Source: an uncultured bacterium
GTDB taxonomy: Bacteria; Bacillota; Clostridia; Lachnospirales; Lachnospiraceae
Reading direction: 5' to 3'
Length of the DNA stretch: 64,000 nucleotides
Assembly (NCBI GenBank): GCA_947647735.1
Contig: CANSLJ010000008.1
Location: forward strand, 1 to 64,000
In this document: piece after piece, positions 1 to 64,000 of the stretch
How the letters are laid out: the number at the start of each line of letters is the position of its first letter
Position numbering within the stretch: the stretch's first letter is position 1
Translations under genes and position numbers: made by a program
The notes under the pieces: model-generated
What the model was told of the DNA's origin: nothing
The model's database searches: none
What the model saw: only the letters and a program-made list of their open reading frames with translations

Positions 1-268
1 TTCCCTCTGATTTTCCGTACAGTCTGCAAAGTGTTTCAAGCTCCGTCTGCGTGAGTGTATTGGTATAAGGCTTGTAATTTTCCGTGATAAAAACCCCACC
101 GCCCTCGCCCGGCTTTGTGTAAACCGGGTAGTCAAAAGATAATGCGATAATATCATTCATTATCGTGCGCCTTGAAACATCCAGTTCCCATGCAAGCTCC
201 CTCATTGTCATGTGCCCTTTGGCAGATAAAATGCTGATGATTTCCATTCTCCGGTGTGCAGTGTCCAT
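1..268 (-). CDS. HTH (DeoR/type 11-like) transcriptional regulator, partial
   Basis: The 5' part of a regulator gene whose 3' end lies beyond the left edge of the window. The readable 89 residues start MDTAHRRMEIISIL and form a winged helix-turn-helix at about residues 5-50 (TMRELAWELDVSRRTIMNDI), followed by a basic glycine-rich wing (YTKPGEGGGVF) and the start of a linker (TLTQTELETL). The ATG follows GGGAGG at a good distance. The next gene upstream is a paralogue with the same layout, including a matching TLTQEQLE segment, so the two arose by tandem duplication. Pairs like this are common near mobilization genes of Firmicutes elements. The ligand and targets are not visible. Confidence 0.75.
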   Translation of the reverse strand, partial: MDTAHRRMEIISILSAKGHMTMRELAWELDVSRRTIMNDIIALSFDYPVYTKPGEGGGVFITENYKPYTNTLTQTELETLCRLYGKSEG

Positions 269-288
269 GCCACGCCTCCCGTCATTTT

Positions 289-627
289 CTATGTAAAACT
301 TCCGCAGTACGGTCCAAATTCATGTATGATTGACAGGACAATTTTCCTGTCCTCTGAACCACAGGTCACAGCCATTTTTTCCAAGCATTCCAACTGTTCC
401 TGCGTGAGCGTGTTCTGGTGCTGCCCCACACCGTCCACAAGGAGATAGCCGCCGTCATATCCCTGTTTTGCGATAATGGGAAGTTCTTCGCCTATGATGT
501 CAAAGTCCCTGCGTATGGCTTTCCTGCCGACACCGTACATCTTCATCATTTCCGACGTGGTCAGCTTTTTCCCCGACAGCAACATACGCTCAATATCACG
601 CCGCCGCTGGAATGTATTGTCCTTCAT
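289..627 (-). CDS. HTH (DeoR/type 11-like) transcriptional regulator, small
   Basis: A 112-aa protein with an N-terminal winged helix-turn-helix (residues about 8-60, core EMMKMYGVGRKAIRRDFDII), a wing (KQGYDGGYLLVDG) and a C-terminal helical tail that ends early compared with WYL-type regulators, so no ligand-binding domain is present. The start is supported by a near-perfect ribosome binding site (AAAGGAGGTGAAAC before ATG). It ends 20 nt before the start of the next gene, a paralogue, so the two are probably co-transcribed. The pair sits opposite mobC across the oriT-like region and may control transfer genes of the element. That role is inferred from context only. Confidence 0.75.
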   Translation of the reverse strand: MKDNTFQRRRDIERMLLSGKKLTTSEMMKMYGVGRKAIRRDFDIIGEELPIIAKQGYDGGYLLVDGVGQHQNTLTQEQLECLEKMAVTCGSEDRKIVLSIIHEFGPYCGSFT

Positions 628-738
628 GTTTCACCTCCTTTCGCTGTTTGATTCCCTGTGGGTATTATAGAAAAAGTAATGTTTCCTCTATGGCTACGTT
701 CCTCAAAAAATTTGATTATTTTTTCAAAAACGGTAAAA

Positions 739-905
739 GTTATCCCGACTTTTTTCTGAAAGAATCCCGTATTTATCCGTGCTGCAAAAAAAGTCGGGAT
801 AACGAATAGCAAGCACTGCCTGTGTTCCCTCACAGGCTTCAATTTTCCCAAGTTCCCCCGAAGCGGAAACTTGAAAAAATTGCTTGTAGGGGGGAAGTTT
901 CCCCC
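739..905. other. oriT-like hairpin-rich intergenic region
   Basis: The 420-nt gap between the regulator pair and mobC carries no convincing gene. It contains a perfect 17-bp inverted repeat (739-755 with 787-803, core GTTATCCCGAC / GTCGGGATAAC), a 7-bp hairpin (818-837, GCCTGTG / CACAGGC), an imperfect hairpin around 849-873 and a C-rich/G-rich hairpin at about 887-905. Further right, close to mobC, is a CCCCCGTAACGGGACAG stretch at about 985-1001. Inverted repeats just upstream of a relaxosome accessory gene are the usual place for a transfer origin. No nick site can be assigned from sequence alone. Confidence 0.4.
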
Positions 906-1051
906 TAACCCCCTCTGCGCTCAAAAATCACAAAATATCCTGCCAAAATTTCTGATTTTTTCACTCATTTTTTTGCATGAATATCCCCCGTAACGGGACA
1001 GAAGATTGTGTAAAATACTTTCAGCAATCCATTACAGAAAGGACGTAAAAA

Positions 1052-1393
1052 ATGGCAAACAGAGAACGCAAAAACGAGCTGAAAATATATCTAAGTGATG
1101 ACGAGCAGTACATACTGGAACAGAAAGTAAAAGCCTCCGGCATGAAAAGCAAATCCGCTTTCCTGCGCCGCCAAATTTTGTACGGTTTTGTCTATGACAT
1201 TGACTATTCCGAACTTCAGGAATACAATGCTGCGCTTGGCAAAATCGGGAATAATCTGAACCAGATAGCAAAGCGCATGAATGCCACAGGAAACGTCTAT
1301 GCCGCTGATGTAAAGCAAGTAAAAGAGCTAATGAAAAAGGTGTGGGAGACACATAAGTCCATGCTCTCAAAACAGCCTTACATGAAGCAGTAA
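1052..1393 (+). CDS. mobC: MobC-family relaxosome accessory protein
   Basis: A 113-aa basic protein of the MobC/plasmid mobilization relaxosome family. Residues about 1-45 (NELKIYLSDDEQYILEQKVK...KSAFLRRQIL) match the ribbon-helix-helix-like DNA-binding start, and the LGKIGNNLNQIAKRMNATG segment (about 65-85) is the family signature. Such proteins bind oriT and help the relaxase nick DNA during conjugative mobilization. The ATG follows AGAAAGGACG. A relaxase gene is expected immediately downstream but none is present. Instead there is a noncoding gap and an IS66 remnant, so this is probably an orphan left by deletion of a mobilizable element. Confidence 0.85.
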   Translation: MANRERKNELKIYLSDDEQYILEQKVKASGMKSKSAFLRRQILYGFVYDIDYSELQEYNAALGKIGNNLNQIAKRMNATGNVYAADVKQVKELMKKVWETHKSMLSKQPYMKQ

Positions 1394-1509
1394 ACTGAAA
1401 CAGAATTTCTGCTGAAAAATAGGGCAGTGCCAGTCAAATTTCTTTCACAATTCTGTATGCTTAAAAACACAATAAAATCTAAAATCAGACAAATTTCGCA
1501 CTATCAAAA

Positions 1510-1554
1510 AAGGTGTACCGCAATGAAGTTTTTTCCTTCCTTGCGATATACCTT
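1510..1554. other. imperfect hairpin in the gap after mobC
   Basis: AAGGTGTACCGCAA (1510-1523) pairs with TTGCGATATACCTT (1541-1554) through 13 of 14 positions, including one G-U pair. There is no T-run after it, so it is not a standard terminator. It may be an end of a lost element. Nothing else is recognisable between mobC and the IS66 remnant. Confidence 0.3.
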
Positions 1555-1673
1555 GATGTGTGCAGTATGCTATTAACTTTGATAAATTTTCTAATTCGAT
1601 ACTTATGTATTTTCCGTTTTATTTTCATTATTTGCTATGTTCCAATCTGAATGTATTTTGATACAGACTCTAA

Positions 1674-2081
1674 AGGAAAGAGTTATCAGGGAAAGGGAGC
1701 AGCAGCTTTTCTGAAGAAAAGATTGCAGAGTATGAGCAGGATTATCTGGGACTGATCAAAAAGGGACGGGAGGAGAATGAAAAAACATCCTGCAGATATG
1801 CAAGATCCGATGAGAAAAGCCTTCTCAACCGGATGGAAAAATATGCCCATAACCATCTGCTGTTCCTGCATGATCTTACAGTGCCTTTCGAGAACAACAT
1901 TTCGGAAAGGGATCTGAGGAAAGCAAAGAACAGACAGAAAATGGCGGGAGGTTTCAGGAAAGAGAGCGGACACCGGATGTACTGCTCGATCCTGACGGTC
2001 ATAGAAACATTAAAGCGGAGGGATACGGGAATCCTCGAAAATATCAGACAGTTATTCATGGGAACACCGGCTATTTTCTAG
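1674..2081 (+). pseudogene. IS66-family transposase, C-terminal fragment
   Basis: An open frame of about 135 residues that begins directly after an in-frame TAA and lacks a start. It encodes the end of an IS66 TnpC transposase: the final part of the DDE domain (HDLTVPFENNISERDLR, with the conserved Glu/Asn of the family) followed by the IS66 C-terminal segment (KMAGGFRKESGHRMYCSIL...TLKRR). Full-length TnpC is roughly four times longer, so the N-terminal zinc and catalytic parts are gone. The fragment abuts a truncated LysR gene, which suggests that insertion and later deletion removed sequence on both sides. Confidence 0.85.
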
Positions 2082-2084
2082 CCG

Positions 2085-2327
2085 GTGCTATATCCAGTTA
2101 ATCATTTGAAGGCTGAACTGTTACAAAAGGATATTGTTTTGAATCCTCATATAAAAGTACAAAGTATAGAAGCAGTAAAAAGATGTGTTATGAATAATCT
2201 GAAATTTGCAATTGTGCCCAACTATTTTGTTGTGGAAGAATTGAAAAACAACTCCTTAATGTCTATTAGAACGGAACTTGATTATATAATATATCACTCC
2301 ATTTACGTCTATCACAAAAATAAATAG
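2085..2327 (+). pseudogene. LysR-family regulator, C-terminal fragment
   Basis: An 80-residue frame that starts just 3 nt after the IS66 stop. It reads as the last part of a LysR substrate-binding domain: VQSIEAVKRCVMNNLKFAIVPNYFVVEELKNNSL is the typical effector-domain segment in which the regulator is said to be 'always active, invisible to' a given position, followed by the closing strand YIIYHSIYVYHKNK. No DNA-binding domain is present and no good ribosome binding site precedes the nominal GTG. This is most likely the 3' scar of a gene cut by the IS66 insertion or deletion. Confidence 0.7.
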
Positions 2328-2409
2328 ATAAGCCCGCAAATGGAGTTAGCAGAGGATTTATTAATAAAGTTTGTACGCAGATATTTTCTTAAATAATAAT
2401 ATTTCGTTA

Positions 2410-3336
2410 TCAATATCCTACCCATTCCGGTTGTCCTTCTCCCACAGCCTTTTCTACAGTTGAAATCCAATCTGCAATCTGCTGTAACCGAATCTGCAGT
2501 TCCTCGAAAGTGACCTCACCCTCTTCTGCCTGATTCCATAATTCTGCAAGTGCATACTTCACTCCATCTTCAGGATAAAACACACTGTCATGGTGCAAAT
2601 TTTGTAATAAAGCACCTGTTCCATCCTTATCACACTTTCCATTAATAGAAATATGTTTCGCTTCCCATCCCTCTACTGTTCTCCTAACACGATAAGTATC
2701 TGTATGTCCATGACGTCTTGTGTACACTCTAAAAGTCATCTCTCTGTCCAAAGTCAAATCACCCTTAACATTCATAACTGCTCCTTTTCCCAAAATATCT
2801 TTGCGCATTTGTTGCAACATATGATAATGGTCGTAAAAGTCTACGATCCCATTCTCCGGTATTCTCCCGCTATTCACCATTAAATATTCTGGTATAATCG
2901 GTAACCGTCCCCAATGAATTACCTGCACAACATGTTGTAGTTGAGCTTTATACATCTCATTCAAGGTTTTATAATCAAAATCCCAATGCTTTCTAGATTC
3001 ATACTTATCCTCAAAACGCCCAAAAGTCTTTTCAAACAGCACCTGAGCATCTTCCAAATTCCCCTTCGCCTGGTCATGCCGCTTAATAACTTCCTTTACC
3101 CAATAGCTCATCTTTTTTGCTAAAACATATTTGGATCCTGTCATATCAAAAAACTCATTACAATAAAGCAACAAATCTCTTTGCCTAAAGTAAAAATATT
3201 GGGTAATTTCAGTTCGACTGTATTGACGATTCAACTCATACCCATTATCCAAAATTCCCTTGACAATAGAAATTTTTAGGTTCCTCTTTCTCGCTTCACA
3301 CTCCAATTGTTCATCATCCAACCAAATTTCTTTCAT
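2410..3336 (-). CDS. uncharacterised 308-aa protein, last gene of conflict operon
   Basis: I do not recognise this family. The 308-aa protein has no signal peptide or membrane segment. It starts with a charged region (MKEIWLDDEQLECEARKRN), has a mixed middle with several aromatic residues (about 45-60 and 110-165), a strand-rich part (LTLDREMTFRVYTRRHGHTD, about 195-225) and an acidic helical C-terminus (about 255-300) ending in WVGY. CDKDGTGAL at about 235-243 could be a metal-binding loop. Its ATG overlaps the stop of the radical SAM gene by 4 nt (ATGA), so translation is coupled and the product likely works with that enzyme, as partner, substrate or adaptor. This role is inference. Confidence 0.8.
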   Translation of the reverse strand: MKEIWLDDEQLECEARKRNLKISIVKGILDNGYELNRQYSRTEITQYFYFRQRDLLLYCNEFFDMTGSKYVLAKKMSYWVKEVIKRHDQAKGNLEDAQVLFEKTFGRFEDKYESRKHWDFDYKTLNEMYKAQLQHVVQVIHWGRLPIIPEYLMVNSGRIPENGIVDFYDHYHMLQQMRKDILGKGAVMNVKGDLTLDREMTFRVYTRRHGHTDTYRVRRTVEGWEAKHISINGKCDKDGTGALLQNLHHDSVFYPEDGVKYALAELWNQAEEGEVTFEELQIRLQQIADWISTVEKAVGEGQPEWVGY

Positions 3337-4394
3337 CTCTCTTTCCCTTTTCTACACTTATTAATATTAAAAATCTGACATCCCCCATGGCAAAAGGGAT
3401 ATTGATTACATTCACTACAATCATTAATGGGATATTCCTGCTTTCCTGGTGTTTTCAGAGCATTTCTCATCTTCAAAAACAATTCTCCTGTCTGCCATGC
3501 CTCCTGCAAAGTCATTTTGGTTAAATCAATCCCAGACCATTCTGTATCACGCATAAAAGAACAAGGATACATAAACGAATCTTCCGCAATAAATGCAGAA
3601 AATCTAGCCGCTTCACAAAACTCAACAGTCTCAAGTATCAATTTGGGTTCAGATATTGTCAAATAAGAAATCATACAGCTGTCAAAACCTATTTTGCAGT
3701 CCTTAATTTGATTTACAGCATTAAGAAATTCCTGAAGATTATCGTCATCCGTTAAACACCAATCATCTGTACTATGTATAGGCTTATAATTCAAAAAAAT
3801 AATGGCATTGATTTGTTGTAACACTTCCGTTTCTTCATGCAGTAGTCTAATCGCCTCTTTGATTGTCTGCTTGCTTAATAAAAAGTGAATATTTACTTTG
3901 ATATCATACTTTTTACACTCCGATATCACTTTTTGTGCATCTAAATAAGGGGCGTACCAGCTAACTGCCAACGCGCCACAAAATTCCTTTGTTGCCCGAT
4001 AGATTTCTTCTGTCATCCCTTGCCCATTAGTGGTATAGGAAGGAATAATAAAATGTCTTCTGGTCTGTTCCAAAATCTGTATAAAATTCGGATGTTGATT
4101 GGGATTGCCACCGCCTAAAGCGATCTGCAATACTCCCGCCTGCTGTGCTTGTTCCAATAATCTGCAATATTCCACCAACTTCATATGTTGGCCCAAAGGA
4201 TTCGATGCACGATAGCAGAAGTTGCATCCTCTTTCGCAATAATTAGTTATTGAAATATCCAACAACTCTGGTCCCTTTAAGTTACAAAAAGGATCTTCTC
4301 CAGAATAGCCCATTCGAATGAAAGCTCCTGACTTTCTGTCAAAAAATATGATATACCCACTTTCTTGATACCTTCTAAACAGTACATCCCCCAC
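3333..4394 (-). CDS. radical SAM/SPASM-domain enzyme
   Basis: A 353-aa radical SAM protein. The [4Fe-4S]-SAM cluster cysteines are C53, C57 and C60 in NYCERGCNFCYRAS (CX3CX2C), and a GGGNP motif (about 94-98) takes the place of the usual GGEP SAM-binding motif. The C-terminus (about 270-350) is a cysteine-rich SPASM-like region (FMYPCSF; CSECNQYPFCHGGC), which binds extra Fe-S clusters in enzymes that modify peptides or proteins. The start is GTG with a GGAGG about 10 nt upstream inside the preceding gene. It lies between the NSSS protein and the 308-aa gene, overlapping the latter. The best guess is post-translational modification of an operon neighbour. The chemistry is unknown. Confidence 0.88.
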   Translation of the reverse strand: MGDVLFRRYQESGYIIFFDRKSGAFIRMGYSGEDPFCNLKGPELLDISITNYCERGCNFCYRASNPLGQHMKLVEYCRLLEQAQQAGVLQIALGGGNPNQHPNFIQILEQTRRHFIIPSYTTNGQGMTEEIYRATKEFCGALAVSWYAPYLDAQKVISECKKYDIKVNIHFLLSKQTIKEAIRLLHEETEVLQQINAIIFLNYKPIHSTDDWCLTDDDNLQEFLNAVNQIKDCKIGFDSCMISYLTISEPKLILETVEFCEAARFSAFIAEDSFMYPCSFMRDTEWSGIDLTKMTLQEAWQTGELFLKMRNALKTPGKQEYPINDCSECNQYPFCHGGCQIFNINKCRKGKER

Positions 4395-4396
4395 AA

Positions 4397-4813
4397 CTAC
4401 CAGCCTCCAATTTGACCATTAAAGTAAATATCCTCTTCGCACAATACAAAACTCTCCATACAAAAATATACTTCGGCAGAAGAATATCCATCAGAACTTA
4501 ATTTTCCAAAATAAACTTTTCTTCCCTCCTGCAAAAGCTGATTTACTTTTTGAACAACTTCATTGGAATACCCATTTTCTGTCAAAAAAGTCCTGATTTC
4601 CTTTGGTTCCTTATTACATTCTTTCATATAGGAAAATAAATCCTGTTTATTTTTATTTATTGCTTCAAATAAGTCTTCAAAAATTATATTCATAGGAGAT
4701 TCGCCGTCAACCCCAATAGCTTTCAAAAAACTCTTCTCACTCCAATTTTCTTTCATCGAAATGATAAAAGAGGTTGAGGAACTATTTGTCACAAAATCTT
4801 GCCTTATTTTCAT
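4397..4813 (-). CDS. 138-aa NSSS-leader protein, candidate radical SAM substrate
   Basis: A small cytoplasmic protein that opens with MKIRQDFVTNSSSTSFI, a recurrent N-terminal motif (K-I-R-x-x-F-V-[ST]-N-S-S-S-[ST]-S-F) seen in many otherwise unrelated small bacterial proteins. The rest is acidic and helical (about 25-95), then strand-forming (GRKVYFGKLSSDGYSSAEVYF), and it ends in FNGQIGGW. Its ATG overlaps the stop of the 134-aa gene by 4 nt, and the ribosome binding site of the radical SAM gene lies inside its last codons, so the three are translationally coupled. A conserved leader-like start directly before a SPASM enzyme makes it the prime substrate candidate, but no core or cleavage site is evident. 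Confidence 0.8.
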   Translation of the reverse strand: MKIRQDFVTNSSSTSFIISMKENWSEKSFLKAIGVDGESPMNIIFEDLFEAINKNKQDLFSYMKECNKEPKEIRTFLTENGYSNEVVQKVNQLLQEGRKVYFGKLSSDGYSSAEVYFCMESFVLCEEDIYFNGQIGGW

Positions 4814-5214
4814 AAATTAATATCCTCCAGTACTTGATTCAATATTTTTATTCCTTTCTCATCATACCTTATTATATTTTCAACATTGTAACTACTAAAT
4901 GACGGTCGCAATTTAAGAAGAGTCTGATTTTGGTTTAACTCAAACAAAGCAATCTCATCTCTTTCGAGAAGTTCCTTTTGGTACAGATAAGTTTCAAAAT
5001 CACCATATTCTTGCGCATAATAATCCTGGTATTCCTGTCTCAAGTCCTTGGAATATCGAAAAAAATCCCAGAAGATTTTAAGAGAATAACAATATGCAAA
5101 AGAATTTTTCCTCATACTCAAATGTCGGCAAAGTTCTCTTTCAAAGCCTTCCAATGAAAACATCTTTCGAGTCACACAATAATACGTTTCTTCTCCAAAT
5201 AAAATAATCTTCAT
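4810..5214 (-). CDS. uncharacterised 134-aa protein of conflict operon
   Basis: I do not recognise this protein. It has 134 residues, no signal peptide or membrane segment, an N-terminal strand (MKIILFGEETYYCVT), a basic helical region (about 25-60), a very aromatic and acidic stretch (EYQDYYAQEYGDFETYLYQ, about 60-80) and a C-terminal region with LKLRPSFSSYNVENIIRYDEKG. The ATG follows AGGAG at normal distance and lies about 10 nt after the protease-STAND stop. It sits between the sensor/effector pair and the modification genes, so it may be an adaptor or regulator. That is a positional inference only. Confidence 0.8.
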   Translation of the reverse strand: MKIILFGEETYYCVTRKMFSLEGFERELCRHLSMRKNSFAYCYSLKIFWDFFRYSKDLRQEYQDYYAQEYGDFETYLYQKELLERDEIALFELNQNQTLLKLRPSFSSYNVENIIRYDEKGIKILNQVLEDINL

Positions 5215-5223
5215 ACCCTTCTC

Positions 5224-8013
5224 CTATTCTATCTTATCCCCCAATACAAATTCAAAAACTGTTGACAGATTCTGCAAAGTACGATTTTTATAACGATTGT
5301 TTTCATAAAGATTATGTAGTCTTTCATCCTGATTACCTAGTTCTAACCCCAATAGACCTTCCAGAATATCTATGACATTTCCCTGAATCAAACTACTATC
5401 ATGTGTATTCATTTCTTGTAGCAATACTACTGCTATATCAGGCGTATTCTGATATAAATTCTCCCATAATTGCAACGTATCTGAATGACGCAACTCAAAA
5501 AGATATATTGTCAACCTAAACAACTCTCTGTGAACTAAATTCCACTCTTCCTCCCCCATACAACCCAACAAGTCTCGTACTAAATAATTATATGGGTATA
5601 CCGCTTTTGGGGAATCTTGATATAGCAACTTATAGTCATCTTTTATATGAACTCCAAACATTTCTCGCATAAAACGATGATATTCTCCCATGTCAACAAT
5701 TATTTCATCCATAAGTTCAAATAGAATTTTGATATTCAGGTTACGAAAGCAGTCACAGTCATAACGCATAAGCAAATAATTAACTACCCGACGTCCGTAG
5801 CTTCCATGCTGCAAAACTTGCTCCTTCCATTTTGCAACATCTTCATAAGACAAATAATCGTCTTGTACTCCCCAAATATATAACCAATACAATTCATCAT
5901 ATTCAGGTGCTTTTTCAACGATAGGCCCCAAATCTTTCTGATATCTCGTCCGGGACAAATAAAATACATACTTCTGAACGCCCTCTCGGATCGTCAGGTT
6001 GTTCTCTCGCATTCCTTTCCAAAACTGCATAAAAACATCTTCTTTACTAAAATGTTCCAACACATAATTAGTAATACAAAAATCACGAAACTCATCAAAT
6101 GTAAAACTAATGGTCATACTCTTTTTTTCAAGAATGCCGGACTTGATTATCTGCTCATCTTTAAAAATCACCTCATTCTCCAGCATCTTAATCAAAATTC
6201 TTTCTTCCTCTTGAGTAAAAACACTGACCGGTACATGAAAAAATTCCTTTTTTTCAATCATGTACCCGACTATTTTATCCAGCAACATATATAATATATT
6301 ATTTTGATTTAATACAACTTCATTTCCATGATACTCCTTGGCCTTTTTTTCAATATATTGCTGGAACACCTCATATTTATACACATCATATAAATATATT
6401 TGCTGTTGATGCTCATTTACCTCACAAAAAAATCGAAGCAACAACACATCATCAGTAAGCAAATCATAAGCTCTCTGCGACAGAGCATTTGGTCTAATAG
6501 ATATATCAAAATACTGCATATATCCACTGAAGATTCTATTTTTGAAGTCATCACCAGTATGCCACATATCCATTTTTTTATAACGTTCCTGATAACTACC
6601 TTCTTCAATAACTCCGAATCTTTCCTGAAACAATTCATTTCTTGTTGACATTATCACTTTAATATAAGGATATTGCTCACATTCTTCCAAGAAATCTCGC
6701 ATACACTGACCAAAATTTTCTATCAACGTATTTTCATTCAACCCATCAATGATTATCATTACTGGACGCTTTGTCCGCTCCCATTCCCGCAACAATATCT
6801 TATGTACATACTCCATTGAATATTGCTCATTCATTGTCAGTTGTTTATGAATATATAACATGGGGCTTTGGTTGAACTGATATGCATTATAATATAAAAC
6901 CAGATATCCTTTTCTAATCAAAAAATTAGTGGTAAAATCACATAGAAAGTTCGTTTTTCCCTGCCCTGCATCTTTCGTAAGCAATAGATATTTTTTTGAA
7001 GCATACTCCAGATTTTCTGCCCATTCTCCCATGGCAAACCTAATCGAGCTATTTAATAAATTTTGCTTAATGTTATAAAATTCCGCCCAAACTACTTCTC
7101 GCTCATATATACGCTCCTCTAACAAACGAATATTATCAACAGCCATTTGAATCTTTTTTGTTAATTCAAGAGTGACCTTCTCTACATTATCAACTGTTAC
7201 TGATACATTTAAGCTGTTGAAGTCAATTTCATTCCCTTCTTTTTTCAATACTGCATTAATTTCTTGAAAATCTAATTTCATTATTTCTCTTAATGTCTTG
7301 GTCACAAACAGAAAAGGTTCTGCAAAATACCGAGCCTTCTCTTTATAATCCCCTTCCTCCACAAAAATGCTAGGAATATACTTCTTACTATGCAAATTCT
7401 TGTTAAGTTGCATCTCCGTATACGTCTTTGATTTCTCAAATATTTGAATCAGATACTCATTTCCACATTTAGTCGCTTCAGGCAGTAAAGGTTTGAACAT
7501 TTTTACTGTAGTCATCCGAATTCCAAGTAAACCCATACGATTGGAAGATTGCATTTGTAAGATTCCCACGATTCTCCCGTCACAAAATACTGGTGAACCA
7601 GATAGTCCCACATAATCTTCCGCACTTCCTGTAACAATATTTATCAATGAACAATCCCATACATTTGAAGTTTCTACAGTATGAAATCCCGTTCCTGTGA
7701 TCTCATGTGTTTTTTGCTGTGTACCGATATATCCTTGAATTAACCAGTTAGAAGATTCGTCTAATATTTCGTCGTCAGAAAAAGCTTGTACCTTCCAAGG
7801 AAAATTTTTCTCTGCTTCCAATAGGGCAACACCATTCATAGAATTGTTTTTCTTAATAGGTATTTCACATCCTGATATTTCAACAGTGTGTCCATTCCCA
7901 CATACCACATGCTCTGCTGTCAAAATCCATGTGTCCGTAATAATAATTCCGGTTCCATACTGTATTACTTCATCGTTATAATAACTTTTGACCCTTACAA
8001 TATAGTTTTCCAT
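5224..8013 (-). CDS. trypsin-like protease fused to NACHT/STAND NTPase
   Basis: A 929-aa protein. Residues about 15-180 form a trypsin/HtrA-like protease domain with His35 (LTAEHVV) and Ser138 in GLSGSPVF. The usual catalytic Asp position (x-D-I-A-L) reads G61-V-A-L-L. A helical linker includes KKYIPSIFVE (about 210-219). The NTPase has Walker A DAGQGKT (348-354) and Walker B VMIIIDGLNE (418-427), then winged-helix/helical regions and a long helical C-terminus (about 600-929) suited to sensing. STAND proteins of this layout act as immune receptors: ligand binding and NTP hydrolysis drive oligomerisation that activates the effector domain, here the protease. GAGG precedes the ATG. The gene follows the MBL gene by 10 nt. 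It resembles AVAST-type defence NTPases (from memory). Confidence 0.9.
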   Translation of the reverse strand: MENYIVRVKSYYNDEVIQYGTGIIITDTWILTAEHVVCGNGHTVEISGCEIPIKKNNSMNGVALLEAEKNFPWKVQAFSDDEILDESSNWLIQGYIGTQQKTHEITGTGFHTVETSNVWDCSLINIVTGSAEDYVGLSGSPVFCDGRIVGILQMQSSNRMGLLGIRMTTVKMFKPLLPEATKCGNEYLIQIFEKSKTYTEMQLNKNLHSKKYIPSIFVEEGDYKEKARYFAEPFLFVTKTLREIMKLDFQEINAVLKKEGNEIDFNSLNVSVTVDNVEKVTLELTKKIQMAVDNIRLLEERIYEREVVWAEFYNIKQNLLNSSIRFAMGEWAENLEYASKKYLLLTKDAGQGKTNFLCDFTTNFLIRKGYLVLYYNAYQFNQSPMLYIHKQLTMNEQYSMEYVHKILLREWERTKRPVMIIIDGLNENTLIENFGQCMRDFLEECEQYPYIKVIMSTRNELFQERFGVIEEGSYQERYKKMDMWHTGDDFKNRIFSGYMQYFDISIRPNALSQRAYDLLTDDVLLLRFFCEVNEHQQQIYLYDVYKYEVFQQYIEKKAKEYHGNEVVLNQNNILYMLLDKIVGYMIEKKEFFHVPVSVFTQEEERILIKMLENEVIFKDEQIIKSGILEKKSMTISFTFDEFRDFCITNYVLEHFSKEDVFMQFWKGMRENNLTIREGVQKYVFYLSRTRYQKDLGPIVEKAPEYDELYWLYIWGVQDDYLSYEDVAKWKEQVLQHGSYGRRVVNYLLMRYDCDCFRNLNIKILFELMDEIIVDMGEYHRFMREMFGVHIKDDYKLLYQDSPKAVYPYNYLVRDLLGCMGEEEWNLVHRELFRLTIYLFELRHSDTLQLWENLYQNTPDIAVVLLQEMNTHDSSLIQGNVIDILEGLLGLELGNQDERLHNLYENNRYKNRTLQNLSTVFEFVLGDKIE

Positions 8014-8023
8014 TTCTATACCT

Positions 8024-9202
8024 CTATACTTCTATCTTTCTTTGACCATAAACGATTTGATATCCATATCTTTCCTGCAATTTTTCCAATATATCCTTTT
8101 GAGGAATATCATAGTTACAATATAACACCTTATTTCCTGCTAAAATTGCCTGAGCTAATGTTTCTTTTTCCGGGTGTCTTTTTCCACGTCCTCCATTTGT
8201 AGAAATCAATAATACATCTGCCCGAGAATAATTCATTAATGCTCTATTAGGATAAGCTGTTCCATGATGAGACAATTTAATGACCTGATATTTTTCTTCC
8301 AAATATTCATACCATAGCGCACTATCTGAGTCACCAGTAAACAACATTTTCAAATCCTTGTATTGAATTTCTATGACGATAGATGCCCTATTAATTGCAT
8401 TCATAGGAGCCATACTTGAAGTACCTAACCAATTCTCCAAATTCTCGTTAGTTGCAGATATAAACTCTTCTCTATTGCTTCTTTCACTCTCCAACTCCAT
8501 AAGCAGTTCAAATAATTTCATAAAATGAGAATCTTTTGAAATAGCATAATCCACACCAAAATTACGAATCATTTCCAAATTTAATGTATCTGCCAATTTA
8601 TCCAATTCCTTGTCAGTAGGTGAAAGTACTATTAATTTACATGCCCCTATTGGGATACTTCTTGATAAAATTGAAGAGCGATTCATATCTATCCGTCTTA
8701 CTATTCCATCTAAAAATTGAGCATTCAAACAATATCCATTTTTTAAACATAATTCTTCAAAACTTATACTATGCTTTGCTGATATTTCCTGACTTTCACC
8801 CTGAACCTGCAGCAGAAGATCATTTAAAATATTCTCTTTTATCTGTTTCTGTTTCTCAGAAAGAGACCTTATCCTTTGAGTAAACTCTGATCGTTTTAAA
8901 AGAGTATTAAAAAAACCATTAAACCAAACATTATATATGGGAATAATATTGGGATTATTAGCTTGACCATTTTCTTCAAGAAGTGCAATTGCACCTTCTA
9001 TATGGTCTTGATCAATATGCGTAATTAATAACAATATTACCCAACATCCTCTATTTTTTAACTCAATAAGCAGTGGACGCAAATATTTCGTATAAGTTGA
9101 TTTAAAACCACAGTCTATAATAATACATTCTTTGTTTACAAATTCAAGAACGAAGCAGTCTCCTGCCATTGCTGGCAGGAAGTGTATGATACAATTTTTC
9201 AT
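8024..9202 (-). CDS. ComEC/Rec2-type metallo-beta-lactamase-fold hydrolase
   Basis: A 392-aa soluble MBL-fold protein and the first gene of the conflict operon. Metal ligands are visible: HIDQDH (H62, D64, D66, H67), MLFTGDSD and KLSHHGTAYPN. These are the D-D and HHG signatures of the ComEC/Rec2 subgroup, which often cleaves nucleic-acid or nucleotide phosphodiesters. I chose the ATG that follows AGGGA at 8 nt. An upstream in-frame TTG at 9232 has no ribosome binding site and overlaps the predicted transcription start. An MBL protein paired with a protease-STAND protein matches, as I recall, the AVAST type 1 arrangement. Candidate roles are nuclease effector or second-messenger phosphodiesterase. 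Confidence 0.88.
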   Translation of the reverse strand: MKNCIIHFLPAMAGDCFVLEFVNKECIIIDCGFKSTYTKYLRPLLIELKNRGCWVILLLITHIDQDHIEGAIALLEENGQANNPNIIPIYNVWFNGFFNTLLKRSEFTQRIRSLSEKQKQIKENILNDLLLQVQGESQEISAKHSISFEELCLKNGYCLNAQFLDGIVRRIDMNRSSILSRSIPIGACKLIVLSPTDKELDKLADTLNLEMIRNFGVDYAISKDSHFMKLFELLMELESERSNREEFISATNENLENWLGTSSMAPMNAINRASIVIEIQYKDLKMLFTGDSDSALWYEYLEEKYQVIKLSHHGTAYPNRALMNYSRADVLLISTNGGRGKRHPEKETLAQAILAGNKVLYCNYDIPQKDILEKLQERYGYQIVYGQRKIEV

Positions 9203-9239
9203 AGCTGGTATCCCTAAATTTACTAAGTCCAATAAAATA

Positions 9240-9269
9240 ATTATATTGCAAAATTAGTAACCTTATCAA
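9240..9269 (-). promoter_or_regulatory. sigma-A-type promoter of the conflict operon
   Basis: On the minus strand, TTGATA (9264-9269) and TATAAT (9240-9245) are separated by 18 nt. The predicted start lies near 9233, giving a leader of about 30 nt before the MBL ATG. No operator-like palindrome is obvious around it, so expression may be constitutive. Confidence 0.6.
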
Positions 9270-9475
9270 ATAAATATACTGTTTAATATATAGCATTAGA
9301 TTATAAAATGTATTTGTCACTATTTAATCTTTGTCATTTCAAGGCACTTTCAAAAAATGGTGTAGTAGTGCTGTAGTAAACGCCTTGTTTTGCCGTGAAA
9401 CTATTGATTTTACAAGCTTTTCCGGAATACTTCAAAATACTGCCGTGATACACAAAAAATTTATAACAGTTTTAG

Positions 9476-9852
9476 TTATCTTCCAAATCCACTTATCAAC
9501 AACTTACAGATTAATGCCCCTCTTGCATTATTTTCCTTTTGCTCTTCAGACTTTGCATTTTCATTCATTACTTCTTCCATAACCTCAATAGCTGTTCTCC
9601 ATTCTTGCTTAGTACAACGTAGTGGTCGTTGATTTGCTAATCTTTTCTTTAACGAAACCAAAACCTTTCTCGCTTTATTGTAAGCATCAATCATAGGATT
9701 TTTTCTTGCAATAATACTCAAGACATAGTCCAAAACATCATTGGCCATTGCAACCGTAATACTGTTTGTTTCATTACTAAACAAAACAGTAATGGGGGTA
9801 AAATATTGTATATCTTTATGAATCTTATACCCATGAAAAGCATATCACTCAC
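9476..9852 (-). pseudogene. small unknown gene with an apparent frameshift
   Basis: An AGGAGG at 9860-9865 lies 7 nt before a GTG at 9852 that reads VSDMLF. The frame then runs into a different coding phase. Shifting phase at the four-base A-run 9836-9839 (one extra base needed) joins it to a long frame, HGYKIHKDIQYFTP...NDVLDYVLSIIARKNP, which continues to LLISGFGR. The rebuilt protein would be about 126 aa, hydrophilic and lysine-rich, of no family I recognise. Either a 1-nt deletion inactivated the gene or this is a sequencing slip in a homopolymer. Without correction, only a fragment of about 102 aa from a TTG lacking a ribosome binding site is open. Confidence 0.5.
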
Positions 9853-9980
9853 TCCAATACCTCCTAACACTGTTTTTATTCTCCCTTTGTAAATATTTTA
9901 GCATAACTTCACAAAATATTTGTACCATTTTTGTTTATCCACTAACATAAATAAGCAAAAAAATCATTTCCTACTAAAAT

Positions 9981-10081
9981 GGTCAAGCCATTTCCTATGA
10001 CTTGACCGTTCTTTACTCTTGGTATTAAGGCTCAACTTATAATTTCTAACTTCAATTCCACGTACCAATTACGTACCAATT
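9981..10081. repeat. hairpin and 11-bp tandem repeat at island edge
   Basis: The AT-rich noncoding stretch between the frameshifted gene and rsgA holds a hairpin (GGTCAAG 9981-9987 with CTTGACC 10001-10007) and two perfect adjacent copies of ACGTACCAATT (10060-10070 and 10071-10081). The AT-rich island changes to core-like composition close to here, beside the 3' end of rsgA, so these may be the remains of an integration site. No integrase gene is left. I see nothing else in 9866-10239. Confidence 0.35.
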
Positions 10082-10239
10082 TCCCATAAACCCTTATGAA
10101 GATATAAAGAATTACATAGAAATCAAATTGCTCTCAACCCTAGTATTTATCAACCTTTAATCCATTTTATAGAGATACATAGATTTACATGAAACAGCCT
10201 CGTAAATACGATTCCTAATTTCATTTTATCAGTTTCCTC

Positions 10240-11118
10240 CTAATATTTCTTCCTGCCTTTCAATTCCTCATACAGCACAGTATAATTATGATACCTTACA
10301 TCACTGATCTTCCCATCCGCCAGGGCCTCCTTCACGCCGCATCCCGGCTCGCTCACATGCACACAGCCGCGGAATTTACACCGCTCCTCATACTGCCTGA
10401 ATTCCGGATAAAAATCTCTCAGATCCTCCTTCTCCATATCAAAAAGCTGCAGAGAAGAAAACCCCGGCGTATCCATGATATAGCTTTCTTTATCCAAAGC
10501 AAACAGTTCCGAATGACGTGTGGTATGCCTGCCTCTGTCGATCTTCTCGCTGATCGCGCCGGTCTCCATCTCCGCCTGAGGATGCAGATAGTTGATCAGG
10601 GATGATTTCCCCACGCCGCTGGGGCCTGCCACCGTGGTGGTCCTGCCCTGCAGGAGACTGCGCACTTCCTCAAGCCCCTCCTGCTCCTTCACACTGATAA
10701 AGAGCACTCGATAACCGCAGGTCTCATAGGCGCTCCGCAAAGCTTCCCGCTCCTTCCCGGAAGCGATATCACTTTTATTAAAACAGATCACGCAGGGCAG
10801 CTTCTGCTGCTCCATCATGATCAGGAAACGATCCAGCAGATTAAAATTCGGTTCCGGTTTCAGGATCGCAAATATCACCATCGCCTGATCGATATTGGCA
10901 ACCGCCGGACGGATCAGCCTGCTCCTGCGGGGCAGGATCCTCGTGATATTTCCTGTCCTTTCCTCCGCATCCAGCACCTCCAGCTCCACATCATCCCCCA
11001 CAAGAGGCTTCACATTGTCCTTCCTGAAGATACCCCTTGCCTTGCATTCATAAATGCTGAGATCCTCCGCATGCACATAATAGAATCCCGCGATCCCCTT
11101 GATTATCTTTCCCTGCAT
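10240..11118 (-). CDS. rsgA: small ribosomal subunit biogenesis GTPase RsgA
   Basis: A 292-aa circularly permuted GTPase that acts in late 30S subunit maturation. An N-terminal OB fold (about 1-65) is followed by the permuted G domain: NKSD (G4) at about 112, GPSGVGKSSLIN (G1) at about 164 and DTPGF (G3) at about 214. The C-terminal zinc finger has the expected Cys/His pattern (CKFRGCVHVSEPGC, about 247-260). Length is normal. The gene follows prkC by about 33 nt, as in B. subtilis. The rpe/thiN genes that often follow are absent here, and instead the AT-rich island begins. Confidence 0.97.
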   Translation of the reverse strand: MQGKIIKGIAGFYYVHAEDLSIYECKARGIFRKDNVKPLVGDDVELEVLDAEERTGNITRILPRRSRLIRPAVANIDQAMVIFAILKPEPNFNLLDRFLIMMEQQKLPCVICFNKSDIASGKEREALRSAYETCGYRVLFISVKEQEGLEEVRSLLQGRTTTVAGPSGVGKSSLINYLHPQAEMETGAISEKIDRGRHTTRHSELFALDKESYIMDTPGFSSLQLFDMEKEDLRDFYPEFRQYEERCKFRGCVHVSEPGCGVKEALADGKISDVRYHNYTVLYEELKGRKKY

Positions 11119-11151
11119 ATGGCATCTACTCTCTTCGGCATACTGGAACGG

Positions 11152-13236
11152 TTACCTCTCTTCTGTAAATTCTATGGTTCTCTCTATGGTCTTCTCCGTT
11201 GTGACAGGTTCGGGCGCCTCACCATCCGCTCCGGCCTCAGGCACTTTTGTGATCGTATATTGAAACGTGATCTTACCCTTTGCAGCCTTGATCCCGCTGT
11301 AATTTACCGCGATCGGGAAGGAAGCCGTCTCTGTATCCAGAAGCTTCGTGCCATCATCCGTCACAATGCTGACTTTCACCTTGATACCTGTTCCGTCCAC
11401 ATACTCCGGATCTTCATCCCTCGTAGGGCCGCTGATATTCCCGCTGTAACTGTAGGTCGCCGCCTTGCCGCCCATACTGATCTTGATATCGATAGCTGTT
11501 CCCGGGTCCACAAAAGAACCCACGGAATAACTCTGATAGCACACCTGCCCTTCCGGGAAGTCCTCGCTGTTCATCTGGCCCACCGTGCCGAGCTGCAGCC
11601 CTGCCTCGATCAGCATCGCCAGAACCTCATCCTCCTCTTTTCCCATCAGCTCCGGCACCCTGATCTTGGAATCCTCCGCGCCGGTGCTGACCACGATCGT
11701 TACCACCGAACCCTTCGGCGCCTTCGTCCCGCTCTCCGGGTTCTGGGAGATCACGTAATTATTCTCCACCGTGGAGGAGGAACTTTCATTCCTGTTTACC
11801 ACAAAACCCGCTTTTTCCAGCGTATTTTTCGCCTCTTCATAGGTGATGCCGGTAGCCTTCGGAACGCTCACGCCCTCCGTTCCCGAACTGACTGTCAGCG
11901 TGATCACCGTCCCCGGGTCCACCATGATGCCTTCATCTATGGAGGCGCTGATCACCTGATTCTGAGGATAGGCCGCATTTTCCACATACTTGATCTCGAC
12001 CTTCAGCCCCATCTTCTCCAGTCTGTCCTGCGCGGTCTTTACCGCCATACCGGTAACGCCTATCATCTCCACCTGCTCAGTCTGTTCTTCCTGCTGCGTA
12101 TCATCATCCCGGCTGCCGCTCAGATGGAACAGCCCAAGCGCCCTGCCCACCAGCACGATCACGATACAGCCGATGATCAGTGCCGCCACGATGGCGAGCA
12201 CAGTGGTGATCTTTTCCATACGGGGATCGTAATCCTCGTCATAGTCGTCCTCTTCCTCCTCACCGTGGTCGGTATGCCTCGCCCGGTTAAGCCGCATGGA
12301 TTCCTCCATATTGTCCTTCGCCGCAGAAGCCTTCTTGATCCGCTCCATCTCCCGCTCCGTGATCATACGGGTGGATGCCTGTCTGTCCGGCTCCATCACC
12401 TTCACGAAGTCCTCATCGGGATTCAGCAGAGACTGTTTCAGGTCATCGATCAGTTCCGCCATGGACTGATATCTTCGATCCGGGCTCTTCTGGCAGCACT
12501 TAAAAACGATCTGCTCCACGCTGACCGGGATCTCCGGCACGTACTCTCTGGGTGAAGGCAGCTCTTCCTGAATATGTTTAATGGCGATCGCCACGGTGGT
12601 CTCCCCGTTAAAAGGCACCCTTCCCGTGAGCATTTCAAACATGGTGATACCGAGAGAATAGATATCGCTCTTCTCATCGCTGTAGCCGCCCCTCGCCTGC
12701 TCCGGCGATGTATAGTGGACAGAGCCCATCACATTCGATGTGATCGTATTGCTGGTGGCAGCCTTGGCGATGCCGAAGTCCGTCACCTTCACTTTGCCCT
12801 CTTTGGATATCATGATATTCTGAGGCTTGATGTCTCTGTGAATGATATGGTTGTTATGGGCAGCCTCGATGCCCATGGAAACCTGAATCGCTATACTGAT
12901 GGCTTCCTTCACGGAAAGCCTTGCTTTCTTTTCGATATACTTTTTTAACGTGATGCCCTCCACCATTTCCATCACGAAATAGTAGATGCCGTTCTCCTCC
13001 CCGACGTCATACACATTTACGATATTGGGATGCATCAATCCCGCCGCCGCCTGGGCTTCCGTGCGGAACTTGGATACAAAATTCGCGTTCTCGGAAAACT
13101 CCTGTTTTAACACCTTGATCGCCACAAACCTGTTCAGCTTATGGCATTTCGCTTTATAGACATCCGACATGCCGCCGGTTCCGATCTTTTCTAAGATCTC
13201 ATAGCGGTCTCCTATCATCATTCCTATTTTAATCAT
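11152..13236 (-). CDS. prkC: PASTA-domain serine/threonine protein kinase
   Basis: A 694-aa membrane kinase of the PknB/PrkC/StkP family that senses muropeptides or cell-wall state and phosphorylates cytoplasmic targets. The kinase domain is residues about 10-275, with the glycine loop IGTGGMSDVY, catalytic HRDIKPQNIM and DFG (VTDFGIAKA). An acidic juxtamembrane part (EEEEDDYDEDYD) precedes one membrane segment at about 343-363 (VLAIVAALIIGCIVIVLVG). Three PASTA repeats follow (about 385-450, 455-520, 522-590), then a C-terminal extension of about 100 aa with no name. Start: GGAG about 8 nt before ATG. It is 14 nt downstream of the PP2C phosphatase gene that reverses its action. Confidence 0.96.
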   Translation of the reverse strand: MIKIGMMIGDRYEILEKIGTGGMSDVYKAKCHKLNRFVAIKVLKQEFSENANFVSKFRTEAQAAAGLMHPNIVNVYDVGEENGIYYFVMEMVEGITLKKYIEKKARLSVKEAISIAIQVSMGIEAAHNNHIIHRDIKPQNIMISKEGKVKVTDFGIAKAATSNTITSNVMGSVHYTSPEQARGGYSDEKSDIYSLGITMFEMLTGRVPFNGETTVAIAIKHIQEELPSPREYVPEIPVSVEQIVFKCCQKSPDRRYQSMAELIDDLKQSLLNPDEDFVKVMEPDRQASTRMITEREMERIKKASAAKDNMEESMRLNRARHTDHGEEEEDDYDEDYDPRMEKITTVLAIVAALIIGCIVIVLVGRALGLFHLSGSRDDDTQQEEQTEQVEMIGVTGMAVKTAQDRLEKMGLKVEIKYVENAAYPQNQVISASIDEGIMVDPGTVITLTVSSGTEGVSVPKATGITYEEAKNTLEKAGFVVNRNESSSSTVENNYVISQNPESGTKAPKGSVVTIVVSTGAEDSKIRVPELMGKEEDEVLAMLIEAGLQLGTVGQMNSEDFPEGQVCYQSYSVGSFVDPGTAIDIKISMGGKAATYSYSGNISGPTRDEDPEYVDGTGIKVKVSIVTDDGTKLLDTETASFPIAVNYSGIKAAKGKITFQYTITKVPEAGADGEAPEPVTTEKTIERTIEFTEER

Positions 13237-13250
13237 GTTTTAAACTCCAT

Positions 13251-13988
13251 TTAACCCAATCTGATATCCGGCTCGATCAATATCAGGGAAATATTATCCC
13301 TGCCGCCGTTCTGATTCGCAACTCTTACAAGAGCCTCCGCTTTTTCCATGATGTCGCGCTGGGCGTTTACTATCATTCTTATTTCTTCATCCTCCAGCAT
13401 ATTACTAAGTCCGTCAGAGCACAGCAGGATCATATCTCCCTCCTGTAATTCCACCTCGTAAAAATCCGCTAAAACCGCATAGGTCACGCCTACCGCCCTT
13501 GTAATGATATTCTTATTCGGATGGGTTCTCGCGCTCTCGCGGTCCAGTCCTCCCATCCTGATCATTTCCTCCACAAGAGAGTGATCCGTCGTGATCTGCC
13601 GGATATTTTTTCCGTTCACGATATAGAGACGGCTGTCACCCACATTGCCTACTTTCAAACAATTTCCGTAGATCGTTGCAACAACCACCGTGGTTCCCAT
13701 GCCTTCATAATCCCGGTTTTCATTGGAAAGCTCAAAAATGCCGGCATTCGCCTTGTCGATGGCGCTCTGCAGGATCTTCTCAGGGCTCTTCTCGTCCGAG
13801 AGCTCCGCTTCTTTACAAATAGTGTCCACCGCATAGCGGGAAGCATAGTCCCCGGCTTTATGGCCGCCCATACCGTCCGCGATCATAAACAGATTCGGCA
13901 GATTTCCCACCGGCAGTTCCGAAGAAAATACCACGTCCTGATTCAGTTGTCTCCGTTTCCCCTTATCTGATAAGGAGGCTGTCTTCAT
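13251..13988 (-). CDS. stp: PP2C-type serine/threonine phosphatase
   Basis: A 245-aa PPM/PP2C phosphatase (PrpC/Stp), the partner of the PASTA kinase. Metal-binding and catalytic motifs are complete: NQDVV near the start, DGMGGHKAGDYAS (about 40-52), GDSRLY, DHSLVEEM, LLCSDGLSN and GGRDNISLI near the end. I start it at the ATG of MKTASLSDKGKRRQ, which has AGGGGGAAG about 9 nt upstream. A longer frame to 14054 lacks such a site and adds 22 residues not found in the family. Upstream lie two structured repeat elements that separate it from rlmN, unlike the tight spacing seen in related operons. Confidence 0.95.
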   Translation of the reverse strand: MKTASLSDKGKRRQLNQDVVFSSELPVGNLPNLFMIADGMGGHKAGDYASRYAVDTICKEAELSDEKSPEKILQSAIDKANAGIFELSNENRDYEGMGTTVVVATIYGNCLKVGNVGDSRLYIVNGKNIRQITTDHSLVEEMIRMGGLDRESARTHPNKNIITRAVGVTYAVLADFYEVELQEGDMILLCSDGLSNMLEDEEIRMIVNAQRDIMEKAEALVRVANQNGGRDNISLILIEPDIRLG

Positions 13989-14146
13989 CAAAGCCTTCTT
14001 CCCCCTGAAACTGTCTCCGCCCGTTTTATGGACAGAGGTTTTCTTTTGTTGCAAAATATAGTATCTACAAGTTTAAATACTACCACATAAATGGAAAAGG
14101 AGCAAGGAAAATTAACTCCTGCCTGATTTTTTGTAATAGTCCGGCT

Positions 14147-14287
14147 ATGCCGATGAGGGGGATATTATCCTGTTCAGACACGCTTCCGCTTGGAGAAAAA
14201 CGCAACGGACACTAGGCTCGAAAATACCTCGCCAAGTGCCGGCGTTTTTCTACAGTCTTCACAGGATAATATCCCCCTCGTCGGCAT
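14147..14287 (-). repeat. structured intergenic repeat, copy A (reverse orientation)
   Basis: Outer arms of 27 bp (14147-14173 with 14261-14287) pair at 26 positions, the last being a possible G-U. Inside is a 10-bp stem (14194-14203 with 14242-14251) enclosing the family core, which read on the minus strand is GCCGGCACTTGGCGAGG, then GAGCCTAGTGTCCG. A purine-rich AAGCGGAAGCG segment lies between inner and outer stems. The core matches copies B and C, but the outer arms share no sequence with theirs. It lies 158 nt upstream of stp. Confidence 0.85.
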
Positions 14288-14417
14288 GGCCTGCTGTATG
14301 GCTAAGCTGGTAGTCTTATCCTTATTTTGCCAGATTATTGCTATAATATGTAATTTTATATAATATTTTTAGATCAACTCAATAACGGTTACATTTTACA
14401 GGCCAGCATATCGTAGT

Positions 14418-14550
14418 TCAGAGAAAACATAATATCTGGAGGAGCCTCTTGAAAAGCGTCGGCACTTAGCGAGGTTCCCCACGAGCTTAGTGTCCGCTAC
14501 GCTTTTCACGAAGCGGGAGCGGGGCGACGAAGATATTATGTTCTCTCTGA
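14418..14550 (+). repeat. structured intergenic repeat, copy B
   Basis: Outer arms 14418-14437 and 14531-14550 pair at 19 of 20 positions. The inner 10-bp stem (14450-14459 with 14499-14508, TGAAAAGCGT/ACGCTTTTCA) encloses CGGCACTTAGCGAGG and GAGCTTAGTGTCCG. AAGCGGGAGCGGGGCGACG follows the inner stem. It starts 17 nt after the rlmN stop codon in the direction of rlmN transcription, so it may end or stabilise that transcript. It lies 130 nt from copy A, in the opposite orientation. Confidence 0.85.
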
Positions 14551-14567
14551 GCGGACTCCCTCCACAG

Positions 14568-15596
14568 CTAACCATAATTTCTCCTCAGCTGTCCGCAAGC
14601 CCCGTCGATGTCCCGTCCCATCTCCCGGCGGAGGGTGGCGTTTATGCCCGCGTCCGTCAGTTTTTTCTGAAAGGCTCTGACTGCTTCCCTGCCGGAAGCT
14701 GTATATGTTCTCTCTTTGACAGGATTGATCGGTATCAGGTTTACGTGGGCGTGGAGGGAGGACGCCAGCAGGATCAGTCCTTTCGCATCGGCCTCCGTAT
14801 CGTTTACGCCGCCTGCAAGGGCATATTCAAAGGTGATGCGCCGCCCGGTCTTCTCAAAATAGTACCGGCAGGCATCCATCAGCTCCCCGATGCTGTATTT
14901 TTCGGCGATTGGCATCAGTTCTCTTCTCTTTTCATCACTCACGCCGTGGAGGGAGAGCGCCAATGTGATCTGCAGTCTCTCCTCCGCCAGTTTCCTGATC
15001 TCCGGCACAAGCCCGCAGGTGGAGACCGTAATGTTCCGCTGGCTGATGTGGAGCCCATCCTCATCTGTCAGCATTTTGATGAATCTCAGCAGATTTTCCC
15101 TGTTATCCAGCGGCTCTCCGATTCCCATCACCACCACGTTGGAAATCCGCTCCCCTGTATGGTGAGTCACCGCATAGATCTGATCCAGCATCTCCCCGGC
15201 GGTGAGGCTCCTTACAAGCCCGCCCAGCGTGGAGGCACAGAACCGGCATCCCATCCTGCATCCCACCTGGGAGGAAATGCAGACGGAATTGCCGTGGTGA
15301 TATTTCATCAGAACGCTTTCCACCAGATTTCCATCCGGCAGTTCAAACAGAAACTTTTTTGTTCCGTCCGTCTTCGATTCCTGCACTCTGACCGGCTTTA
15401 ACACCGTCAGATCAAAATGCTCCCCGCACTTTTCCCGCAGGGAAAGTGACAGATTTGTCATCTCCGAAAAATCCCGTGCCAGCTTCCTGTGCATCCACTC
15501 ATAGAGCTGCGCCGCCCGGAATTTCTTTTCTCCTATGTTTTCCATCTCCTGCTGTAGCTCTGCCAACGAGAGGGATTTTATATCTATCTTTACCAT
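14568..15596 (-). CDS. rlmN: 23S rRNA (adenine2503-C2)/tRNA methyltransferase RlmN
   Basis: A 342-aa radical SAM methyltransferase that makes 2-methyladenosine at A2503 of 23S rRNA and A37 of some tRNAs. The cluster motif is CRMGCRFCAS (CX3CX2C), with the GEP-type motif GIGEPL and a C-terminal catalytic-type Cys in DGACGQL. The N-terminal helical accessory domain (SLAELQQEMENIGEKKFRAAQLYEWMH) is present. The start is the ATG of MVKIDIKSLS, preceded by GAGGA at 8 nt. The longer frame up to 15659 runs through a repeat element and is rejected. It sits downstream of rsmB in the normal Firmicutes order. Confidence 0.96.
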   Translation of the reverse strand: MVKIDIKSLSLAELQQEMENIGEKKFRAAQLYEWMHRKLARDFSEMTNLSLSLREKCGEHFDLTVLKPVRVQESKTDGTKKFLFELPDGNLVESVLMKYHHGNSVCISSQVGCRMGCRFCASTLGGLVRSLTAGEMLDQIYAVTHHTGERISNVVVMGIGEPLDNRENLLRFIKMLTDEDGLHISQRNITVSTCGLVPEIRKLAEERLQITLALSLHGVSDEKRRELMPIAEKYSIGELMDACRYYFEKTGRRITFEYALAGGVNDTEADAKGLILLASSLHAHVNLIPINPVKERTYTASGREAVRAFQKKLTDAGINATLRREMGRDIDGACGQLRRNYG

Positions 15597-15610
15597 CAAA
15601 CAGTCCTCAA

Positions 15611-15697
15611 ATAAAATAGCGAGCAAAGCTCGCATTGCGAGAAATACCAGACAAAGCAATGCTTTGTCGCATTCTCGTAAACCCGGAGCACTTTCCT
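15611..15697 (+). repeat. second intergenic repeat family, copy 1
   Basis: Between rsmB and rlmN. It begins ATAAAATAGCGAGCAAAGCTCG, which contains the hairpin GCGAGC-AAA-GCTCGC, followed by TTGCGAGAA and GACAAAGCA/TGCTTTGTC (another hairpin), then TTCTCG and GGAGCACTTTCCT. The two ends match copy 2 after recJ (ATAAAATAGCG...TTGCGA...GGAGCACTTTCCT) while the middle differs. It lies in the leader of rlmN. Confidence 0.6.
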
Positions 15698-15735
15698 ATA
15701 CAATAACAATAGCGGAGTAGCAGGCTTCCTCTATC

Positions 15736-17085
15736 TCATTTCCGCCTCAGCCGCGCCAGAAAAAACCCGTCGCTGTCATGCACTCCCGGCATGAGCTGCA
15801 ACATACCGCTCTCCGCCTCCTCGCATCGCAGGCTCTCCGGCAGATACGGATTCAAACTCTCCGCCTCCAGCGGAAACTCCCGACACATCCACATGGCCTG
15901 CTCCTCATTCTCCGCCCGGTGCACCGTACAGGTGCTGTACAGGATCACTCCGCCCGGCTTCACATAGCGCCAGCACGCGGAGATGATCTCCCGCTGGAGC
16001 CTCACCAAATCTTCAAGACTCTCCTTCGTCACATGATATTTGATGTCCCGTTTCTTTCCCAAAATCCCCAGCCCGGAGCAGGGCAGATCCAGATATAGCA
16101 CATCCGCCTTCTCTTCCGCCTCCGCGTCAAAAATCCGGGCATCGTGAACCTTCACCGTCACGTTTTCCGCCTTCATCCTCGCCGCATTTTCCCGGATCAG
16201 CGCCGCCTTCTCCTCAGATACGTCCCGTGCCTCCACCTGTCCTGTTCCATGGAGCCTGCAGCAGGCATGCAGGCTCTTTCCCCCGGGCGCCGCACAGACG
16301 TCCAGCACGAAATCTCCGGCCTTTATCCCGGCGCACTCCGTCACCAGCATGGAGCTGACATCCTGTACCGTCACGGCCCCTTCCGCAAAACCGGGAAGCC
16401 TGTTTACGCCCTCCATATTCCGGCAGCGCCTTGCGTAGGGCAGATAGGGATCTTCCTCACAGACTATCCCCCGCTCCCGCCACGCCGCGGCAAGCCTCTC
16501 CCGCTCCTCCCGGGAGAGCTCCTCCGAGATCCGAAGGCTCACAGGCTTCACCGCAAGCAGCGCCTGACACATCTTTTCCGTCCGCTCCCTGCCGTAATCC
16601 CTCTCCCATAATCCCACCAGAAACTCCGGCATGGAGTACCGGACCGAAACCGCCCCTATCCAGTCCTTCTCCCGATCCGGAAAGGCGATCTTTTCCTTGT
16701 TTCTGGCAATATTTCTCAGAACACCGTTCACAAATCCCTTCAGGGACTGAAAATGGCGTTTCTGCGCAAGCCGCACCGCCTCGTTGCAGACCGCGCTGTC
16801 CGGCACCCCATCCATATAAAAAAGCTGGTAGACGCTCATCCGCATAAGTTGGCGGATCAAAGGCTTCATTTTAGGGACGGGGACGCTGGAGAACTGGTTC
16901 AGGATATAGTCCAGTTCGATCCGGCGTTCCACCGTCCCTTCCGTTACCCGTTTGATGAAAGCCTTATCCTGCACAGGCAGGTAATCGTATTTCTGAAGTA
17001 CCTGCCTGACCAGTACATTGCTGAACACCGCTTCCTTTTCCAGCTCCATCAGACTGTCCAATATGATCTCTCTTGTATTTTCCAT
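15736..17085 (-). CDS. rsmB: 16S rRNA (cytosine967-C5)-methyltransferase RsmB
   Basis: A 449-aa SAM-dependent rRNA m5C methyltransferase. The N-terminal NusB-like RNA-binding domain spans about 1-140 (VFSNVLVRQVL; RQLMRMSVYQLFYMD). The Rossmann methyltransferase domain follows, with the SAM motif DVCAAPGGKSLH and the two catalytic-cysteine regions: DLPCSGLGILGKKRDIKY and STCTV. The ATG at 17085 shares a TGATG junction with the yugP stop, and AGGGACAG precedes it. A TTG one codon upstream is not needed. Length is normal. Translational coupling to the metallopeptidase gene is likely. Confidence 0.96.
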   Translation of the reverse strand: MENTREIILDSLMELEKEAVFSNVLVRQVLQKYDYLPVQDKAFIKRVTEGTVERRIELDYILNQFSSVPVPKMKPLIRQLMRMSVYQLFYMDGVPDSAVCNEAVRLAQKRHFQSLKGFVNGVLRNIARNKEKIAFPDREKDWIGAVSVRYSMPEFLVGLWERDYGRERTEKMCQALLAVKPVSLRISEELSREERERLAAAWRERGIVCEEDPYLPYARRCRNMEGVNRLPGFAEGAVTVQDVSSMLVTECAGIKAGDFVLDVCAAPGGKSLHACCRLHGTGQVEARDVSEEKAALIRENAARMKAENVTVKVHDARIFDAEAEEKADVLYLDLPCSGLGILGKKRDIKYHVTKESLEDLVRLQREIISACWRYVKPGGVILYSTCTVHRAENEEQAMWMCREFPLEAESLNPYLPESLRCEEAESGMLQLMPGVHDSDGFFLARLRRK

Positions 17086-17822
17086 CAATCTCTGTCCCTT
17101 CCGCCCCTGTTTCCGAACAACAGCACCAGACGGAGAAGCTGCAAAATGGAGGAGGCTGCCGCCGCCACATAAGTCAGCGCCGCCGCTCCTAAAACCTTGC
17201 GCACATGTCCCACTTCCTGCTGTCCCAAAATGCCGTACTGTCCCAGCATGCGCATCGCCCGGTTGGAGGCGTTAAACTCCACCGGCAGCGTCACGATCTG
17301 AAACAGCACCGCCGCGGAAAATACCCAGATACCGATCTGGGCAAGGAGAGAACCCGTCCCGCCGAATATCACGCCCAGAAGAATGATCGGAAGCCCTAAC
17401 CTGCTGCCGAGATTTGCCACCGGCACAAGGGTGGAACGGATCTTTAACGGCGCATACCCCTTCTGATGCTGCACCGCATGCCCGCACTCATGGGCCGCCA
17501 CGCCGATGGCCGCCACGGAATTGCTGGCGTACACCGAATCCGACAGGCGCAGTACCTTGGAGGAGGGATCATAGTGGTCTGTCAGGTTTCCCCTGATATG
17601 CTCGATCCTGACATCGTAGATCCCGCTCTGGTTCAAAATGCGCTGTGCCGCCTCCGCCCCGGTCATGCCGCTCATGCTCCGCACTCTGGCATATTTACTG
17701 TAGGTGCTGTTCACCTTCGCGCTGGCGATCATGCAGAGCACCGCGCCGATCAGCACCAGTATATAAGTCCAGTCCATACGGTAATATCCGTATCCCATTC
17801 CATATCCTAATCCGTATCCCAT
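17085..17822 (-). CDS. yugP: YugP-like membrane zinc metallopeptidase
   Basis: A 245-aa membrane protein of the neutral zinc metallopeptidase (YugP/DUF232) family. It starts with a glycine/tyrosine repeat (MGYGLGYGMGYGYY), then a membrane segment (about 17-35), a soluble part with the zinc motif HECGH (AAHECGHAVQHQ, about 117-128), two hydrophobic segments (IILLGVIFGG; WVFSAAVLFQIVTLPVEF) and a last one near the C-terminus. EFNASNRA is the usual downstream Glu/Asn signature. I chose the ATG with GAGG about 5 nt upstream; the frame opens 66 nt earlier without a site. The substrate is unknown. Its place between fmt and rsmB is common in Clostridia. Confidence 0.92.
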   Translation of the reverse strand: MGYGLGYGMGYGYYRMDWTYILVLIGAVLCMIASAKVNSTYSKYARVRSMSGMTGAEAAQRILNQSGIYDVRIEHIRGNLTDHYDPSSKVLRLSDSVYASNSVAAIGVAAHECGHAVQHQKGYAPLKIRSTLVPVANLGSRLGLPIILLGVIFGGTGSLLAQIGIWVFSAAVLFQIVTLPVEFNASNRAMRMLGQYGILGQQEVGHVRKVLGAAALTYVAAAASSILQLLRLVLLFGNRGGRDRD

Positions 17823-17904
17823 TTTTTCCTCATTTTCTGCACACATCCCTGCGTATAAAAAATTTGTGCCGGGTGTGCTCAGGCACAAATCTCATGTATG
17901 AAAA

Positions 17905-18882
17905 TTACTCCAGCACTTCCCCTGCCTTCACCTGGCACCCGAGTAAAAAGTCCTTCACCGGCATCCGCCTCTTGCCCTCAAGCTGTACTTCCTTTAAAAC
18001 AAGAACCCCTTTACCGGTCTGCACATGGATGCTGTCCTTTGTGACAGATAAAACCTCCCCGGGCTCAGGCTTCTTTTCCTCGGTATGCTTAAACAGCCCG
18101 TTGTGAGCGCTTTCCGCCTTCTGTTCCTCCCCGGAAACCTCCGCCTTCCAGACTTTCAGGCTCTTTCCCCGCAGGCTGCAGTATGCGCTTGGCCAGGGAT
18201 TCATGCCCCGCACAAGGCGCTCCAGCACATCGGCATCCTTCTCCCAGTCTATTTTACCCATATCCTTATTCAGCATACGCACATGGACCGCATCTTCCTC
18301 CTGCTGTTTCACCGGGATGATGTCGCCCGACTCGATCTTTGGCAATGTCTTGATAAGGAGCTCCGCTCCCAACACGCTTAATTTATCAAAAAGGCTCCCG
18401 CCGGTATCGTCCTTTTCCACAGGGATCGCCTTCATCGTCAGGATATCGCCGGTATCCATTCCCTCGTCCATCTGCATGATCGTCACGCCGGTCACATCGT
18501 CCCCGTTTAAGACCGCATACTGGATCGGGGAAGCCCCCCTGTATTTTGGCAGAAGGGACGCATGGATATTGATACAGCCGTATTTCGGCATCTCCAGGAT
18601 CTCTTTCGATAAGATCTGCCCGAAAGCCGCCACCACAAAGATATCCGCCTCAAACCGCTTAAGCTCTTCCACAGCCTCCGGCGCCTTGATCCGCTCCGGC
18701 TGAAAAACAGGCAGTCCGTGTGCCAGCGCACATTCCTTGACCGGCGAAAACTGCAGCTTCCGGTCCCGCCCTTTCTGTTTGTCCGGCTGTGTCACCACAG
18801 CGCTCACCTCATGTCCTGCCTGAAGCAGAGCCTCAAGCGCTCCCACCGCAAAATCCGGTGTTCCCATAAAGACAATCTTCAT
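17905..18882 (-). CDS. fmt: methionyl-tRNA formyltransferase
   Basis: A 325-aa enzyme that formylates initiator Met-tRNA using 10-formyl-THF. The N-terminal Rossmann formyltransferase domain has KIVFMGTPDFAV at the start and the catalytic/folate motif HASLLPKYRGASPIQ (about 108-122) with D at about 143 (TIMQMDEGMDTGD). The C-terminal tRNA-binding OB domain begins near 205 and carries a lysine/glutamate-rich insertion of about 20 residues (GEEQKAESAHNGLFKHTEEK) not common in the family. GAGG precedes ATG by 7 nt. It follows def by 17 nt, so formylation and deformylation are made together. Confidence 0.96.
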   Translation of the reverse strand: MKIVFMGTPDFAVGALEALLQAGHEVSAVVTQPDKQKGRDRKLQFSPVKECALAHGLPVFQPERIKAPEAVEELKRFEADIFVVAAFGQILSKEILEMPKYGCINIHASLLPKYRGASPIQYAVLNGDDVTGVTIMQMDEGMDTGDILTMKAIPVEKDDTGGSLFDKLSVLGAELLIKTLPKIESGDIIPVKQQEEDAVHVRMLNKDMGKIDWEKDADVLERLVRGMNPWPSAYCSLRGKSLKVWKAEVSGEEQKAESAHNGLFKHTEEKKPEPGEVLSVTKDSIHVQTGKGVLVLKEVQLEGKRRMPVKDFLLGCQVKAGEVLE

Positions 18883-18899
18883 ACAATTACCTCATTACC

Positions 18900-19385
18900 C
18901 TAGTTTTCTTCCTCTTCTTCCAGCTCTTCCACATCCATCAGCCGTCCTTCCACCTTTTCCACATAAAGGTGTCCGTCCAGATGATCGTACTCATGACAGA
19001 TGGCTCTCGCTAACAATTCTTCCGCCTCCAGCTCAAAATATTCCATCTTCTCATTATAGGCCGCCACCTTCACATAGTTCGGCCTTGTCACAACACCTGT
19101 TTTTCCGGGCACGCTCAGGCACCCCTCCTGCCCGGTCTGCTCTCCGTCTGTCGCCAGGATCTTCGGATTGATAAAAACATAAGGATCTTCCCCTGTCACA
19201 TCCACAACAAAGATCCGTTTTAAAACGCCAACCTGTGCCGCCGCCAGTCCGACGCCGTTCGCCTCGTACATGGTATCCAGCATATCCTCGATCAGTTCTG
19301 CTGTTCTGGGCGTTACCTCCTTTACTTCCTTGCTGATCTTATAAAGGATCGCCTCTCCCTGTTCCCTCACATTTCTTAATGCCAT
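18900..19385 (-). CDS. def: peptide deformylase
   Basis: A 161-aa type I-like peptide deformylase that removes the N-formyl group from new proteins. All three family motifs are present: GVGLAAAQVG (motif 1), EGCLSVPG (motif 2, Cys metal ligand) and HEYDHLDG (motif 3, HEXXH zinc/iron site). The C-terminus is short and highly acidic (VEELEEEEEN). The start follows a GGGAG about 7 nt upstream. It is located between priA and fmt as in many Firmicutes. Confidence 0.97.
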   Translation of the reverse strand: MALRNVREQGEAILYKISKEVKEVTPRTAELIEDMLDTMYEANGVGLAAAQVGVLKRIFVVDVTGEDPYVFINPKILATDGEQTGQEGCLSVPGKTGVVTRPNYVKVAAYNEKMEYFELEAEELLARAICHEYDHLDGHLYVEKVEGRLMDVEELEEEEEN

Positions 19386-19424
19386 TTTCTGCTCCCGCTC
19401 CCTTTTGTCCGTATTTATGATGAT

Positions 19425-21776
19425 CTAATATCCATTTATAGGATCAACATCAAATTGTACCTGTTCCTGACGTTTTTGTAAAGCCTGTATATGATCTTCC
19501 ATCCGCTCCCGCAGTGCGGCAAGCAGCTCCATGCTATCGCTCTTTATATAAAATATAAATCTATGATTGTCATTCAGTTTCGATAAAGATGCCGTTCCCG
19601 GACCGAGTACGGAAATTCTATCATCTCCGCTTTCACACCCTGCATCCTCTGAAAACCTGTTCATCTCCTCTTCCTCTCCCGCCATTCTCGAAAACTTTTC
19701 CGCCCCGCTTTCCCGCCTTGCGATCTCCGAAAGCGCCTTCGCCAGCTCCAGCGCCGCTCCCTCATCCTTTCCGGTGACAAGCACCGCCAGCATATGGGCG
19801 GCAGGGGGATACATGCCGATCTCACGGTACAGGATCTCCTCCTCATAAAAGCCCTCGTAATCCTGGGCCGCCGCATGCACAATGCTGTAATGTTCCGGCT
19901 GATAAGTCTGGATCACCACCTCCCCCGGCTCATCCCCCCGTCCGGCTCTCCCCGCAGCCTGCGTCAGGAGCTGGAAGGTCCGCTCCGCCGCCCGGTAATC
20001 CCCGGCAAACAGAGACATATCCGCCGCCAGAATGCCCACCAGCGTCACCGCCGGGAAATCATGCCCTTTCACGATCATCTGGGTGCCCAGCAGAATATCC
20101 GCCTCCCTGTCCGCAAAGGCGGAAAGGATCTTTTCATAGCTGTCCTTTTTCTTCGTGGTATCGCCATCCATCCGAAGGACCCGCGCCCCCGGGTACATCT
20201 GATGAAGCTTTTCCTCCACCGCCTCCGTGCCGGCTTTAAAGCCCAGAATATAGCGGGAGCCGCAGGCGGGACAGATCTTTACCGCCGGCTCCTCATAGCC
20301 GCAATAGTGACATACCAGCTTTCCGTTTTTATGCTCCGACAGGGAAACGCTGCAGTGGGGACATTTCATCACATGCCCGCAGTTCCTGCAGGATACAAAA
20401 CCCGCAAACCCCCGGCGGTTTAAAAACAGCATGATCTGCTGCCCCTTTTCCAGTCTGTCCTCGATCAGTTCCTGCAGCCGCCTGCTGAAGATGGAGCGGT
20501 TTCCCGCCCGGAGCTCTGTCCGCAGATCCACCGGATAAACCTTAGGCAGCACATTCCCCGTCAGCCGCTCCCCCAGCCGGAAAAATCCGTATTCCCCACG
20601 CATGGCGCGGTAATAACTCTCCAGAGAGGGGGTCGCCGAGCCCAGCACCACGGATGCCTGATGGAGGGAAGCCAGATAAACCGCCGCGTCCCTTGCATGG
20701 TATTTGGGCATCGTCTCACTTTTATAGGAAGGCTCATGTTCCTCGTCGATAATGATCAGCCCCACCTTCGCAAAGGGGGTAAACAGCGCCGACCTCGGAC
20801 CTATGATCACATCGATATCCCCGTTTTTTGCGCGCTCGCACTGATCGTATTTCTCCCCCGCGGAAAGCCCCGAGTGAAGCACCGAAACCCGCTCCCCGAA
20901 CCGCCGCATAAACCGCACTACCGTCTGATAAGTCAGAGCGATCTCCGGGATCAGCACGATCGCCTGCCTGCCCCTTTTCAGGCAGCCCTCAATCAGGTTC
21001 ATGTAAACTTCTGTCTTTCCGCTGCCGGTGATGCCGTGAATCAGATAGGTTTTTCTGACACCACTGTCATAATCCTGCAAAATGCCGTCCACGATCTCCT
21101 GCTGCGCATCGCTGAGCAGGGGCCTCTCCGCCCCGAACGCATTTTTCCGGTCCGCCGCCTCCAGAGAGCTCTTTACAGGATTGCGGTAGATCCGCTGCGT
21201 CTCCACCCTGAGAGCGCCCCGCTGTTCCAGAGCGCGGATCGTGGAGGGGGAGATGTGAAGCTTCTCTCTGACCAGATCCATTGGCAGACGCTCCTGCTCT
21301 GTGAGCGCTGTAAGGAGCCTTGCCATAGCCGGCCGGTTTTTCCTGCCGCACTGCTCCGCCAGCGCCCCCGCCTCCCCGGAAGATAACAGACGGCAGATCT
21401 CCTTCTTTTCCAGCTTCTGTTTCTTCTGTTTCGCTGGCAGCACCGTTTTCAGCGCCGCTATCATCGTGGAGCCGTACTGCTCTCTGATCCAGCCCGCCAG
21501 CTTTACCAAAATGGCATCCACCGCCGCATCGGCGCCAGAGAGCGCCGCGATCTCCTTCACCCTGCTCTCCTCAAAGGAAATGCTGTCCCGGAAAGCGATC
21601 ACATACCCCTGCCGCAGCACGCCCCCCTTTCCGAAGGGCACAAGCACGCTCATGCCTGTCTCCAGAGAGCCTCTCAGCGATGCCGGGATACGATAGGTGA
21701 AAGGGCGGTCCACACTCTCATGGGAAATATCCACGATCACATCGGCATATATAAAATCTTTACTTTCCTTCTCCAT
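19425..21776 (-). CDS. priA: primosomal protein N' (replication restart helicase PriA)
   Basis: A 783-aa 3'-5' DNA helicase that reloads the replisome at stalled forks. An N-terminal 3'BD fold (IVDISHESVDRPFTYRIP) is followed by a winged helix (about 150-200) and helicase lobes with Walker A GITGSGKTEVY, Walker B IIIDEEHEPSYKSE and the QMIVKGHDF motif. A zinc-binding insertion has eight cysteines in four CxxC pairs (CRNC, CPHC, CHYC, CPAC; about 470-515). A segment at about 695-725 (GAEKFSRMAGEEEEMNRFSE) is a low-complexity insertion. The C-terminus ends FDVDPINGY, a typical PriA ending. The ribosome binding site is weak. Confidence 0.96.
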   Translation of the reverse strand: MEKESKDFIYADVIVDISHESVDRPFTYRIPASLRGSLETGMSVLVPFGKGGVLRQGYVIAFRDSISFEESRVKEIAALSGADAAVDAILVKLAGWIREQYGSTMIAALKTVLPAKQKKQKLEKKEICRLLSSGEAGALAEQCGRKNRPAMARLLTALTEQERLPMDLVREKLHISPSTIRALEQRGALRVETQRIYRNPVKSSLEAADRKNAFGAERPLLSDAQQEIVDGILQDYDSGVRKTYLIHGITGSGKTEVYMNLIEGCLKRGRQAIVLIPEIALTYQTVVRFMRRFGERVSVLHSGLSAGEKYDQCERAKNGDIDVIIGPRSALFTPFAKVGLIIIDEEHEPSYKSETMPKYHARDAAVYLASLHQASVVLGSATPSLESYYRAMRGEYGFFRLGERLTGNVLPKVYPVDLRTELRAGNRSIFSRRLQELIEDRLEKGQQIMLFLNRRGFAGFVSCRNCGHVMKCPHCSVSLSEHKNGKLVCHYCGYEEPAVKICPACGSRYILGFKAGTEAVEEKLHQMYPGARVLRMDGDTTKKKDSYEKILSAFADREADILLGTQMIVKGHDFPAVTLVGILAADMSLFAGDYRAAERTFQLLTQAAGRAGRGDEPGEVVIQTYQPEHYSIVHAAAQDYEGFYEEEILYREIGMYPPAAHMLAVLVTGKDEGAALELAKALSEIARRESGAEKFSRMAGEEEEMNRFSEDAGCESGDDRISVLGPGTASLSKLNDNHRFIFYIKSDSMELLAALRERMEDHIQALQKRQEQVQFDVDPINGY

Positions 21777-21796
21777 GCTCTGTTTTCCTGTCCCTG

Positions 21797-23281
21797 TCAG
21801 GAGGAAACCAAAATGCCTTCCTCCCGCAAAATTTCCGCGATCAGCACCCGCTCATCCATGGGATACTGCACGCCCTTTATCTCCTGATAATCCTCATGTC
21901 CCTTCCCGGCGAGCACCACGATATCCCCGGGCTCCCCGTGGGTGATGGCATAGCGGATTGCTTCCTTCCTGTCAGCTATCTCGACATAAGTCCCTTCTGT
22001 CTTTTTCATCCCTGTTTTGATATCCTCTATGATGGCAAGAGGCTCCTCAAACCGCGGATTGTCAGAGGTGATGATCGTGAGATCCGCCAGCTTCCCGCTG
22101 ACTTCCCCCATCTCATAGCGCCGCAGTTTCGAGCGGTTGCCGCCGCAACCAAACAGGCTTACCAGCCTGTGGGGTTCATACTCCCTGAGCGTCGTAAGAA
22201 GGCTCTCCAGCGCCATCGCATTGTGCGCATAATCGATCATCAGCGTAAAATCATCGGAAACCTTCACCATCTCAATGCGCCCCTTCACATGGGCTCTCTT
22301 CAGCGCCTCCTGAATATCCTCCACCGCCACCCTGAAATGCCGGCAGATGGCGATCGCCGCCAGCGCGTTATAGACGCTGAACCGCCCCGGCGCGGGCACC
22401 TGCGCGTGGAAATCCATGAGCCCCTTCACATCAAATGCCACGCCCAGCTCGCCGGGCTTTTTCACCAGAGACAGATTTTCCGCCCGCAAAGACGCCTCCT
22501 CGTGGAAACCGTAAGTCTCCAACCCGCAGGTATGGTCTTTTAACACCTGTTCCCAGTGCTTATCGTCGCAATTGACAATGCCCACCCGGCACTGCTTGAA
22601 CAGCAGTCCCTTGCAGTACATATAATCCTCAAAATCCTTATGTTCATTGGGACCGATATGGTCCGGCTCCAGATTCGTAAAAATACCCAGTTCAAAGGTA
22701 AAACCCTGAGTCCTGTGCAGCATCAGCCCCTGGGAGGAGACCTCCATCACGCACGCCTGACAGCCCGCATCCAGCATCTTTCTGAAACTCTCCTGCAGCA
22801 GATAGGATTCCGGTGTGGTATTGTGGGCGGGGATATGTTCCTCCCCGATGATCGTCTCGATGGTGCCGATGAGCCCGGTCTTATAGCCCGCATGCTCCAA
22901 TATGGACTTCACCAGATAGGTTGTGGTGGTCTTTCCCTTCGTCCCGGTCACACCGATGACCTTCAGCGTATCCGCCGGATGCCCGAACCATGCGGCGGAG
23001 ATGAACGCCATGGCATACCTCGTATTCTCCACCCGTATCACCGTGATATCCGTATCTTCCGACAGTTCCACATCCTTTTCCACCACCAGCACAGCCGCCT
23101 TCTTCTCCGCCGCCTCAGCCGCCCTGCTGTGCCCGTCAAAGTTCGCGCCGGCAATACAGATGAAAAGACAGCCCGGCGTGATCTTCCTCGAATCCATCTC
23201 CACCGACGTCACCGCCGCATCCACGCTGCCCCTGATACATGTATATTCCAGTTTTTCGATCAAATCCTTACAAGAAACCAT
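21797..23281 (-). CDS. murE: UDP-N-acetylmuramoyl-tripeptide synthetase MurE
   Basis: A 494-aa Mur ligase that adds the third stem residue to UDP-MurNAc-L-Ala-D-Glu. An N-terminal UDP-binding domain (about 1-95; FICIAGANFDGH) precedes the ATPase core with GVTGTKGKTTT (about 110-120), the HNTTPES substrate loop and carbamoyl-lysine region (GRIEMVK). In the C-terminal domain, TSDNPRFEEP holds the DNPR motif that selects meso-diaminopimelate over lysine, so the wall is probably mDAP type. It is the first gene of this housekeeping block, 21 nt upstream of priA. Confidence 0.95.
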   Translation of the reverse strand: MVSCKDLIEKLEYTCIRGSVDAAVTSVEMDSRKITPGCLFICIAGANFDGHSRAAEAAEKKAAVLVVEKDVELSEDTDITVIRVENTRYAMAFISAAWFGHPADTLKVIGVTGTKGKTTTTYLVKSILEHAGYKTGLIGTIETIIGEEHIPAHNTTPESYLLQESFRKMLDAGCQACVMEVSSQGLMLHRTQGFTFELGIFTNLEPDHIGPNEHKDFEDYMYCKGLLFKQCRVGIVNCDDKHWEQVLKDHTCGLETYGFHEEASLRAENLSLVKKPGELGVAFDVKGLMDFHAQVPAPGRFSVYNALAAIAICRHFRVAVEDIQEALKRAHVKGRIEMVKVSDDFTLMIDYAHNAMALESLLTTLREYEPHRLVSLFGCGGNRSKLRRYEMGEVSGKLADLTIITSDNPRFEEPLAIIEDIKTGMKKTEGTYVEIADRKEAIRYAITHGEPGDIVVLAGKGHEDYQEIKGVQYPMDERVLIAEILREEGILVSS

Positions 23282-23410
23282 ACTGTTACCCCCTTATTTG
23301 CTATCATATGTCATTTCTTATCTCATAATGTTATTTTCATCATGTCATTTTTTTATGGATCCCCTGCGGAAGATACTGCCATCAGCGCTGTTTTTCCGCG
23401 AGGCTGTCTT

Positions 23411-24415
23411 TTATACGCCGCGCACCACCAGCTTCGGCTCCAGATAGATGCTCCGGACGAAATGCTCCACCGACTCATCCTGCCAGTGCACGATCACATT
23501 CACCGCCGCATGCGCCATCTCCTCAAAAGGAAGGTGCACGCTACTGACCGGCGGCACGAGCAATGCGGAATAGGTATCATCATGCCCCACGATCTCCACC
23601 TGGTCCGGCACTTTTATCCCTCTTTCATATAAATAGCGCATTGCGCCCACCACATAACCGTCATACCACGCCTGCACACCTGTATATCCCGGCAGTTCTT
23701 CCTCCGCCTCCTGCAGCGCCCTGTATCCTTCCTCCACATCGGGAGAGTTACAGGTCTTCACCAGATATTCCGGCTTTTCCTCCGCCTCACGGACAGCCCT
23801 CATAAATCCTTCCAGCCTGTAGCTGCCGGTATGATAATCCAGTTTTCCCCTGCCGATATAAACGATCTTCTTATGTCCTCTCCCGATCAGATGGCGTGCC
23901 GCGAGGTATCCGCCCAGCGTGTTGTCCACACAGATCTGGTTAAATCCCTGACTGTCGGCAAGCCGCTCCACAAACACGACCGGCACGCCGCATCCCAGAA
24001 GAAATGCGCGTACCTCCTTTGTCAGGGTATCATCTTCAAAGCCGCTGATCATCAGTCCGCAGACATGATAAGATAAAAGCTCCTGCGCCTTTTTCTCCAC
24101 CGTCACATTATTTACATGATCGCAGAACAGCGTGACAGCATGGAGCCCTGCTTTTTCCAGTTCCTCCTGCAGCGCGTAATTCAGACTCTCGAAAAACATA
24201 TTGACCGGCAGCTTTTTTAAAATAATGCCCACCAGTTTCTGTCTGCCGCCTTCCGCTTCCTCTCTCGCCATCTCATAGCCGGTGCTGCGAACGGCCCTCC
24301 AGACCGCCGAACGCACTTCCTCCGAAACATACCCGCTCCGGTTCAGGACCCGGGACACCGTAGCCGCCGATACGCCGGCTGCTTTCGCCACATCAGCCAG
24401 TTTTACTTTTTTCAT
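23411..24415 (-). CDS. LacI-family transcriptional regulator
   Basis: A 334-aa regulator with the classic LacI DNA-binding headpiece (KLADVAKAAGVSAATVSRVLNRSGYVS, in part residues 4-30) and a periplasmic-binding-protein-like effector domain (about 60-334; VVFVERLADSQGFNQICVDN, GHKKIVYIGRG, VEIVGHDDT). It is transcribed divergently from the sugar ABC transporter operon, so it most likely represses that operon and is released by its sugar. The effector is not identifiable. Start ATG follows GGTGG. The C-terminal region ends near SIYLEPKLVVRGV, the usual closing strand. Confidence 0.93.
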   Translation of the reverse strand: MKKVKLADVAKAAGVSAATVSRVLNRSGYVSEEVRSAVWRAVRSTGYEMAREEAEGGRQKLVGIILKKLPVNMFFESLNYALQEELEKAGLHAVTLFCDHVNNVTVEKKAQELLSYHVCGLMISGFEDDTLTKEVRAFLLGCGVPVVFVERLADSQGFNQICVDNTLGGYLAARHLIGRGHKKIVYIGRGKLDYHTGSYRLEGFMRAVREAEEKPEYLVKTCNSPDVEEGYRALQEAEEELPGYTGVQAWYDGYVVGAMRYLYERGIKVPDQVEIVGHDDTYSALLVPPVSSVHLPFEEMAHAAVNVIVHWQDESVEHFVRSIYLEPKLVVRGV

Positions 24416-24691
24416 TCCAAGCCACCAATTTCCTGTATATTTTCTGTTCCTCTATATCATACAACGTTTTTTTCTTTTTTTCTATGAATAATGTGTAAAT
24501 ATTTTGTGTAAAATTTCCATTTTATTTCATATTATTTTTCATATTATTTCACATAAATTTATCTTTTTCTCTGTCATTTCCATTTTTTGCATTTTTTTAC
24601 CGCACCTTTACCGCCTCCAAAAAAGTGCACAATTTTCATTATCCCGGTTTGTCTACTTTTTACAAATATATACTTTTTACTTGTTTTATTG

Positions 24692-24720
24692 TTGACTATT
24701 TCATAAACCTGGACTATAGT
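24692..24720 (+). promoter_or_regulatory. promoter of the sugar ABC/GH43 operon
   Basis: TTGACT (24692-24697) and TATAGT (24715-24720) with a 17-nt spacer, a close match to the sigma-A consensus. The start would fall near 24727, leaving a leader of about 105 nt. The AT-rich 416-nt divergent region around it holds no gene. Confidence 0.75.
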
Positions 24721-24728
24721 TAAATCAA

Positions 24729-24756
24729 TCCATCAAGCGACAATCTGCTGGATGGA
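24729..24756. promoter_or_regulatory. inverted repeat at +1 region, candidate LacI operator
   Basis: TCCATCAAGC (24729-24738) pairs with GCTGGATGGA (24747-24756) at 9 of 10 positions around an 8-nt centre. It lies just downstream of the -10 element, where a repressor would block transcription. It is wider than a typical LacI half-site spacing, so a leader RNA hairpin is the alternative. Confidence 0.4.
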
Positions 24757-24831
24757 AGTCCAAAACAAAATCATATTTTTCCACATTATTATGAAATTAT
24801 TTTCACAAAAAAACGAAAGAGAGGACACGAC

Positions 24832-25905
24832 ATGAAACTGAAAAAAATCACTGCACTGTTTTTATCCGCAGCAATGCTGCTCACCGTTACCGCCTGCGGT
24901 TCCGGAAATGATGCCGAAACGGCTCCCGCTTCCCCCGATGCGGAAGAGACATCGGCTGAAAGCGAAACGGCCTCCGCAGAGAAATCCTTCCCCGATTATA
25001 CCGGCATCGACGAAGTAAAGATCGCCATGATCGCTGAGACCTCCGGCGGAAATTTCTGGGGAAACATCGAAACCGGTTTTACGGAAGCTACCGCTGCCAG
25101 AGGCTGGGAGAGCGTATACTGGGCTCCCTCGGACGCCACCACGGGAGACGCGGGGGTGCTTGACCTCGCCGAGACAGCCCTGATCCAGGGATACAACGTG
25201 ATCTGCCCGGTTATGAACGACATCTCCATCTTCGAGGATTTCTTAAACCGCGCGGAGGAGGCAGGCGTTCTGGTCATCGATTTTAACGCGAATCCCGGCG
25301 AGGGATATGTTCCTGCCCAGGTCGGCATTGATTCTTCGGAATCCGGCAGACAGCAGGGCGAGATGATCGGCAAGTTTGCAACCGAAATGGGACTCGAGGA
25401 AGTCAACTATATCAGCATGTCCATCGCCCTCAGCAATACTCCTCAGCAGGCTGTAAAAGCAGGCGCTCTGGAAGGGCTTGCGGAAAACTTCAGCGGAACG
25501 GTAAACGAAGTCGGCGAAGGGGAATCCGAATCCAACGCGGCTACCGCGCAGGACGCTATCGGCGCTCTGTTCATCGCGCACCCGGAGATCAATACGATCA
25601 TCTGCTGCGATATGTACAGTGCTGTCGGCGCTGCCGCTTATATTGAGGAAAGCGGACTTCAGGGTAAAGTGATCGCCTGCGGCCTTTCTCTGGATGCAGA
25701 CGCTCTGATCCGTGTAAAAAGCGGCGCTCTCAGCGCAACCTCTTCCGTTGACTCCGTATATATGGGCGGCGAACAGCTCTGCAGCGTTGTGGAAAAGATC
25801 ATCGGCGGCGAAGAATATGAATTCAAAAACTTCCCTCCGAAGATCTGGGTGCTTCCCGAAGAAGTAGATGAATACGCCGCTGAAAACGGCATCAGCATCA
25901 ACTGA
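24832..25905 (+). CDS. sugar ABC transporter substrate-binding lipoprotein
   Basis: A 357-aa periplasmic-binding-protein-type lipoprotein of the RbsB-like (peripla_BP_4) group. The signal peptide ends in a lipobox, LLTVTAC, with lipidated Cys22, followed by an acidic Glu/Ser/Ala-rich tether (about 23-55) and the two-lobe sugar-binding fold (VKIAMIAETSGGNFWGNI; IDFNANPGEGYVPAQVGID; INTIICCDMYSAVGAA). It delivers a sugar to the permease encoded next. GAGAGGAC precedes the ATG. It is the first gene of a five-gene operon facing a LacI regulator. The substrate may be a pentose or furanose in view of the GH43 gene. Confidence 0.93.
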   Translation: MKLKKITALFLSAAMLLTVTACGSGNDAETAPASPDAEETSAESETASAEKSFPDYTGIDEVKIAMIAETSGGNFWGNIETGFTEATAARGWESVYWAPSDATTGDAGVLDLAETALIQGYNVICPVMNDISIFEDFLNRAEEAGVLVIDFNANPGEGYVPAQVGIDSSESGRQQGEMIGKFATEMGLEEVNYISMSIALSNTPQQAVKAGALEGLAENFSGTVNEVGEGESESNAATAQDAIGALFIAHPEINTIICCDMYSAVGAAAYIEESGLQGKVIACGLSLDADALIRVKSGALSATSSVDSVYMGGEQLCSVVEKIIGGEEYEFKNFPPKIWVLPEEVDEYAAENGISIN

Positions 25906-25928
25906 ACATAAGAGCAGACAAGATACAC

Positions 25929-25956
25929 GGCGGGGCTGTACACTGCCGGCCCCGCC
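25929..25956 (+). other. GC-rich intercistronic stem-loop after the binding-protein gene
   Basis: GGCGGGGC (25929-25936) pairs perfectly with GCCCCGCC (25949-25956), loop 12 nt, no T-run. Such stems after binding-protein genes commonly protect the upstream mRNA or cause partial termination, giving more binding protein than permease. Confidence 0.55.
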
Positions 25957-25986
25957 CCCATATTACAAAGGAAGGAATCCGTTACC

Positions 25987-26952
25987 ATGAAAAACAAGAA
26001 AGTATCGCTGAATGATGTGATGAAGGTGAAAGAACTGGGCGCCCTGCTGCCGCTCATCATCCTGGTCATTGTTGCATCCATCGTAAATCCGGCATTTTTA
26101 AACGCCAATAACCTGTTTGATATTTTGAAGACCACAAGCTATACCACGATCCTCGCCGTTCCGCTTACCATGCTCATGGCTTCCGGACGTATGGACATGT
26201 CCATCGCGGCAACCACTGCTCTCGGCGGCATCATCACAGCCATGGCGGAGACAAACGGTATCCCGCTCCCTGTCTCCATCCTGCTGGGTATCCTTGTGGG
26301 CGCCGCTGTGGGGACATGTAATGCGATCCTGGTAGACTACTTCAAGCTTCCGGGATTTATCGCCACTTTAGCTGTCTCCAATATCGTGGACGGTATTTCT
26401 TCCGTTGTCACCAACAACAACCCTATCCCCGGCATCTCCGACTCCTTTAAGGCGATCGCCCAGACCCGTCTGGCAGGACAGGTGACGATCACTGTCATAT
26501 ACGCTCTGATCCTCGCCGCCATCGGATTTATCGTGATGAACCGCATGAAGATCGGCCGTATGATCCTCGCAGTCGGCGGCAATGCCGAAGCTGCCAATCT
26601 TGCCGGCATCAACGTGAAAAAGATCCACACAGGGCTCTTTATACTGGTAGGCATCTTCGCCTCCCTCTCCGGCGTTTTGTACTGCTCCCGCTTCTCCAGC
26701 GCACAGCTCACAGCAGGCGCGGGTACTTCTCTGACGATCATGTCATCTGTTATCATCGGCGGTACCGCGATGCGTGGCGGCTCCGGAACGATCGTGGGTT
26801 CCGTCCTCGGCTGTATGCTGTTCGCCGTGATCACAAACGCTCTGGTTGTTATGGGAATCTCCACAAACTGGCAGAACGTTGTATACGGCCTGATCCTTGT
26901 CATCGCATTACTGATCGACTACTTCCGTCAAAAGAGCACCAGCAGAGCATAA
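25987..26952 (+). CDS. sugar ABC transporter permease (RbsC-like)
   Basis: A 321-aa integral membrane protein of the branched-chain/ribose permease family (BPD_transp_2) with about 8-10 hydrophobic helices. Recognisable segments are LLPLIILVIVASIVNPAFLN near the N-terminus, the family SGRMDMSIAATTALGG motif (about 60-75), GFIATLAVSNIVDG, VGGNAEAANLAGINV (the loop contacting the ATPase) and GTAMRGGSGTIVGSVLG near the C-terminus. It likely forms a homodimer with the double ATPase encoded 14 nt downstream. AAAGGAAGG precedes the ATG. Confidence 0.94.
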   Translation: MKNKKVSLNDVMKVKELGALLPLIILVIVASIVNPAFLNANNLFDILKTTSYTTILAVPLTMLMASGRMDMSIAATTALGGIITAMAETNGIPLPVSILLGILVGAAVGTCNAILVDYFKLPGFIATLAVSNIVDGISSVVTNNNPIPGISDSFKAIAQTRLAGQVTITVIYALILAAIGFIVMNRMKIGRMILAVGGNAEAANLAGINVKKIHTGLFILVGIFASLSGVLYCSRFSSAQLTAGAGTSLTIMSSVIIGGTAMRGGSGTIVGSVLGCMLFAVITNALVVMGISTNWQNVVYGLILVIALLIDYFRQKSTSRA

Positions 26953-26966
26953 GGGAGGAAATGACA

Positions 26967-28484
26967 ATGAACGATGTGATCCTAGAAATGCGTCACGTTA
27001 CAAAGAAATTCCCCGGCGTCATCGCCCTGAATGATGTCTCCATCGACCTCAGAAAAGGCGAGATCCTCGGGATCGTAGGGGAAAACGGCGCCGGAAAATC
27101 CACGCTGATGAAAGTCCTCAGCGGTACTTATACCAGCAGGGAATACGAGGGCGAGGTATGGCTGGAGGGCAAAAAGCAGGTATTTAACTCCGTTGCGGAC
27201 GGACGCAGTACCGGTATTGCCATGATCTATCAGGAAGTCAATGCTTTTCTTGACTCCTCCATCGCTGAGAATATTTATGTCGGAAACCAGCCCGGCAGCA
27301 TGTTCGTAGACTATAAGAAAATGTACGATGATACCAAAAAGCTTCTGGATATGGTGGGCATCGAAGCGAGCCCCAAGACCATCGTCCGCAAATTGAACAG
27401 CGGACAGCTTCAGATGCTGGCGATCCTGCGCGGTATGGCCACCAATCCCAAGATCCTTGTTCTGGATGAGCCTACCACCGCTCTCACCGACAAGGAAGTG
27501 GATGTTCTGATGAACTTTCTTACAGACCTGAAAAAGCAGGGGGTTTCCTGCATCTATATCTCCCATAAGATGGAGGAGATCTACCGGATCTGTGACCGTA
27601 TCACCGTTATCCGTGACGGAAACGTGATCGAGACGAGGGAGACAAAGGACTGGAACAATAACGATGAACTGATCCAGGCCATGATCGGCCGTAAGATTGA
27701 AAATATGTATGTAAAAACTCCTCGGAAGCCCGGAGATGTGGTGCTGGAAGTCAAAGACCTTGTAGTTCCCCACCCCACCATCCGCAACCGGAATATCGTG
27801 AACCATGTCAGCTTTAAATTGAGAAAAGGCGAGATCCTCGGCATAGGCGGACTGGTAGGCGCAGGGCGGAGTGAAATTTTGGAGGCAGTTTTTGGAAAAT
27901 TGACCGAAGGAGTCAGCAAAACCGTTCTGATAAACGGGAAAGAAGTCTCGATAAACTCTCCGAAAACCGCCATCGCACACGGCATCGGCTTTGTGACAGA
28001 GGAACGTAAGCTGACGGGCTTTGTGGATACCATGTCCATTCTGCATAACACCAGCCTGCCCTCTCTGCCCTATCTGCCGAAAAAGCTTTTTATTGATAAA
28101 AAAGCCGAGAAGGAACAGGTGATGAAACAGTTCACGGATATGCGTGTCAAGGCGCCCTCCGTCAACTCCATGGTCATCAATCTGTCCGGCGGCAACCAGC
28201 AGAAAGTCATTCTCGGAAAATGGCTGATGAAAAATCCTGACATCCTGTTTATTGACGAACCCACAAAGGGAATCGATGTGGGTACCAAAGCTGATTTTTA
28301 TAAGATCCTGGACGATCTGGCAAACAGCGGCATGTCCATTATCATGGTCTCTTCCGATATGCCGGAACTGGTTTCCGTCAGCGACCGCATCCTTGTGATG
28401 AGCAACGGCAATCTGACCGGCGAGTTGAGCGCTGATGAAATGAATCAGGCAAATGTGATGCGTCTTGCCATCGCCGGCGATTAA
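26967..28484 (+). CDS. sugar ABC transporter ATP-binding protein (RbsA/MglA-like, two ABC domains)
   Basis: A 505-aa ATPase with two fused ABC domains. Domain 1 has Walker A GENGAGKSTLMK, a signature LNSGQLQMLAI and Walker B ILVLDEPTTALTD. Domain 2 has the degenerate Walker A GLVGAGRSEILEAVFG typical of this subfamily, the signature NLSGGNQQKVILG and Walker B ILFIDEPTKGID. I prefer the second ATG (MNDVILEM), because the AGGGAGG site is only 2 nt from the first ATG at 26961 but 8 nt from this one. It energises the permease upstream. Confidence 0.94.
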   Translation: MNDVILEMRHVTKKFPGVIALNDVSIDLRKGEILGIVGENGAGKSTLMKVLSGTYTSREYEGEVWLEGKKQVFNSVADGRSTGIAMIYQEVNAFLDSSIAENIYVGNQPGSMFVDYKKMYDDTKKLLDMVGIEASPKTIVRKLNSGQLQMLAILRGMATNPKILVLDEPTTALTDKEVDVLMNFLTDLKKQGVSCIYISHKMEEIYRICDRITVIRDGNVIETRETKDWNNNDELIQAMIGRKIENMYVKTPRKPGDVVLEVKDLVVPHPTIRNRNIVNHVSFKLRKGEILGIGGLVGAGRSEILEAVFGKLTEGVSKTVLINGKEVSINSPKTAIAHGIGFVTEERKLTGFVDTMSILHNTSLPSLPYLPKKLFIDKKAEKEQVMKQFTDMRVKAPSVNSMVINLSGGNQQKVILGKWLMKNPDILFIDEPTKGIDVGTKADFYKILDDLANSGMSIIMVSSDMPELVSVSDRILVMSNGNLTGELSADEMNQANVMRLAIAGD

Positions 28485-28517
28485 CACCATGTATTTATCT
28501 TTTTATTTTAAACTGAC

Positions 28518-28541
28518 TGCGCCTGCCTGAGGGCAGGCGCA
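28518..28541 (+). other. GC-rich intercistronic stem-loop before GH43
   Basis: TGCGCCTGCC (28518-28527), loop TGAG, GGCAGGCGCA (28532-28541): a 10-bp perfect stem with a tetraloop and no U-tract, 5 nt before the GH43 ribosome binding site. It is likely an mRNA processing or stability element that separates transporter and catabolic segments. Confidence 0.55.
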
Positions 28542-28558
28542 ATGCAAAGGAGAAAGAA

Positions 28559-29998
28559 ATGAAAACATATTCCCCTAACCCCTATTTACCTTTATACGAA
28601 TATGTGCCGGACGGAGAACCCCGGGTTTTCGACGGTCGGCTTTATATATATGGCTCTCATGATACTTCCCGCGGATCATGGTTCTGTCTGGAAGATTACG
28701 TTGTATGGTCCGCTCCCCTGGACCATCTGGATAAGTGGCGTTATGAAGGCGTCTCCTACCGCAGAGATCAGGATCCCCACAACGCGGACGGCAGGTGGGA
28801 ACTGTTCGCGCCCGATGTGGTGCAGGGGCCGGACCGGAGATATTACCTGTTCTACTGTCTGAGAATGCAGCAGGAATTCGGCGTTGCCGTCAGCGATTCC
28901 CCGGCGGGCCCCTTCACCTTTTACGGGCATATCCATTATCCGGACGGCAGGCTTTTTCAGGAACACATGCCCTATGACCCTTCTGTACTTGTGGATGATG
29001 ACGGACGTATCTACCTGTATTACGGATATACTTCCGAACAGATCGCGGCAAAGCTCGGGGCAACGGTGAGCCCCGGCTGTATGGTCGTTGAGCTCGCGGC
29101 GGATATGCTGACCGTAACCGGCGCTCCCTCCATCTGCCTGCCCCGCGACAAGGACACGGCGGGCACCGGTTTTGAGGGACACGGCTATTATGAAGCCCCC
29201 TCCATGCGAAAGATCGACGGCAGATATTATCTTGTCTATTCCAGCGAGGTATGCCACGAATTATGCTATGCCGTCAGCGATTCCCCGGCAAAAGGGTTTT
29301 CCTACGGCGGCGTCGTTATTTCAAACGGCGACATCGGCATAAACGGACGTAAATATCCGGTCTGCCAGATCGGCAACAACCACGGCGGGCTTGTCTGCAT
29401 CCACGGACAGTATTACATATTTTATCAGCGCCATACACAATGCACACAGTTTTCACGTCAGGGCTGTGCGGAACCTGTGACGATCCTTCCGGATGGCAGC
29501 ATACCGCAGGTGGAAGTGACCACCAGCGGCCTTACCGGCAGCCCTCTTCCCGCCAAAGGGACCTGGTCCACCGCCTACGCCTGCCATCTGACGCATAAGG
29601 ACGATATGAAAATGCTCAGGTACCGGGAGGCGGACGTCAATATCCTGCCCTGTATCTGGGAGGACCCTTGTGGCCCTACCGAGGCGGATTCCGTACAATA
29701 TATCCGCAATATCACGGACGGCACGGCCATCGGCTATAAATATTTCCTCGCCGAAAATGTGACCGGCATTGCGCTCTCTCTCCGGGGCGGCTGCGAAGGC
29801 AGTTTCAAAATACTGCTCGATGATCCGGTGGAAGGCGCCTGCCTCTCCACAGTACCGGTCACCCTGCACACCGATATCTGGCAGGAAATAAAAGCGTCCC
29901 TTGCCTTTGACGGCGTCCACGCTTTATACTTTATCTATCAGGGAACAGGATCTGTCAGCCTGAAAGACATCACGTTCCTTTCCAATGAATCGAGGTAA
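28559..29998 (+). CDS. GH43-family glycoside hydrolase
   Basis: A 479-aa family 43 five-bladed propeller enzyme, probably a beta-xylosidase/alpha-L-arabinofuranosidase-like exo-enzyme. The catalytic base Asp lies in YVPDGEPRVFDGRLYIYG (about 16-33), the pKa-modulating Asp in MPYDPSVLVDDDGRIYL (about 138-154) and the general acid Glu in GYYEAPSMRKIDG (about 216-228). Residues from about 340 onward form a separate beta-rich C-terminal domain, possibly carbohydrate binding. There is no signal peptide, so it acts in the cytoplasm on oligosaccharides imported by the upstream ABC transporter. AAAGGAG precedes the ATG. Confidence 0.92.
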   Translation: MKTYSPNPYLPLYEYVPDGEPRVFDGRLYIYGSHDTSRGSWFCLEDYVVWSAPLDHLDKWRYEGVSYRRDQDPHNADGRWELFAPDVVQGPDRRYYLFYCLRMQQEFGVAVSDSPAGPFTFYGHIHYPDGRLFQEHMPYDPSVLVDDDGRIYLYYGYTSEQIAAKLGATVSPGCMVVELAADMLTVTGAPSICLPRDKDTAGTGFEGHGYYEAPSMRKIDGRYYLVYSSEVCHELCYAVSDSPAKGFSYGGVVISNGDIGINGRKYPVCQIGNNHGGLVCIHGQYYIFYQRHTQCTQFSRQGCAEPVTILPDGSIPQVEVTTSGLTGSPLPAKGTWSTAYACHLTHKDDMKMLRYREADVNILPCIWEDPCGPTEADSVQYIRNITDGTAIGYKYFLAENVTGIALSLRGGCEGSFKILLDDPVEGACLSTVPVTLHTDIWQEIKASLAFDGVHALYFIYQGTGSVSLKDITFLSNESR

Positions 29999-30001
29999 AA
30001 T

Positions 30002-30970
30002 ATGCTAAAAGACAAACCCTTTCCTTTTCCACTGGACAGGCAGCTCCGTGTCATCTGTGACACGGATGCCGCCAACGAAGCGGATGACCAGTACTGCATT
30101 GCCCATCTGCTGATGACGCCCCGCTTTGATGTAAAAGCATTGATCGCGGAACACTACGGAACCGGCAAAAGCCCCTGCTCCGAACAGGAAAGTTATAACG
30201 AGATCCTGCATATTGTGGATCTGATGAATTTGAAGAAGGAAGTTTCCGTGCTTCACGGCGCGGAACACGCCCTTCCTGATGCCTGTACTCCCGTTGAAAA
30301 CGAGGGTGCCCGCTTTATCGTCGAAGAAGCATTCCGGGAAGATACAAGGCCTTTGTTTATATGCTGTACCGGCGCTATCACCAACGTCGCCTCCGCTCTG
30401 CTCATGGAACCTGCCATCGCAGAGAAGATCACGGTCATCTGGATCGGCGGCGACGCCTATCCCGCAGGCGGCTTTGAATACAACCTGCACAACGATATCC
30501 ACGCGGCAACAGCCGTTTTTCGCTCGGATGCGGAATTATGGCAGGTGCCAAAGCCCGTCTATATCACGATGAAAGTCGGATTTTTCCAGCTTCTGAACCA
30601 TGTATACCCCTGTGGAGCGCTTGGAAGATATCTCACGGAGCACACCATGCAGATCGCCGCTGAGCACGCCCGCATGATGGAGGATACCTCCACCCCTCTC
30701 GGCAGCCGTTATCTTACCATGTCCAGAGGCTCTGCCGCTACCAGCTTTGCCGGAGAACTGTGGTGTCTGGGGGATTCCCCTGTTGTGGGGCTGATGCTGA
30801 ACCATACGCTCGGGCATTTCCATATGACGGATGCGCCCTGCGGCGTCCGCCCGGACTGCACATACGATCTCTCTTCCCCCGGCAGCCGGCAGATCCGTGT
30901 TTATGACGATATTGACAATCATTTTATCCTCACGGACTTTTTCGAAAAACTGCGCTATTATTTCGGATGA
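30002..30970 (+). CDS. nucleoside hydrolase-like protein
   Basis: A 322-aa protein of the inosine/uridine-preferring nucleoside hydrolase (IunH) superfamily. The calcium and ribose-binding cluster is near the N-terminus (CDTDAANEADDQYCIAHLL, about 19-37), where the usual DxDxxxDD reads DTDAANEADD. A GGDAYPAGGFEYNLHNDIHAA segment (about 150-170) matches the second active-site region (E-x-N-x-x-x-D). No signal peptide. Its start lies 3 nt after the GH43 stop. In a sugar-utilisation operon it may cleave a furanosyl N- or O-glycoside rather than a nucleoside. That is inference. Confidence 0.88.
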   Translation: MLKDKPFPFPLDRQLRVICDTDAANEADDQYCIAHLLMTPRFDVKALIAEHYGTGKSPCSEQESYNEILHIVDLMNLKKEVSVLHGAEHALPDACTPVENEGARFIVEEAFREDTRPLFICCTGAITNVASALLMEPAIAEKITVIWIGGDAYPAGGFEYNLHNDIHAATAVFRSDAELWQVPKPVYITMKVGFFQLLNHVYPCGALGRYLTEHTMQIAAEHARMMEDTSTPLGSRYLTMSRGSAATSFAGELWCLGDSPVVGLMLNHTLGHFHMTDAPCGVRPDCTYDLSSPGSRQIRVYDDIDNHFILTDFFEKLRYYFG

Positions 30971-31163
30971 TCGAACGAGTGCTTTTCAGCGAATTTTGTT
31001 TTTATTTGGATTTTCTTTCGTCCTTTTTCATTTTTAACACAGAATTTTCATCTGGAAAACACATTTTCGACACATTTCACGATTATAGTAGATATTGATA
31101 GTTGAAGCAATTCACTATCTCCCCCCTCATAAGTAAAATGTGCCGTCATAAAGCGGTACATAC

Positions 31164-31198
31164 GAGAAAACAGCCGGGCATTGTCCGGCTGTTTTCTC
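31164..31198. terminator. bidirectional terminator between the sugar operon and recJ
   Basis: GAGAAAACAGCCGG (31164-31177), loop GCATTGT, CCGGCTGTTTTCTC (31185-31198): a perfect 14-bp stem with A/T-rich flanks on both sides. It suits converging transcription from the nucleoside hydrolase gene and recJ. The rest of the 305-nt gap (30971-31275) is AT-rich with no gene, apart from the repeat next to recJ. Confidence 0.85.
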
Positions 31199-31207
31199 AT
31201 TACTCAC

Positions 31208-31276
31208 AGGAAAGTGCTCCAAATTTTCGAGTTCGCGGAGCGAATTTCGCAACACGAACTATGCCCGCTATTTTAT
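31208..31276 (-). repeat. second intergenic repeat family, copy 2
   Basis: Read on the minus strand it starts at the recJ stop: ATAAAATAGCGGGCATAGTTCG, then TTGCGAAATTCG, CTCCGCGAACTCG and GGAGCACTTTCCT. Ends and order match copy 1 near rlmN while the centre is shorter. GCGAA/TTCGC pairings suggest a folded RNA or DNA. It precedes the recJ terminator. Confidence 0.6.
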
Positions 31277-33045
31277 CAACAGTAATTCGTCACTACAAAC
31301 TCAATCTCCCTCTGCCCGCGAAACTCATTTATCGACGGATAATAGGTGATCGTAAGCGGCAGACTCACGCCGCCACCGGAAAACAGCCTGCCGGCGGCAT
31401 TTCCATACTTTTCCGCCAGAAAGCTTTCCAGCGCTTCCACATCCCCGAAATGGACCAGCGTATAATGCCGCCCCTCCTGATCTGCCGCATCAAACTTCGC
31501 CACATTCCTGTTCTTTCCAAAAATCCGCCCGGAACGCAAACAAACATCTTTCTGCGCAAAAACCGGCTTCTGGTTCCCTGTTCCAAAAGGCGCAAGCAGT
31601 TCCAGCTCCTGTATAAACCCCTCCGATACATAAGATAAAGGCATTGCGATATCAATATGTACTTTCGGCACAAAATCCTCCTCCGTCAGCTTACAGTTTT
31701 CATTCAGCCTCCGGCGCAGCCTTCCCACATTCTCCTTCTCAAGGGAAAGCCCTGCCGCCATCTTGTGTCCGCCGAATTTCGTAAACAGATCCTTGCAGGC
31801 GGAAAGTTCCGCAAACATGTCATACCCTTCTATGGAGCGCCCGGAACCCTTGACGCCCTCCTCCGCATCCGTCAGCACGATGGCAGGCTTATGGTACCGC
31901 TCCCTGACTCGCCCGGCTATGATCCCCGCAAGGCTTTCATGGCAGGACGGCAGATACAGGATCAGTACCCTGTCCTCCCTGCCGGAACTGAGATCATCGC
32001 TTTTTGCCTCCCGCTCCAACAGCCTCACCGCCTCAGCCACACCCGCTTCCGTCATCTCCTTGCGGCTGTCATTTAAGTTTTTCAACTCCGCCGCCACAGG
32101 CACTGCCTTCCTGTAGTCCTCCTCCAGCAAAAGCTGCAACGAAAGGGAAGCGCTCTCCAGCCGTCCGGAGGCATTGATGCAGGGACCAAGCACAAACCCG
32201 ATATGATAGGCATCCACCTTCTCTTTCTCCAGCCTGTTCACCTCGATCAGCGCCCGCAGTCCCGGATGAGCGCTGCGGCGTATCCGCTTCAGTCCCTCCT
32301 TCACGATAATGCGGTTCTCACCTTTCAGTTCCATCACATCGCCCACCGTGGCAAAAGCCGCCAGTTCCAGCAGATCATCCAAAAGCCCTGCTTCCACCCC
32401 CAGCGCCCACGCCAGCTTCCAGGCAACCACCGCCCCGCAGATTCCCGGGAAAGGATAAGTCTCCCCGGGCTGTTTCGGGTCCACCACAGCCTCCGCCGGC
32501 GGCAGATGATATTCCTTTTCCCCCGTCTCATTCTCCGTAAAGGGCACTTCATGATGATCCGTCACAACCACCTGCATGCCAAGCTGATGCGCCAACTCTA
32601 TCTGGGACGCCGCCGCGATCCCGTTGTCACACGTGACGATCAGCTCCACTCCCTCCTGTGACGCCACTTCTATCAGATGCTCATTTAACCCGTAGCCGTC
32701 CCTGATCCGATGGGGGATCGCCATATCCACATCCGCCCTCAGAGATCGGAAGGCACGCACCAGGATCGCTGTGGCACAGACTCCGTCAATATCATAGTCC
32801 CCGATCACCCGGATCTTCTTTCCTTCCGCGGCTGCCCTCCCGATCACCGCCGTCGCCCGATCCATATCTTTTAAAAGCTTCGGCTCATACAGGTCCTCCA
32901 TCCCTCCGTACAAATATTTCCTGATCTCCTCATCCCCGCAGACATCCCTGTTCCTGATCAGCCTCGCCAGCACCGGTGATATCTGAAACTCCTGCGCTAT
33001 CCTGTTAAAATCCGCCTTCTTTGCCGCCACATACCAGTTTCCCAT
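31276..33045 (-). CDS. recJ: single-stranded-DNA-specific exonuclease RecJ
   Basis: A 589-aa 5'-3' ssDNA exonuclease of the DHH phosphoesterase family used in recombination and repair. Manganese-binding motifs are present: GDYDIDGVCATAI (motif I/II, about 80-92), TCDNGI (about 136-141), VVTDHHEVP (DHH, about 156-164), VVDPKQ and GxCGAVVAWKL. The DHHA1 part carries GRSIEGYDMF...FGGHKMAAG (about 375-410). A C-terminal OB fold follows (about 470-585). Length is near the family norm. It ends in FVVTNYC. The leader is weak in ribosome binding site (AGGGG). It lies between secDF and the convergent sugar operon. Confidence 0.96.
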   Translation of the reverse strand: MGNWYVAAKKADFNRIAQEFQISPVLARLIRNRDVCGDEEIRKYLYGGMEDLYEPKLLKDMDRATAVIGRAAAEGKKIRVIGDYDIDGVCATAILVRAFRSLRADVDMAIPHRIRDGYGLNEHLIEVASQEGVELIVTCDNGIAAASQIELAHQLGMQVVVTDHHEVPFTENETGEKEYHLPPAEAVVDPKQPGETYPFPGICGAVVAWKLAWALGVEAGLLDDLLELAAFATVGDVMELKGENRIIVKEGLKRIRRSAHPGLRALIEVNRLEKEKVDAYHIGFVLGPCINASGRLESASLSLQLLLEEDYRKAVPVAAELKNLNDSRKEMTEAGVAEAVRLLEREAKSDDLSSGREDRVLILYLPSCHESLAGIIAGRVRERYHKPAIVLTDAEEGVKGSGRSIEGYDMFAELSACKDLFTKFGGHKMAAGLSLEKENVGRLRRRLNENCKLTEEDFVPKVHIDIAMPLSYVSEGFIQELELLAPFGTGNQKPVFAQKDVCLRSGRIFGKNRNVAKFDAADQEGRHYTLVHFGDVEALESFLAEKYGNAAGRLFSGGGVSLPLTITYYPSINEFRGQREIEFVVTNYC

Positions 33046-33243
33046 GTTATAATATACCCCTATCTCACTAAACCATTGTACACATCCGCCCGCAAACGCT
33101 TCACAGGCAGGCTTACGCCAAAACAGGACAAAGCTTTCCGCCCTGCCCTGTCGTTGTTGAATTGATAAAATGCCTATCCATATTTTACATCCTCCCTGCC
33201 GCCAGCCTATATCCTAGCCAGATAAGTTTCAGCCGATAACCAG

Positions 33244-33378
33244 CCCGGAGGAAAATCAAATTCTCAAGGAGCCCCTCAAAAAGCGCCGGCACTTAGCGAG
33301 GTCTCTCACGAGCTTAGTGTCCGTTGCGCTTTTTGCGGAGCGAAAGCGTGGCGACGGAGAATTTGATTTTCCTCCGGG
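33244..33378 (+). repeat. structured intergenic repeat, copy C
   Basis: Outer arms 33244-33264 and 33358-33378 are perfectly complementary over 21 bp. The inner 10-bp stem (33277-33286 with 33326-33335, CAAAAAGCGC/GCGCTTTTTG) encloses CGGCACTTAGCGAGG and GAGCTTAGTGTCCG, the family core. GCGGAGCGAAAGCGTGGCGACG follows in part. It begins 19 nt after the secDF stop. The 352-nt gap between recJ and secDF holds this element and otherwise nothing I can name. Confidence 0.85.
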
Positions 33379-33397
33379 CGTCCGCTTTGAAACTTTA

Positions 33398-35563
33398 TCA
33401 CGCTTCCTCTTTCTGCTTTATCTTCGTCCGCAGCACAAACCACAATGCCCCTGTAATACACACGGAAGAATAAGTACCGCAGAGAATACCCGCCATAAGC
33501 GGCAGCGCAAATTCACGAATACTGGAAACACCGAACACATACAGCGCCGCCACCATGATAAAGGTAGTCAGAGAAGTAAAGATACTTCTGGAAAGCGTCT
33601 GGGTAATGGAATGGTTTACCATCTCCTGCAGATCATCCTTCCTTGTCATACTGCGCATATTTTCACGCACACGGTCAAAGATAACGATAGTCGCGTTGAT
33701 GGAATAACCCACGATCGTCAGCATACATGCGATAAACGTTGAACCTACGGAAACCCTTGTCACCGCATAGAATGCCAGCACCACCAGCACGTCATGGATC
33801 AGCGCGATCACCGCGCTTGCGCCAAAACGGATATCCTTAAACCGGAACCAGATATACAGCAGCATGCAGATCGTCGCAATGACCACCGCCACAACAGCGT
33901 CCGTCTGCGCCTCGGAACTGATCGTGGAACTGATCGTCTCTGCCGTGATCGGATACGCATCATCCAGCGTATAATTTTCCTCCAGCATAGTATCAAGCGA
34001 TTCTCTCTCCTCCACGCTCAGCGTTCTCGTCTTGAAGATGACCTGATTGCTGCCTGCCACTTTCTGCACCTGTACGTTGGCGTCCCCTGTGATCTCCTCG
34101 ATACCCGGCACCACCTCGGCATCCAGCCTTTCAATAGAATAATCCTCGGCAAACGTAACAGTCGTCTGGGTACCGCCCATGAAATCCAGCGAGTAATTCA
34201 GCGCGCCGTTTCCGCCGCCCTTCTGTACGCCCATCACTACAAAGCCTGCAACGATGACCGCCACGGAAATACCGAAGAACAAATGCTTTTTGCCCAGGAA
34301 GTTGATGGATTTCTTCTCCTTTGCCACACCGAAGAGTTTCACGGAATCCAGTCCCAGTCCCATCAGTGCGTTTAAAATGATACGGGTGATAAATACTGCC
34401 GTAAACATGGACAGAATGATACCAAGTGCCAGTGTCTGCGCAAATCCCTTGATAGCGCCTGTCCCCCGGAGCCCTAACACGATAGCCGCGATCAGTGTTG
34501 TGATATTACCGTCAATAATAGCAGAAAGCGCCTTGTTAAAGCCGATCTTTACGGAAGACGCAACTGTCTTTCCGGTCGCCAGCTCCTCACGGATCCTTGC
34601 GAAAATGATCACGTTTGCGTCCACTGCCATACCGATACCAAGAATGATACCTGCAATACCCGGCAGTGTCAGTGTGATACCAAAGGAACCAAGCAGGATA
34701 ACAACCAGTTCCACATACATAAGAAGTGCCAGCACCGCGGCAAAACCCGGCAGAAAATACACTGCTATCATAAATACCGCGATAATCGCAAAACCTACCG
34801 CACCGGCGATCAGGGCCGTCCGGATCGCATCGGAACCGAGCTGGGCTCCCACCACGTTGCTTCGCAGCTCTTCCAGCGTCAGCGTCAATCCGCCGATACG
34901 GATCGTGGAAGCCAGATTTTTCGCCGCATCAATGGATTCCATATTGGTGATCACACAGTTGCCGTCGGTGATCTGCTGCTGTACCGAAGGATAGCTGATG
35001 ATCGCGTTATCATAGACAATAAAGATCGGATCGTGGTTCGGCGCCGCAGCAGCCGTAGCATCAGAGAATTTCTTTGCGCCCTCGTCCGTCAGCGTCAGCC
35101 TTACCTCATAATTGGTATTGCCCATATCATTCTGGGTGCTTGCCGCCTGGGCATCCACCACGTCAGTTCCTTCCAGCACCAGTTCCCCGTTCACATCATA
35201 AAATTCCAGAGAGCCGGGACGTCCCAGTTCCTCCAGGATCTGGTTGGCATCCGCCACGCCGGGGATCTCGATACTGATCCTGTCGCTCCCCTCCTGATAA
35301 ACCTGAGCTTCTGTACTGTAGCCCTCCACACGCTTCTGCAGCTTGTAGATCGTATCGCTCATATCCGCAGCGTTGGGCTCTTCCTCGCCCACCACCTGAT
35401 AAGTGATGCTGACACCACCTTCCAGATCAAGTCCCAGTTTGATATCTTCGCCGGAACCCGACTTTGTTTCTCCCCAGCCATATACTGCAGTGTAGCCGAA
35501 CAGCGCAAGAAGCGCCGCCAGTATCACCAGCACGATGGCTGATTTTGCTTTGCTTTGTTTCAT
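33398..35563 (-). CDS. secDF: fused protein-export membrane protein SecDF
   Basis: A 721-aa fusion of SecD and SecF, a proton-driven membrane protein that pulls exported proteins through SecYEG. The SecD half has TM1 (IVLVILAALLALFGYTAVYG), the P1 motif region DLEGGVSITYQV, a periplasmic domain (about 60-235) and five TMs with the D5-type motif GMAVDANVIIFARIREEL. The SecF half starts near 420 (LFFGISVAVIVAGFVVMG), has LDFMGGTQTTVTF and its TM motif GYSINATIVIFDRVREN. Length fits a Clostridial SecDF with shortened periplasmic loops. It is next to the SCIFF locus, a common arrangement in Clostridia. Confidence 0.96.
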   Translation of the reverse strand: MKQSKAKSAIVLVILAALLALFGYTAVYGWGETKSGSGEDIKLGLDLEGGVSITYQVVGEEEPNAADMSDTIYKLQKRVEGYSTEAQVYQEGSDRISIEIPGVADANQILEELGRPGSLEFYDVNGELVLEGTDVVDAQAASTQNDMGNTNYEVRLTLTDEGAKKFSDATAAAAPNHDPIFIVYDNAIISYPSVQQQITDGNCVITNMESIDAAKNLASTIRIGGLTLTLEELRSNVVGAQLGSDAIRTALIAGAVGFAIIAVFMIAVYFLPGFAAVLALLMYVELVVILLGSFGITLTLPGIAGIILGIGMAVDANVIIFARIREELATGKTVASSVKIGFNKALSAIIDGNITTLIAAIVLGLRGTGAIKGFAQTLALGIILSMFTAVFITRIILNALMGLGLDSVKLFGVAKEKKSINFLGKKHLFFGISVAVIVAGFVVMGVQKGGGNGALNYSLDFMGGTQTTVTFAEDYSIERLDAEVVPGIEEITGDANVQVQKVAGSNQVIFKTRTLSVEERESLDTMLEENYTLDDAYPITAETISSTISSEAQTDAVVAVVIATICMLLYIWFRFKDIRFGASAVIALIHDVLVVLAFYAVTRVSVGSTFIACMLTIVGYSINATIVIFDRVRENMRSMTRKDDLQEMVNHSITQTLSRSIFTSLTTFIMVAALYVFGVSSIREFALPLMAGILCGTYSSVCITGALWFVLRTKIKQKEEA

Positions 35564-35672
35564 CTTCTTTTTCTCCTATTCCAGTTCTATATATATTCCT
35601 ACTCGCAAACGCTCCGCTTTTTGCTCGTATCTATTCCAGTTCCGCATAAGCCCTCCCAGCACACATTAGCCG

Positions 35673-35711
35673 AGGACAGTTCCCAGCTGCACAGCATCTG
35701 TAAACTGTCCT
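35673..35711. other. hairpin between scfB and secDF
   Basis: AGGACAGTT (35673-35681) pairs with AACTGTCCT (35703-35711). The 174-nt gap also carries three copies of ATTCCAGTTC, one of them the last codons of scfB. No U-tract follows, so the role is unclear: transcript stability or remnants of duplication. Confidence 0.35.
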
Positions 35712-35737
35712 GTGCGCTGTACGGGCCTATGCTGTTT

Positions 35738-37222
35738 TTATTCCAGTTCCGCCGATGCGGCTTTCAACATGATCGCACACTCTATCCGTTTTCGCTGCAA
35801 CTCACAGCCGATCTCGTAAGTGTCCGTGATACTCCCATGGAAATTGTAGGAGTTCGCCGCACAGCCGCCGCTGCAGTAAAACTTTGCGAAGCAGTCCTTA
35901 CACTTCTCCTTCGCATATACATTGCATTCCTTGAACCTGTCCCTGATATCCATGCGGAGGATCCCTTCATCCACATTGCCCATCAGGAATTCCTCCTGCC
36001 CCACAAACTGATGACAGGGATAAAAATCCCCCCAGGGCGTCACCGCCAGATACTCCGTCCCGCTGCCGCAGCCGGAGAGCCGCTTTGCCACACAGGGACC
36101 ACCTTCTAAGTCTATCATAAAATGGAAAAAGTTGAAACCTTTTCCTTCTTTTCTGTAACGCAGAATTTCTTTCGCCAGTTTATCGTACTCTGCGAGGAGC
36201 ACCGGGATATCCTCCTCGCGGAGCGCATACTCTTCGGTCTTCTCCGCCACCACCGGCTCCACGGAGATCTGTTCAAAGCCCAGATCCGCCAGATGAAGCA
36301 CATCCTCTGAAAAATCGAGATTGTTTCTCGTGAAAGTGCCTCGGACATAATAATTCATCTGATCACGGCTCTCTGCCGTTTTCTGGAACTTCGGCACCAC
36401 CATGTCATAACTGCCCTGACCGCCCCGGAACGGACGCATCAGATCATGGATCTCTTTCCGCCCGTCTATGGAAAGCACGATGTTTCCCATCTCCTTGTTG
36501 CAGAATTCCAGTATCTCATCATTCAGGAGCACGCCGTTGGTCGTCAGCGTGAAGCGGAATTTTTTGTGGAAGGGCTCCTCAAGGCTTCTTCCATAAGCCA
36601 CCAGATCCTTCACCACCTGCCAGTTCATCAGCGGCTCTCCGCCGAAAAAGTCCACTTCCAGATTGATGCGGTTTCCGGAATTCGCCACCAGAAAGTCCAA
36701 TGCCTTTTTTCCTACTTCAAAGCTCATCAGCGCCCGCCTGCCGTGGTACTCGCCCTCCTCCGCAAAACAGTACTTGCAGGCAAGGTTACAGTCATGGGCG
36801 ATATGCAGACAAAGGGCTTTTACCACAGTCTGCCTGTTTTTAAAATCAAAGATATAATCTTCGTAAATATCCTTTGTATAGAGCTGTCCCGCCTGTGCCA
36901 GGGAAAGCAGTTCCTCCGCAAGCTCCCGCTGTTCCTCCTTCGGGCAGGAAAGTCCGCTCAGGGCATCCGCCGCCCTTTCCAGAAGTGCTTCGGGAATCCC
37001 GTCCTCCGGCTCTTTTTCCGGGAACGCTTCGGCATTCCTATCATCCGCCGCTTTTTTCGCAGGCGCTTCGGCATTTTTGTTTTTCTCTCTCTCCTGCCAT
37101 GCTTCCCAGACAGGCTCCAGAAGAGGCACCGCCTGATAACTCAGCTCGTCCATCACATGGACACTTCCGCTGTTCACATCCAGCACGATCGGATATCCAT
37201 TGTTGATATACTGATGTATCAT
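35738..37222 (-). CDS. scfB: SCIFF peptide maturase, radical SAM/SPASM (ScfB)
   Basis: A 494-aa radical SAM enzyme that forms a thioether cross-link in the SCIFF peptide encoded just upstream. An N-terminal RRE-like/peptide-binding start (MIHQYINNGYPIVLDVNSGSV) is followed by an acidic linker with a near-duplicated Ala/Glu-rich stretch (about 45-75), the cluster motif CNLACKYCFAEEG (CX3CX2C), DFFGGEPLMN, and a C-terminal SPASM domain (CGSGTEYLAV...CHQF; CKDCFAKFYCSGGCAANSYNF) for two auxiliary Fe-S clusters. The length fits the ScfB family. Gene order peptide-maturase-secDF supports the assignment. Confidence 0.94.
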   Translation of the reverse strand: MIHQYINNGYPIVLDVNSGSVHVMDELSYQAVPLLEPVWEAWQEREKNKNAEAPAKKAADDRNAEAFPEKEPEDGIPEALLERAADALSGLSCPKEEQRELAEELLSLAQAGQLYTKDIYEDYIFDFKNRQTVVKALCLHIAHDCNLACKYCFAEEGEYHGRRALMSFEVGKKALDFLVANSGNRINLEVDFFGGEPLMNWQVVKDLVAYGRSLEEPFHKKFRFTLTTNGVLLNDEILEFCNKEMGNIVLSIDGRKEIHDLMRPFRGGQGSYDMVVPKFQKTAESRDQMNYYVRGTFTRNNLDFSEDVLHLADLGFEQISVEPVVAEKTEEYALREEDIPVLLAEYDKLAKEILRYRKEGKGFNFFHFMIDLEGGPCVAKRLSGCGSGTEYLAVTPWGDFYPCHQFVGQEEFLMGNVDEGILRMDIRDRFKECNVYAKEKCKDCFAKFYCSGGCAANSYNFHGSITDTYEIGCELQRKRIECAIMLKAASAELE

Positions 37223-37296
37223 TTCTTGATCCTTTTCGCTTCCTGATTACTTATATGACGAGGCCGGGAAACTGCGTTCCCTTTCACATCACAAAG

Positions 37297-37320
37297 AAGC
37301 AGCGAGATTTCCCGCTGCTT
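37297..37320. other. hairpin between scfA and scfB, possible attenuator
   Basis: AAGCAGCG (37297-37304) pairs with CGCTGCTT (37313-37320) around an 8-nt loop. It lies 63 nt downstream of scfA on the minus strand, with no strong U-tract. It may let the small peptide be made in excess over its maturase. Confidence 0.45.
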
Positions 37321-37382
37321 ATTATCAACTTATAAACCTGACAAATCTTCTTTCTGATTGATATGGCTGTTGTCCGTACCGC

Positions 37383-37529
37383 TTATTTCTGAACTTTTTC
37401 ACAGCTCTGATTACCAACCGTGCAGGAAGTCTTGCATGCTGACTGGCAGGATGTCTGACACTCGCCACAGCCGCCTTTCTTCATGGATTCCTTTAAATCT
37501 CTGGTTGTCAACGTCTTAATATGTTTCAT
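37383..37529 (-). CDS. scfA: SCIFF ribosomal peptide precursor (six cysteines in forty-five)
   Basis: A 48-aa precursor peptide, MKHIKTLTTRDLKES followed by a cysteine-rich part with Cys at 21, 24, 28, 32, 36 and 43. The CGECQTSCQSACKTSC core is the hallmark of the SCIFF family, which is nearly universal in Clostridia. A thioether between a core Cys and a Thr just after it is known for the family (from memory, Cys32-Thr37 in C. thermocellum, and both residues are conserved here). The start is fixed by AAAGGAGGAGG before the ATG; the frame is open further upstream without a site. Its biological role is unknown. The maturase scfB is the next gene. Confidence 0.95.
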   Translation of the reverse strand: MKHIKTLTTRDLKESMKKGGCGECQTSCQSACKTSCTVGNQSCEKVQK

Positions 37530-37679
37530 AACAGGACCTCCTCCTTTGATATCGACTTTCTTCTGCCCGCTTTTGATCCGGCGGATATATCTTTTAGGAG
37601 TATAACATAAAAGTTTCCGCGTGAAAAGGGGGTTGCTAAAATTTTTCGTTTTTTGTTGAGAGGACGCCGGCAACAGGCA

Positions 37680-38981
37680 TCATATTGCTTTGAATGCTGT
37701 CTCCAAAGCTGCGATCAGGTCCTCCGCTTTCTCGATGCCGATGGAGAGACGGATCGTATTTTCTCTGATGCCCTGTTCTTCCAGCTCTTCTTTCGTGCAC
37801 TGGCTGTGGGTTGTGGTTGCGGGGTGAATCACGAGGGATTTCACGTCCGCCACGTTCGCCAGCAGGGAGAAGATCGCCAGGTTATCGATGAATGCCTGTG
37901 CTGTCTCTGCGTCCCCTTTAATCTCGAAAGTAAAGATGGAGCCGCCGCCGTTCGGCAGGTATTTCTGATAGAGATCGTGCGTCGGCTCGCCGGGAAGCGA
38001 AGGGTGATGTACAGCCTCCACCTGAGGGTGGTTTGACAGGTATTCCACGATCTTTAACGCGTTGCTGACATGGCGCTCCACCCTGAGGGATAAGGTCTCC
38101 AGCCCCTGCAGGAACAGGAATGCATGGAACGGGGAGAGTGTTGCGCCGGTATCCCTCAGGATGACCGCGCGGATATAGGATACAAATGCCGCCGGGCCTG
38201 CCGCGTCAGTGAAGGATACGCCGTGATAGCTGGGATTCGCCTCGGAGATCCAGGGGTATTTTCCTGCTGCCTTCCAATCGAAATTACCGCTGTCGATGAT
38301 CACGCCACCTATGGCTGTGCCGTGGCCGCCGATAAACTTTGTGGCGGAATGTACCACGATATCCGCGCCGTATTCTATCGGACGGATCAGGTAAGGCGTC
38401 GCAAAAGTGGAATCCACCACCAGCGGGATATTGTGCTGATGCGCGATCTTCGCCAGTTTTTCCAGATCGATCAGGTTGGAGTTAGGATTCCCCAGCGTCT
38501 CCACGAAGATTGCCTTTGTATTTTCCTGAATAGCAGCTTCGAAGGAACCTTCCACGTACGGATCCACAAAGGTCGTGGTCACATTGTTGTTCAGCGGGAA
38601 AGTATGTGCCAGATAATTGTAGGTTCCGCCGTAGATCGTTTTGGAAGCTACGATATGTTCGCCCGCCTGTGCCAGCGCCTGAAAGGTATAGCTCAGCGCC
38701 GCCGCCCCGGATGCCACAGCCAGCGCCGCAACGCCGCCTTCCAGCGAAGCGATGCGCTGTTCAAATACATCCTCCGTGGGGTTTGTCAGCCTTCCGTAGA
38801 TGTTGCCTGCGTCCTTCAATCCGAAGCGGTCCGCCGCGTGCTGTGAGTCATGGAATACATAGGAAGTGGTTGCGTAGATCGGCACCGCCCTCGCATCCGT
38901 CACCGGATCCGCCTGTTCCTGCCCTATATGTAACTGTCTTGTCTCAAATCCCCAGTTTTTGGAATCTCTGATATCTGCCAT
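37680..38981 (-). CDS. metY: O-acetylhomoserine sulfhydrylase / aminocarboxypropyltransferase
   Basis: A 433-aa PLP enzyme of the Cys/Met metabolism family that makes homocysteine (or methionine) from O-acetylhomoserine and sulfide. The PLP lysine is in HSATKFIGGHGTAIGGV (about 205-221). YGRLTNPTEDVFEQRIASLEGG (in part, about 60-80) and the AASGAAALSY and NPSYHGV segments are typical of the MetY branch, which is longer than MetB/MetC. AGGAGG precedes the ATG. It is a single gene with its own promoter and no recognisable SAM riboswitch, because its leader is too short. Confidence 0.95.
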   Translation of the reverse strand: MADIRDSKNWGFETRQLHIGQEQADPVTDARAVPIYATTSYVFHDSQHAADRFGLKDAGNIYGRLTNPTEDVFEQRIASLEGGVAALAVASGAAALSYTFQALAQAGEHIVASKTIYGGTYNYLAHTFPLNNNVTTTFVDPYVEGSFEAAIQENTKAIFVETLGNPNSNLIDLEKLAKIAHQHNIPLVVDSTFATPYLIRPIEYGADIVVHSATKFIGGHGTAIGGVIIDSGNFDWKAAGKYPWISEANPSYHGVSFTDAAGPAAFVSYIRAVILRDTGATLSPFHAFLFLQGLETLSLRVERHVSNALKIVEYLSNHPQVEAVHHPSLPGEPTHDLYQKYLPNGGGSIFTFEIKGDAETAQAFIDNLAIFSLLANVADVKSLVIHPATTTHSQCTKEELEEQGIRENTIRLSIGIEKAEDLIAALETAFKAI

Positions 38982-39011
38982 TTTTATGTCCTCCTGTTTT
39001 TCTTTAAATGC

Positions 39012-39040
39012 ATACTACCACAGTAGGTTTATTCTGTCTA
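39012..39040 (-). promoter_or_regulatory. promoter of metY with overlapping small palindrome
   Basis: On the minus strand, TAGACA (39035-39040) and TAGTAT (39012-39017) are spaced 17 nt apart. CTAC-CACA-GTAG (39015-39026) overlaps the -10 element and could be an operator, for example for a sulfur-responsive Rrf2/CymR-type regulator. That last point is a guess. Confidence 0.5.
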
Positions 39041-39050
39041 ATACACAAAA

Positions 39051-39092
39051 AAGATATCCGGTCATAGGCTGTTCCTATAGCCGGATATCTTT
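39051..39092 (-). terminator. Rho-independent terminator after the lipoprotein gene
   Basis: AAGATATCCGG with the nearby CATAGG pairs with CCTATAG and CCGGATATCTT, leaving a small loop. On the minus strand it is followed by TTTTTTGTGT. It lies directly after the stop of the lipoprotein gene. Confidence 0.85.
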
Positions 39093-39095
39093 CCA

Positions 39096-39977
39096 TTACC
39101 TAAAAGCAGTGTCTATATTCTCCTCAGACAGATCATACCACTTCACATCCGCTTTCTGCTCCTGACTGTCCATCGCCTCATCAAATTCATCCGCCGAACA
39201 GGATCCCTCATTTGCGAAATACTGCACAGTCAGTTCGTTTTCCGCATCATATTCCGAACTGCTGTAAACCTGCTTATTTATACTGTATTCAACGCCGGAA
39301 AAGACCATTTTTCCAATTCCGGAATCGGCAGCACCGCCCGAAAACATAAAGGTGCCGTCAGTTTTTAAATTCATAAATTCTCTGTATGACAGTGTATAGC
39401 CATAGATTTCTCCATCCTGCACATGCAGTACCTCAAATCCGTAGTCGGAAATTTTATTTATCTGGAGCCACAGAACAATCTCCTCCTCACCGTCATCATC
39501 AAGATCGATCACTGCAAACTTTTCAGCGCTCACGGTAACACTGTCATCATCTGTTACCGCCCAGCCTATCTCTTCAATATTTATACTTTTACCCGCCAGA
39601 TCTGTACAGATAAAACTGTTTTCTCCTCTGAGTACCGATTGAAAACTGTTTTCACCCGCTGCCGATCCATTCGCTTTATCTTCCTCTGTTCCCAGACTCC
39701 CGGCTGAACTCTGAACGGAATTCCCGACTGACGGCGCATCTGTTTTCTCCGTCCCGGATATCTCGCTCTCTTTAGCTGCTTCCGTCATCCCGGACGACGC
39801 ACTCTCTCCGACCGTTTCCGTCACCTCGGATGACTCGCTCTCCTCGGCAGGCAGAAGAGGCTCACCTGTCAGCATCTCTGCCTCCCCTGCGCTGCTATCA
39901 GTCTGGCTGCATGCCGTCAGGCTTACCACGGCTGCCATGATCATCACGCATAACATAGCTGTCTTTTTCTTCTTCAT
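39096..39977 (-). CDS. lipoprotein of unknown function
   Basis: A 293-aa lipoprotein with a lipobox SLTAC (Cys23) after a lysine-rich start and hydrophobic core. Residues about 24-105 are a Ser/Glu/Gly-rich tether of low complexity. The folded part (about 110-293) includes FAVIDLDDDGEEEIVLWLQI, an aspartate-rich FG-GAP/EF-like calcium loop (DLDDDGEEE). It ends in a charged helical tail (EFDEAMDSQEQKADVKWYDL). No family is recognised. It lies 173 nt downstream of the membrane-anchored sigma factor gene and may belong to its regulon or sense the same signal. Confidence 0.85.
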   Translation of the reverse strand: MKKKKTAMLCVMIMAAVVSLTACSQTDSSAGEAEMLTGEPLLPAEESESSEVTETVGESASSGMTEAAKESEISGTEKTDAPSVGNSVQSSAGSLGTEEDKANGSAAGENSFQSVLRGENSFICTDLAGKSINIEEIGWAVTDDDSVTVSAEKFAVIDLDDDGEEEIVLWLQINKISDYGFEVLHVQDGEIYGYTLSYREFMNLKTDGTFMFSGGAADSGIGKMVFSGVEYSINKQVYSSSEYDAENELTVQYFANEGSCSADEFDEAMDSQEQKADVKWYDLSEENIDTAFR

Positions 39978-40149
39978 GTATTGTTTCCTCCCTGTGCTTC
40001 TATCTGATTTTTCTATCCTGTTCTCCCGCAGTTTTTCTTCTATATTTTATATACTTCTCATGTCATCCTGCTTCTTTCCATGTTTCCATGCTTTTCATAT
40101 TTGTCCCGTTTTTGCTATATTTTATATACTTTTCATGCCATCCTGTCCG

Positions 40150-41493
40150 CTATGGTATCTCCAGGAAATCAAAAGCATCCGCCAGCTCTTCCAGCGCCTC
40201 ATCGCTCACCTCAAACGTTTTTTCCAGAAGATCTCCGAGTACATTGACCACGATAATGGAATGATCCCGCTCCACAACGATCAACGCCTTCATGTCGCTG
40301 ACCGCCAGCAGCACGATCTCTCCGCTTTCTGTCATATAATTCCACTCTCTGTATTCTTCCCTCTCCCCGATATTCAATATGAGAGGATTGAAACAGCCTC
40401 TCACCGTGCGCATAAGCTGGTAATCCGTCGTACATCGGGAAGAAGCCAATACCGCCCTGCCATCCATATGGAACGTTCCTCCCTCATACGAGTACCCGCC
40501 ATAGAACTCCCATGTCACATTCGGGTCACTGCTGTAGATATCTCCGATACCTGCACGTCCGCACAGATCTTCATACCCATCCGCGAGCTGAAATCCGGCC
40601 AGTCTGGATATTCCATATTTTCCGCAGATCTCATCCACCTTATCCGCCATCTCCTGTGTGTAACAATTGTAGACAAGTTCATACTCCCCAAAACCGGCAA
40701 TATTGTTTCCGATTTCCGCAAGGATAGCCCCGTCTGCATCGTATCCCTCCAGAAATGTCCTCCACTCGGTACAAGCCTGATACTCAGCACTCCCCTCTAT
40801 GGCACCGAGAGAGATAAAATCCGCTTCCTTCACCGGAACATCCTCCGCATTAAGATCCTCTGCCCCCGGCTCTATGCCGGACAGATCCCACGTTTCTCCT
40901 CTTCCCGCGTCCATATCCCGCAATCCTGAAAAACGGACGGCATACACGCCCGTTGTCACCAAAAGGCTCCCCGCCAGAGCCGCTGCCAGAAAATACGCCG
41001 GCCTTCCATGAGCATTATTCTGTTTTTTTGTTTTTAAAAGTTTTCTTCCCCTCAAAAGTTGATTTCGTACCGTAGACTCCGAACATTGCAGCATCTTCGC
41101 GATCTCCGATGTGCGATAACCTTCATAGTAGTACAGATATACAACCTGTCTGTATTTTACCGGCAGCTCCTGCACCCATTCCAGCACGTTGTTCTCCTGC
41201 CCTGCCGCGGTATCTTCCTGCCGCCGGAGATGCCTGATATGTTCCAGCTTTCTCCTGAAGCTCCTCAATTCGTCTTTACAGGCGTTGGAGGCCGTCACGA
41301 TCAGCCATGCCTTCTCGTGCTCTTCTGACTCAAACTGCTTATTGCTCGACAGCAGTTTTAAAAACGTCTCCTGCATCATATCCTCCGCATCCGCCTCATT
41401 CTTCATAAAAGAATAACAGACGCGGTAGACAGTCCCTGCATGACGGTCATAGATCTCTGCAATCTCTTCATCCGTACGCAATGAAGAAGCCAT
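40150..41493 (-). CDS. ECF sigma factor fused to a transmembrane and exported domain
   Basis: A 447-aa protein in one frame. Residues about 10-160 are an ECF sigma-70 factor: region 2 (YDRHAGTVYRVCYSFMKNEADAEDMMQETF) and region 4 (LPVKYRQVVYLYYYEGYRTSEIAKML, CSESTVRNQLLRGRKLL), given here in parts. A basic stretch leads to one membrane segment (YFLAAALAGSLLVTTGVYAV, about 169-188) and then an extracytoplasmic domain of about 255 aa (GAEDLNAEDVPVKEADFISLGAI onward) with a Cys-containing acidic fold I do not recognise. ECF factors are normally separate from their membrane anti-sigma. Here the tethered domain may hold or release the sigma part directly. The start is ATG at MASSLRTDEE. GGTGGTGAGG precedes it. 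Confidence 0.88.
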   Translation of the reverse strand: MASSLRTDEEIAEIYDRHAGTVYRVCYSFMKNEADAEDMMQETFLKLLSSNKQFESEEHEKAWLIVTASNACKDELRSFRRKLEHIRHLRRQEDTAAGQENNVLEWVQELPVKYRQVVYLYYYEGYRTSEIAKMLQCSESTVRNQLLRGRKLLKTKKQNNAHGRPAYFLAAALAGSLLVTTGVYAVRFSGLRDMDAGRGETWDLSGIEPGAEDLNAEDVPVKEADFISLGAIEGSAEYQACTEWRTFLEGYDADGAILAEIGNNIAGFGEYELVYNCYTQEMADKVDEICGKYGISRLAGFQLADGYEDLCGRAGIGDIYSSDPNVTWEFYGGYSYEGGTFHMDGRAVLASSRCTTDYQLMRTVRGCFNPLILNIGEREEYREWNYMTESGEIVLLAVSDMKALIVVERDHSIIVVNVLGDLLEKTFEVSDEALEELADAFDFLEIP

Positions 41494-41514
41494 TCTTCCT
41501 CACCACCTTTCACT

Positions 41515-41545
41515 ACAGATACGTTTCAGCATGGCAAAATGTCGC
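41515..41545 (-). promoter_or_regulatory. possible ECF-type autoregulated promoter of the sigma gene
   Basis: On the minus strand the upstream region reads GCGACATTTTGCC, then TGAAACGTATCTGTAG before the ribosome binding site. An A-C-A-T-T-T-T -35 and a CGTATC -10 are typical of ECF promoters in Clostridia, and self-activation is common for such genes. The match is by eye only. Confidence 0.35.
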
Positions 41546-41602
41546 ATAAACCTGAAATTTTTCTTTTATAATTACTGTCCGTGGATAAAGCCGCATCAAA
41601 AA

Positions 41603-41641
41603 ATCCGGCAGGATGCTATGAAAGCAGTCTTCCTGCCGGAT
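41603..41641 (-). terminator. Rho-independent terminator of the GH13 gene
   Basis: ATCCGGCAGGA (41603-41613) and TCCTGCCGGAT (41631-41641) form an 11-bp perfect stem. On the minus strand it is followed by TTTTTTGATG. It lies just after the GH13 stop. Confidence 0.85.
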
Positions 41642-41650
41642 CTTTCCATA

Positions 41651-43315
41651 CTATATTTTTTTCAATACAACCGCCTCATAAGGCCGCAGCGTCATATGCC
41701 CCTTTACCGCCGCGTCCGCATAATTTCCGATCAGGATATCGCCATCACAGAATTCCTCCGGCATATCAAGGGAAACCTCCCTGCCGGCAAAATTGCAGAC
41801 GATCAGAAGCTTCTCCTCCCCCAGCGTCCTCGTATAGGCATAAAGTTCCTCAGACTCCGGCAAAAGCAGATCATAGGCGCCGTATACGATCACCTCGTTC
41901 TCCCTTCTCAAACGGATCAGTTTCCGGAAATAATGGAACACGGAATCCTCTCTGAATAACTGCTCTTTCGCGTTGATCTCCCTGTAATTCGGATTGACCA
42001 TGATCCAGGGCGTTCCCGTTGTAAAACCGGCGTTCTCCTCATCGCTCCACTGGAAAGGCGTCCTCGCATTGTCCCTGCTCTTGTATCTTAAATAACGCAT
42101 CATCTCCTCTTCGGAAAACACGCCGCTCTCCGTCAGCTCACGATAGGCGTTGATACTCTCGATATCCCGGAAATCCTCAATACGCACAAAGGGAACGTTG
42201 GTCATGCCCAGCTCCTGTCCCTGATAGATATAGGGCGTTCCCTGCATCATATAAAGACAGGTTGCCAGCATTTTGGCGGACGTTTCCCGGTATGCCCCGT
42301 CATCTCCGAACCGGGACACGGAGCGGGGCTGATCGTGGTTCTCCCAGAACAGGCTGTTCCATGCCACATCCTCCAGTCCCTTCTGCCATCTGGTCATCAC
42401 CTCTTTCAAATCCCGCAGATCCGCTTTCCGGTCTGACCATTTGCCCTTTTCCCCGGCGTCCACATCCATATGCTCAAACTGGAACACCATGTTCAGTTCC
42501 TTTTCATCGCTCCGGGCATATTTCTTCGCCTCCTCTATGGTCACTCCGGAACACTCTCCCACCGTGATGGTATCCGCCCGGTTTAACACCTTCGCCCGCA
42601 TCTCCTGCAGATACTCATGCACGTGAGGGCCGTTTGCCGCCTCATCAAAGCCGGAATAGCCGTTCACCCCGGGCACGCCGTCCGCAAATTCCGCCGGTTT
42701 GGAGATCAGACTGATCACATCCATGCGGAACCCGTCAACCCCCTTGTCGATCCACCAGTTCATCATGCGGAACACTTCCTCCCGCACCACCGGATTATCC
42801 CAGTTCAGATCCGGCTGTTTTCTGGAAAACAGATGCAGATAATACATCTCTGTCGCCGCGTCATACTCCCACGCCGAGCCTGAAAAACAGGAGCCCCAGT
42901 TGTTGGGTTCTTTCCCTTCCTTTCCGGAACGCCAGATATAGTAATCCCTGTAGGGATTATCCAAAGACTTTCTGCTCTCCACAAACCATGCATGTTCATC
43001 CGAGGTATGGTTCACCACCAGATCCATCACGATCCTGATGCCCCGCTCATGCGCCGCCGAAAGCATCTCATCAAAATCCTCCATGGTGCCGAATTCATCC
43101 ATGATCGCCTGATAATCGCTGATATCATATCCATTGTCATCGTTGGGGGACTGATAGACCGGGGAGAGCCAGATCACATCGATTCCCAGTTCCTTTAAGT
43201 AATCCAGTTTTGAGGTGATCCCCCTGATATCTCCGATACCGTCTCCGTTGCTGTCGCAAAAACTTCTCGGATAGATCTGATATACCACACATTCTTTCCA
43301 CCATCTCTTTTTCAT
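41651..43315 (-). CDS. GH13 alpha-glucosidase / oligo-1,6-glucosidase
   Basis: A 554-aa cytoplasmic GH13 enzyme (subfamily 31-like) that cleaves alpha-glucosidic bonds of maltose/isomaltose-type oligosaccharides. The start MKKRWWKECVVYQIYPRSFCD is typical in part. The conserved regions are DLVVNHTS, GFRMDVI (nucleophile Asp), TVGECSGV (acid/base Glu, where most members read VGE-[MT]) and NHDQPR (transition-state Asp). Calcium-like loop DSNGDGIGDI and the C-terminal beta-sandwich (about 470-554) are present. GGGAGG lies 7 nt before this ATG; an upstream in-frame ATG at 43372 has none. It is a monocistronic gene. Confidence 0.94.
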   Translation of the reverse strand: MKKRWWKECVVYQIYPRSFCDSNGDGIGDIRGITSKLDYLKELGIDVIWLSPVYQSPNDDNGYDISDYQAIMDEFGTMEDFDEMLSAAHERGIRIVMDLVVNHTSDEHAWFVESRKSLDNPYRDYYIWRSGKEGKEPNNWGSCFSGSAWEYDAATEMYYLHLFSRKQPDLNWDNPVVREEVFRMMNWWIDKGVDGFRMDVISLISKPAEFADGVPGVNGYSGFDEAANGPHVHEYLQEMRAKVLNRADTITVGECSGVTIEEAKKYARSDEKELNMVFQFEHMDVDAGEKGKWSDRKADLRDLKEVMTRWQKGLEDVAWNSLFWENHDQPRSVSRFGDDGAYRETSAKMLATCLYMMQGTPYIYQGQELGMTNVPFVRIEDFRDIESINAYRELTESGVFSEEEMMRYLRYKSRDNARTPFQWSDEENAGFTTGTPWIMVNPNYREINAKEQLFREDSVFHYFRKLIRLRRENEVIVYGAYDLLLPESEELYAYTRTLGEEKLLIVCNFAGREVSLDMPEEFCDGDILIGNYADAAVKGHMTLRPYEAVVLKKI

Positions 43316-43431
43316 ATGATATCCTCCCTTCGATTTGTGTGAATAATTATAATCCATTTTCAGGGAATACACAATTCCGAAATGAAAGTTATCATATAGC
43401 CTGAAAACTTCTGCAAAGCGGGAGGAAAATG

Positions 43432-43470
43432 TAAGGTTCCGGCAAGGTTTCCATAAGGCTGCTGTAAGGT
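43432..43470 (+). promoter_or_regulatory. four 11-bp-spaced TAAGGT boxes, response-regulator-type operator
   Basis: TAAGGT, CAAGGT, TAAGGC and TAAGGT start at 43432, 43443, 43454 and 43465, exactly 11 nt apart, on one face of the helix. TACGAT at 43479-43484 can serve as -10. Direct repeats with 10-11-bp period are the usual sites of OmpR-family response regulators. No two-component genes adjoin this operon. Confidence 0.6.
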
Positions 43471-43573
43471 CCGCATGCTACGATATACAACGAAAAGGCT
43501 GAAACAGGTCTGTGACATCACAGCAGTCCTTTAAAAACATCAGCTATGATCAATTGCTACAGGAGGTATCCCG

Positions 43574-44497
43574 ATGGACGACTACATCATCGAAACCAAA
43601 AATCTCACAAAACAATACGGCTCACAAAAAAGCGTCGACAGCCTGAACATCCACGTGAAAAAGAGCCGGATCTACGGCCTTCTCGGCAGAAACGGCGCCG
43701 GCAAGACCACCACCATGAAAATGCTCCTCGGGCTCACGAAGCCCACCTCCGGGGAAGTGAAGATCTGGGGAAGGCCCCTGCACGGAAACGAAAAGAGCCT
43801 TCTTCCGCGGATCGGCTCCCTGATCGAATCCCCCGGCTTTTATCCCAACCTCACAGGATATGAAAACCTGAAGATATTTGCCGCCCTCCGGGGCATTGCG
43901 GATCAGCGCGCCGTCTCTGACGCGCTGGAACTGGTGAGCCTGCCCACGCGGGATAAAAAGCTGTTTTCCCAGTATTCTCTCGGCATGAAGCAGAGGCTCG
44001 CCATCGCCCTTGCCGTGATGCATGATCCGGAGCTTCTGATCCTGGATGAGCCCATCAACGGGCTTGATCCCATCGGCATTGCCGAGGTGCGAAACTTTAT
44101 ACGGGAATTATGTGATGCCAAAGGAAAGACCATCCTGATCTCCAGCCATATCCTGTCTGAGATCGCGCTCCTTGCCGACGATATCGGCATTATTGACAGG
44201 GGGCTTTTGCTGGAGGAGGAGAGCCTTGCAGAGCTGGAGGCAAAAAGCAGCAGGCATGTCTGTTTTCAGGTCTCGGACACCACGAAGGCGGCAGGCATAC
44301 TGGAACATACTTTCCACGAGTACCGTTATACCATACAGGATATCCACACCCTGCTGCTTCACAACATGGACCTTTCCGTGGGCAGGATCATCACAGCCTT
44401 TGTCGCAAACGGCATCGAAGTATCAGGGGCTTTTATCTCCGAGGAGAGTCTGGAGGATTATTTCAAACGGGTAACAGGAGGTGAGGGCATTGCTTAA
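43574..44497 (+). CDS. ABC transporter ATP-binding protein (lantibiotic-immunity/BcrA-like)
   Basis: A 307-aa ATPase. The start is YIIETKNLTKQYG, with Walker A GLLGRNGAGKTTTMKMLLG (in part, about 37-50), the signature YSLGMKQRLAIA, Walker B LLILDEPINGLDPIG and the H-loop ISSHIL. A C-terminal extension (about 215-307) is typical of the BcrA/LanF group that drives export or detachment of bacitracin or lantibiotics. AGGAGG precedes the ATG. Two permease genes follow, giving a LanFEG-like set. No peptide precursor is nearby, so a protective role is more likely than self-immunity. Confidence 0.93.
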   Translation: MDDYIIETKNLTKQYGSQKSVDSLNIHVKKSRIYGLLGRNGAGKTTTMKMLLGLTKPTSGEVKIWGRPLHGNEKSLLPRIGSLIESPGFYPNLTGYENLKIFAALRGIADQRAVSDALELVSLPTRDKKLFSQYSLGMKQRLAIALAVMHDPELLILDEPINGLDPIGIAEVRNFIRELCDAKGKTILISSHILSEIALLADDIGIIDRGLLLEEESLAELEAKSSRHVCFQVSDTTKAAGILEHTFHEYRYTIQDIHTLLLHNMDLSVGRIITAFVANGIEVSGAFISEESLEDYFKRVTGGEGIA

Positions 44498-45269
44498 ACT
44501 GATCCGATGCGAATTTTTGAAATGCAGGCGAAAAAAACTGTTTCAGATCGCCTTTCTCACAACTTTTATCATGCCGGTTTTCTACGCCCTGTTATTAAAA
44601 GACGGCAGACTTGAGGATTTTATGTCCGTTGTGCGGGAGGAGAACGGCTTTCTGCTCCTGATCCCGCTATCGGTGGTACTCGCCGCCAATCTGTTCTTTG
44701 AAGAACATGATCATAACACGCTGAAAAACCTGCTGTGTGTTCCGGTCAGCAAAAACCGCCTCACCGCGGCAAAACTTTTTGTGGTTCTGCTCTTTGACAT
44801 CGCTTACGAACTGGCAGGCTTTACGGCAGCGGTTATCCTTGCGCTGCTCTCCGGTATCCCGCTTACAGGCATCGCTTTACAGTTCTCTCTCACCTTTGCC
44901 TGCAGCATCCTGCTCTGGGCGGCGGCGATGCCCTGCCTGCTTTTTGTGGTCTGGTGCAACAGATCCTATATCATCTCTGTCCTGATCGCTTTCGCCTACA
45001 CGATACTCGGCTATATCCTGCATCTGTCCGACGCGGTCAACATGGTGCCTCTGGGAGCAAATACTCCTACTTTTCTGCCGGTTCCGATCATATTCCGGTG
45101 GCTCTATCAGTTCCATTCCACAGAGCAGGCGGGAGAGACGTTTCTGCAGTTTTACGAGCGTTTCAGCCCTTATTTTGTGTCAACCCCTGCTGTCTTTGCC
45201 ATTATGGGTGCTGAGGCGGCAGTATGTATGCTGATGATGATGATGATATATCAGAGGCAGAACGTTTAA
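44490..45269 (+). CDS. ABC-2-type permease, first subunit (LanE-like)
   Basis: A 259-aa membrane protein with six hydrophobic helices (for example FLLLIPLSVVLAANLFF, ELAGFTAAVILALLSGIPL, ILLWAAAMPCLLFVVWC, YIISVLIAFAYTILGYIL and a C-terminal VFAIMGAEAAVCMLMMMM) and the conserved NTLKNLLCVPVSKNRLTAAK loop before TM3. The preferred start is TTG, 8 nt after AGGAGG; the GTG at 44481 lies on that site itself. Its beginning overlaps the ATPase stop, so translation is coupled. With the next gene it forms the membrane part of the transporter. Confidence 0.88.
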   Translation: MLKLIRCEFLKCRRKKLFQIAFLTTFIMPVFYALLLKDGRLEDFMSVVREENGFLLLIPLSVVLAANLFFEEHDHNTLKNLLCVPVSKNRLTAAKLFVVLLFDIAYELAGFTAAVILALLSGIPLTGIALQFSLTFACSILLWAAAMPCLLFVVWCNRSYIISVLIAFAYTILGYILHLSDAVNMVPLGANTPTFLPVPIIFRWLYQFHSTEQAGETFLQFYERFSPYFVSTPAVFAIMGAEAAVCMLMMMMIYQRQNV

Positions 45270-45284
45270 GGAGGTATACAGACT

Positions 45285-46103
45285 ATGACTGCTATCATCA
45301 AAACAGAATTTCAGAAAATGAAGAGATACCATATCCTGCTGATCGGTATGATCGGCATGCTGTGTTCGCCGCTTTTGCAGTATTTCTCCCAGCAGATCTT
45401 GATCGAGGAGATGCGGGATCCCCATTTCAATTTTGCCGCGCTGGTGGACAACACGATCTGGGGCAATGTACAGATCTTTATGCCGGTCCTGTTCACCTTG
45501 ACCGGCGGTTATCTGATCAACCGGGAGTACACCGATGATACTATAAAAAATATATCAACCATTCCTATCTCCTTCCGCAGGTTCCTGACCGGAAAGCTCT
45601 TTGCCGTCGGGCTTTTATCTGTGCTGTTCGGCATTTACAGCCTGATCATCACGGTGATCATCGCTGTCTGTGCCGGGCTCTCGGACATCTGCCTTTCTGT
45701 CTTTGTCAGCGGGCTTTTTCGGATGATCCTGCTCTCGGTATGCGTTTATATCGTGGTGCTTCCGATCATCGCATTCTGCAGCAAAAAGCCCGGACTGTTT
45801 ATGACAGGCTCGGTGACCGCCTTTCTTGCGGGGTATTGCGTCCTATTTTTCAAAAAAGGGATTCTCAGGAACCTCTACCCTTTTTCGGCGGCTCTGACCG
45901 TCATAGGATTCGATACTTCCTCCTATACGGGAGCACCGGAAAAAGGGAGTATGCCGCTGGCGTACCTTTCCCTTGGCAGTATGCTGCTGATCAGCGTTTT
46001 ACTCATCCATTTTTCCGAAATGCCGGAAAACACAGGGAATCGCAGGAAACAAAAAAGTCATGCCGCTCTGCGCCCGGTGCGGCGAAAACGCTGCGGATCT
46101 TAA
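45285..46103 (+). CDS. ABC-2-type permease, second subunit (LanG-like)
   Basis: A 272-aa membrane protein, about six helices (LLIGMIGMLCSPLLQYF; VQIFMPVLFTLTGGYLI; LLSVLFGIYSLIITVIIAV; MILLSVCVYIVVLPIIAF; LFMTGSVTAFLAGYCVLFF; LGSMLLISVLLIHF). It has the YTDDTIKNISTIPISFRRFL loop, equivalent to the NTLKN loop of its partner. The C-terminus is a short basic tail (RRKQKSHAALRPVRRKRCG). It starts 15 nt after the first permease, with AAGGAGG upstream. The operon ends at the terminator that follows. Confidence 0.9.
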   Translation: MTAIIKTEFQKMKRYHILLIGMIGMLCSPLLQYFSQQILIEEMRDPHFNFAALVDNTIWGNVQIFMPVLFTLTGGYLINREYTDDTIKNISTIPISFRRFLTGKLFAVGLLSVLFGIYSLIITVIIAVCAGLSDICLSVFVSGLFRMILLSVCVYIVVLPIIAFCSKKPGLFMTGSVTAFLAGYCVLFFKKGILRNLYPFSAALTVIGFDTSSYTGAPEKGSMPLAYLSLGSMLLISVLLIHFSEMPENTGNRRKQKSHAALRPVRRKRCGS

Positions 46104-46142
46104 TTGGAAGACTGTCCCCTCAGCGAGGACACCATGACATCA

Positions 46143-46183
46143 AAATACCCCTGCATGAAAGAGTAAATCATACAGGGGCATTT
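46143..46183. terminator. bidirectional terminator between the ABC operon and blaR1-like gene
   Basis: AAATACCCCTGCATGA (46143-46158) pairs with TCATACAGGGGCATTT (46168-46183), two mismatches, A/T flanks on both sides. It serves convergent transcription of the permease gene and the M56 peptidase gene. Confidence 0.8.
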
Positions 46184-46223
46184 GTAATAATCTTGGATTT
46201 TCAGATGTTTCCTCAAAACTCCT

Positions 46224-48470
46224 TTACGGCCTGTACCACTCCGCAAAGCTTACAGCCTCCCCGTCCTCCAGTTCAACCGCCCAGAATATCGGAAATTCTG
46301 TATCCGCCAGATACCGCTCAAAAGCATCCACATCCAGCTCCAGGCTCTCTCCCTGATGATTTTCCAAAATAAAATACTTGCAGTCACTGCGGACCGGATA
46401 GACCGCGTCCGCCCCCTCCAGATCAACGATCTCAAAGCCTGCATCCGCATCATACTCCGGCTTCCAGTCCTCGCTCTCCGGCACCACCCAGTCCTGCCTG
46501 TCTATGGTGACCAAGCCTCCTCCAAAATCCGTCACATATCCCAGAACCTGCCCGCTCACTGCCGCTGTCTCCGTGATATACTCTCCCGGCAGCACCGCCA
46601 TAAAGGTATCCGCGATCACCGGCAGCTCCCGGCCCCAGCCTTCCTCCGCTTCCGCCGGGTAACTGTAAAATACGCACCATACCTCATCTCCTATCTCATG
46701 GAACCTTACATGATAAGAAATGCCGTTTTCCTCTCTCAGCATCCCTTCCTCACTCTGCACATAGCCGTCATTCTCCAGAATCTCCTCAATCCCGTAATCG
46801 CTCCCGAAGTGAGCCACAGAAAGCCTGACATCCTCATTCACTACAGCCTGCCATGCGTCCGCCTCCTCCTTCTGCCATTCTCCCTCGGGCAGATAGAAGG
46901 CATAACGGTCTTCCCTGACAAGCACAGCCCGCTTCTCCTCAGCCTCCCCTTCCTTCATGATCGTAAGGATTATCACATCGCCCGACATCTCTCCGTCCGC
47001 CGAACTATCTTCCCCCGGGGCTCCCGCATCCGGCAGTGTGCCGCGCTTCCAGTAAACTGTCTCCCCGTGCCAGTCCATCACAATGTATTCTGCCCCGTCA
47101 CTGTTTTCATATTGTAACGCCAGTATTTCCTGTTCCGGACTGTGCTCCTCATAGGGCTCGACCTCCACAGTGAACATCCCGTCTCTCTCTTCGCATATCC
47201 CTGTTCCACCGACGCCGATACCGATATAATAGCTGAACGCGCCCGTGTTCTCTATCTCCATGCTGTCCCCGAAGGATATACCGGTGCCCCAAATCGTGGG
47301 ATCTGTCCGGTCAAAATCAATGATCCAGCTCCCCGCCATCTCCGCAAATGCGGCTCCTCCCGATTCCTCCTCCGTTATTTCCGTATCCGGCTTCTCATCC
47401 GCATTTTCCTTTGTCAGAGAACACCCCGCCAGCGTGCCGGCGCATACCGCCAGAACCGCAGCGCAGACCAATACATAACACCCGTTTTTCTTTCCCGTTT
47501 TCCTTAAAATATTCTGAAATCTCTTTTTCATAACCTGCTTCCCGCCGTAAAATCCTGTTGACAGTACCGTTTTTTGTCTGCATCCTTTATGCAGTGTGGA
47601 CAATAAGGTTTCCGTATATGCCTTCTTCGTGGCAAAATCCGCGCCCTGTGTCACTTTTTCGTCGCAGGACAGCTCCATATCCACCACCGCCTCCTTCTGC
47701 ATCAGCCAGATCAGCGGATTGAACCAGTGCACCGCCGCTGCCGCCATAAACAACAGCTTAAACCAGATATCCCCGCGCTTTAAATGGATCAGTTCATGTT
47801 TCAAGATAAAATACAATTCCTCCCCGCTGTAATCATCCTCCGGCAGGATCAGGACAGGCTTCAAAAATCCCATGATCATAGGGCTTGCCGCCCCGGAAAA
47901 CACTATCACCGGCAGGGTGTGTTTTACATGCAGCTCACGCTTGATCCGCAAAAGCTCCTGCAGCACAAAAACGTCTTTTACAACCTTTCCGTTTTTCATC
48001 ACCCGCCTTCTGTAATGCAGATAGCTGATGATATGCGCCGCCATAAAAAGAACACATCCCGCAAGCCAGATGACCGCCGTCACATCCAAAAAAGTCACTC
48101 CTTCCTCCGCCTGGGGTGCAAGGGGCGTCGTCATCTGCGCCGGCAGTTCCACAACGATCCATCCGGGAGCAGGCTCCGCCTGTGCCATATCCGCCCCGTC
48201 TTTCTCATCCTCCGCTCCCTTCGCTGCCGCATCCGCCCCGCTCTGCTCTGTGAGATGCGCTTTCCACCCGAGTACCGTGTCCATGACGGATCTTCCCTCC
48301 GCCCCGTTGAAAAGAACAAGCAGCCGAAGCGCCAGAAAGATCCAGATCAGATACTTCCATTTTGCGGCATACCGCCTGTTCAGTAGAGGAGAGACAATGA
48401 GTACCAGAATAACGATCAGACTGACCGACGCCGAAACTGTCAAAACAGTAAGAAACAGATCTGTCATCAC
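46224..48470 (-). CDS. BlaR1/MecR1-like M56 membrane metallopeptidase with lipoprotein-like C-terminus
   Basis: A 748-aa membrane protein. The N-terminal part (about 1-345) is an M56 peptidase with membrane helices (LFLTVLTVSASVSLIVILVLI; YLIWIFLALRLLVLF; VTAVIWLAGCVLFMAAHIISY), the zinc motif HELIH (ILKHELIHLKRGD) and the ELSCDEKVT segment. A further hydrophobic segment ends in TLAGCS, which looks like a lipobox, followed by an acidic tether and an extracellular domain of about 380 aa. It has no SxxK/SxN/KTG penicillin-binding domain, so the sensed ligand is probably not a beta-lactam. Its ATG overlaps the blaI stop by 4 nt. On signal it should cleave or inactivate BlaI. Confidence 0.9.
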   Translation of the reverse strand: MMTDLFLTVLTVSASVSLIVILVLIVSPLLNRRYAAKWKYLIWIFLALRLLVLFNGAEGRSVMDTVLGWKAHLTEQSGADAAAKGAEDEKDGADMAQAEPAPGWIVVELPAQMTTPLAPQAEEGVTFLDVTAVIWLAGCVLFMAAHIISYLHYRRRVMKNGKVVKDVFVLQELLRIKRELHVKHTLPVIVFSGAASPMIMGFLKPVLILPEDDYSGEELYFILKHELIHLKRGDIWFKLLFMAAAAVHWFNPLIWLMQKEAVVDMELSCDEKVTQGADFATKKAYTETLLSTLHKGCRQKTVLSTGFYGGKQVMKKRFQNILRKTGKKNGCYVLVCAAVLAVCAGTLAGCSLTKENADEKPDTEITEEESGGAAFAEMAGSWIIDFDRTDPTIWGTGISFGDSMEIENTGAFSYYIGIGVGGTGICEERDGMFTVEVEPYEEHSPEQEILALQYENSDGAEYIVMDWHGETVYWKRGTLPDAGAPGEDSSADGEMSGDVIILTIMKEGEAEEKRAVLVREDRYAFYLPEGEWQKEEADAWQAVVNEDVRLSVAHFGSDYGIEEILENDGYVQSEEGMLREENGISYHVRFHEIGDEVWCVFYSYPAEAEEGWGRELPVIADTFMAVLPGEYITETAAVSGQVLGYVTDFGGGLVTIDRQDWVVPESEDWKPEYDADAGFEIVDLEGADAVYPVRSDCKYFILENHQGESLELDVDAFERYLADTEFPIFWAVELEDGEAVSFAEWYRP

Positions 48471-48871
48471 GCATCCTCCTCCCCGGCATGTTCTTCCTCC
48501 AGGCTGTCCAGAAAATCCCTGAGTTCTTCCACGTCGGAACTTTTGATCGCTTTGGAACTGTAAAGGGACGCGATCATATTCTGTATGGAATTGTTATACA
48601 GCTTTTCGAGAAAATGCCTGCTGGCTCCTGTCTTATATTCGTTTTCCGGGATCACCCAACTGTAGAGATTGCTTCCCGTGGAACGATCGCAGTTGACAAA
48701 ACCTTTATCCGCAAGACGGGTGAGAGAAGTCATCAGCGTGGAAAGCTGCCATTTTCTCCGCCCCTGCAGTTCTTTTAATATGTAATTAGAAGTGACCGGA
48801 ACCCCGCTGTTCCAGATCACCTGCATGATCTCCAGTTCGGCTTCGCCCAGTTTTTTGGTTGTATCGGTCAT
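48467..48871 (-). CDS. blaI: BlaI/MecI/CopY-family repressor
   Basis: A 134-aa winged-helix repressor. KKLGEAELEIMQVIWNSG, the NYILKELQGRRKWQLSTLMTSLTRLADKGFV helix region (in parts) and the C-terminal dimerisation helix with SSKAIKSSDVEELRDFLD are characteristic. The start is the ATG of MTDTTKKLG with AAAGGAGGG 6 nt upstream; the frame is open 75 nt further, but that part overlaps the operator region. It is co-transcribed with the M56 peptidase and is likely autoregulated through two operators upstream. Confidence 0.94.
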   Translation of the reverse strand: MTDTTKKLGEAELEIMQVIWNSGVPVTSNYILKELQGRRKWQLSTLMTSLTRLADKGFVNCDRSTGSNLYSWVIPENEYKTGASRHFLEKLYNNSIQNMIASLYSSKAIKSSDVEELRDFLDSLEEEHAGEEDA

Positions 48872-48964
48872 ACCTGCCCTCCTTTTTCTGTTTAAAATAC
48901 ACATACCATCCATATCACTTTCGGCCGATACGGATGTTCTGTCCATTCTGTGCTTTGATCGGTA

Positions 48965-49000
48965 TTATACAATTGTATAATTCATTATACTTCCGTATAA
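48965..49000. promoter_or_regulatory. twin BlaI-type operators upstream of blaI
   Basis: TTATAC-AATT-GTATAA (48965-48980) and TTATAC-TTCC-GTATAA (48985-49000) share the same half-sites, centres 20 bp apart (about two helical turns). The first contains TACAATTGTA, matching the BlaI/MecI consensus TACA-NN-TGTA. They lie 94 nt upstream of the blaI ATG, where repressor would cover the promoter. Confidence 0.8.
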
Positions 49001-49022
49001 CATATATGTCAAGCATAAAAAA

Positions 49023-49044
49023 CAGCAGGATATTACTCCTGCCG
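49023..49044 (-). terminator. terminator after the 186-aa gene
   Basis: CAGCAGGA (49023-49030) pairs with TCCTGCCG (49037-49044). On the minus strand the stem is followed by TTTTTTATG. It lies 30 nt after the stop of the 186-aa gene. Confidence 0.75.
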
Positions 49045-49073
49045 TTTCAGATACTCCCTCCGCCTTTTCCGCC

Positions 49074-49634
49074 TTAAAAACCAGTCCCCCATATTATGTA
49101 ATCAATCTTTTTCGTATCGCTGATCCATGCGTACTCCGGCAGCATCTCATCAAACACTCTGATGTTCTCCTCCGCCTCCGCTGTATGAAGATACTTCCTG
49201 TACCAGTCCTCCATCTTCCTGTAAATCTCGATCATCGAATCCTGCCTGTCACTGTCGCCTTTGCCGATGGGCTTAAATCCGAGAAAATCAAGCACTCTGC
49301 TATCCCAGATCGGTTTATCCGGGTTCAGCGTCGCCAGCATCTTACTGGCAAAGGACGCCTCCGTCGTATCAGTAAAAACATAGATATTACAAAGGATATT
49401 TTCAAAAGTCACTTCATCCTTTCTCGCTTTATTTTTCTCAAATATCTCGTAATACTTTTTGCGCCATTTCTCATTCCTGCGTACTTTATAGAAATGGTTA
49501 AACTTTCTTTGGAAATTTTCATCTCTGGAAACGTCTGTTTTATGGACATTCTTCATGATGTATTCGTACTCCGGCAGACCGAGGCTTTCTGCCAGAACTT
49601 TTTCTAATGTGCTTTTTGCGTTGATTTTATTCAT
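49074..49634 (-). CDS. uncharacterised 186-aa protein
   Basis: I do not recognise a named family. The protein is soluble, charged and helical, with a basic middle (FYKVRRNEKWRKKYYEIFEKNKARK in part, about 48-70), then FENILCNIYVFTDTTEASFASKMLATLNPDKPIWDSRVLDFLGF (in parts, about 76-120). The KMLATLNPDKPIWDSRV stretch is reminiscent of helix-hairpin-helix DNA glycosylase-like proteins of unknown function in Firmicutes, but catalytic residues cannot be assigned. The start is ATG at MNKINAKSTLEK. It is a single gene with its own terminator between the blaI operators and the toxin-antitoxin pair. Confidence 0.75.
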   Translation of the reverse strand: MNKINAKSTLEKVLAESLGLPEYEYIMKNVHKTDVSRDENFQRKFNHFYKVRRNEKWRKKYYEIFEKNKARKDEVTFENILCNIYVFTDTTEASFASKMLATLNPDKPIWDSRVLDFLGFKPIGKGDSDRQDSMIEIYRKMEDWYRKYLHTAEAEENIRVFDEMLPEYAWISDTKKIDYIIWGTGF

Positions 49635-49725
49635 TGTGCCTTCACCCTGAAATCCGCGGAAAAACTTTCATATTCCTGCTCTGACTCTTTCTCTTACGGA
49701 TCATTCACCGCCTCCAGAATATCTG

Positions 49726-50130
49726 TTACATCTTCACTACACATTTTTCTCCATAATATGGAATCAGTGAATCATGAGTAATAAAACTTAATTTTTCATA
49801 TTTTGCCTGTGCTAACAACATTCGATCAAAAGGATCATTATGTTTTGGCGCATTTTCCGGTCTGTTCAACGTTTTCAGCATGAAAACATGCTCCGGTTCC
49901 ACCAAAAGCTGCGAAAATCCCGTTCTTTCACATAACCTGACAAATTCTTCTTCGTCAATAGGCATCTGTTCAGGTTTGATCTTATGTTTAATCGCGATCT
50001 CCCATACAGAAGCGATACTATAATATACTTCATTTCTTCCCGATTCAAGTATTTGTATCACCTCATCTGAAAGCTTCGCCGTATTTGTCAACGCCCATAG
50101 CGCAATGTGAGTATCCAATAATACATTCAT
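49726..50130 (-). CDS. PIN-domain toxin (VapC-like)
   Basis: A 134-aa PIN-domain ribonuclease of the DTHxxLW group. Acidic active-site residues are visible in LLDTHIALWAL (Asp6), SVWEIAIKH (Glu, about 43) and DPFDRMLLAQA (Asp, about 98-101). It would act as an mRNA or tRNA-cleaving toxin when free of antitoxin. Its ATG overlaps the antitoxin stop by 4 nt (ATGA), the standard toxin-antitoxin layout. Length is normal and all key residues are present, so it is probably active. Confidence 0.9.
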   Translation of the reverse strand: MNVLLDTHIALWALTNTAKLSDEVIQILESGRNEVYYSIASVWEIAIKHKIKPEQMPIDEEEFVRLCERTGFSQLLVEPEHVFMLKTLNRPENAPKHNDPFDRMLLAQAKYEKLSFITHDSLIPYYGEKCVVKM

Positions 50131-50402
50131 GATTCATTTACCCTGAACATCCTTGCTATTTCATCATTACAATCGTCAATACTATCTGGTATCAGGTATT
50201 TTCCATCAGCAAGTCCCAATGTTCTTTTTTCTTCCACCTTTTCTAAATGCATCGTAAAAGGCATTGCCTTTTCTCTGACACTTTGCTTTGCAAATATCCT
50301 CACTGCCTCTGCAAACGTAGTTCCCAGCTGCTCATATAATCTCTCTACCTGCTCTTTCAGCTCTGAATCCATCCTCACTTCCAGAATCGTTTCCTTCATC
50401 AT
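50127..50402 (-). CDS. RelB/DinJ-like antitoxin
   Basis: A 91-aa antitoxin. The N-terminal ribbon-helix-helix DNA-binding part is ILEVRMDSELKEQVERLYEQLGTTFAEAVRIFAKQSV (in parts), ending in the family phrase KAMPF. The C-terminal half (about 50-91) is flexible and should wrap the toxin. The start at one of two tandem ATGs (50402 or 50399) is chosen because GGAGG precedes them by 5-8 nt; an ATG at 50414 overlaps that site. RelB/DinJ antitoxins usually pair with RelE/YafQ toxins, but here the partner is a PIN protein. It likely represses its own operon. Confidence 0.85.
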   Translation of the reverse strand: MMKETILEVRMDSELKEQVERLYEQLGTTFAEAVRIFAKQSVREKAMPFTMHLEKVEEKRTLGLADGKYLIPDSIDDCNDEIARMFRVNES

Positions 50403-50502
50403 AATATCCTCCATTACAATTAATCTTCTTCCGGATTTTCAAGATTTTATGCCTCAATTATAATCCATTTTTACCAGAAGTACAATTATGAAAGATGAGA
50501 TT

Positions 50503-50904
50503 TCACTGACACCTCTCCACAAGCGCCTCATAAAACCCCGGATACTCCTTCTTCAGCCGCACCGGAGCCCCCTGCGCATTCAGGAAACAGTGCTCCGAAT
50601 CTCCTTCGCACACGATCTCCCCGTCCTCATTTCTCATCACATATCTCAGTTTCAGCCTCACGCCTTTAAACTCCGCAACAATCACCTCGATATCAACCGC
50701 ATCCGAAAATGTCGTTGACTTCTTGTAGCTGCACGCCGCCGCCGTCACCGGGGACACAATGCCCTCCTCCTCCAGCTTCGCATAGCTCCACCCGATCTGC
50801 GCAAGGAAATCGATCCTTGCCTCCTCCATCCACCTGATATAATTGGAGTGATGGGTGATCCCCATTTTGTCTGTCTCATAATACTGCACGATATGCCGAT
50901 ACAT
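50503..50904 (-). CDS. YbgC-type acyl-CoA thioesterase
   Basis: A 133-aa hot-dog-fold thioesterase. The N-terminal motif YYETDKMGITHHSNYIRWMEEAR (in part) contains the catalytic Asp (ETDKMG) and His pair of the 4-hydroxybenzoyl-CoA thioesterase/YbgC family. SYKKSTTFSDAVDIEV and the paired strands KLRYVMRNEDGEIVCEGDSEHCF (in part) complete the fold. It hydrolyses acyl-CoA, substrate unknown. AAGGAGGAAGG precedes the ATG. It is monocistronic. Confidence 0.93.
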   Translation of the reverse strand: MYRHIVQYYETDKMGITHHSNYIRWMEEARIDFLAQIGWSYAKLEEEGIVSPVTAAACSYKKSTTFSDAVDIEVIVAEFKGVRLKLRYVMRNEDGEIVCEGDSEHCFLNAQGAPVRLKKEYPGFYEALVERCQ

Positions 50905-51006
50905 TTTGGCCCTTCCTCCTTTTATCGCTGACCATTCTCTAAAACACTTTCCTCATTCTAAACCAGCGTCCACACATTTTACAAGCGGAGCTTTCGCTGG
51001 TAAACA

Positions 51007-53031
51007 TCATTTTTCAATCCTCTCTTCCTCATAAATCCTGAGATAATCCCAAACTTTTGTCCCCCAGAAATACTCCTTCTCTATCATATAATAGTCCGTC
51101 AGCCAATCCTCCTGCGTTTTTACGCCCAAACGGACACCCTCCTGCACGATCTGAAAAGTGACGTACTCATCCTTCTCCCCGAAATAGTTTTCCAGCGTAT
51201 CCGCCTTTTCCCAGCCCTCTGCGGATGCCCTCTCACACCGCTCCTTTTCCTCCGCCGTGATAAAACCGTGCGTCAGCGCATCCTCGGACCAGTCCGCAAG
51301 GATCTGTAAAAACTCGTCCTTCCGCAGAAGCCCCGTCACCGTCACATACTCGCCGCTCTGCTTATCCACCATGATCGGCATCGTGATCTTCCTGCGGGAA
51401 CTGCGGCCCTCACGATCCCCGCGGCAGGTCAGCTCCACCTGCCCGCTGACCAGCCGCCTGTTGTAAAAAGCAGCATCCGCATCCATCATAACACTAAGCT
51501 CCCCGTCCGGATCATGCCGCCCTAAAGCCTTTAGCAGCTCATACTCCCTCTCCCAGATCAGAGCGTTGATATGATGTTCCTCCGGCAGATTTTCACAGGC
51601 GTACTGAAAGCTGTCGCTGTAATAGCTGAGGCACACTCCATTCCCCATAACAACATCTTTCGCGTACTGCCAGGACCCCTCGCAGTAGTTCTGCCGAGTT
51701 CCCCCGAAATACCTCGACATGCTTGTCCGCCCGTAATTTTCAGCATCACCTATCAGCAGGGAGCCATCGAAAGCATCTCTGTAATAAGAACTCAACACAT
51801 AAAAATCCTTTTCCTCCTCGTCATACTGAAACCTGAGCAGCGCATTCGTATAAGGGGAACGGCCGACAAAATACTCCAACTGCAGCACATCCTCCTCAAG
51901 AAAGATCACTTCCGTCAAAACAAGGGCAGTATCCCAATACTCGATGCTGTCCGACAAAGGGATCTGTTCATAGCCGCCATCCTCCGAGGACAACAACAGC
52001 CAGAAAGAAGCCGCATAATACTGCGAGGAATGTTCATAGGGACTCCAGTCCGCATACCTCCGCACCTCCTCATAATCATCCGGATACAACACCGCCACAT
52101 AATCCATCCTGCCGTCATGATTCAGATCGCTGACCGCGATCTCATCCCACGCGTTTTTCCCGTGCAGCAGACTGTAACCCTTCGGCTTATACTTTTCCAC
52201 CACCTCCAGTGATGCCTCACTGACCGACAGCTGGCAGGGAATGCGCCGCAGCTGCTCCCGCAGAAAATCCGCAATGCAGATCTCCTTATCTTCGGTCACA
52301 TCGATAAACACGCCCTCCGCCCGGTCGATCCGGTACATCCGGTCTCCACGGCACCAAAACTCCTGCATTTTACCGCCCGTCTCATCCGCCAGATACTCAT
52401 CCGCCTTCTGTCTGCGAATCTCCCTCTCCTCTTCCACATCCGTCTGACCGTCGTCATAGACATAATCCACCCTGCTATAGCGCAGCGCATCCTCATTTAC
52501 GATATAATCCGGCAGATCCCTCTCACATACACTCTCCGTCTGATAGGTGAACCATAAACTGTCATCCGACAGCTGACGGCATTCGTATCTCTGTTTTTCC
52601 TCCAGATATGCATCCGTGATGCCTATCTGCAGAACATTCACGCCATCCCCGTCATACCCAGCCTGCAGCACACCGGTATATGCCTCGGAAAACAGGTAGA
52701 TCGTCCCTATCGTCTCCTGATAAAAATCATCCTTCTGCTCCCGCCCGCGGTTTTCCGCCAGCAAATCATCCAGCGCTTCTATGGCGTCGGCATATGTTTT
52801 TTTCTGTTCTTCCAGAAGTTTATCTTCCGCTGAAGGCTCACCATCAACCGTATCATCCTGTGCAGAGCCCGTCCGCTCCCCGTTGAAAGAGCCCGCCTCT
52901 TCTCCAGTATCCATAACGCCTTCCGCCGCGTTCTCCGTCTTGTTCCCATTTATGCCATTCACACTCCCGCACGCTGTAAGAAATATTGCGCTGAAAAGGA
53001 AAACGCAGAAAAGCTGCCGCATCTTTTTCAT
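51007..53031 (-). CDS. large lipoprotein of unknown function
   Basis: A 674-aa secreted lipoprotein with the lipobox FLTAC (Cys21). A Glu/Asn/Ser-rich tether (about 22-75) precedes a large, Tyr- and acid-rich extracellular part. AVSDLNHDGRMDYVAVLYPDD (about 298-318, in part) is a FG-GAP-type calcium-binding DxNxDGxxD loop, suggesting a beta-propeller-like or dockerin-like element. No enzyme motif or named domain is recognised. It is monocistronic between the thioesterase and an ABC permease. Similar loops occur in the smaller lipoprotein encoded at 39096-39977, and both may be wall-exposed sensors or binders. Confidence 0.82.
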   Translation of the reverse strand: MKKMRQLFCVFLFSAIFLTACGSVNGINGNKTENAAEGVMDTGEEAGSFNGERTGSAQDDTVDGEPSAEDKLLEEQKKTYADAIEALDDLLAENRGREQKDDFYQETIGTIYLFSEAYTGVLQAGYDGDGVNVLQIGITDAYLEEKQRYECRQLSDDSLWFTYQTESVCERDLPDYIVNEDALRYSRVDYVYDDGQTDVEEEREIRRQKADEYLADETGGKMQEFWCRGDRMYRIDRAEGVFIDVTEDKEICIADFLREQLRRIPCQLSVSEASLEVVEKYKPKGYSLLHGKNAWDEIAVSDLNHDGRMDYVAVLYPDDYEEVRRYADWSPYEHSSQYYAASFWLLLSSEDGGYEQIPLSDSIEYWDTALVLTEVIFLEEDVLQLEYFVGRSPYTNALLRFQYDEEEKDFYVLSSYYRDAFDGSLLIGDAENYGRTSMSRYFGGTRQNYCEGSWQYAKDVVMGNGVCLSYYSDSFQYACENLPEEHHINALIWEREYELLKALGRHDPDGELSVMMDADAAFYNRRLVSGQVELTCRGDREGRSSRRKITMPIMVDKQSGEYVTVTGLLRKDEFLQILADWSEDALTHGFITAEEKERCERASAEGWEKADTLENYFGEKDEYVTFQIVQEGVRLGVKTQEDWLTDYYMIEKEYFWGTKVWDYLRIYEEERIEK

Positions 53032-53221
53032 TTTTATCGATTCCTTTCACGAAAAAAGTAAACCCATCTAAAACCAGGGCTCAAAAGTGTTCTGCCTCCA
53101 TATATTTTTCAGTCTACCACCCCGGAGGTACCGTTTCAATATTTTTAATCCCAAATGTACCCCTGATGTCATGAAATGCCGGGCGGTGCCTTCACCATAT
53201 CTGCCTTCACGAAATCCCCTC

Positions 53222-54301
53222 TCACGAAACCTGATGCCCCGCAAAGATCCGCGGTGAAAAAACCGCGCCGATCACCAGAAAGACCACAGCCGCAGGAACC
53301 GCCCACACCGCATAGAGCAGATCTCCCTCTATCTGCTCCACCGACAAGAGAGAAAAGCACTGCGCCTGATAAACCGGCAGAAGGACAACTGCCCGAAACA
53401 GCGCACTTTTCTCCGAGACAGGCAGAAGCACCGGTAAAAACTGACATGCCGCGGCACTCGCCACGACAGTTACCTGATTTCTGCATAATGCCGACAAAAA
53501 CAATGTGATACCCGTCACGCTGACCGCACTGGTCAATGCGAGAATTATCTGATATCTCAAAAGAGTCCCGCAGGTGATATTATACGGAACAAACCCTTCC
53601 ACAAAGGTAAGCGGCGCAAAAAGAATGCTGCACCCAAGCCCCTCCGCGCCATATGCCCGGACCGCAAAAAACAGTTGAAAGAGCGTTACCAGAATCGTCA
53701 GCGCCGCAGAAGAAAGAAAACCTGCCGCCGCCTTTGCCGCAGCGCACTTCGTCCTGCCGTACCTGCTTGTCAGGATCAAGCTATCCATTCCGCCATACTC
53801 CCCGGAAAAAACCGGCGCGTTCATCAGCATGATCACCACTGAAAGAACGATCATGACCTTCGCAAAATTCCGGCTCGTATACAGCCAGCCGCTGTTATAC
53901 CCTATCCTGATCTCCTCCTCACCGAAAACATCCGAAACTTTCAGCCCGTTCCAGTTCCCGTCCACATCAGCAAACCGGGCAGATACAGCGGACTGCATGG
54001 CATTATGGTAAAGGTATTTCGCATTCATCCCGTGCAGATCTCCGGTGAACTTAAAATCAGACAGCATCTCCGACACTTTTTCATCCGTCAATATTCCCTC
54101 ATACTGGGCGGCAATGGAACGGTCGATCTGTACTGCCTCCCTTCCGCTCCCCTCGCTGCTTTTCCCGTCAAAGGCATACATATTCTGATAGGTGGAAAAG
54201 GAAAACAGCACCGATAGCAGCAATATCCCAATGATCGAAACCATTGTAAGCCTCCTTTTCCATATTTTTCTCAACTCAAACAAAATCAGTCTGCTCATCA
54301 T
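53222..54301 (-). CDS. ABC-2-type permease without an intact ATPase gene
   Basis: A 360-aa membrane protein. N-terminal TM (LTMVSIIGILLLSVLFSF), a large extracytoplasmic loop (about 35-150) and five further helices (VMIVLSVVIMLMNAPVF; AAAGFLSSAALTILVTLFQLFF; IILALTSAVSVTGITLFLSAL; AVWAVPAAVVFLVIGAVF) fit the ABC-2 permease family, with SRYGRTKCAAAKAAAG as the ATPase-contact loop. Start at the first of two tandem ATGs, GGAGG 5-8 nt upstream. Directly upstream is a 29-codon remnant of the ATPase gene, so this permease is orphaned unless another ATPase serves it. Confidence 0.86.
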   Translation of the reverse strand: MMSRLILFELRKIWKRRLTMVSIIGILLLSVLFSFSTYQNMYAFDGKSSEGSGREAVQIDRSIAAQYEGILTDEKVSEMLSDFKFTGDLHGMNAKYLYHNAMQSAVSARFADVDGNWNGLKVSDVFGEEEIRIGYNSGWLYTSRNFAKVMIVLSVVIMLMNAPVFSGEYGGMDSLILTSRYGRTKCAAAKAAAGFLSSAALTILVTLFQLFFAVRAYGAEGLGCSILFAPLTFVEGFVPYNITCGTLLRYQIILALTSAVSVTGITLFLSALCRNQVTVVASAAACQFLPVLLPVSEKSALFRAVVLLPVYQAQCFSLLSVEQIEGDLLYAVWAVPAAVVFLVIGAVFSPRIFAGHQVS

Positions 54302-54315
54302 TCCTTCCTCCAAAT

Positions 54316-54405
54316 TCAAAGTCTCTCCTGCATTCCGCAGATCAGACGCATCAGCGTTGTTTTTCCTGCCAAACTTTTTGTCAGATCTGTTATTTTTAAT
54401 TTCAT
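54316..54405 (-). pseudogene. internally deleted ABC ATPase remnant
   Basis: GGGAGG lies 5 nt before ATG at 54405, and the frame reads MKLKITDLTKS, then at once AGKTTLMRLICGMQERL and stop: 29 codons. The first part is the normal N-terminus of an ABC ATPase and the second is the P-loop helix (x-G-A-G-K-T-T-L-x-R-L). About 25-30 residues between them and everything after the P-loop are missing. The permease gene follows 14 nt later. Recent in-place deletion is likely because start, ribosome binding site and reading frame are still clean. Confidence 0.8.
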
Positions 54406-54463
54406 GAAGACCTCCCTTTTCACATGGGAATAAACGCTGCCGCATACCGCTGTAACAGAAAAA

Positions 54464-54496
54464 TACTCCCTGTGTTCATGCTCTACACAGGAAGTA
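54464..54496 (-). terminator. terminator after the histidine kinase gene
   Basis: TACTCCCTGTGT (54464-54475) pairs with ACACAGGAAGTA (54485-54496), with one mismatch. On the minus strand TTTTTCTG follows. It separates the two-component genes from the ATPase remnant and permease. Confidence 0.8.
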
Positions 54497-54551
54497 TATA
54501 TGGTGAACTTCTACTTTTTATCTACTTATGGATGTCTATTTCAATCTTTTA

Positions 54552-55727
54552 CTACTTTAGCTCCCCGAAAAACGCCGTCACCCCCGCTCCTTTTTCCAGA
54601 TTCTCTATCTCCAGATACCCTCCATGATGCTCACACAGCATCTTACAGATATACAGCCCCAGCCCGAAGTGCTCCCCGCGGTTTTTCTCCCCCGTAAAGT
54701 AGGGCATCGCCGCCTTCTGCAGCATTTCCTCCGAAAATCCCCTGCCGTCATCCTCCACCGCCAGAGAAAACCCCTTCTCCTTTTTTGCAAAAACGACGCT
54801 GATGTCAGAAACCGCATAGCGGACCGCATTGGATATCAGATTCTCACCAACCTGTGACACAAAAGACCAGTCAACAGCAGGAAGATCACCAGAAACCTCC
54901 CTCCGCACGGTCAGCCTCTTATCATGCTGCCTGCACAAAATTTCCGCACTCTCTATCAGCGCCGCGATATGCTCCTCTGCACTCGAATCATCGCTCACCG
55001 GCAGTGCATCCTCCAGACGGGATATCCGGCTCATACTATCCACATACCGCTCCAGCCGCAGGATGTGCTTCTCCATGGTAAACGCCGTCTCCCGCACCGT
55101 GCTGTCTCCGCTCCCCCGCAGCATTTCATCATATCCTTTCAGCACCGTCAGCGGTGTGCGCAGATCATGGGCGAAGGCCGCGTTAAGCCTCCTGCGCTCC
55201 TCCATCTGCCGCCACATCTCCGAAAAATTATCCGCCAGCGTCCGGCGCATTATCTCAAAGGAATCACACAGCTGTCCCAGCTCATCCCCGGACTGATACG
55301 CTATCCGAAAATCAAGATCATTTTCAGCGATCTTTTCCGAAGCTGTTCTCAGCGCCAGGATCGGCTCCTTTAATTTATTGCGGTAAAAAAACAGAGCCGC
55401 CAGCATGATACAGACGGCAGAAATAACAGGCACCGCAGCAGCAGGCAGCACTTCCAACACCAGGATCAATCGCTCATCCCTCTCCGACAAGGGCACAGGA
55501 TCCGTCCCTATGACCGCACCCTCCCCCAGCCGCTCCCCTTCCTCATTTGTCAGATAGTATCTCTCACCGGATACCGGATAGTTCTCCCGGATCCCATCGA
55601 TCATTTTCCCGCACAGTGCGGAAGTTCCCACGCAGAGAACCACAGCCGCCGCCAAAAACACGGTGATATAAAACACAATACTCTTTTTCAAAGGCAGATT
55701 TCTTCCATGCCCTGTCATCTTATCCAT
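54552..55727 (-). CDS. sensor histidine kinase
   Basis: A 391-aa membrane kinase. Two TMs (about 16-36, FYITVFLAAAVVLCVGTSALC; about 90-114, VLPAAAVPVISAVCIMLAALFF, in parts) flank a short extracytoplasmic loop, followed by HAMP (LRTASEKIAENDLDF), the phospho-acceptor His in AFAHDLRTPLTVLKGYDE and the ATPase N box NLISNAVRYAV, G1 DDGRGFSEEM and GLGLYI. The small sensor loop fits kinases that detect cell-wall antibiotics through an ABC transporter. Its ATG overlaps the response-regulator stop by 13 nt. The associated permease lies downstream beyond a terminator. Confidence 0.93.
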   Translation of the reverse strand: MDKMTGHGRNLPLKKSIVFYITVFLAAAVVLCVGTSALCGKMIDGIRENYPVSGERYYLTNEEGERLGEGAVIGTDPVPLSERDERLILVLEVLPAAAVPVISAVCIMLAALFFYRNKLKEPILALRTASEKIAENDLDFRIAYQSGDELGQLCDSFEIMRRTLADNFSEMWRQMEERRRLNAAFAHDLRTPLTVLKGYDEMLRGSGDSTVRETAFTMEKHILRLERYVDSMSRISRLEDALPVSDDSSAEEHIAALIESAEILCRQHDKRLTVRREVSGDLPAVDWSFVSQVGENLISNAVRYAVSDISVVFAKKEKGFSLAVEDDGRGFSEEMLQKAAMPYFTGEKNRGEHFGLGLYICKMLCEHHGGYLEIENLEKGAGVTAFFGELK

Positions 55728-56389
55728 TTATACCCGCACCCCCAGACCGTCTCGATATATGGTTTGTCCGTAAACTGTGCGATCTTCGCCCGCACCCTCC
55801 GGATATGTTCCGCAACCACCGCGCTGTCCCCCTCACTGTCATATCCCCACACTTTCCCATAAATGCGTTCTTTGTCAAAAACCTGCCCCGGGTTTTCTGA
55901 CAGCAGTTCCACAATATCAAACTCTTTTCTGGCAAGGCAAAGCGCCCTGTCCCTGTAATAGACACAGCGCTCCCCGTAGTCGATGGTCAGATCCTCCTGA
56001 AAACGCACCTGCGCCTCAAATCGATGGCGCGCCTCCCGCCGCAGATGCGCCTTCACTCTCGCGTCCAGCTCCACCAGCGAAAAAGGCTTCACGATATAAT
56101 CATCCCCGCCTGCCGCAAATCCCTTCACCTTGTCGGCTTCCTCCATGCGGGCGGTCAAAAACAGGATCGGGCAGGAAACATGGTCCCTGATGCGCCGGCA
56201 TACTCCGATCCCGTCCATCCCGGGCATACCGATATCCAACAGGATGATATCCGGCTTACGCTCCGCCTGCCTTACCGCCTCCGCCCCGTCTGACGCTATT
56301 AAAACCCTATAGCCCCTGCCTAGGAAATAGCTCTCCAGCATCCCCGCGATATCCGGCTCATCGTCCGCGATCAATATGGTATATCCCAT
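55715..56389 (-). CDS. OmpR-family response regulator
   Basis: A 224-aa regulator with receiver domain (about 1-118: acidic pocket DDEPD, phospho-Asp in ILLDIGMPGMDG, conserved Thr in LFLTARMEE and Lys in YIVKPFS) and a winged-helix OmpR DNA-binding domain (about 125-224; EFDIVELLSENPGQVFDKERIYGKVWG in part). It controls genes by binding direct repeats. A perfect GTACTGTA direct repeat occurs just upstream of its own start, a possible autoregulatory site. It pairs with the kinase that overlaps its end. Confidence 0.94.
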   Translation of the reverse strand: MGYTILIADDEPDIAGMLESYFLGRGYRVLIASDGAEAVRQAERKPDIILLDIGMPGMDGIGVCRRIRDHVSCPILFLTARMEEADKVKGFAAGGDDYIVKPFSLVELDARVKAHLRREARHRFEAQVRFQEDLTIDYGERCVYYRDRALCLARKEFDIVELLSENPGQVFDKERIYGKVWGYDSEGDSAVVAEHIRRVRAKIAQFTDKPYIETVWGCGYKWIR

Positions 56390-56490
56390 GGAAGCACCTC
56401 CCCTCTTTCAGTACAGTACGTCAGGAATACAGTACACCCAAATTTTCAACTTTTTTCCTACTTCCCGCCCTTTCAGGATGTCATCCCCTG

Positions 56491-57177
56491 TCAAACATCC
56501 TTCGTCTCCACTTTATAAAGCGTAAGAAAGACAGCAGCGGCGGATATCATCAGCAATGCCGCATGAAAAGGCATATTGTCAAGCAATGTATAGGCGCCGA
56601 TATTCCCCTGCGTAACGCACACGATGATCACCCCTGCTACGATCGCCGCCTTCGACGACTTTGCCCATAAGCCGACCAGCAGCGCTATAAAACTGATACT
56701 TACCATCACTGCTGAACCTATAAGGATCTCCACATAGAACATCCCGCTTCCCAGCTCAATACCCGCAGCCGTGATATGCATATATTTTTTCGACATCACA
56801 AGCACACTGTAGAGCAGCACTTTGGCCAGGACCAGCGCCGTAACATTGAAGATCCAGACCGCCAGCATCTGTGATGCCAATATCTTCTTCCGGTTGATCG
56901 GGTAGGAAAACATCAGGTTCATGGTCTTGTTTTGATAGGCGCTCACGATGAAGGATGCCAGCATAACGCTTGTCAGGAGTATAAAGCATATATTTGTGAA
57001 CAGTTCCACCGACGACTTTAACATACTGCTCCCGTATGTGAGCACCTTCTCTCCGTTTTCAAGCTCTCCTGCCGCCGCCAGAATAAATATACCGAGAATG
57101 AACGTCATGATGAGGGCTTTCCACATGTATTTTATGATATTGTTCTTCTTCCACTCAAGCCTGATCAGTTTCCACAT
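56491..57177 (-). CDS. ABC-2-type permease
   Basis: A 228-aa membrane permease with six helices (ALIMTFILGIFILAAAGEL; LFTNICFILLTSVMLASFIVSA; FNVTALVLAKVLLYSVLVM; VEILIGSAVMVSISFIALLVG; AAIVAGVIIVCVTQGNIGA; FHAALLMISAAAVFLTLY; some given in part). It has the MNLMFSYPINRKKILASQM loop that couples to the ATPase. Its ATG shares a TAATG junction with the ATPase stop. It belongs to a two-gene exporter controlled, by position, by the adjacent second two-component system. Confidence 0.9.
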   Translation of the reverse strand: MWKLIRLEWKKNNIIKYMWKALIMTFILGIFILAAAGELENGEKVLTYGSSMLKSSVELFTNICFILLTSVMLASFIVSAYQNKTMNLMFSYPINRKKILASQMLAVWIFNVTALVLAKVLLYSVLVMSKKYMHITAAGIELGSGMFYVEILIGSAVMVSISFIALLVGLWAKSSKAAIVAGVIIVCVTQGNIGAYTLLDNMPFHAALLMISAAAVFLTLYKVETKDV

Positions 57178-58094
57178 TATCTTTGCTCCTCCTTCGTCAG
57201 TTTTAAAAAATGATCCTCCAGGGTTTCCGCCTTCCTGCCGATCCCGTTGATCTCCACATCCTGCGCCGCCAATGCCTTCGATATATCATTTGCGCTGATC
57301 CGGCTTTCGTAGATGCGGATGCTTTTTTCATCCACTATCCTGAAATTGCCCAGCTCCAGCTTATCCGACAGCACATACGCCGCCTTTTTGATATCAGGAG
57401 CGGAAAGTTCGATATAAGCCATATTCCTCTCGGATATCTCTTTCATGGAGATCTCCTCCATCAATACCCCGTGATGGATGATGCCGATCCTGTCAGCAAT
57501 ACTCTCCACCTCAGAAAGAATATGACTGGACAGCATGATGGTGATACTGTACTCTGTGCAGAGCATCTTAAACAGATCCCGGAGCTTTCTCATCCCGGCA
57601 GGATCAAGCCCGTTGGCGGGCTCATCGAGCACCAAAAACTCCGGCCTGCTCAGGACCGCCCGAGCGATCCCCAGGCGCTGCCTCATGCCCAGCGAATACT
57701 TTCCGGCAGGTTTGTCCGCCGCATCGGTCAGCTCCAGCATTTCCAGGGCATCTTCCACACTGCCGGGATTATAATACCCCATGTACTCGCAGTGAAGCTG
57801 CAGATTCTCCCTTCCTGTTAAATGGTTATAAAATGTGGGAAACTCAATGATACTCCCCATTCTCCCCAGCACCTCATAAGACGCGGGCGTAAGCCTTTCC
57901 CCGAAAAGCTCCACTGTGCCCTCCGTCGGCTTCCAGAGGTTGGTGATCATTTTCATCACCGTGGTCTTACCCGCCCCGTTTGGTCCCAGAAATCCGTATA
58001 TCTCCCCCTTTTTCACGTGAATATTTACGTCTTTGACCAGCTCCTTACCGTCAATGATCTTTGTGAGATGATCTGTCTGTAAAACATATGACAT
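57177..58094 (-). CDS. ABC transporter ATP-binding protein (BcrA-like)
   Basis: A 305-aa ATPase: VLQTDHLTKIIDGKELV start, Walker A GFLGPNGAGKTTVMKMI, signature YSLGMRQRLGIA, Walker B FLVLDEPANGLDPAG and H-loop LSSHIL, plus the C-terminal extension of the bacitracin/lantibiotic exporter group. GGAAAGGAG precedes the ATG. It forms a transporter with the overlapping permease gene. Direct repeats upstream suggest control by the response regulator encoded next to it. Confidence 0.93.
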   Translation of the reverse strand: MSYVLQTDHLTKIIDGKELVKDVNIHVKKGEIYGFLGPNGAGKTTVMKMITNLWKPTEGTVELFGERLTPASYEVLGRMGSIIEFPTFYNHLTGRENLQLHCEYMGYYNPGSVEDALEMLELTDAADKPAGKYSLGMRQRLGIARAVLSRPEFLVLDEPANGLDPAGMRKLRDLFKMLCTEYSITIMLSSHILSEVESIADRIGIIHHGVLMEEISMKEISERNMAYIELSAPDIKKAAYVLSDKLELGNFRIVDEKSIRIYESRISANDISKALAAQDVEINGIGRKAETLEDHFLKLTKEEQR

Positions 58095-58137
58095 ATTGGC
58101 TTTCTCCTTTCCAGAGCCTGCTCAGCTCTTGAAAACC

Positions 58138-58179
58138 ATTGTAGCAGGTAAGGTTTTCAAAACTCTTGACCAATTCTTA
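58138..58179 (-). promoter_or_regulatory. 10-bp-spaced direct repeats and -10 of the ABC operon
   Basis: On the minus strand TAAGAA (58174-58179), TCAAGA (58164-58169) and TGAAAA (58154-58159) recur every 10 nt. TACAAT (58138-58143) can be the -10 with no good -35, as in response-regulator-activated promoters. The region overlaps the end of the histidine kinase gene by a few bases. Confidence 0.45.
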
Positions 58180-59139
58180 CAAATTTCTTTCGCGCGGCGC
58201 CTGATACGGAAACTTCCTCAATCTTACCGTGAATATCGTTTTTACATGGGGCTCGCTCTCCAGAAGGATATCCCCTCCCAGCTGACGGGCAAGGTTTTTC
58301 GCGATCGTAAGCCCCAATCCGTTCCCCTGTATCTCACGGTTCCGGGAATCCTCCATCGTGTAGAGCCGCTCAAAGACGCTTTCGGCAAACTCCCTCTCGA
58401 TTCCCTTTCCTCTATCCGTTACATCAACATACGCATGGTTCTTCTCCTCCCGCACAGTGACGCCTATATATTTTCCCCCGCCTCCATAGCGCACCGCATT
58501 GGAGATCAGATTGGACAGGATCCTTCTCACAGCCCCCTCCTCCCCCTGTACAAAGATGCTCTTTTCCGGGATGGATATCTCCACAGTAAAATCCCTGCTC
58601 CGCAGAATATCATAAAAGTCCAGTATGCATTCCCTGCACAGCTCATTGATGTCTATCTTACCGATCACGATATCCATATCGCCGGCCTCCAGCTTCGCCA
58701 GCGTAAAAAACTGATCGATCAGCTCCATGACCTGTCCCGCCTTTGCCTCCACCTTCCGCAGGGTTTCATCCTCCGGATGATCAAGGCGCATGATCTCAAG
58801 ATACCCGAGGATAACGGTCAGGGGCGTCTTAACATCGTGGGATATATTGGAGAGCATTTTTTTGGAGGAGATCTCCTGCTTCCTGAAATCGCCCTTTATC
58901 TCCTGCCGGTCTGACAGCAGGCGGTTGATCTGCCCGCACAGCTCCATCAGCGCCCTGTTATCCGTAAATACCATCACTTTTTCATCACTGTCATTTTCCA
59001 GGATATCCGACAGTTTCCCGCCCATCTTTTTCAGCGCCGCCTCCATGCCTCTCACATAGACGAACCGTTGATAGAAAACCACCGCCAGCAGTATCGCCAC
59101 GGCGCACATCAGAATCAAAAAAACCGCTCTCTCACTCAT
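58177..59139 (-). CDS. sensor histidine kinase
   Basis: A 320-aa kinase with a single N-terminal membrane segment (FLILMCAVAILLAVVFYQRFV, about 6-26, in part) and no extracytoplasmic domain. The phospho-acceptor is in SNISHDVKTPLTVILGYLEI. ATPase boxes are NLISNAVRYGGGGKYIG, DRGKGIEREF and GNGLGLTIAKN. Kinases with so little sensor sequence are thought to be controlled by a partner transporter (intramembrane-sensing type), here the BcrA-like ABC pair downstream. Its ATG overlaps the regulator stop by 4 nt. Confidence 0.93.
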   Translation of the reverse strand: MSERAVFLILMCAVAILLAVVFYQRFVYVRGMEAALKKMGGKLSDILENDSDEKVMVFTDNRALMELCGQINRLLSDRQEIKGDFRKQEISSKKMLSNISHDVKTPLTVILGYLEIMRLDHPEDETLRKVEAKAGQVMELIDQFFTLAKLEAGDMDIVIGKIDINELCRECILDFYDILRSRDFTVEISIPEKSIFVQGEEGAVRRILSNLISNAVRYGGGGKYIGVTVREEKNHAYVDVTDRGKGIEREFAESVFERLYTMEDSRNREIQGNGLGLTIAKNLARQLGGDILLESEPHVKTIFTVRLRKFPYQAPRERNL

Positions 59140-59828
59140 TCCGCATCCCCCAGCCTGTACCCGATCCCCCAGACCGTGACCACGATCTTCGGCTCCCTGG
59201 GGTCCTCCTCTATTTTGCTCCGGAGCCTGCTGATATGGACATTCACTGCATTCTCATCCCCAAGATAAGCATCCTTCCAGACAAGGGAATAGATCTGCTC
59301 CTTGGTATAGACCTTTTTGGGATTTTTCATCAGAAGCTTTAGGATTTCAAATTCTTTCGCCGTCAGCTCAATGCTTACCCCGTTTTTCATAACAGAATAG
59401 TCCTCCGTATTCACGACAAGGCCGCCCCGCACAAGAACTTCCTCCTCCTTCGCCGTCTGCGCCGCATACTGTGTACTTCTCCTGATATTTGCCTTTATCC
59501 TCGCCAGTACCTCCGTGACCGAGAAGGGCTTCGTAATATAATCATCCGCCCCCATCCCCAGTCCCAGGGTTTTATCGGAATCCGTATCTTTGGCGGATAT
59601 AATGATAACAGGCACTGTACTCTTTTCCCTGATCGCTTTCATCACTTCCATTCCGCTTTTTTTCGGTATCATCAGGTCAAGCAGTACCAGACTGTAATCA
59701 TCCGCAAAAAATTCCCGGCAGGCGCACTCCCCGTCAAATGCCGTCACCACCTCAAAGTTTTCCGTCATAAGAAAGTTTTTCAGCATTTCGCTGATCTCCA
59801 TATCGTCTTCCACCAGTAAAATCTTCAT
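59136..59828 (-). CDS. OmpR-family response regulator
   Basis: A 230-aa regulator: receiver (EDDMEIS acidic pocket, phospho-Asp in LVLLDLMIPKKSG, Thr/Ser in IIISAKDTD, Lys in YITKPFS) and winged-helix DNA-binding domain (ELTAKEFEILKLLMKNPKKV; NVHISRLRSKIEE; VWGIGYRL). CAGGAGG precedes the ATG. It is first in an operon with the kinase and probably activates the ABC genes further on. The 150-nt gap upstream holds no further gene. Confidence 0.94.
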   Translation of the reverse strand: MKILLVEDDMEISEMLKNFLMTENFEVVTAFDGECACREFFADDYSLVLLDLMIPKKSGMEVMKAIREKSTVPVIIISAKDTDSDKTLGLGMGADDYITKPFSVTEVLARIKANIRRSTQYAAQTAKEEEVLVRGGLVVNTEDYSVMKNGVSIELTAKEFEILKLLMKNPKKVYTKEQIYSLVWKDAYLGDENAVNVHISRLRSKIEEDPREPKIVVTVWGIGYRLGDAE

Positions 59829-59978
59829 CTGACTTTCCTCCTGTCACACGGTTTCTCTGTATTACCTTGAATTGTTTTTATTTTAGGCGTTCAGGAGGAT
59901 AAATACAACGGCTTTTTACCGATATCTGCCAAAGACATGTTTCCTTCTGCCGGTGACCGGCATCCGCACCGGACCCTC

Positions 59979-61370
59979 CTACACTGTTTTTCCGCCGGGA
60001 ACCAATGTCCGGCTGCTTCCGGCAGCCGCTCTCCCCGTAAGCCCCCGCACCGTCCTGCCGTAAAGAACTGCCGCGATCAGCAGAGAAGCCGCGTCCGCCA
60101 CGGGCTGTGCCCAGATGAGCCCCGTCATCCCCATTGCCGCTTTCAGGATAAACACAGCGGGAATGAATATAAGTCCCTGCCGGCTTATATTGATGATCAG
60201 TGCTGCCCTCGCCGCTCCCATCGCCTGCAGGGCGTTGGTCAGCACATAAAATACACCGAACAGAAAGCTGGTGGTCAGCAGGATCCTGGAAAACTGTACC
60301 GCATAATCAAAGGCTGTCCGCTCCGTTAAAAATGCGCTGACGATCTGACCGACAGACAGATAACAGATTCCCGTCAGAGCCGCACTCAGGCACAACGCAA
60401 AGACAATTGAAAATCTCAAAACCTTTTCAAACCGCTCCCACAGTCCGGCACCCACGCAATACCCTAACAGAGGCTGCACGCCCTGCCCCAGCCCCATACA
60501 GACCATACCTGTGATGATGACAACCTTCATTGCCACTCCCATAGCGGCGATCGCCATATCGCCATACTCCGCCATCTGACTGTTGATGATGATCTGTGAT
60601 ACACTCATCAGCACAGAGCCCAGCGCCGCAGGCACACCGATTGCCAGAATGCTGCCGCATACCCCGTCCTTTAAACTGACATCTTTCAGGCTGATGCTGA
60701 GCATGGAATTTCCCCTGACAAAATAAACAATATAATACACGGCACCGAACAGACTGCCGATCACCGTCGCAACAGCCGCACCCGTAATATTCCATCCGAA
60801 TCCCAGTATCATGATCGGATCAAGAACCACATTCAGCAGGTTTCCCAAAAGCTGCCCCATCATCGCGCTGCCTGAGCGTCCCTCCGCCCGGATCACATTG
60901 GAATAACAGTTGGATATCAGCACGAACGGTCCGCTGCACACCACGATCGTCAGATAGGTTTTCGCCGGAATCCATGTCTCAGCGCTGGCGCCCGCCAGAG
61001 AAAGGATCGGATCCATAAACAACAGCATTAAAACGGACATAACCGTGCCGGCTGCCACGCATCCCCACATGCAGGAAGCACAGGCTTTTTTCGCGTATTC
61101 CCTTTTTCCCTCACCCAGCGCCCGGGATATCACCGAGGTTCCGCCGATGCCGAATATCGTTCCCGCCGCCATAAACATCAGGAATACCGGGGTTGCGAGG
61201 GAAACCGCCGCCACCTGCAGCGCATCCTTCGTCTGACCAATAAAAAAGGTGTCCGCCAGATTGTACACCAATACCATCAGCATCGCCAGCATTGCCGGCA
61301 GCGCATTTTTCAATACTGCCTGCGGCACAGGCAGCCTGCTGAATACTTCCATTGATTTTCCTTCGTTCAT
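59979..61370 (-). CDS. MATE-family efflux transporter
   Basis: A 463-aa, 12-helix multidrug/toxin extrusion protein of the DinF/NorM-like MATE family. It has the two-repeat layout with the N-lobe motif YNLADTFFIGQ (about 36-46), GIGGTSVISRALGEG, LDPIMILGFGWNITGAAVATVIG (in part) and the C-lobe equivalents QGVQPLLGYCVGAGLWERF. I prefer the ATG of MNEGKSMEVFS with GAGAGGAACAGG upstream; a GTG at 61412 has no site. It is encoded next to a MarR regulator with similar sequence boxes in front of both genes. Confidence 0.93.
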   Translation of the reverse strand: MNEGKSMEVFSRLPVPQAVLKNALPAMLAMLMVLVYNLADTFFIGQTKDALQVAAVSLATPVFLMFMAAGTIFGIGGTSVISRALGEGKREYAKKACASCMWGCVAAGTVMSVLMLLFMDPILSLAGASAETWIPAKTYLTIVVCSGPFVLISNCYSNVIRAEGRSGSAMMGQLLGNLLNVVLDPIMILGFGWNITGAAVATVIGSLFGAVYYIVYFVRGNSMLSISLKDVSLKDGVCGSILAIGVPAALGSVLMSVSQIIINSQMAEYGDMAIAAMGVAMKVVIITGMVCMGLGQGVQPLLGYCVGAGLWERFEKVLRFSIVFALCLSAALTGICYLSVGQIVSAFLTERTAFDYAVQFSRILLTTSFLFGVFYVLTNALQAMGAARAALIINISRQGLIFIPAVFILKAAMGMTGLIWAQPVADAASLLIAAVLYGRTVRGLTGRAAAGSSRTLVPGGKTV

Positions 61371-61454
61371 TTCCTGTTCCTCTCTTTCTATTTTCTTAAA
61401 TTTATTTCCCACAAAAAAGTCCCTTCACTATCTTTTTATCAATCGCATACATTT

Positions 61455-61470
61455 AATAGCATGCGATTAA
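61455..61470. promoter_or_regulatory. MarR-type box upstream of the MATE gene
   Basis: AATAGCATGCGATTAA, whose first ten bases equal a box in front of marR. The neighbouring AATCGCAT (61441-61448) and ATGCGATT (61461-61468) form an 8-bp inverted repeat. It lies between the two genes, 85 nt upstream of the MATE start. Confidence 0.5.
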
Positions 61471-61595
61471 TATGCGTTGTAAACAATATTCAGAAAACCA
61501 TATTTTCACAAAACATCAGATTTTCATTTCCATAAATTGCAGGCTCCCGCATCCGCATGAACTGCACGCTTTTATACGAAAAACATCTCAGATTT

Positions 61596-62021
61596 CTAAC
61601 TCAAAGAATTCCGCACTTTCTCCAGAAGCGAAAACAGAATGCTCCACTCCGTCTCCGTCAGCCCCGACAAAAGCTCCCTTTCCGCCACTTCCATATCATG
61701 GTCTGCCAAAAGACAGCACTGTTCTCCCGCTTCTGTCATCCGGATCATTTTAATACGCTTATCCTCCGGATCTCCGAACGCCTCCAGAAATCCTTTCTGC
61801 TCCAGCCGACTCACAACCCCCGCCGCTGTGGACTGTGCCACCCGAAGACTCCGCTCCAGTTCTTTCAAGGACATCTGCCTTTCCGGCTTTTTTCTCAAAA
61901 TCAGCAATGCTGTCATCTGTGCCATCGTCAGATCAGAAGATTTCAGTGCGTTGTTTGCCTGCTTTTCCATCGCGTCGTGAATCTGCTTGATCAGTATCCC
62001 GCAGGAATTTGTCTCAAACAT
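61596..62021 (-). CDS. MarR-family transcriptional regulator
   Basis: A 141-aa winged-helix regulator: LTMAQMTALLILRKK (helices 1-2), MSLKELERSLRVAQSTAAGVVSRLEQKGFLEA (recognition helix region, in part), and the wing GDPEDKRIKMIRMTEAGEQ, a strong MarR signature. Effectors are usually small phenolic or drug-like molecules. It probably represses itself and the MATE gene downstream, as matching boxes lie before both. GGCGGTGG precedes the ATG. Confidence 0.93.
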   Translation of the reverse strand: MFETNSCGILIKQIHDAMEKQANNALKSSDLTMAQMTALLILRKKPERQMSLKELERSLRVAQSTAAGVVSRLEQKGFLEAFGDPEDKRIKMIRMTEAGEQCCLLADHDMEVAERELLSGLTETEWSILFSLLEKVRNSLS

Positions 62022-62047
62022 CTTGCCACCGCCTTTCTGTTACAGAT

Positions 62048-62089
62048 AATAGCATGCTGTCGTTTTATTGTCAATAGCACGCTGTTGAA
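62048..62089. promoter_or_regulatory. two direct MarR-type boxes upstream of marR
   Basis: AATAGCATGCTGTCGTT (62048-62064) and AATAGCACGCTGTTGAA (62073-62089) agree at 13 of 17 positions, starts 25 nt apart. The shared AATAGCATGC also occurs before the MATE gene. Autorepression is likely. Confidence 0.5.
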
Positions 62090-62186
62090 TTTAAAAACTT
62101 TTCTTTCCTGACAAAATATTGTATACTGAACATATGGGTTTTTAAGAACTTCATGTAAAAAACTTCTTCACTGCTATCTTTATCCG

Positions 62187-63113
62187 GTGAATCGAAAGGA
62201 ACAGCTGATCGTTATGTGCAGACGTCTGTCCATCTATTTTAAGGAAATGTATCCCATCCTGCCCAGATTTGCCCTCGGCATGATCATCTTCGGGGAGATC
62301 CATTTTATCATTCTATTGAATGCCGGCGTCCGGAATTTCAGGCTCGGTATCCAGGAGCTGATCGGGGGATTTACTGTGTTCAGCTTCCTGCTGTGGCTCC
62401 GGATTGCGGATGATTTTAAGGACTACGAGCTGGACTGCCGATTGTTTGCAGACAGGCCGCTTCCTTCCGGCAGGGTACATAAAAAGGATCTTGCAGTCTT
62501 TGTATCTCTTTTGATCGCCGTCACCGTATTGCTGAACCTGTTTTTTATGAACAACTTCGGCTTTTTCCTGTTTCTGTACATATACGGGACACTGATGTCA
62601 CTCTGGTTTTTCAGCAAGAAGAAGATACAGAAAAGCCTACCGCTGGCGCTCGTTACCCACAATCCGGTGCAGATGATCATGAACATCTATATCATCTCCT
62701 ACACCTGCTTTAAATACGATCTTCCGCTTTTTACATGGGTGAATTTCCTCGCCGCCTGGACGCTCTATTTCCCGGCGCTGATCTGGGAGATCGCAAGGAA
62801 GATCCGCGCCCCGAAGGATGAGACGGAATATGTCACCTACTCCAAGCTGTTCGGATACAAAAAAGCTGCGCGGTTTATTCTGATCATCACATGGGTGGAC
62901 ATCATCACCAATTTTCTGCTGGTGTGGAATCTGAACAAACTCACGGTACTGGCACTTTTTCTGGATGTGTCGTGGATGACGGTGAAGTTTGTACAGTTTA
63001 TGAAAGATCCGACGAAATTTAAGATCGTGGATAAGGTGGAGCGGTATACTTATATTCAGGAATCGCTGATGCTGCTGACGATACCGGTTTATTTGATCTT
63101 TGGCGCGGTCTGA
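62187..63113 (+). CDS. UbiA-superfamily prenyltransferase-like membrane protein
   Basis: A 308-aa protein with about eight hydrophobic helices. The first Asp-rich motif is LRIADDFKDYELDCRLFADRP (about 70-90, in part), close to the DxxxD/NDxxD prenyl-diphosphate site, and the second is RKIRAPKDETEYVTYSKLFG (about 204-223), the DxxxD-type loop. These features place it in the UbiA superfamily (quinone, heme or lipid prenylation), but the acceptor is unknown. The start is uncertain: GTG at 62187 has no ribosome binding site, while ATG at 62214 has AAAGGA 13 nt upstream. The next gene encodes a PEP/pyruvate-binding enzyme, so they may form one pathway. Confidence 0.78.
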   Translation: MNRKEQLIVMCRRLSIYFKEMYPILPRFALGMIIFGEIHFIILLNAGVRNFRLGIQELIGGFTVFSFLLWLRIADDFKDYELDCRLFADRPLPSGRVHKKDLAVFVSLLIAVTVLLNLFFMNNFGFFLFLYIYGTLMSLWFFSKKKIQKSLPLALVTHNPVQMIMNIYIISYTCFKYDLPLFTWVNFLAAWTLYFPALIWEIARKIRAPKDETEYVTYSKLFGYKKAARFILIITWVDIITNFLLVWNLNKLTVLALFLDVSWMTVKFVQFMKDPTKFKIVDKVERYTYIQESLMLLTIPVYLIFGAV

Positions 63114-63224
63114 GCGTAATATATCTCTCTGTAAAGATATTATTATATAAAACAAAACAGCAAAGCTTAATGATAATACTTCGCATAGTATCGTAATGCG
63201 AAATATCACCACAGGAAATCCATC

Positions 63225-64000
63225 ATGCTTATCACTCAGGAAAATTACAGGACAATTGAATTGGGCGCAAAGGCACGAAATCTGTTTCTGCTTACAGAAG
63301 CAGGTTTCCCTGTGCCCCCCTTTTTCTGTGTCGATGAACAGTTTTCTGAGAAAGAAGTTTCGGCTCATCTCGACTGGCATTTTCCGGACACCTCCCTGTT
63401 TTCCGTTCGTTCCTGTGCCTCTCTGGAGGATTCCGTCGGGCATTCCTTCGCCGGACAGTTTCAGACCTTTCTCCGTGTGCCGAAAGAAGATATCTGCTCC
63501 CGCATCCGGGATGTGCTTTCTGACGCGGCACAGCCGGAAACTCTCTCCTACTGCCGGGCGCATCATCTTGATCCTTCCGCCTTAAAAATGCATGTGATCA
63601 TACAGGAAATGATCGAAGCGGATCTCTCCGGTATTCTGTTTACCGCCAATCCTCAGGGACCGCTGAATGAATCGGTGATCGTCTGCGGCGCCGGATGCGG
63701 AGATCTGGTGGTAGAGGATAGAACGGACACTACAGCCTACTACTATAATCTCTCCGACAAGGTTTATTACTATGAACAGACCGGCTCCTCGGCGCTTTTA
63801 TCCCATGAGCAGGTGGAAGAACTGATCGGGTTATCCCAGCGGGTGAAAGAACGGATCAGGTCATTCCGGCAGGCCGGCGATCCGGCAGATCTGCTTGCCG
63901 CATCTGCCTCAGCCGTCCCAAAAGTAAAAGCGGAGTCCTTTTCTGATACTGAATTAGATATGGAGTTTGCCATCAAAAATAACACGTGCTATTTACTCCA
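63225..64000 (+). CDS. PEP/pyruvate-binding domain enzyme (PEP synthase-like), 5' part
   Basis: The first 258 or so residues of a gene cut by the right window edge. They match the ATP-grasp PEP/pyruvate-binding domain of PEP synthase and pyruvate phosphate dikinase: LGAKARNLFLLTEAGFPVPPFF (in part, start), FSVRSCASLEDSVGHSFAGQF (about 57-77, in part), VIIQEMIEADLSGILFTANP (about 125-144) and the later EFAIKN-type region. Such domains phosphorylate an active-site His using ATP. Downstream swivelling and catalytic domains are not visible. AGGAAAT precedes the ATG. It lies 111 nt after the UbiA-like gene on the same strand. Confidence 0.85.
   Translation, partial: MLITQENYRTIELGAKARNLFLLTEAGFPVPPFFCVDEQFSEKEVSAHLDWHFPDTSLFSVRSCASLEDSVGHSFAGQFQTFLRVPKEDICSRIRDVLSDAAQPETLSYCRAHHLDPSALKMHVIIQEMIEADLSGILFTANPQGPLNESVIVCGAGCGDLVVEDRTDTTAYYYNLSDKVYYYEQTGSSALLSHEQVEELIGLSQRVKERIRSFRQAGDPADLLAASASAVPKVKAESFSDTELDMEFAIKNNTCYLL

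What the first reader, a model, noticed from the sequence alone, without database searches (positions are those of the whole stretch)
2410..9202. Six-gene operon: MBL-fold protein, protease-STAND NTPase and a radical SAM modification cassette
Seen: one promoter, six minus-strand genes with gaps of about 10 nt or less and ATGA overlaps, in an AT-rich island with mobC and IS66 remains. Known: an MBL-fold protein with a protease-linked STAND NTPase recalls AVAST type 1 antiphage systems (from memory); SPASM radical SAM enzymes modify peptides or proteins. Inferred: a defence or conflict system in which a small protein is radically modified and sensed, cleaved or used as regulator. I do not know a described system with all six genes.
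Basis: partly seen in the sequence, partly recalled or inferred. Interest (0 to 1): 0.92.

Follow-up and report, generated by a model that had tools for sequence, protein, structure and literature searches.

The report
STAND defence operon with radical-SAM-modified subunit
A bacterium carries a six-gene operon, found again in the same order in other species, that looks like an antiphage alarm system whose small partner protein is probably chemically modified by a dedicated radical-SAM enzyme; the same N-terminal tag sits on many otherwise different proteins of viruses of bacteria.

Summary
The operon is real and recurs. Of 69 fetched radical-SAM loci, 62 have at least 3.5 kb upstream; 60 of these keep one order: STAND NTPase, small protein (SP1), tagged small protein, radical SAM/SPASM enzyme, across many phyla. 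The NTPase N-terminus varies: SMEK nuclease, trypsin, hydrolase, helical. The full six-gene form recurs in five loci (one MBL gene cut by a contig end) and one further genome. It is not AVAST type 1 (MBL below the Avs1a cut-off, STAND half the length of Avs1b, no avs1c), though the MBL-protease pair and both gating-loop isoleucines match. The tagged protein starts MKIRQDFVTNSSSTSF; 69 of 70 profile hits keep NSSST. The same tag heads 119 distinct ORFs of 47 BLAST families in viral contigs; 13 of 14 such contigs of at least 100 kb encode this enzyme. I infer an Avs-like abortive defence whose radical-SAM-modified subunit licenses or senses. Modification, defence activity and trigger are unproven. 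Ten literature searches showed no description.

The parts
8024..9202 (-). MBL-fold protein (392 aa), predicted gated pro-nuclease
   Evidence: NF041809 Avs1a 219.3 bits (cut-off 420), Lactamase_B 29.4 bits; HxDxDH and HHG motifs read in the alignment
8783..8785 (-). Codon of Ile140, first gating-loop isoleucine
   Evidence: Same alignment column as Ile136 (L114) and Ile143 (L113) of annotated Avs1a proteins
8459..8461 (-). Codon of Ile248, second gating-loop isoleucine
   Evidence: Same alignment column as Ile237 (L114) and Ile246 (L113) of annotated Avs1a proteins
5224..8013 (-). Trypsin-STAND NTPase (929 aa)
   Evidence: Trypsin_2/Trypsin and PADLOC Avs2 matches; AGQGKT Walker A, IIIDGLNE Walker B
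7561..7956 (-). Trypsin-like domain (residues 20-151); His and GLSGSP Ser present, Asn at the usual Asp column
6952..6969 (-). Walker A of the STAND NTPase (residues 349-354)
4810..5214 (-). SP1, 134-aa small protein, distant paralogue of the tagged protein without the tag
   Evidence: hhalign 97.6%, E 3.8e-12; relatives lie between STAND and tagged gene in 60 of 62 adequate loci
4397..4813 (-). Tagged 138-aa protein, candidate substrate of the radical SAM enzyme
   Evidence: N-terminal MKIRQDFVTNSSSTSF; 69 of 70 profile hits keep NSSST
4760..4813 (-). NSSS tag (residues 1-18)
   Evidence: Mean modal frequency 0.856 in residues 1-16 against 0.425 in the rest of 61 rows (rows were chosen with a motif that includes NSSST)
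3333..4394 (-). Radical SAM/SPASM enzyme (353 aa)
   Evidence: Radical_SAM 49.9 bits, TIGR04085 SPASM 29.4 bits
4215..4238 (-). CX3CX2C radical SAM cluster motif (C53, C57, C60)
   Evidence: Present in 69 of 69 radical SAM ORFs
3354..3617 (-). SPASM region with seven conserved cysteines (C260-C347)
   Evidence: Invariant in the five-row alignment A1; a six-cysteine SPASM pattern in 67 of 69 ORFs, not in L050 and L067
2410..3336 (-). 308-aa accessory protein with M1E1E6-like C-terminal half
   Evidence: PF21648 26.3 bits, cut-off 27; six-row family A11, plus L252
9240..9269 (-). Promoter-like site TTGATA-18-TATAAT
   Evidence: consensus match only
1052..1393 (+). MobC/NikA mobilisation protein (context)
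1833..2081 (+). IS66 transposase fragment (context)

Best explanation
An Avs-like (STAND/NLR-type) abortive antiphage system with a radical-SAM-matured accessory subunit. Steps: (1) The radical SAM/SPASM enzyme modifies the conserved Asn/Ser-rich N-terminal tag of the 138-aa protein [inferred]. (2) The matured protein and its untagged paralogue SP1 act with the short C-terminal half of the STAND NTPase, in place of the long C-terminal sensor of Avs proteins, and keep it poised or report infection [inferred]. (3) On infection the NTPase oligomerises and switches on whatever effector is fused to its N-terminus [inferred from Avs; the variety of effectors is shown]. (4) In this operon the effector is a trypsin that cuts two gating loops of the co-encoded MBL pro-nuclease, which then degrades DNA and stops the infected cell [mechanism shown for Avs1 and Hachiman by others; here the gene pair and both loop isoleucines are shown, activity is not]. 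(5) The 308-aa protein is a clade-specific accessory of unknown role.
For: Order STAND-SP1-tagged-rSAM in 60 of 62 loci with at least 3.5 kb upstream of the enzyme, of 69 examined; in 57 all gaps are under 80 nt. Varied N-termini: SMEK 30, trypsin 10 plus the split L067, others, named for SMEK, hydrolase, NNH5 and nucleoside-phosphorylase-type effectors. The STAND core hits Avs2 models at the NTPase only. Reciprocity: on plasmids the same 7 records hold the closest enzymes (37-42% identity) and the STAND relatives; in 398 genomes of the phylum the 3 full-length STAND relatives have the cassette, and the 5 NTPase-only matches (Avs2-sized) have no tagged protein, SP1 or enzyme within at least 2.3 kb of the gene. 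The MBL matches Avs1a/LmuA and keeps both gating isoleucines (mechanism in PMC12799240, outline and passages read). Tag and enzyme co-occur: 4 of 4 family genomes with an enzyme match below 1e-40 carry DFVTNSSS; 5 of 5 Straboviridae phages whose enzyme match covers 75-95% of the query carry the tag and 0 of 3 T4-type phages without the enzyme do; 13 of 14 tagged viral contigs of at least 100 kb encode the enzyme. Nearest solved structure over most of the enzyme is 5v1q, which I recall to be the peptide maturase SuiB. Flanking genes hit 181 PADLOC models against 19 for control genes. Five loci come from viral contigs.
Against: No chemistry, binding or phage assay exists. L038, L039 and L042 have tagged protein and enzyme without a STAND gene in the DNA held. 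L048 has the enzyme and a tagged-protein relative that lacks the tag, 101 bases from a contig end. The usual catalytic Asp column of the trypsin is Asn in this copy and His, Glu or Lys in several relatives, so protease activity is uncertain. The tag-enzyme pair is also common in viruses, where it cannot serve this host defence. Effector type tracks the enzyme tree, so free recent swapping is not shown. G114 has an enzyme match (5e-24) but no tag in 18 kb.
Confidence: 0.56

Rival explanations
1. Decoy or guard reading. Many phages carry this enzyme and tagged proteins; the host's tagged protein imitates a phage substrate, and the STAND complex fires when the phage's modification machinery, or its inhibition, alters the decoy.
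For: Viral contigs carry 119 distinct tagged ORFs in 47 BLAST families and 13 of 14 large contigs encode the enzyme. Besides 3 that belong to defence operons, 10 of the 119 match a profile of the defence protein's body without the tag at E up to 0.001, best 9e-9. Tagged proteins also occur in phages RB43, Lw1, Miller, leE and Matisse.
Against: The host operon brings its own enzyme, which a pure decoy would not need. Most viral bodies (106 of 119) show no match to the defence body at that level. No host-phage pair was matched.
Confidence: 0.19
2. The tagged protein is itself a RiPP-like toxin or effector, matured by the radical SAM enzyme and released or unmasked by the STAND protease.
For: SPASM enzymes of this type mature peptides (established knowledge); a protease is encoded in the same operon.
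Against: The cassette is most often linked to non-protease effectors such as SMEK. Effector diversity sits at the STAND N-terminus. The tagged protein is conserved to its end, with a C-terminal Trp in 54 of 61 rows, which does not look like a toxin precursor.
Confidence: 0.1
3. Ordinary AVAST type 1 system next to an unrelated radical SAM cassette.
For: MBL matches Avs1a, and the trypsin domain resembles that of one Avs1b.
Against: Fails Avs1 membership (score, length, avs1c); the cassette is co-inherited with the STAND across phyla and effectors.
Confidence: 0.04
4. A conserved conflict or stress system that is not antiphage, for example plasmid exclusion or programmed death after another stress.
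For: Several loci lie on plasmids and near mobility genes; no phage assay exists.
Against: Effector set, Avs-like NTPase and PADLOC-rich flanks point to antiphage defence.
Confidence: 0.11

Closest known systems
AVAST type 1 (Avs1a-Avs1b-Avs1c)
   Same: MBL gene directly upstream of a trypsin-STAND gene; conserved gating-loop isoleucines in the MBL
   Different: STAND is 929 aa against 1939 and 1910 aa in the two loci opened; no avs1c; BLAST aligns only the protease, to one of two Avs1b proteins (E 7e-5); adds SP1, tagged protein, radical SAM and 308-aa gene
Avs2-type STAND NTPases
   Same: NTPase core matches the PADLOC Avs2 model PDLC02164 (71.7 bits here, 48.6-98.9 in ten relatives); varied N-terminal effectors
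   Different: Those matches end at positions 469-781 of the 1504-position model; the long C-terminal part is absent; three further genes accompany it
Nuclease-protease pairs of Hachiman, Lamassu, DRT and AVAST, and caspase-nuclease canu loci (Tuck et al., PMC12799240; outline and passages read)
   Same: Same MBL pro-nuclease plus fused trypsin logic
   Different: The main text has no occurrence of 'radical'; here the pair is one of several effectors of a radical SAM-linked STAND system
RiPP/SPASM peptide maturases (SuiB, PqqE, SkfB) and anaerobic sulfatase maturases (the last recalled)
   Same: CX3CX2C core plus seven-cysteine SPASM; profile match to 5v1q over 53-338 of 348 positions
   Different: Candidate substrate is a 138-aa protein carrying an N-terminal tag shared with many otherwise different proteins, not a short precursor peptide
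Prokaryotic viperins (pVip)
   Same: Radical SAM enzyme in defence (44.5 bits to the PADLOC model)
   Different: Viperin makes modified nucleotides and lacks SPASM and a tagged partner (recalled); the match covers residues 48-199, the shared radical SAM core

Membership tests
AVAST type 1 | MBL reaches the curated Avs1a score (NF041809, cut-off 420 bits) | tested here: not met
   219.3 bits
AVAST type 1 | Avs1b of about 1900 aa with long C-terminal half | tested here: not met
   929 aa; two annotated Avs1 loci have 1939 and 1910 aa
AVAST type 1 | avs1c small gene after avs1b | tested here: not met
   No Avs1c model among matches of P0001, P0003, P0004; no BLAST match of the window proteins to two Avs1c proteins
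AVAST type 1 | Two conserved gating-loop isoleucines in the MBL | tested here: met
   Ile140 and Ile248 align with Ile136/Ile237 (L114) and Ile143/Ile246 (L113); EpiAvs1a I134 and I234 are named in PMC12799240, whose sequence I did not have
Nuclease-protease pair | MBL gene immediately upstream of a trypsin fused to a defence enzyme | tested here: met
   10-nt gap; same arrangement in the MBL-bearing relatives, with the trypsin as a separate ORF in L067
Nuclease-protease pair | Intact His-Asp-Ser triad | tested here: inconclusive
   His and Ser present; the Asp column is Asn here, Asp in L037, L040, L041, L046, other residues in L043-L045, L047, L079
STAND NTPase (NACHT/Avs kind) | Walker A and B motifs and STAND-family match | tested here: met
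   AGQGKT, IIIDGLNE, STRNE; Avs2 71.7 bits; Pfam NACHT only 13.6 bits in P0005 but above cut-off in relative L049
SPASM radical SAM peptide/protein maturase | CX3CX2C and seven SPASM cysteines | tested here: met
   TIGR04085 29.4 bits, cut-off 27
SPASM radical SAM peptide/protein maturase | Modifies a cognate peptide or protein | not testable with these tools
   Only co-occurrence with the tag is shown
Antiphage defence system | Protects cells from phages | not testable with these tools
   Inferred from homology and context
PADLOC-catalogued system with these genes | Small proteins, 308-aa protein and radical SAM covered by a defence model | tested here: not met
   No PADLOC match up to E 1 for P0001, P0003, P0004; P0002 only to viperin models and two weak matches

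The most novel reading that the evidence does not exclude
An N-terminal tag (M-K-x-[KR]-x-[DG]-F-[VI]-[TS]-N-S-S-S-x-x-[FY]) and one SPASM radical SAM family form a general protein-modification system of bacteria and large phages with many different substrates. A widespread class of NLR-like immune systems has built it into its sensing core, so that immunity depends on a radical post-translational modification of a partner protein.
Probability: 0.45. Interest if true: 0.93.

Novelty: new variant of a known kind. Interest (0 to 1): 0.86.

Why it matters
If right, bacterial STAND immunity has a branch in which the long built-in sensor is replaced by a small protein matured by radical chemistry, linking two fields that, in the papers I could search, have not met: NLR-like defence and RiPP-type radical SAM enzymology. 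The shared tag gives a ready handle: one mass-spectrometry experiment on an E. coli phage such as RB43 could show what the enzyme does, and many unannotated large-phage proteins would gain a common processing step.

Tried and rejected
Plain AVAST type 1 was rejected on score, length and missing avs1c. Chance junction was rejected on recurrent order and reciprocity. Known-family names for SP1, the tagged protein and the 308-aa protein: none beyond a sub-threshold M1E1E6-like match for the 308-aa protein and a weak phrog_7397 match of residues 1-31 of the tagged protein, that is, of the tag. PDB sequence searches of the tagged-protein and SP1 profiles gave only E of 0.05 or more, and P0005 and P0006 found nothing. 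No RNA family or tRNA in window 1-12000. A viral scan with P0005 alone matched nothing. The flank test for defence islands used 130 of 298 flanking ORFs (the nearest ones, leaving out the very nearest, L065:1990-5712, because of the residue cap) and 130 of 318 control ORFs (random) from the same 29 genomes, control regions lying from about 12 kb to several hundred kb away or on another contig. It is weak: one protein can hit many PADLOC models, the output does not count distinct proteins, only 25 of the 181 families are shown, and the control set also hit restriction, methyltransferase, QueC, Mad3, PDC and viperin-kinase models. Literature, ten searches: FVTNSSS (one unrelated paper); radical SAM with STAND NTPase and defense system (35); SMEK domain (36); radical SAM with AVAST (39); with SPASM and anti-phage (40, none); with NSSS (41, none); avs1 or protease-STAND (47, 20 of 96 listed); radical SAM with antiphage and maturase (63); NSSSSSF (73, none); radical SAM with NACHT and phage (100). 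Nothing in the listings showed this system. Passages read: PMC12799240 (also outline), PMC7159879 (a radical SAM in vWA-MoxR systems, different), PMC10853773, PMC13356809, PMC11291487, PMC10732462. The library holds no bioRxiv preprints and few subscription papers, so an unseen description is possible.
Full report
What is there. Six minus-strand genes lie at 9202-2410 with gaps of 10, 9, -4, 2 and -4 nt. In order: an MBL-fold protein; a 929-aa protein with an N-terminal trypsin domain and a STAND NTPase; a 134-aa protein (SP1); a 138-aa protein starting MKIRQDFVTNSSSTSFII; a radical SAM/SPASM enzyme; a 308-aa protein. GC is 31-40% in 1001-10000 against 42-58% from 10 to 30 kb. MobC/NikA, an IS66 fragment and a LysR-type fragment lie on the other strand; rsgA and a PASTA kinase gene follow after 10.2 kb. 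The contig starts at window base 1, so the left end of the island is unseen.

Recurrence. A protein search on plasmids found seven records with 37-42% identity to the radical SAM enzyme, and 15 with 22-39% over mostly shorter or weaker matches. The four of the seven that I opened show SMEK-STAND, about 121 aa, about 131 aa with the same N-terminus, radical SAM, in that order; in L032 the 121-aa gene is unannotated and its start unclear, and in L034 the STAND gene is split. With an alignment of these four enzymes and the window's I scanned the species-genome collection (60 loci) and viral contigs (5 loci); both scans need an exact match to a short peptide pattern, so they sample rather than exhaust. 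Profiles run over the ORFs of the 69 loci (4 plasmid, 60 genome, 5 viral) gave: STAND+SP1+tagged+rSAM in 52, the same plus MBL and trypsin in 6, plus the 308-aa gene as well in 5, and incomplete sets in 6 (cut-offs are mine and lenient for SP1, E below 0.01). Of the 62 loci with at least 3.5 kb upstream of the enzyme, 60 have all three partners in order. In 57 all gaps are under 80 nt; the other three are L032 (unclear SP1 start) and the near-identical L045 and L047, whose tagged ORF is short. L038 and L039 have tagged protein and enzyme only. Of the 7 loci with less DNA, L042 has two tagged proteins and the enzyme, L048, L062 and L084 are cut by contig ends, and three have the set.

Reciprocity. 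STAND relatives on plasmids (E up to 1e-5) are the same seven records that hold the closest enzymes; a second STAND query added only a 28%-coverage match in Halobacterium. A third query with a different N-terminus matched 37 records: the seven again and 30 others, of which 13 are listed, 12 of them over N-terminal residues 14-259 only and one (Haloplanus) over 417-743. In 398 genomes of the phylum, 8 matched the STAND alignment at 1e-10. Three match over the whole length (the window, G670, G858), all with the tagged protein just downstream. Five match over the NTPase only, in frames of 1404-1548 aa; in 12-13 kb around these genes no tagged protein, SP1 or enzyme was found at E up to 0.001. G670 has the exact six-gene operon and G858 the five-gene form without the 308-aa gene.

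Modularity. N-terminal parts of the STAND proteins cluster into SMEK (30), trypsin (10), a mixed helical group (8), short (3), an L060/L066 pair and five singles. Pfam and PADLOC name SMEK_N in L033, a serine-esterase/PGAP1-like hydrolase in L091, NNH5 in L068 and a nucleoside-phosphorylase-type effector in L096; L061 is transglutaminase-like below cut-off. SMEK is called a nuclease domain of short Argonaute systems (PMC10810196, abstract in the listing). In the enzyme tree (67 rows; L047, L058, L084 left out) effector type follows clade: 5 label changes for 6 groups, the minimum possible, with 7 rows in no group and three long-branch warnings. The SMEK clade spans Pseudomonadota, Acidobacteriota, Thermodesulfobacteriota and one archaeal bin. 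Among the loci of that tree the 308-aa gene is confined to the six-row clade that holds the window (support 99/93). A lone relative sits on an Exiguobacterium plasmid beside an FRG-domain gene without the cassette.

Comparison with avs1. Two annotated AVAST type 1 loci were opened: avs1a MBL, a 1939- or 1910-aa protease, avs1c of 88 or 82 aa. The window MBL is 28-30% identical to their Avs1a and scores 219 bits against a cut-off of 420; the STAND aligns only over the protease, and to one of the two Avs1b proteins only. In Tuck et al. (PMC12799240; outline and passages read) Avs1a is a gated pro-nuclease opened by the partner protease at loop isoleucines. The window MBL has isoleucine (140, 248) in the same columns as the two annotated Avs1a proteins. 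So the effector arm is very probably the same; the sensing arm is not. The protease keeps His and Ser, but the Asp column holds Asn here and varies in relatives, which leaves its activity open.

The tag. 69 of 70 profile hits of the 138-aa family keep NSSST; the exception, L048, starts 101 bases from a contig end and shows no tag in that frame. In the 61-row alignment the first 16 residues have a mean modal frequency of 0.856 against 0.425 for the rest; rows were chosen with a pattern that includes NSSST, so those five columns are fixed by choice. Cys118 is kept in 59 of 61 rows and a C-terminal Trp in 54 of 61. SP1 is a distant paralogue (hhalign 97.6%) without the tag. In 200 genomes of the host family, the DNA pattern for DFVTNSSS matched six: four true (window genome, G131, G143, G192), one with a stop in the motif (G009) and one NSTS (G179); the four are exactly those with an enzyme match below 1e-40. 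Of two weaker enzyme matches, G194 carries DYVTNSSSSSF and G114 shows no tag in 18 kb. Of ten tagged bodies from L162-L166 and phage Matisse, only L164 resembles the defence body at E below 0.01 (4e-6).

Phages. The enzyme matches 187 phage records. A whole-record pattern search found tags in 5 of 5 Straboviridae phages whose match covers 75-95% of the query, 0 of 2 phages with partial matches (58% and 25%) and 0 of 3 T4-type phages without the enzyme. A viral scan with the tagged-protein alignment gave 47 loci on 43 contigs, 14 of them at least 100 kb and 8 at least 200 kb; many match over the tag alone, and three are the defence operons L098-L100 again. They hold 130 tagged ORFs of 60 residues or more, 119 distinct; in 127 of 130 a start codon lies exactly six codons before the F. 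Columns that the search pattern did not fix are strongly biased: K/R at tag position 2 in 119 of 119, K/R at 4 in 119, D/G at 6 in 114, F/Y at 16 in 119. Bodies fall into 47 single-linkage BLAST families. These are not all unrelated: besides the three defence proteins, 10 of the 119 match a profile of the defence body without the tag at E up to 0.001. All 14 contigs of at least 100 kb were tested: 13 encode the enzyme; the exception G511 may be a fragment. A looser pattern met one match, not at a protein start with the tag's context, in 406,029 bases of 29 control regions.

How it probably works. See the best explanation. Shown: gene order, co-inheritance, varied effectors, intact enzyme motifs, tag-enzyme co-occurrence, gating isoleucines. 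Inferred: that the enzyme modifies the tag, which residue and how, that SP1 and the tagged protein serve the STAND as its sensor or licence, and that the trigger is phage infection. The missing long C-terminal half of the STAND, set against the 1504-position Avs2 model and Avs1b of about 1900 aa, is the main reason for placing sensing in the small proteins.

Defence context. Flanking ORFs (130 of 298) hit 181 PADLOC models at 1e-20, among them type I and IV restriction, methyltransferases, SIR2, HerA, PtuA and PDC-S02, against 19 for 130 of 318 control ORFs from the same 29 genomes, which also include restriction and methyltransferase models. This is suggestive, not a count of genes.

Novelty. 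No PADLOC, NCBIfam or Pfam model reached its cut-off or a convincing score for the three unnamed proteins, and ten literature searches showed no such system, within the limits of the library. I rate it a new variant of a known kind (Avs-like STAND defence). The tag system as a whole would be categorically new if the chemistry is confirmed.

Noticed in passing
L170-L216 (43 viral contigs, 4 to 548 kb): Arrays of up to eight counted tagged ORFs per stretch, mostly with different bodies, in several contigs within a few kb of the radical SAM gene: a phage-encoded multi-substrate modification system.
   Followed up: partly
L162-L167: A sibling radical SAM type, next to tagged proteins in L162-L166, with unusual cysteine spacing (GHCVHGASGLCIKSGVQCYQ in L165) at the cluster motif. 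L165 is part of a 378-kb contig that looks phage-like by eye.
   Followed up: partly
L038, L039, L042: One to three tagged proteins plus the enzyme without a STAND gene in the DNA held, nested among trypsin-type rows of the enzyme tree.
   Followed up: partly
window 7561-7956 and L043-L045, L047, L079: The usual catalytic Asp column of the trypsin domain holds Asn (window), His, Glu or Lys.
   Followed up: partly
L169 (Exiguobacterium plasmid), 6803-7720: A 308-aa-protein relative (31% identity) beside an FRG-domain gene, without MBL, STAND or radical SAM genes annotated nearby.
   Followed up: no
L115 (Lysinibacillus plasmid), 7992-12325: Two-gene MBL plus NACHT protein (1039 aa) without the other genes annotated nearby.
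   Followed up: no
window 2085-2327 +: Fragment of a LysR substrate-binding domain (27.2 bits, cut-off 28) between the IS66 remnant and the operon.
   Followed up: no
window 4397-4402 - and relatives: The tagged protein ends in Trp in 54 of 61 relatives, a second fixed end beside the N-terminal tag.
   Followed up: no
L045 and L047, 8572-8895: The tagged ORF is short (107 aa) and leaves a 93-nt gap before the enzyme, which may mean a frameshift in these two near-identical loci.
   Followed up: no
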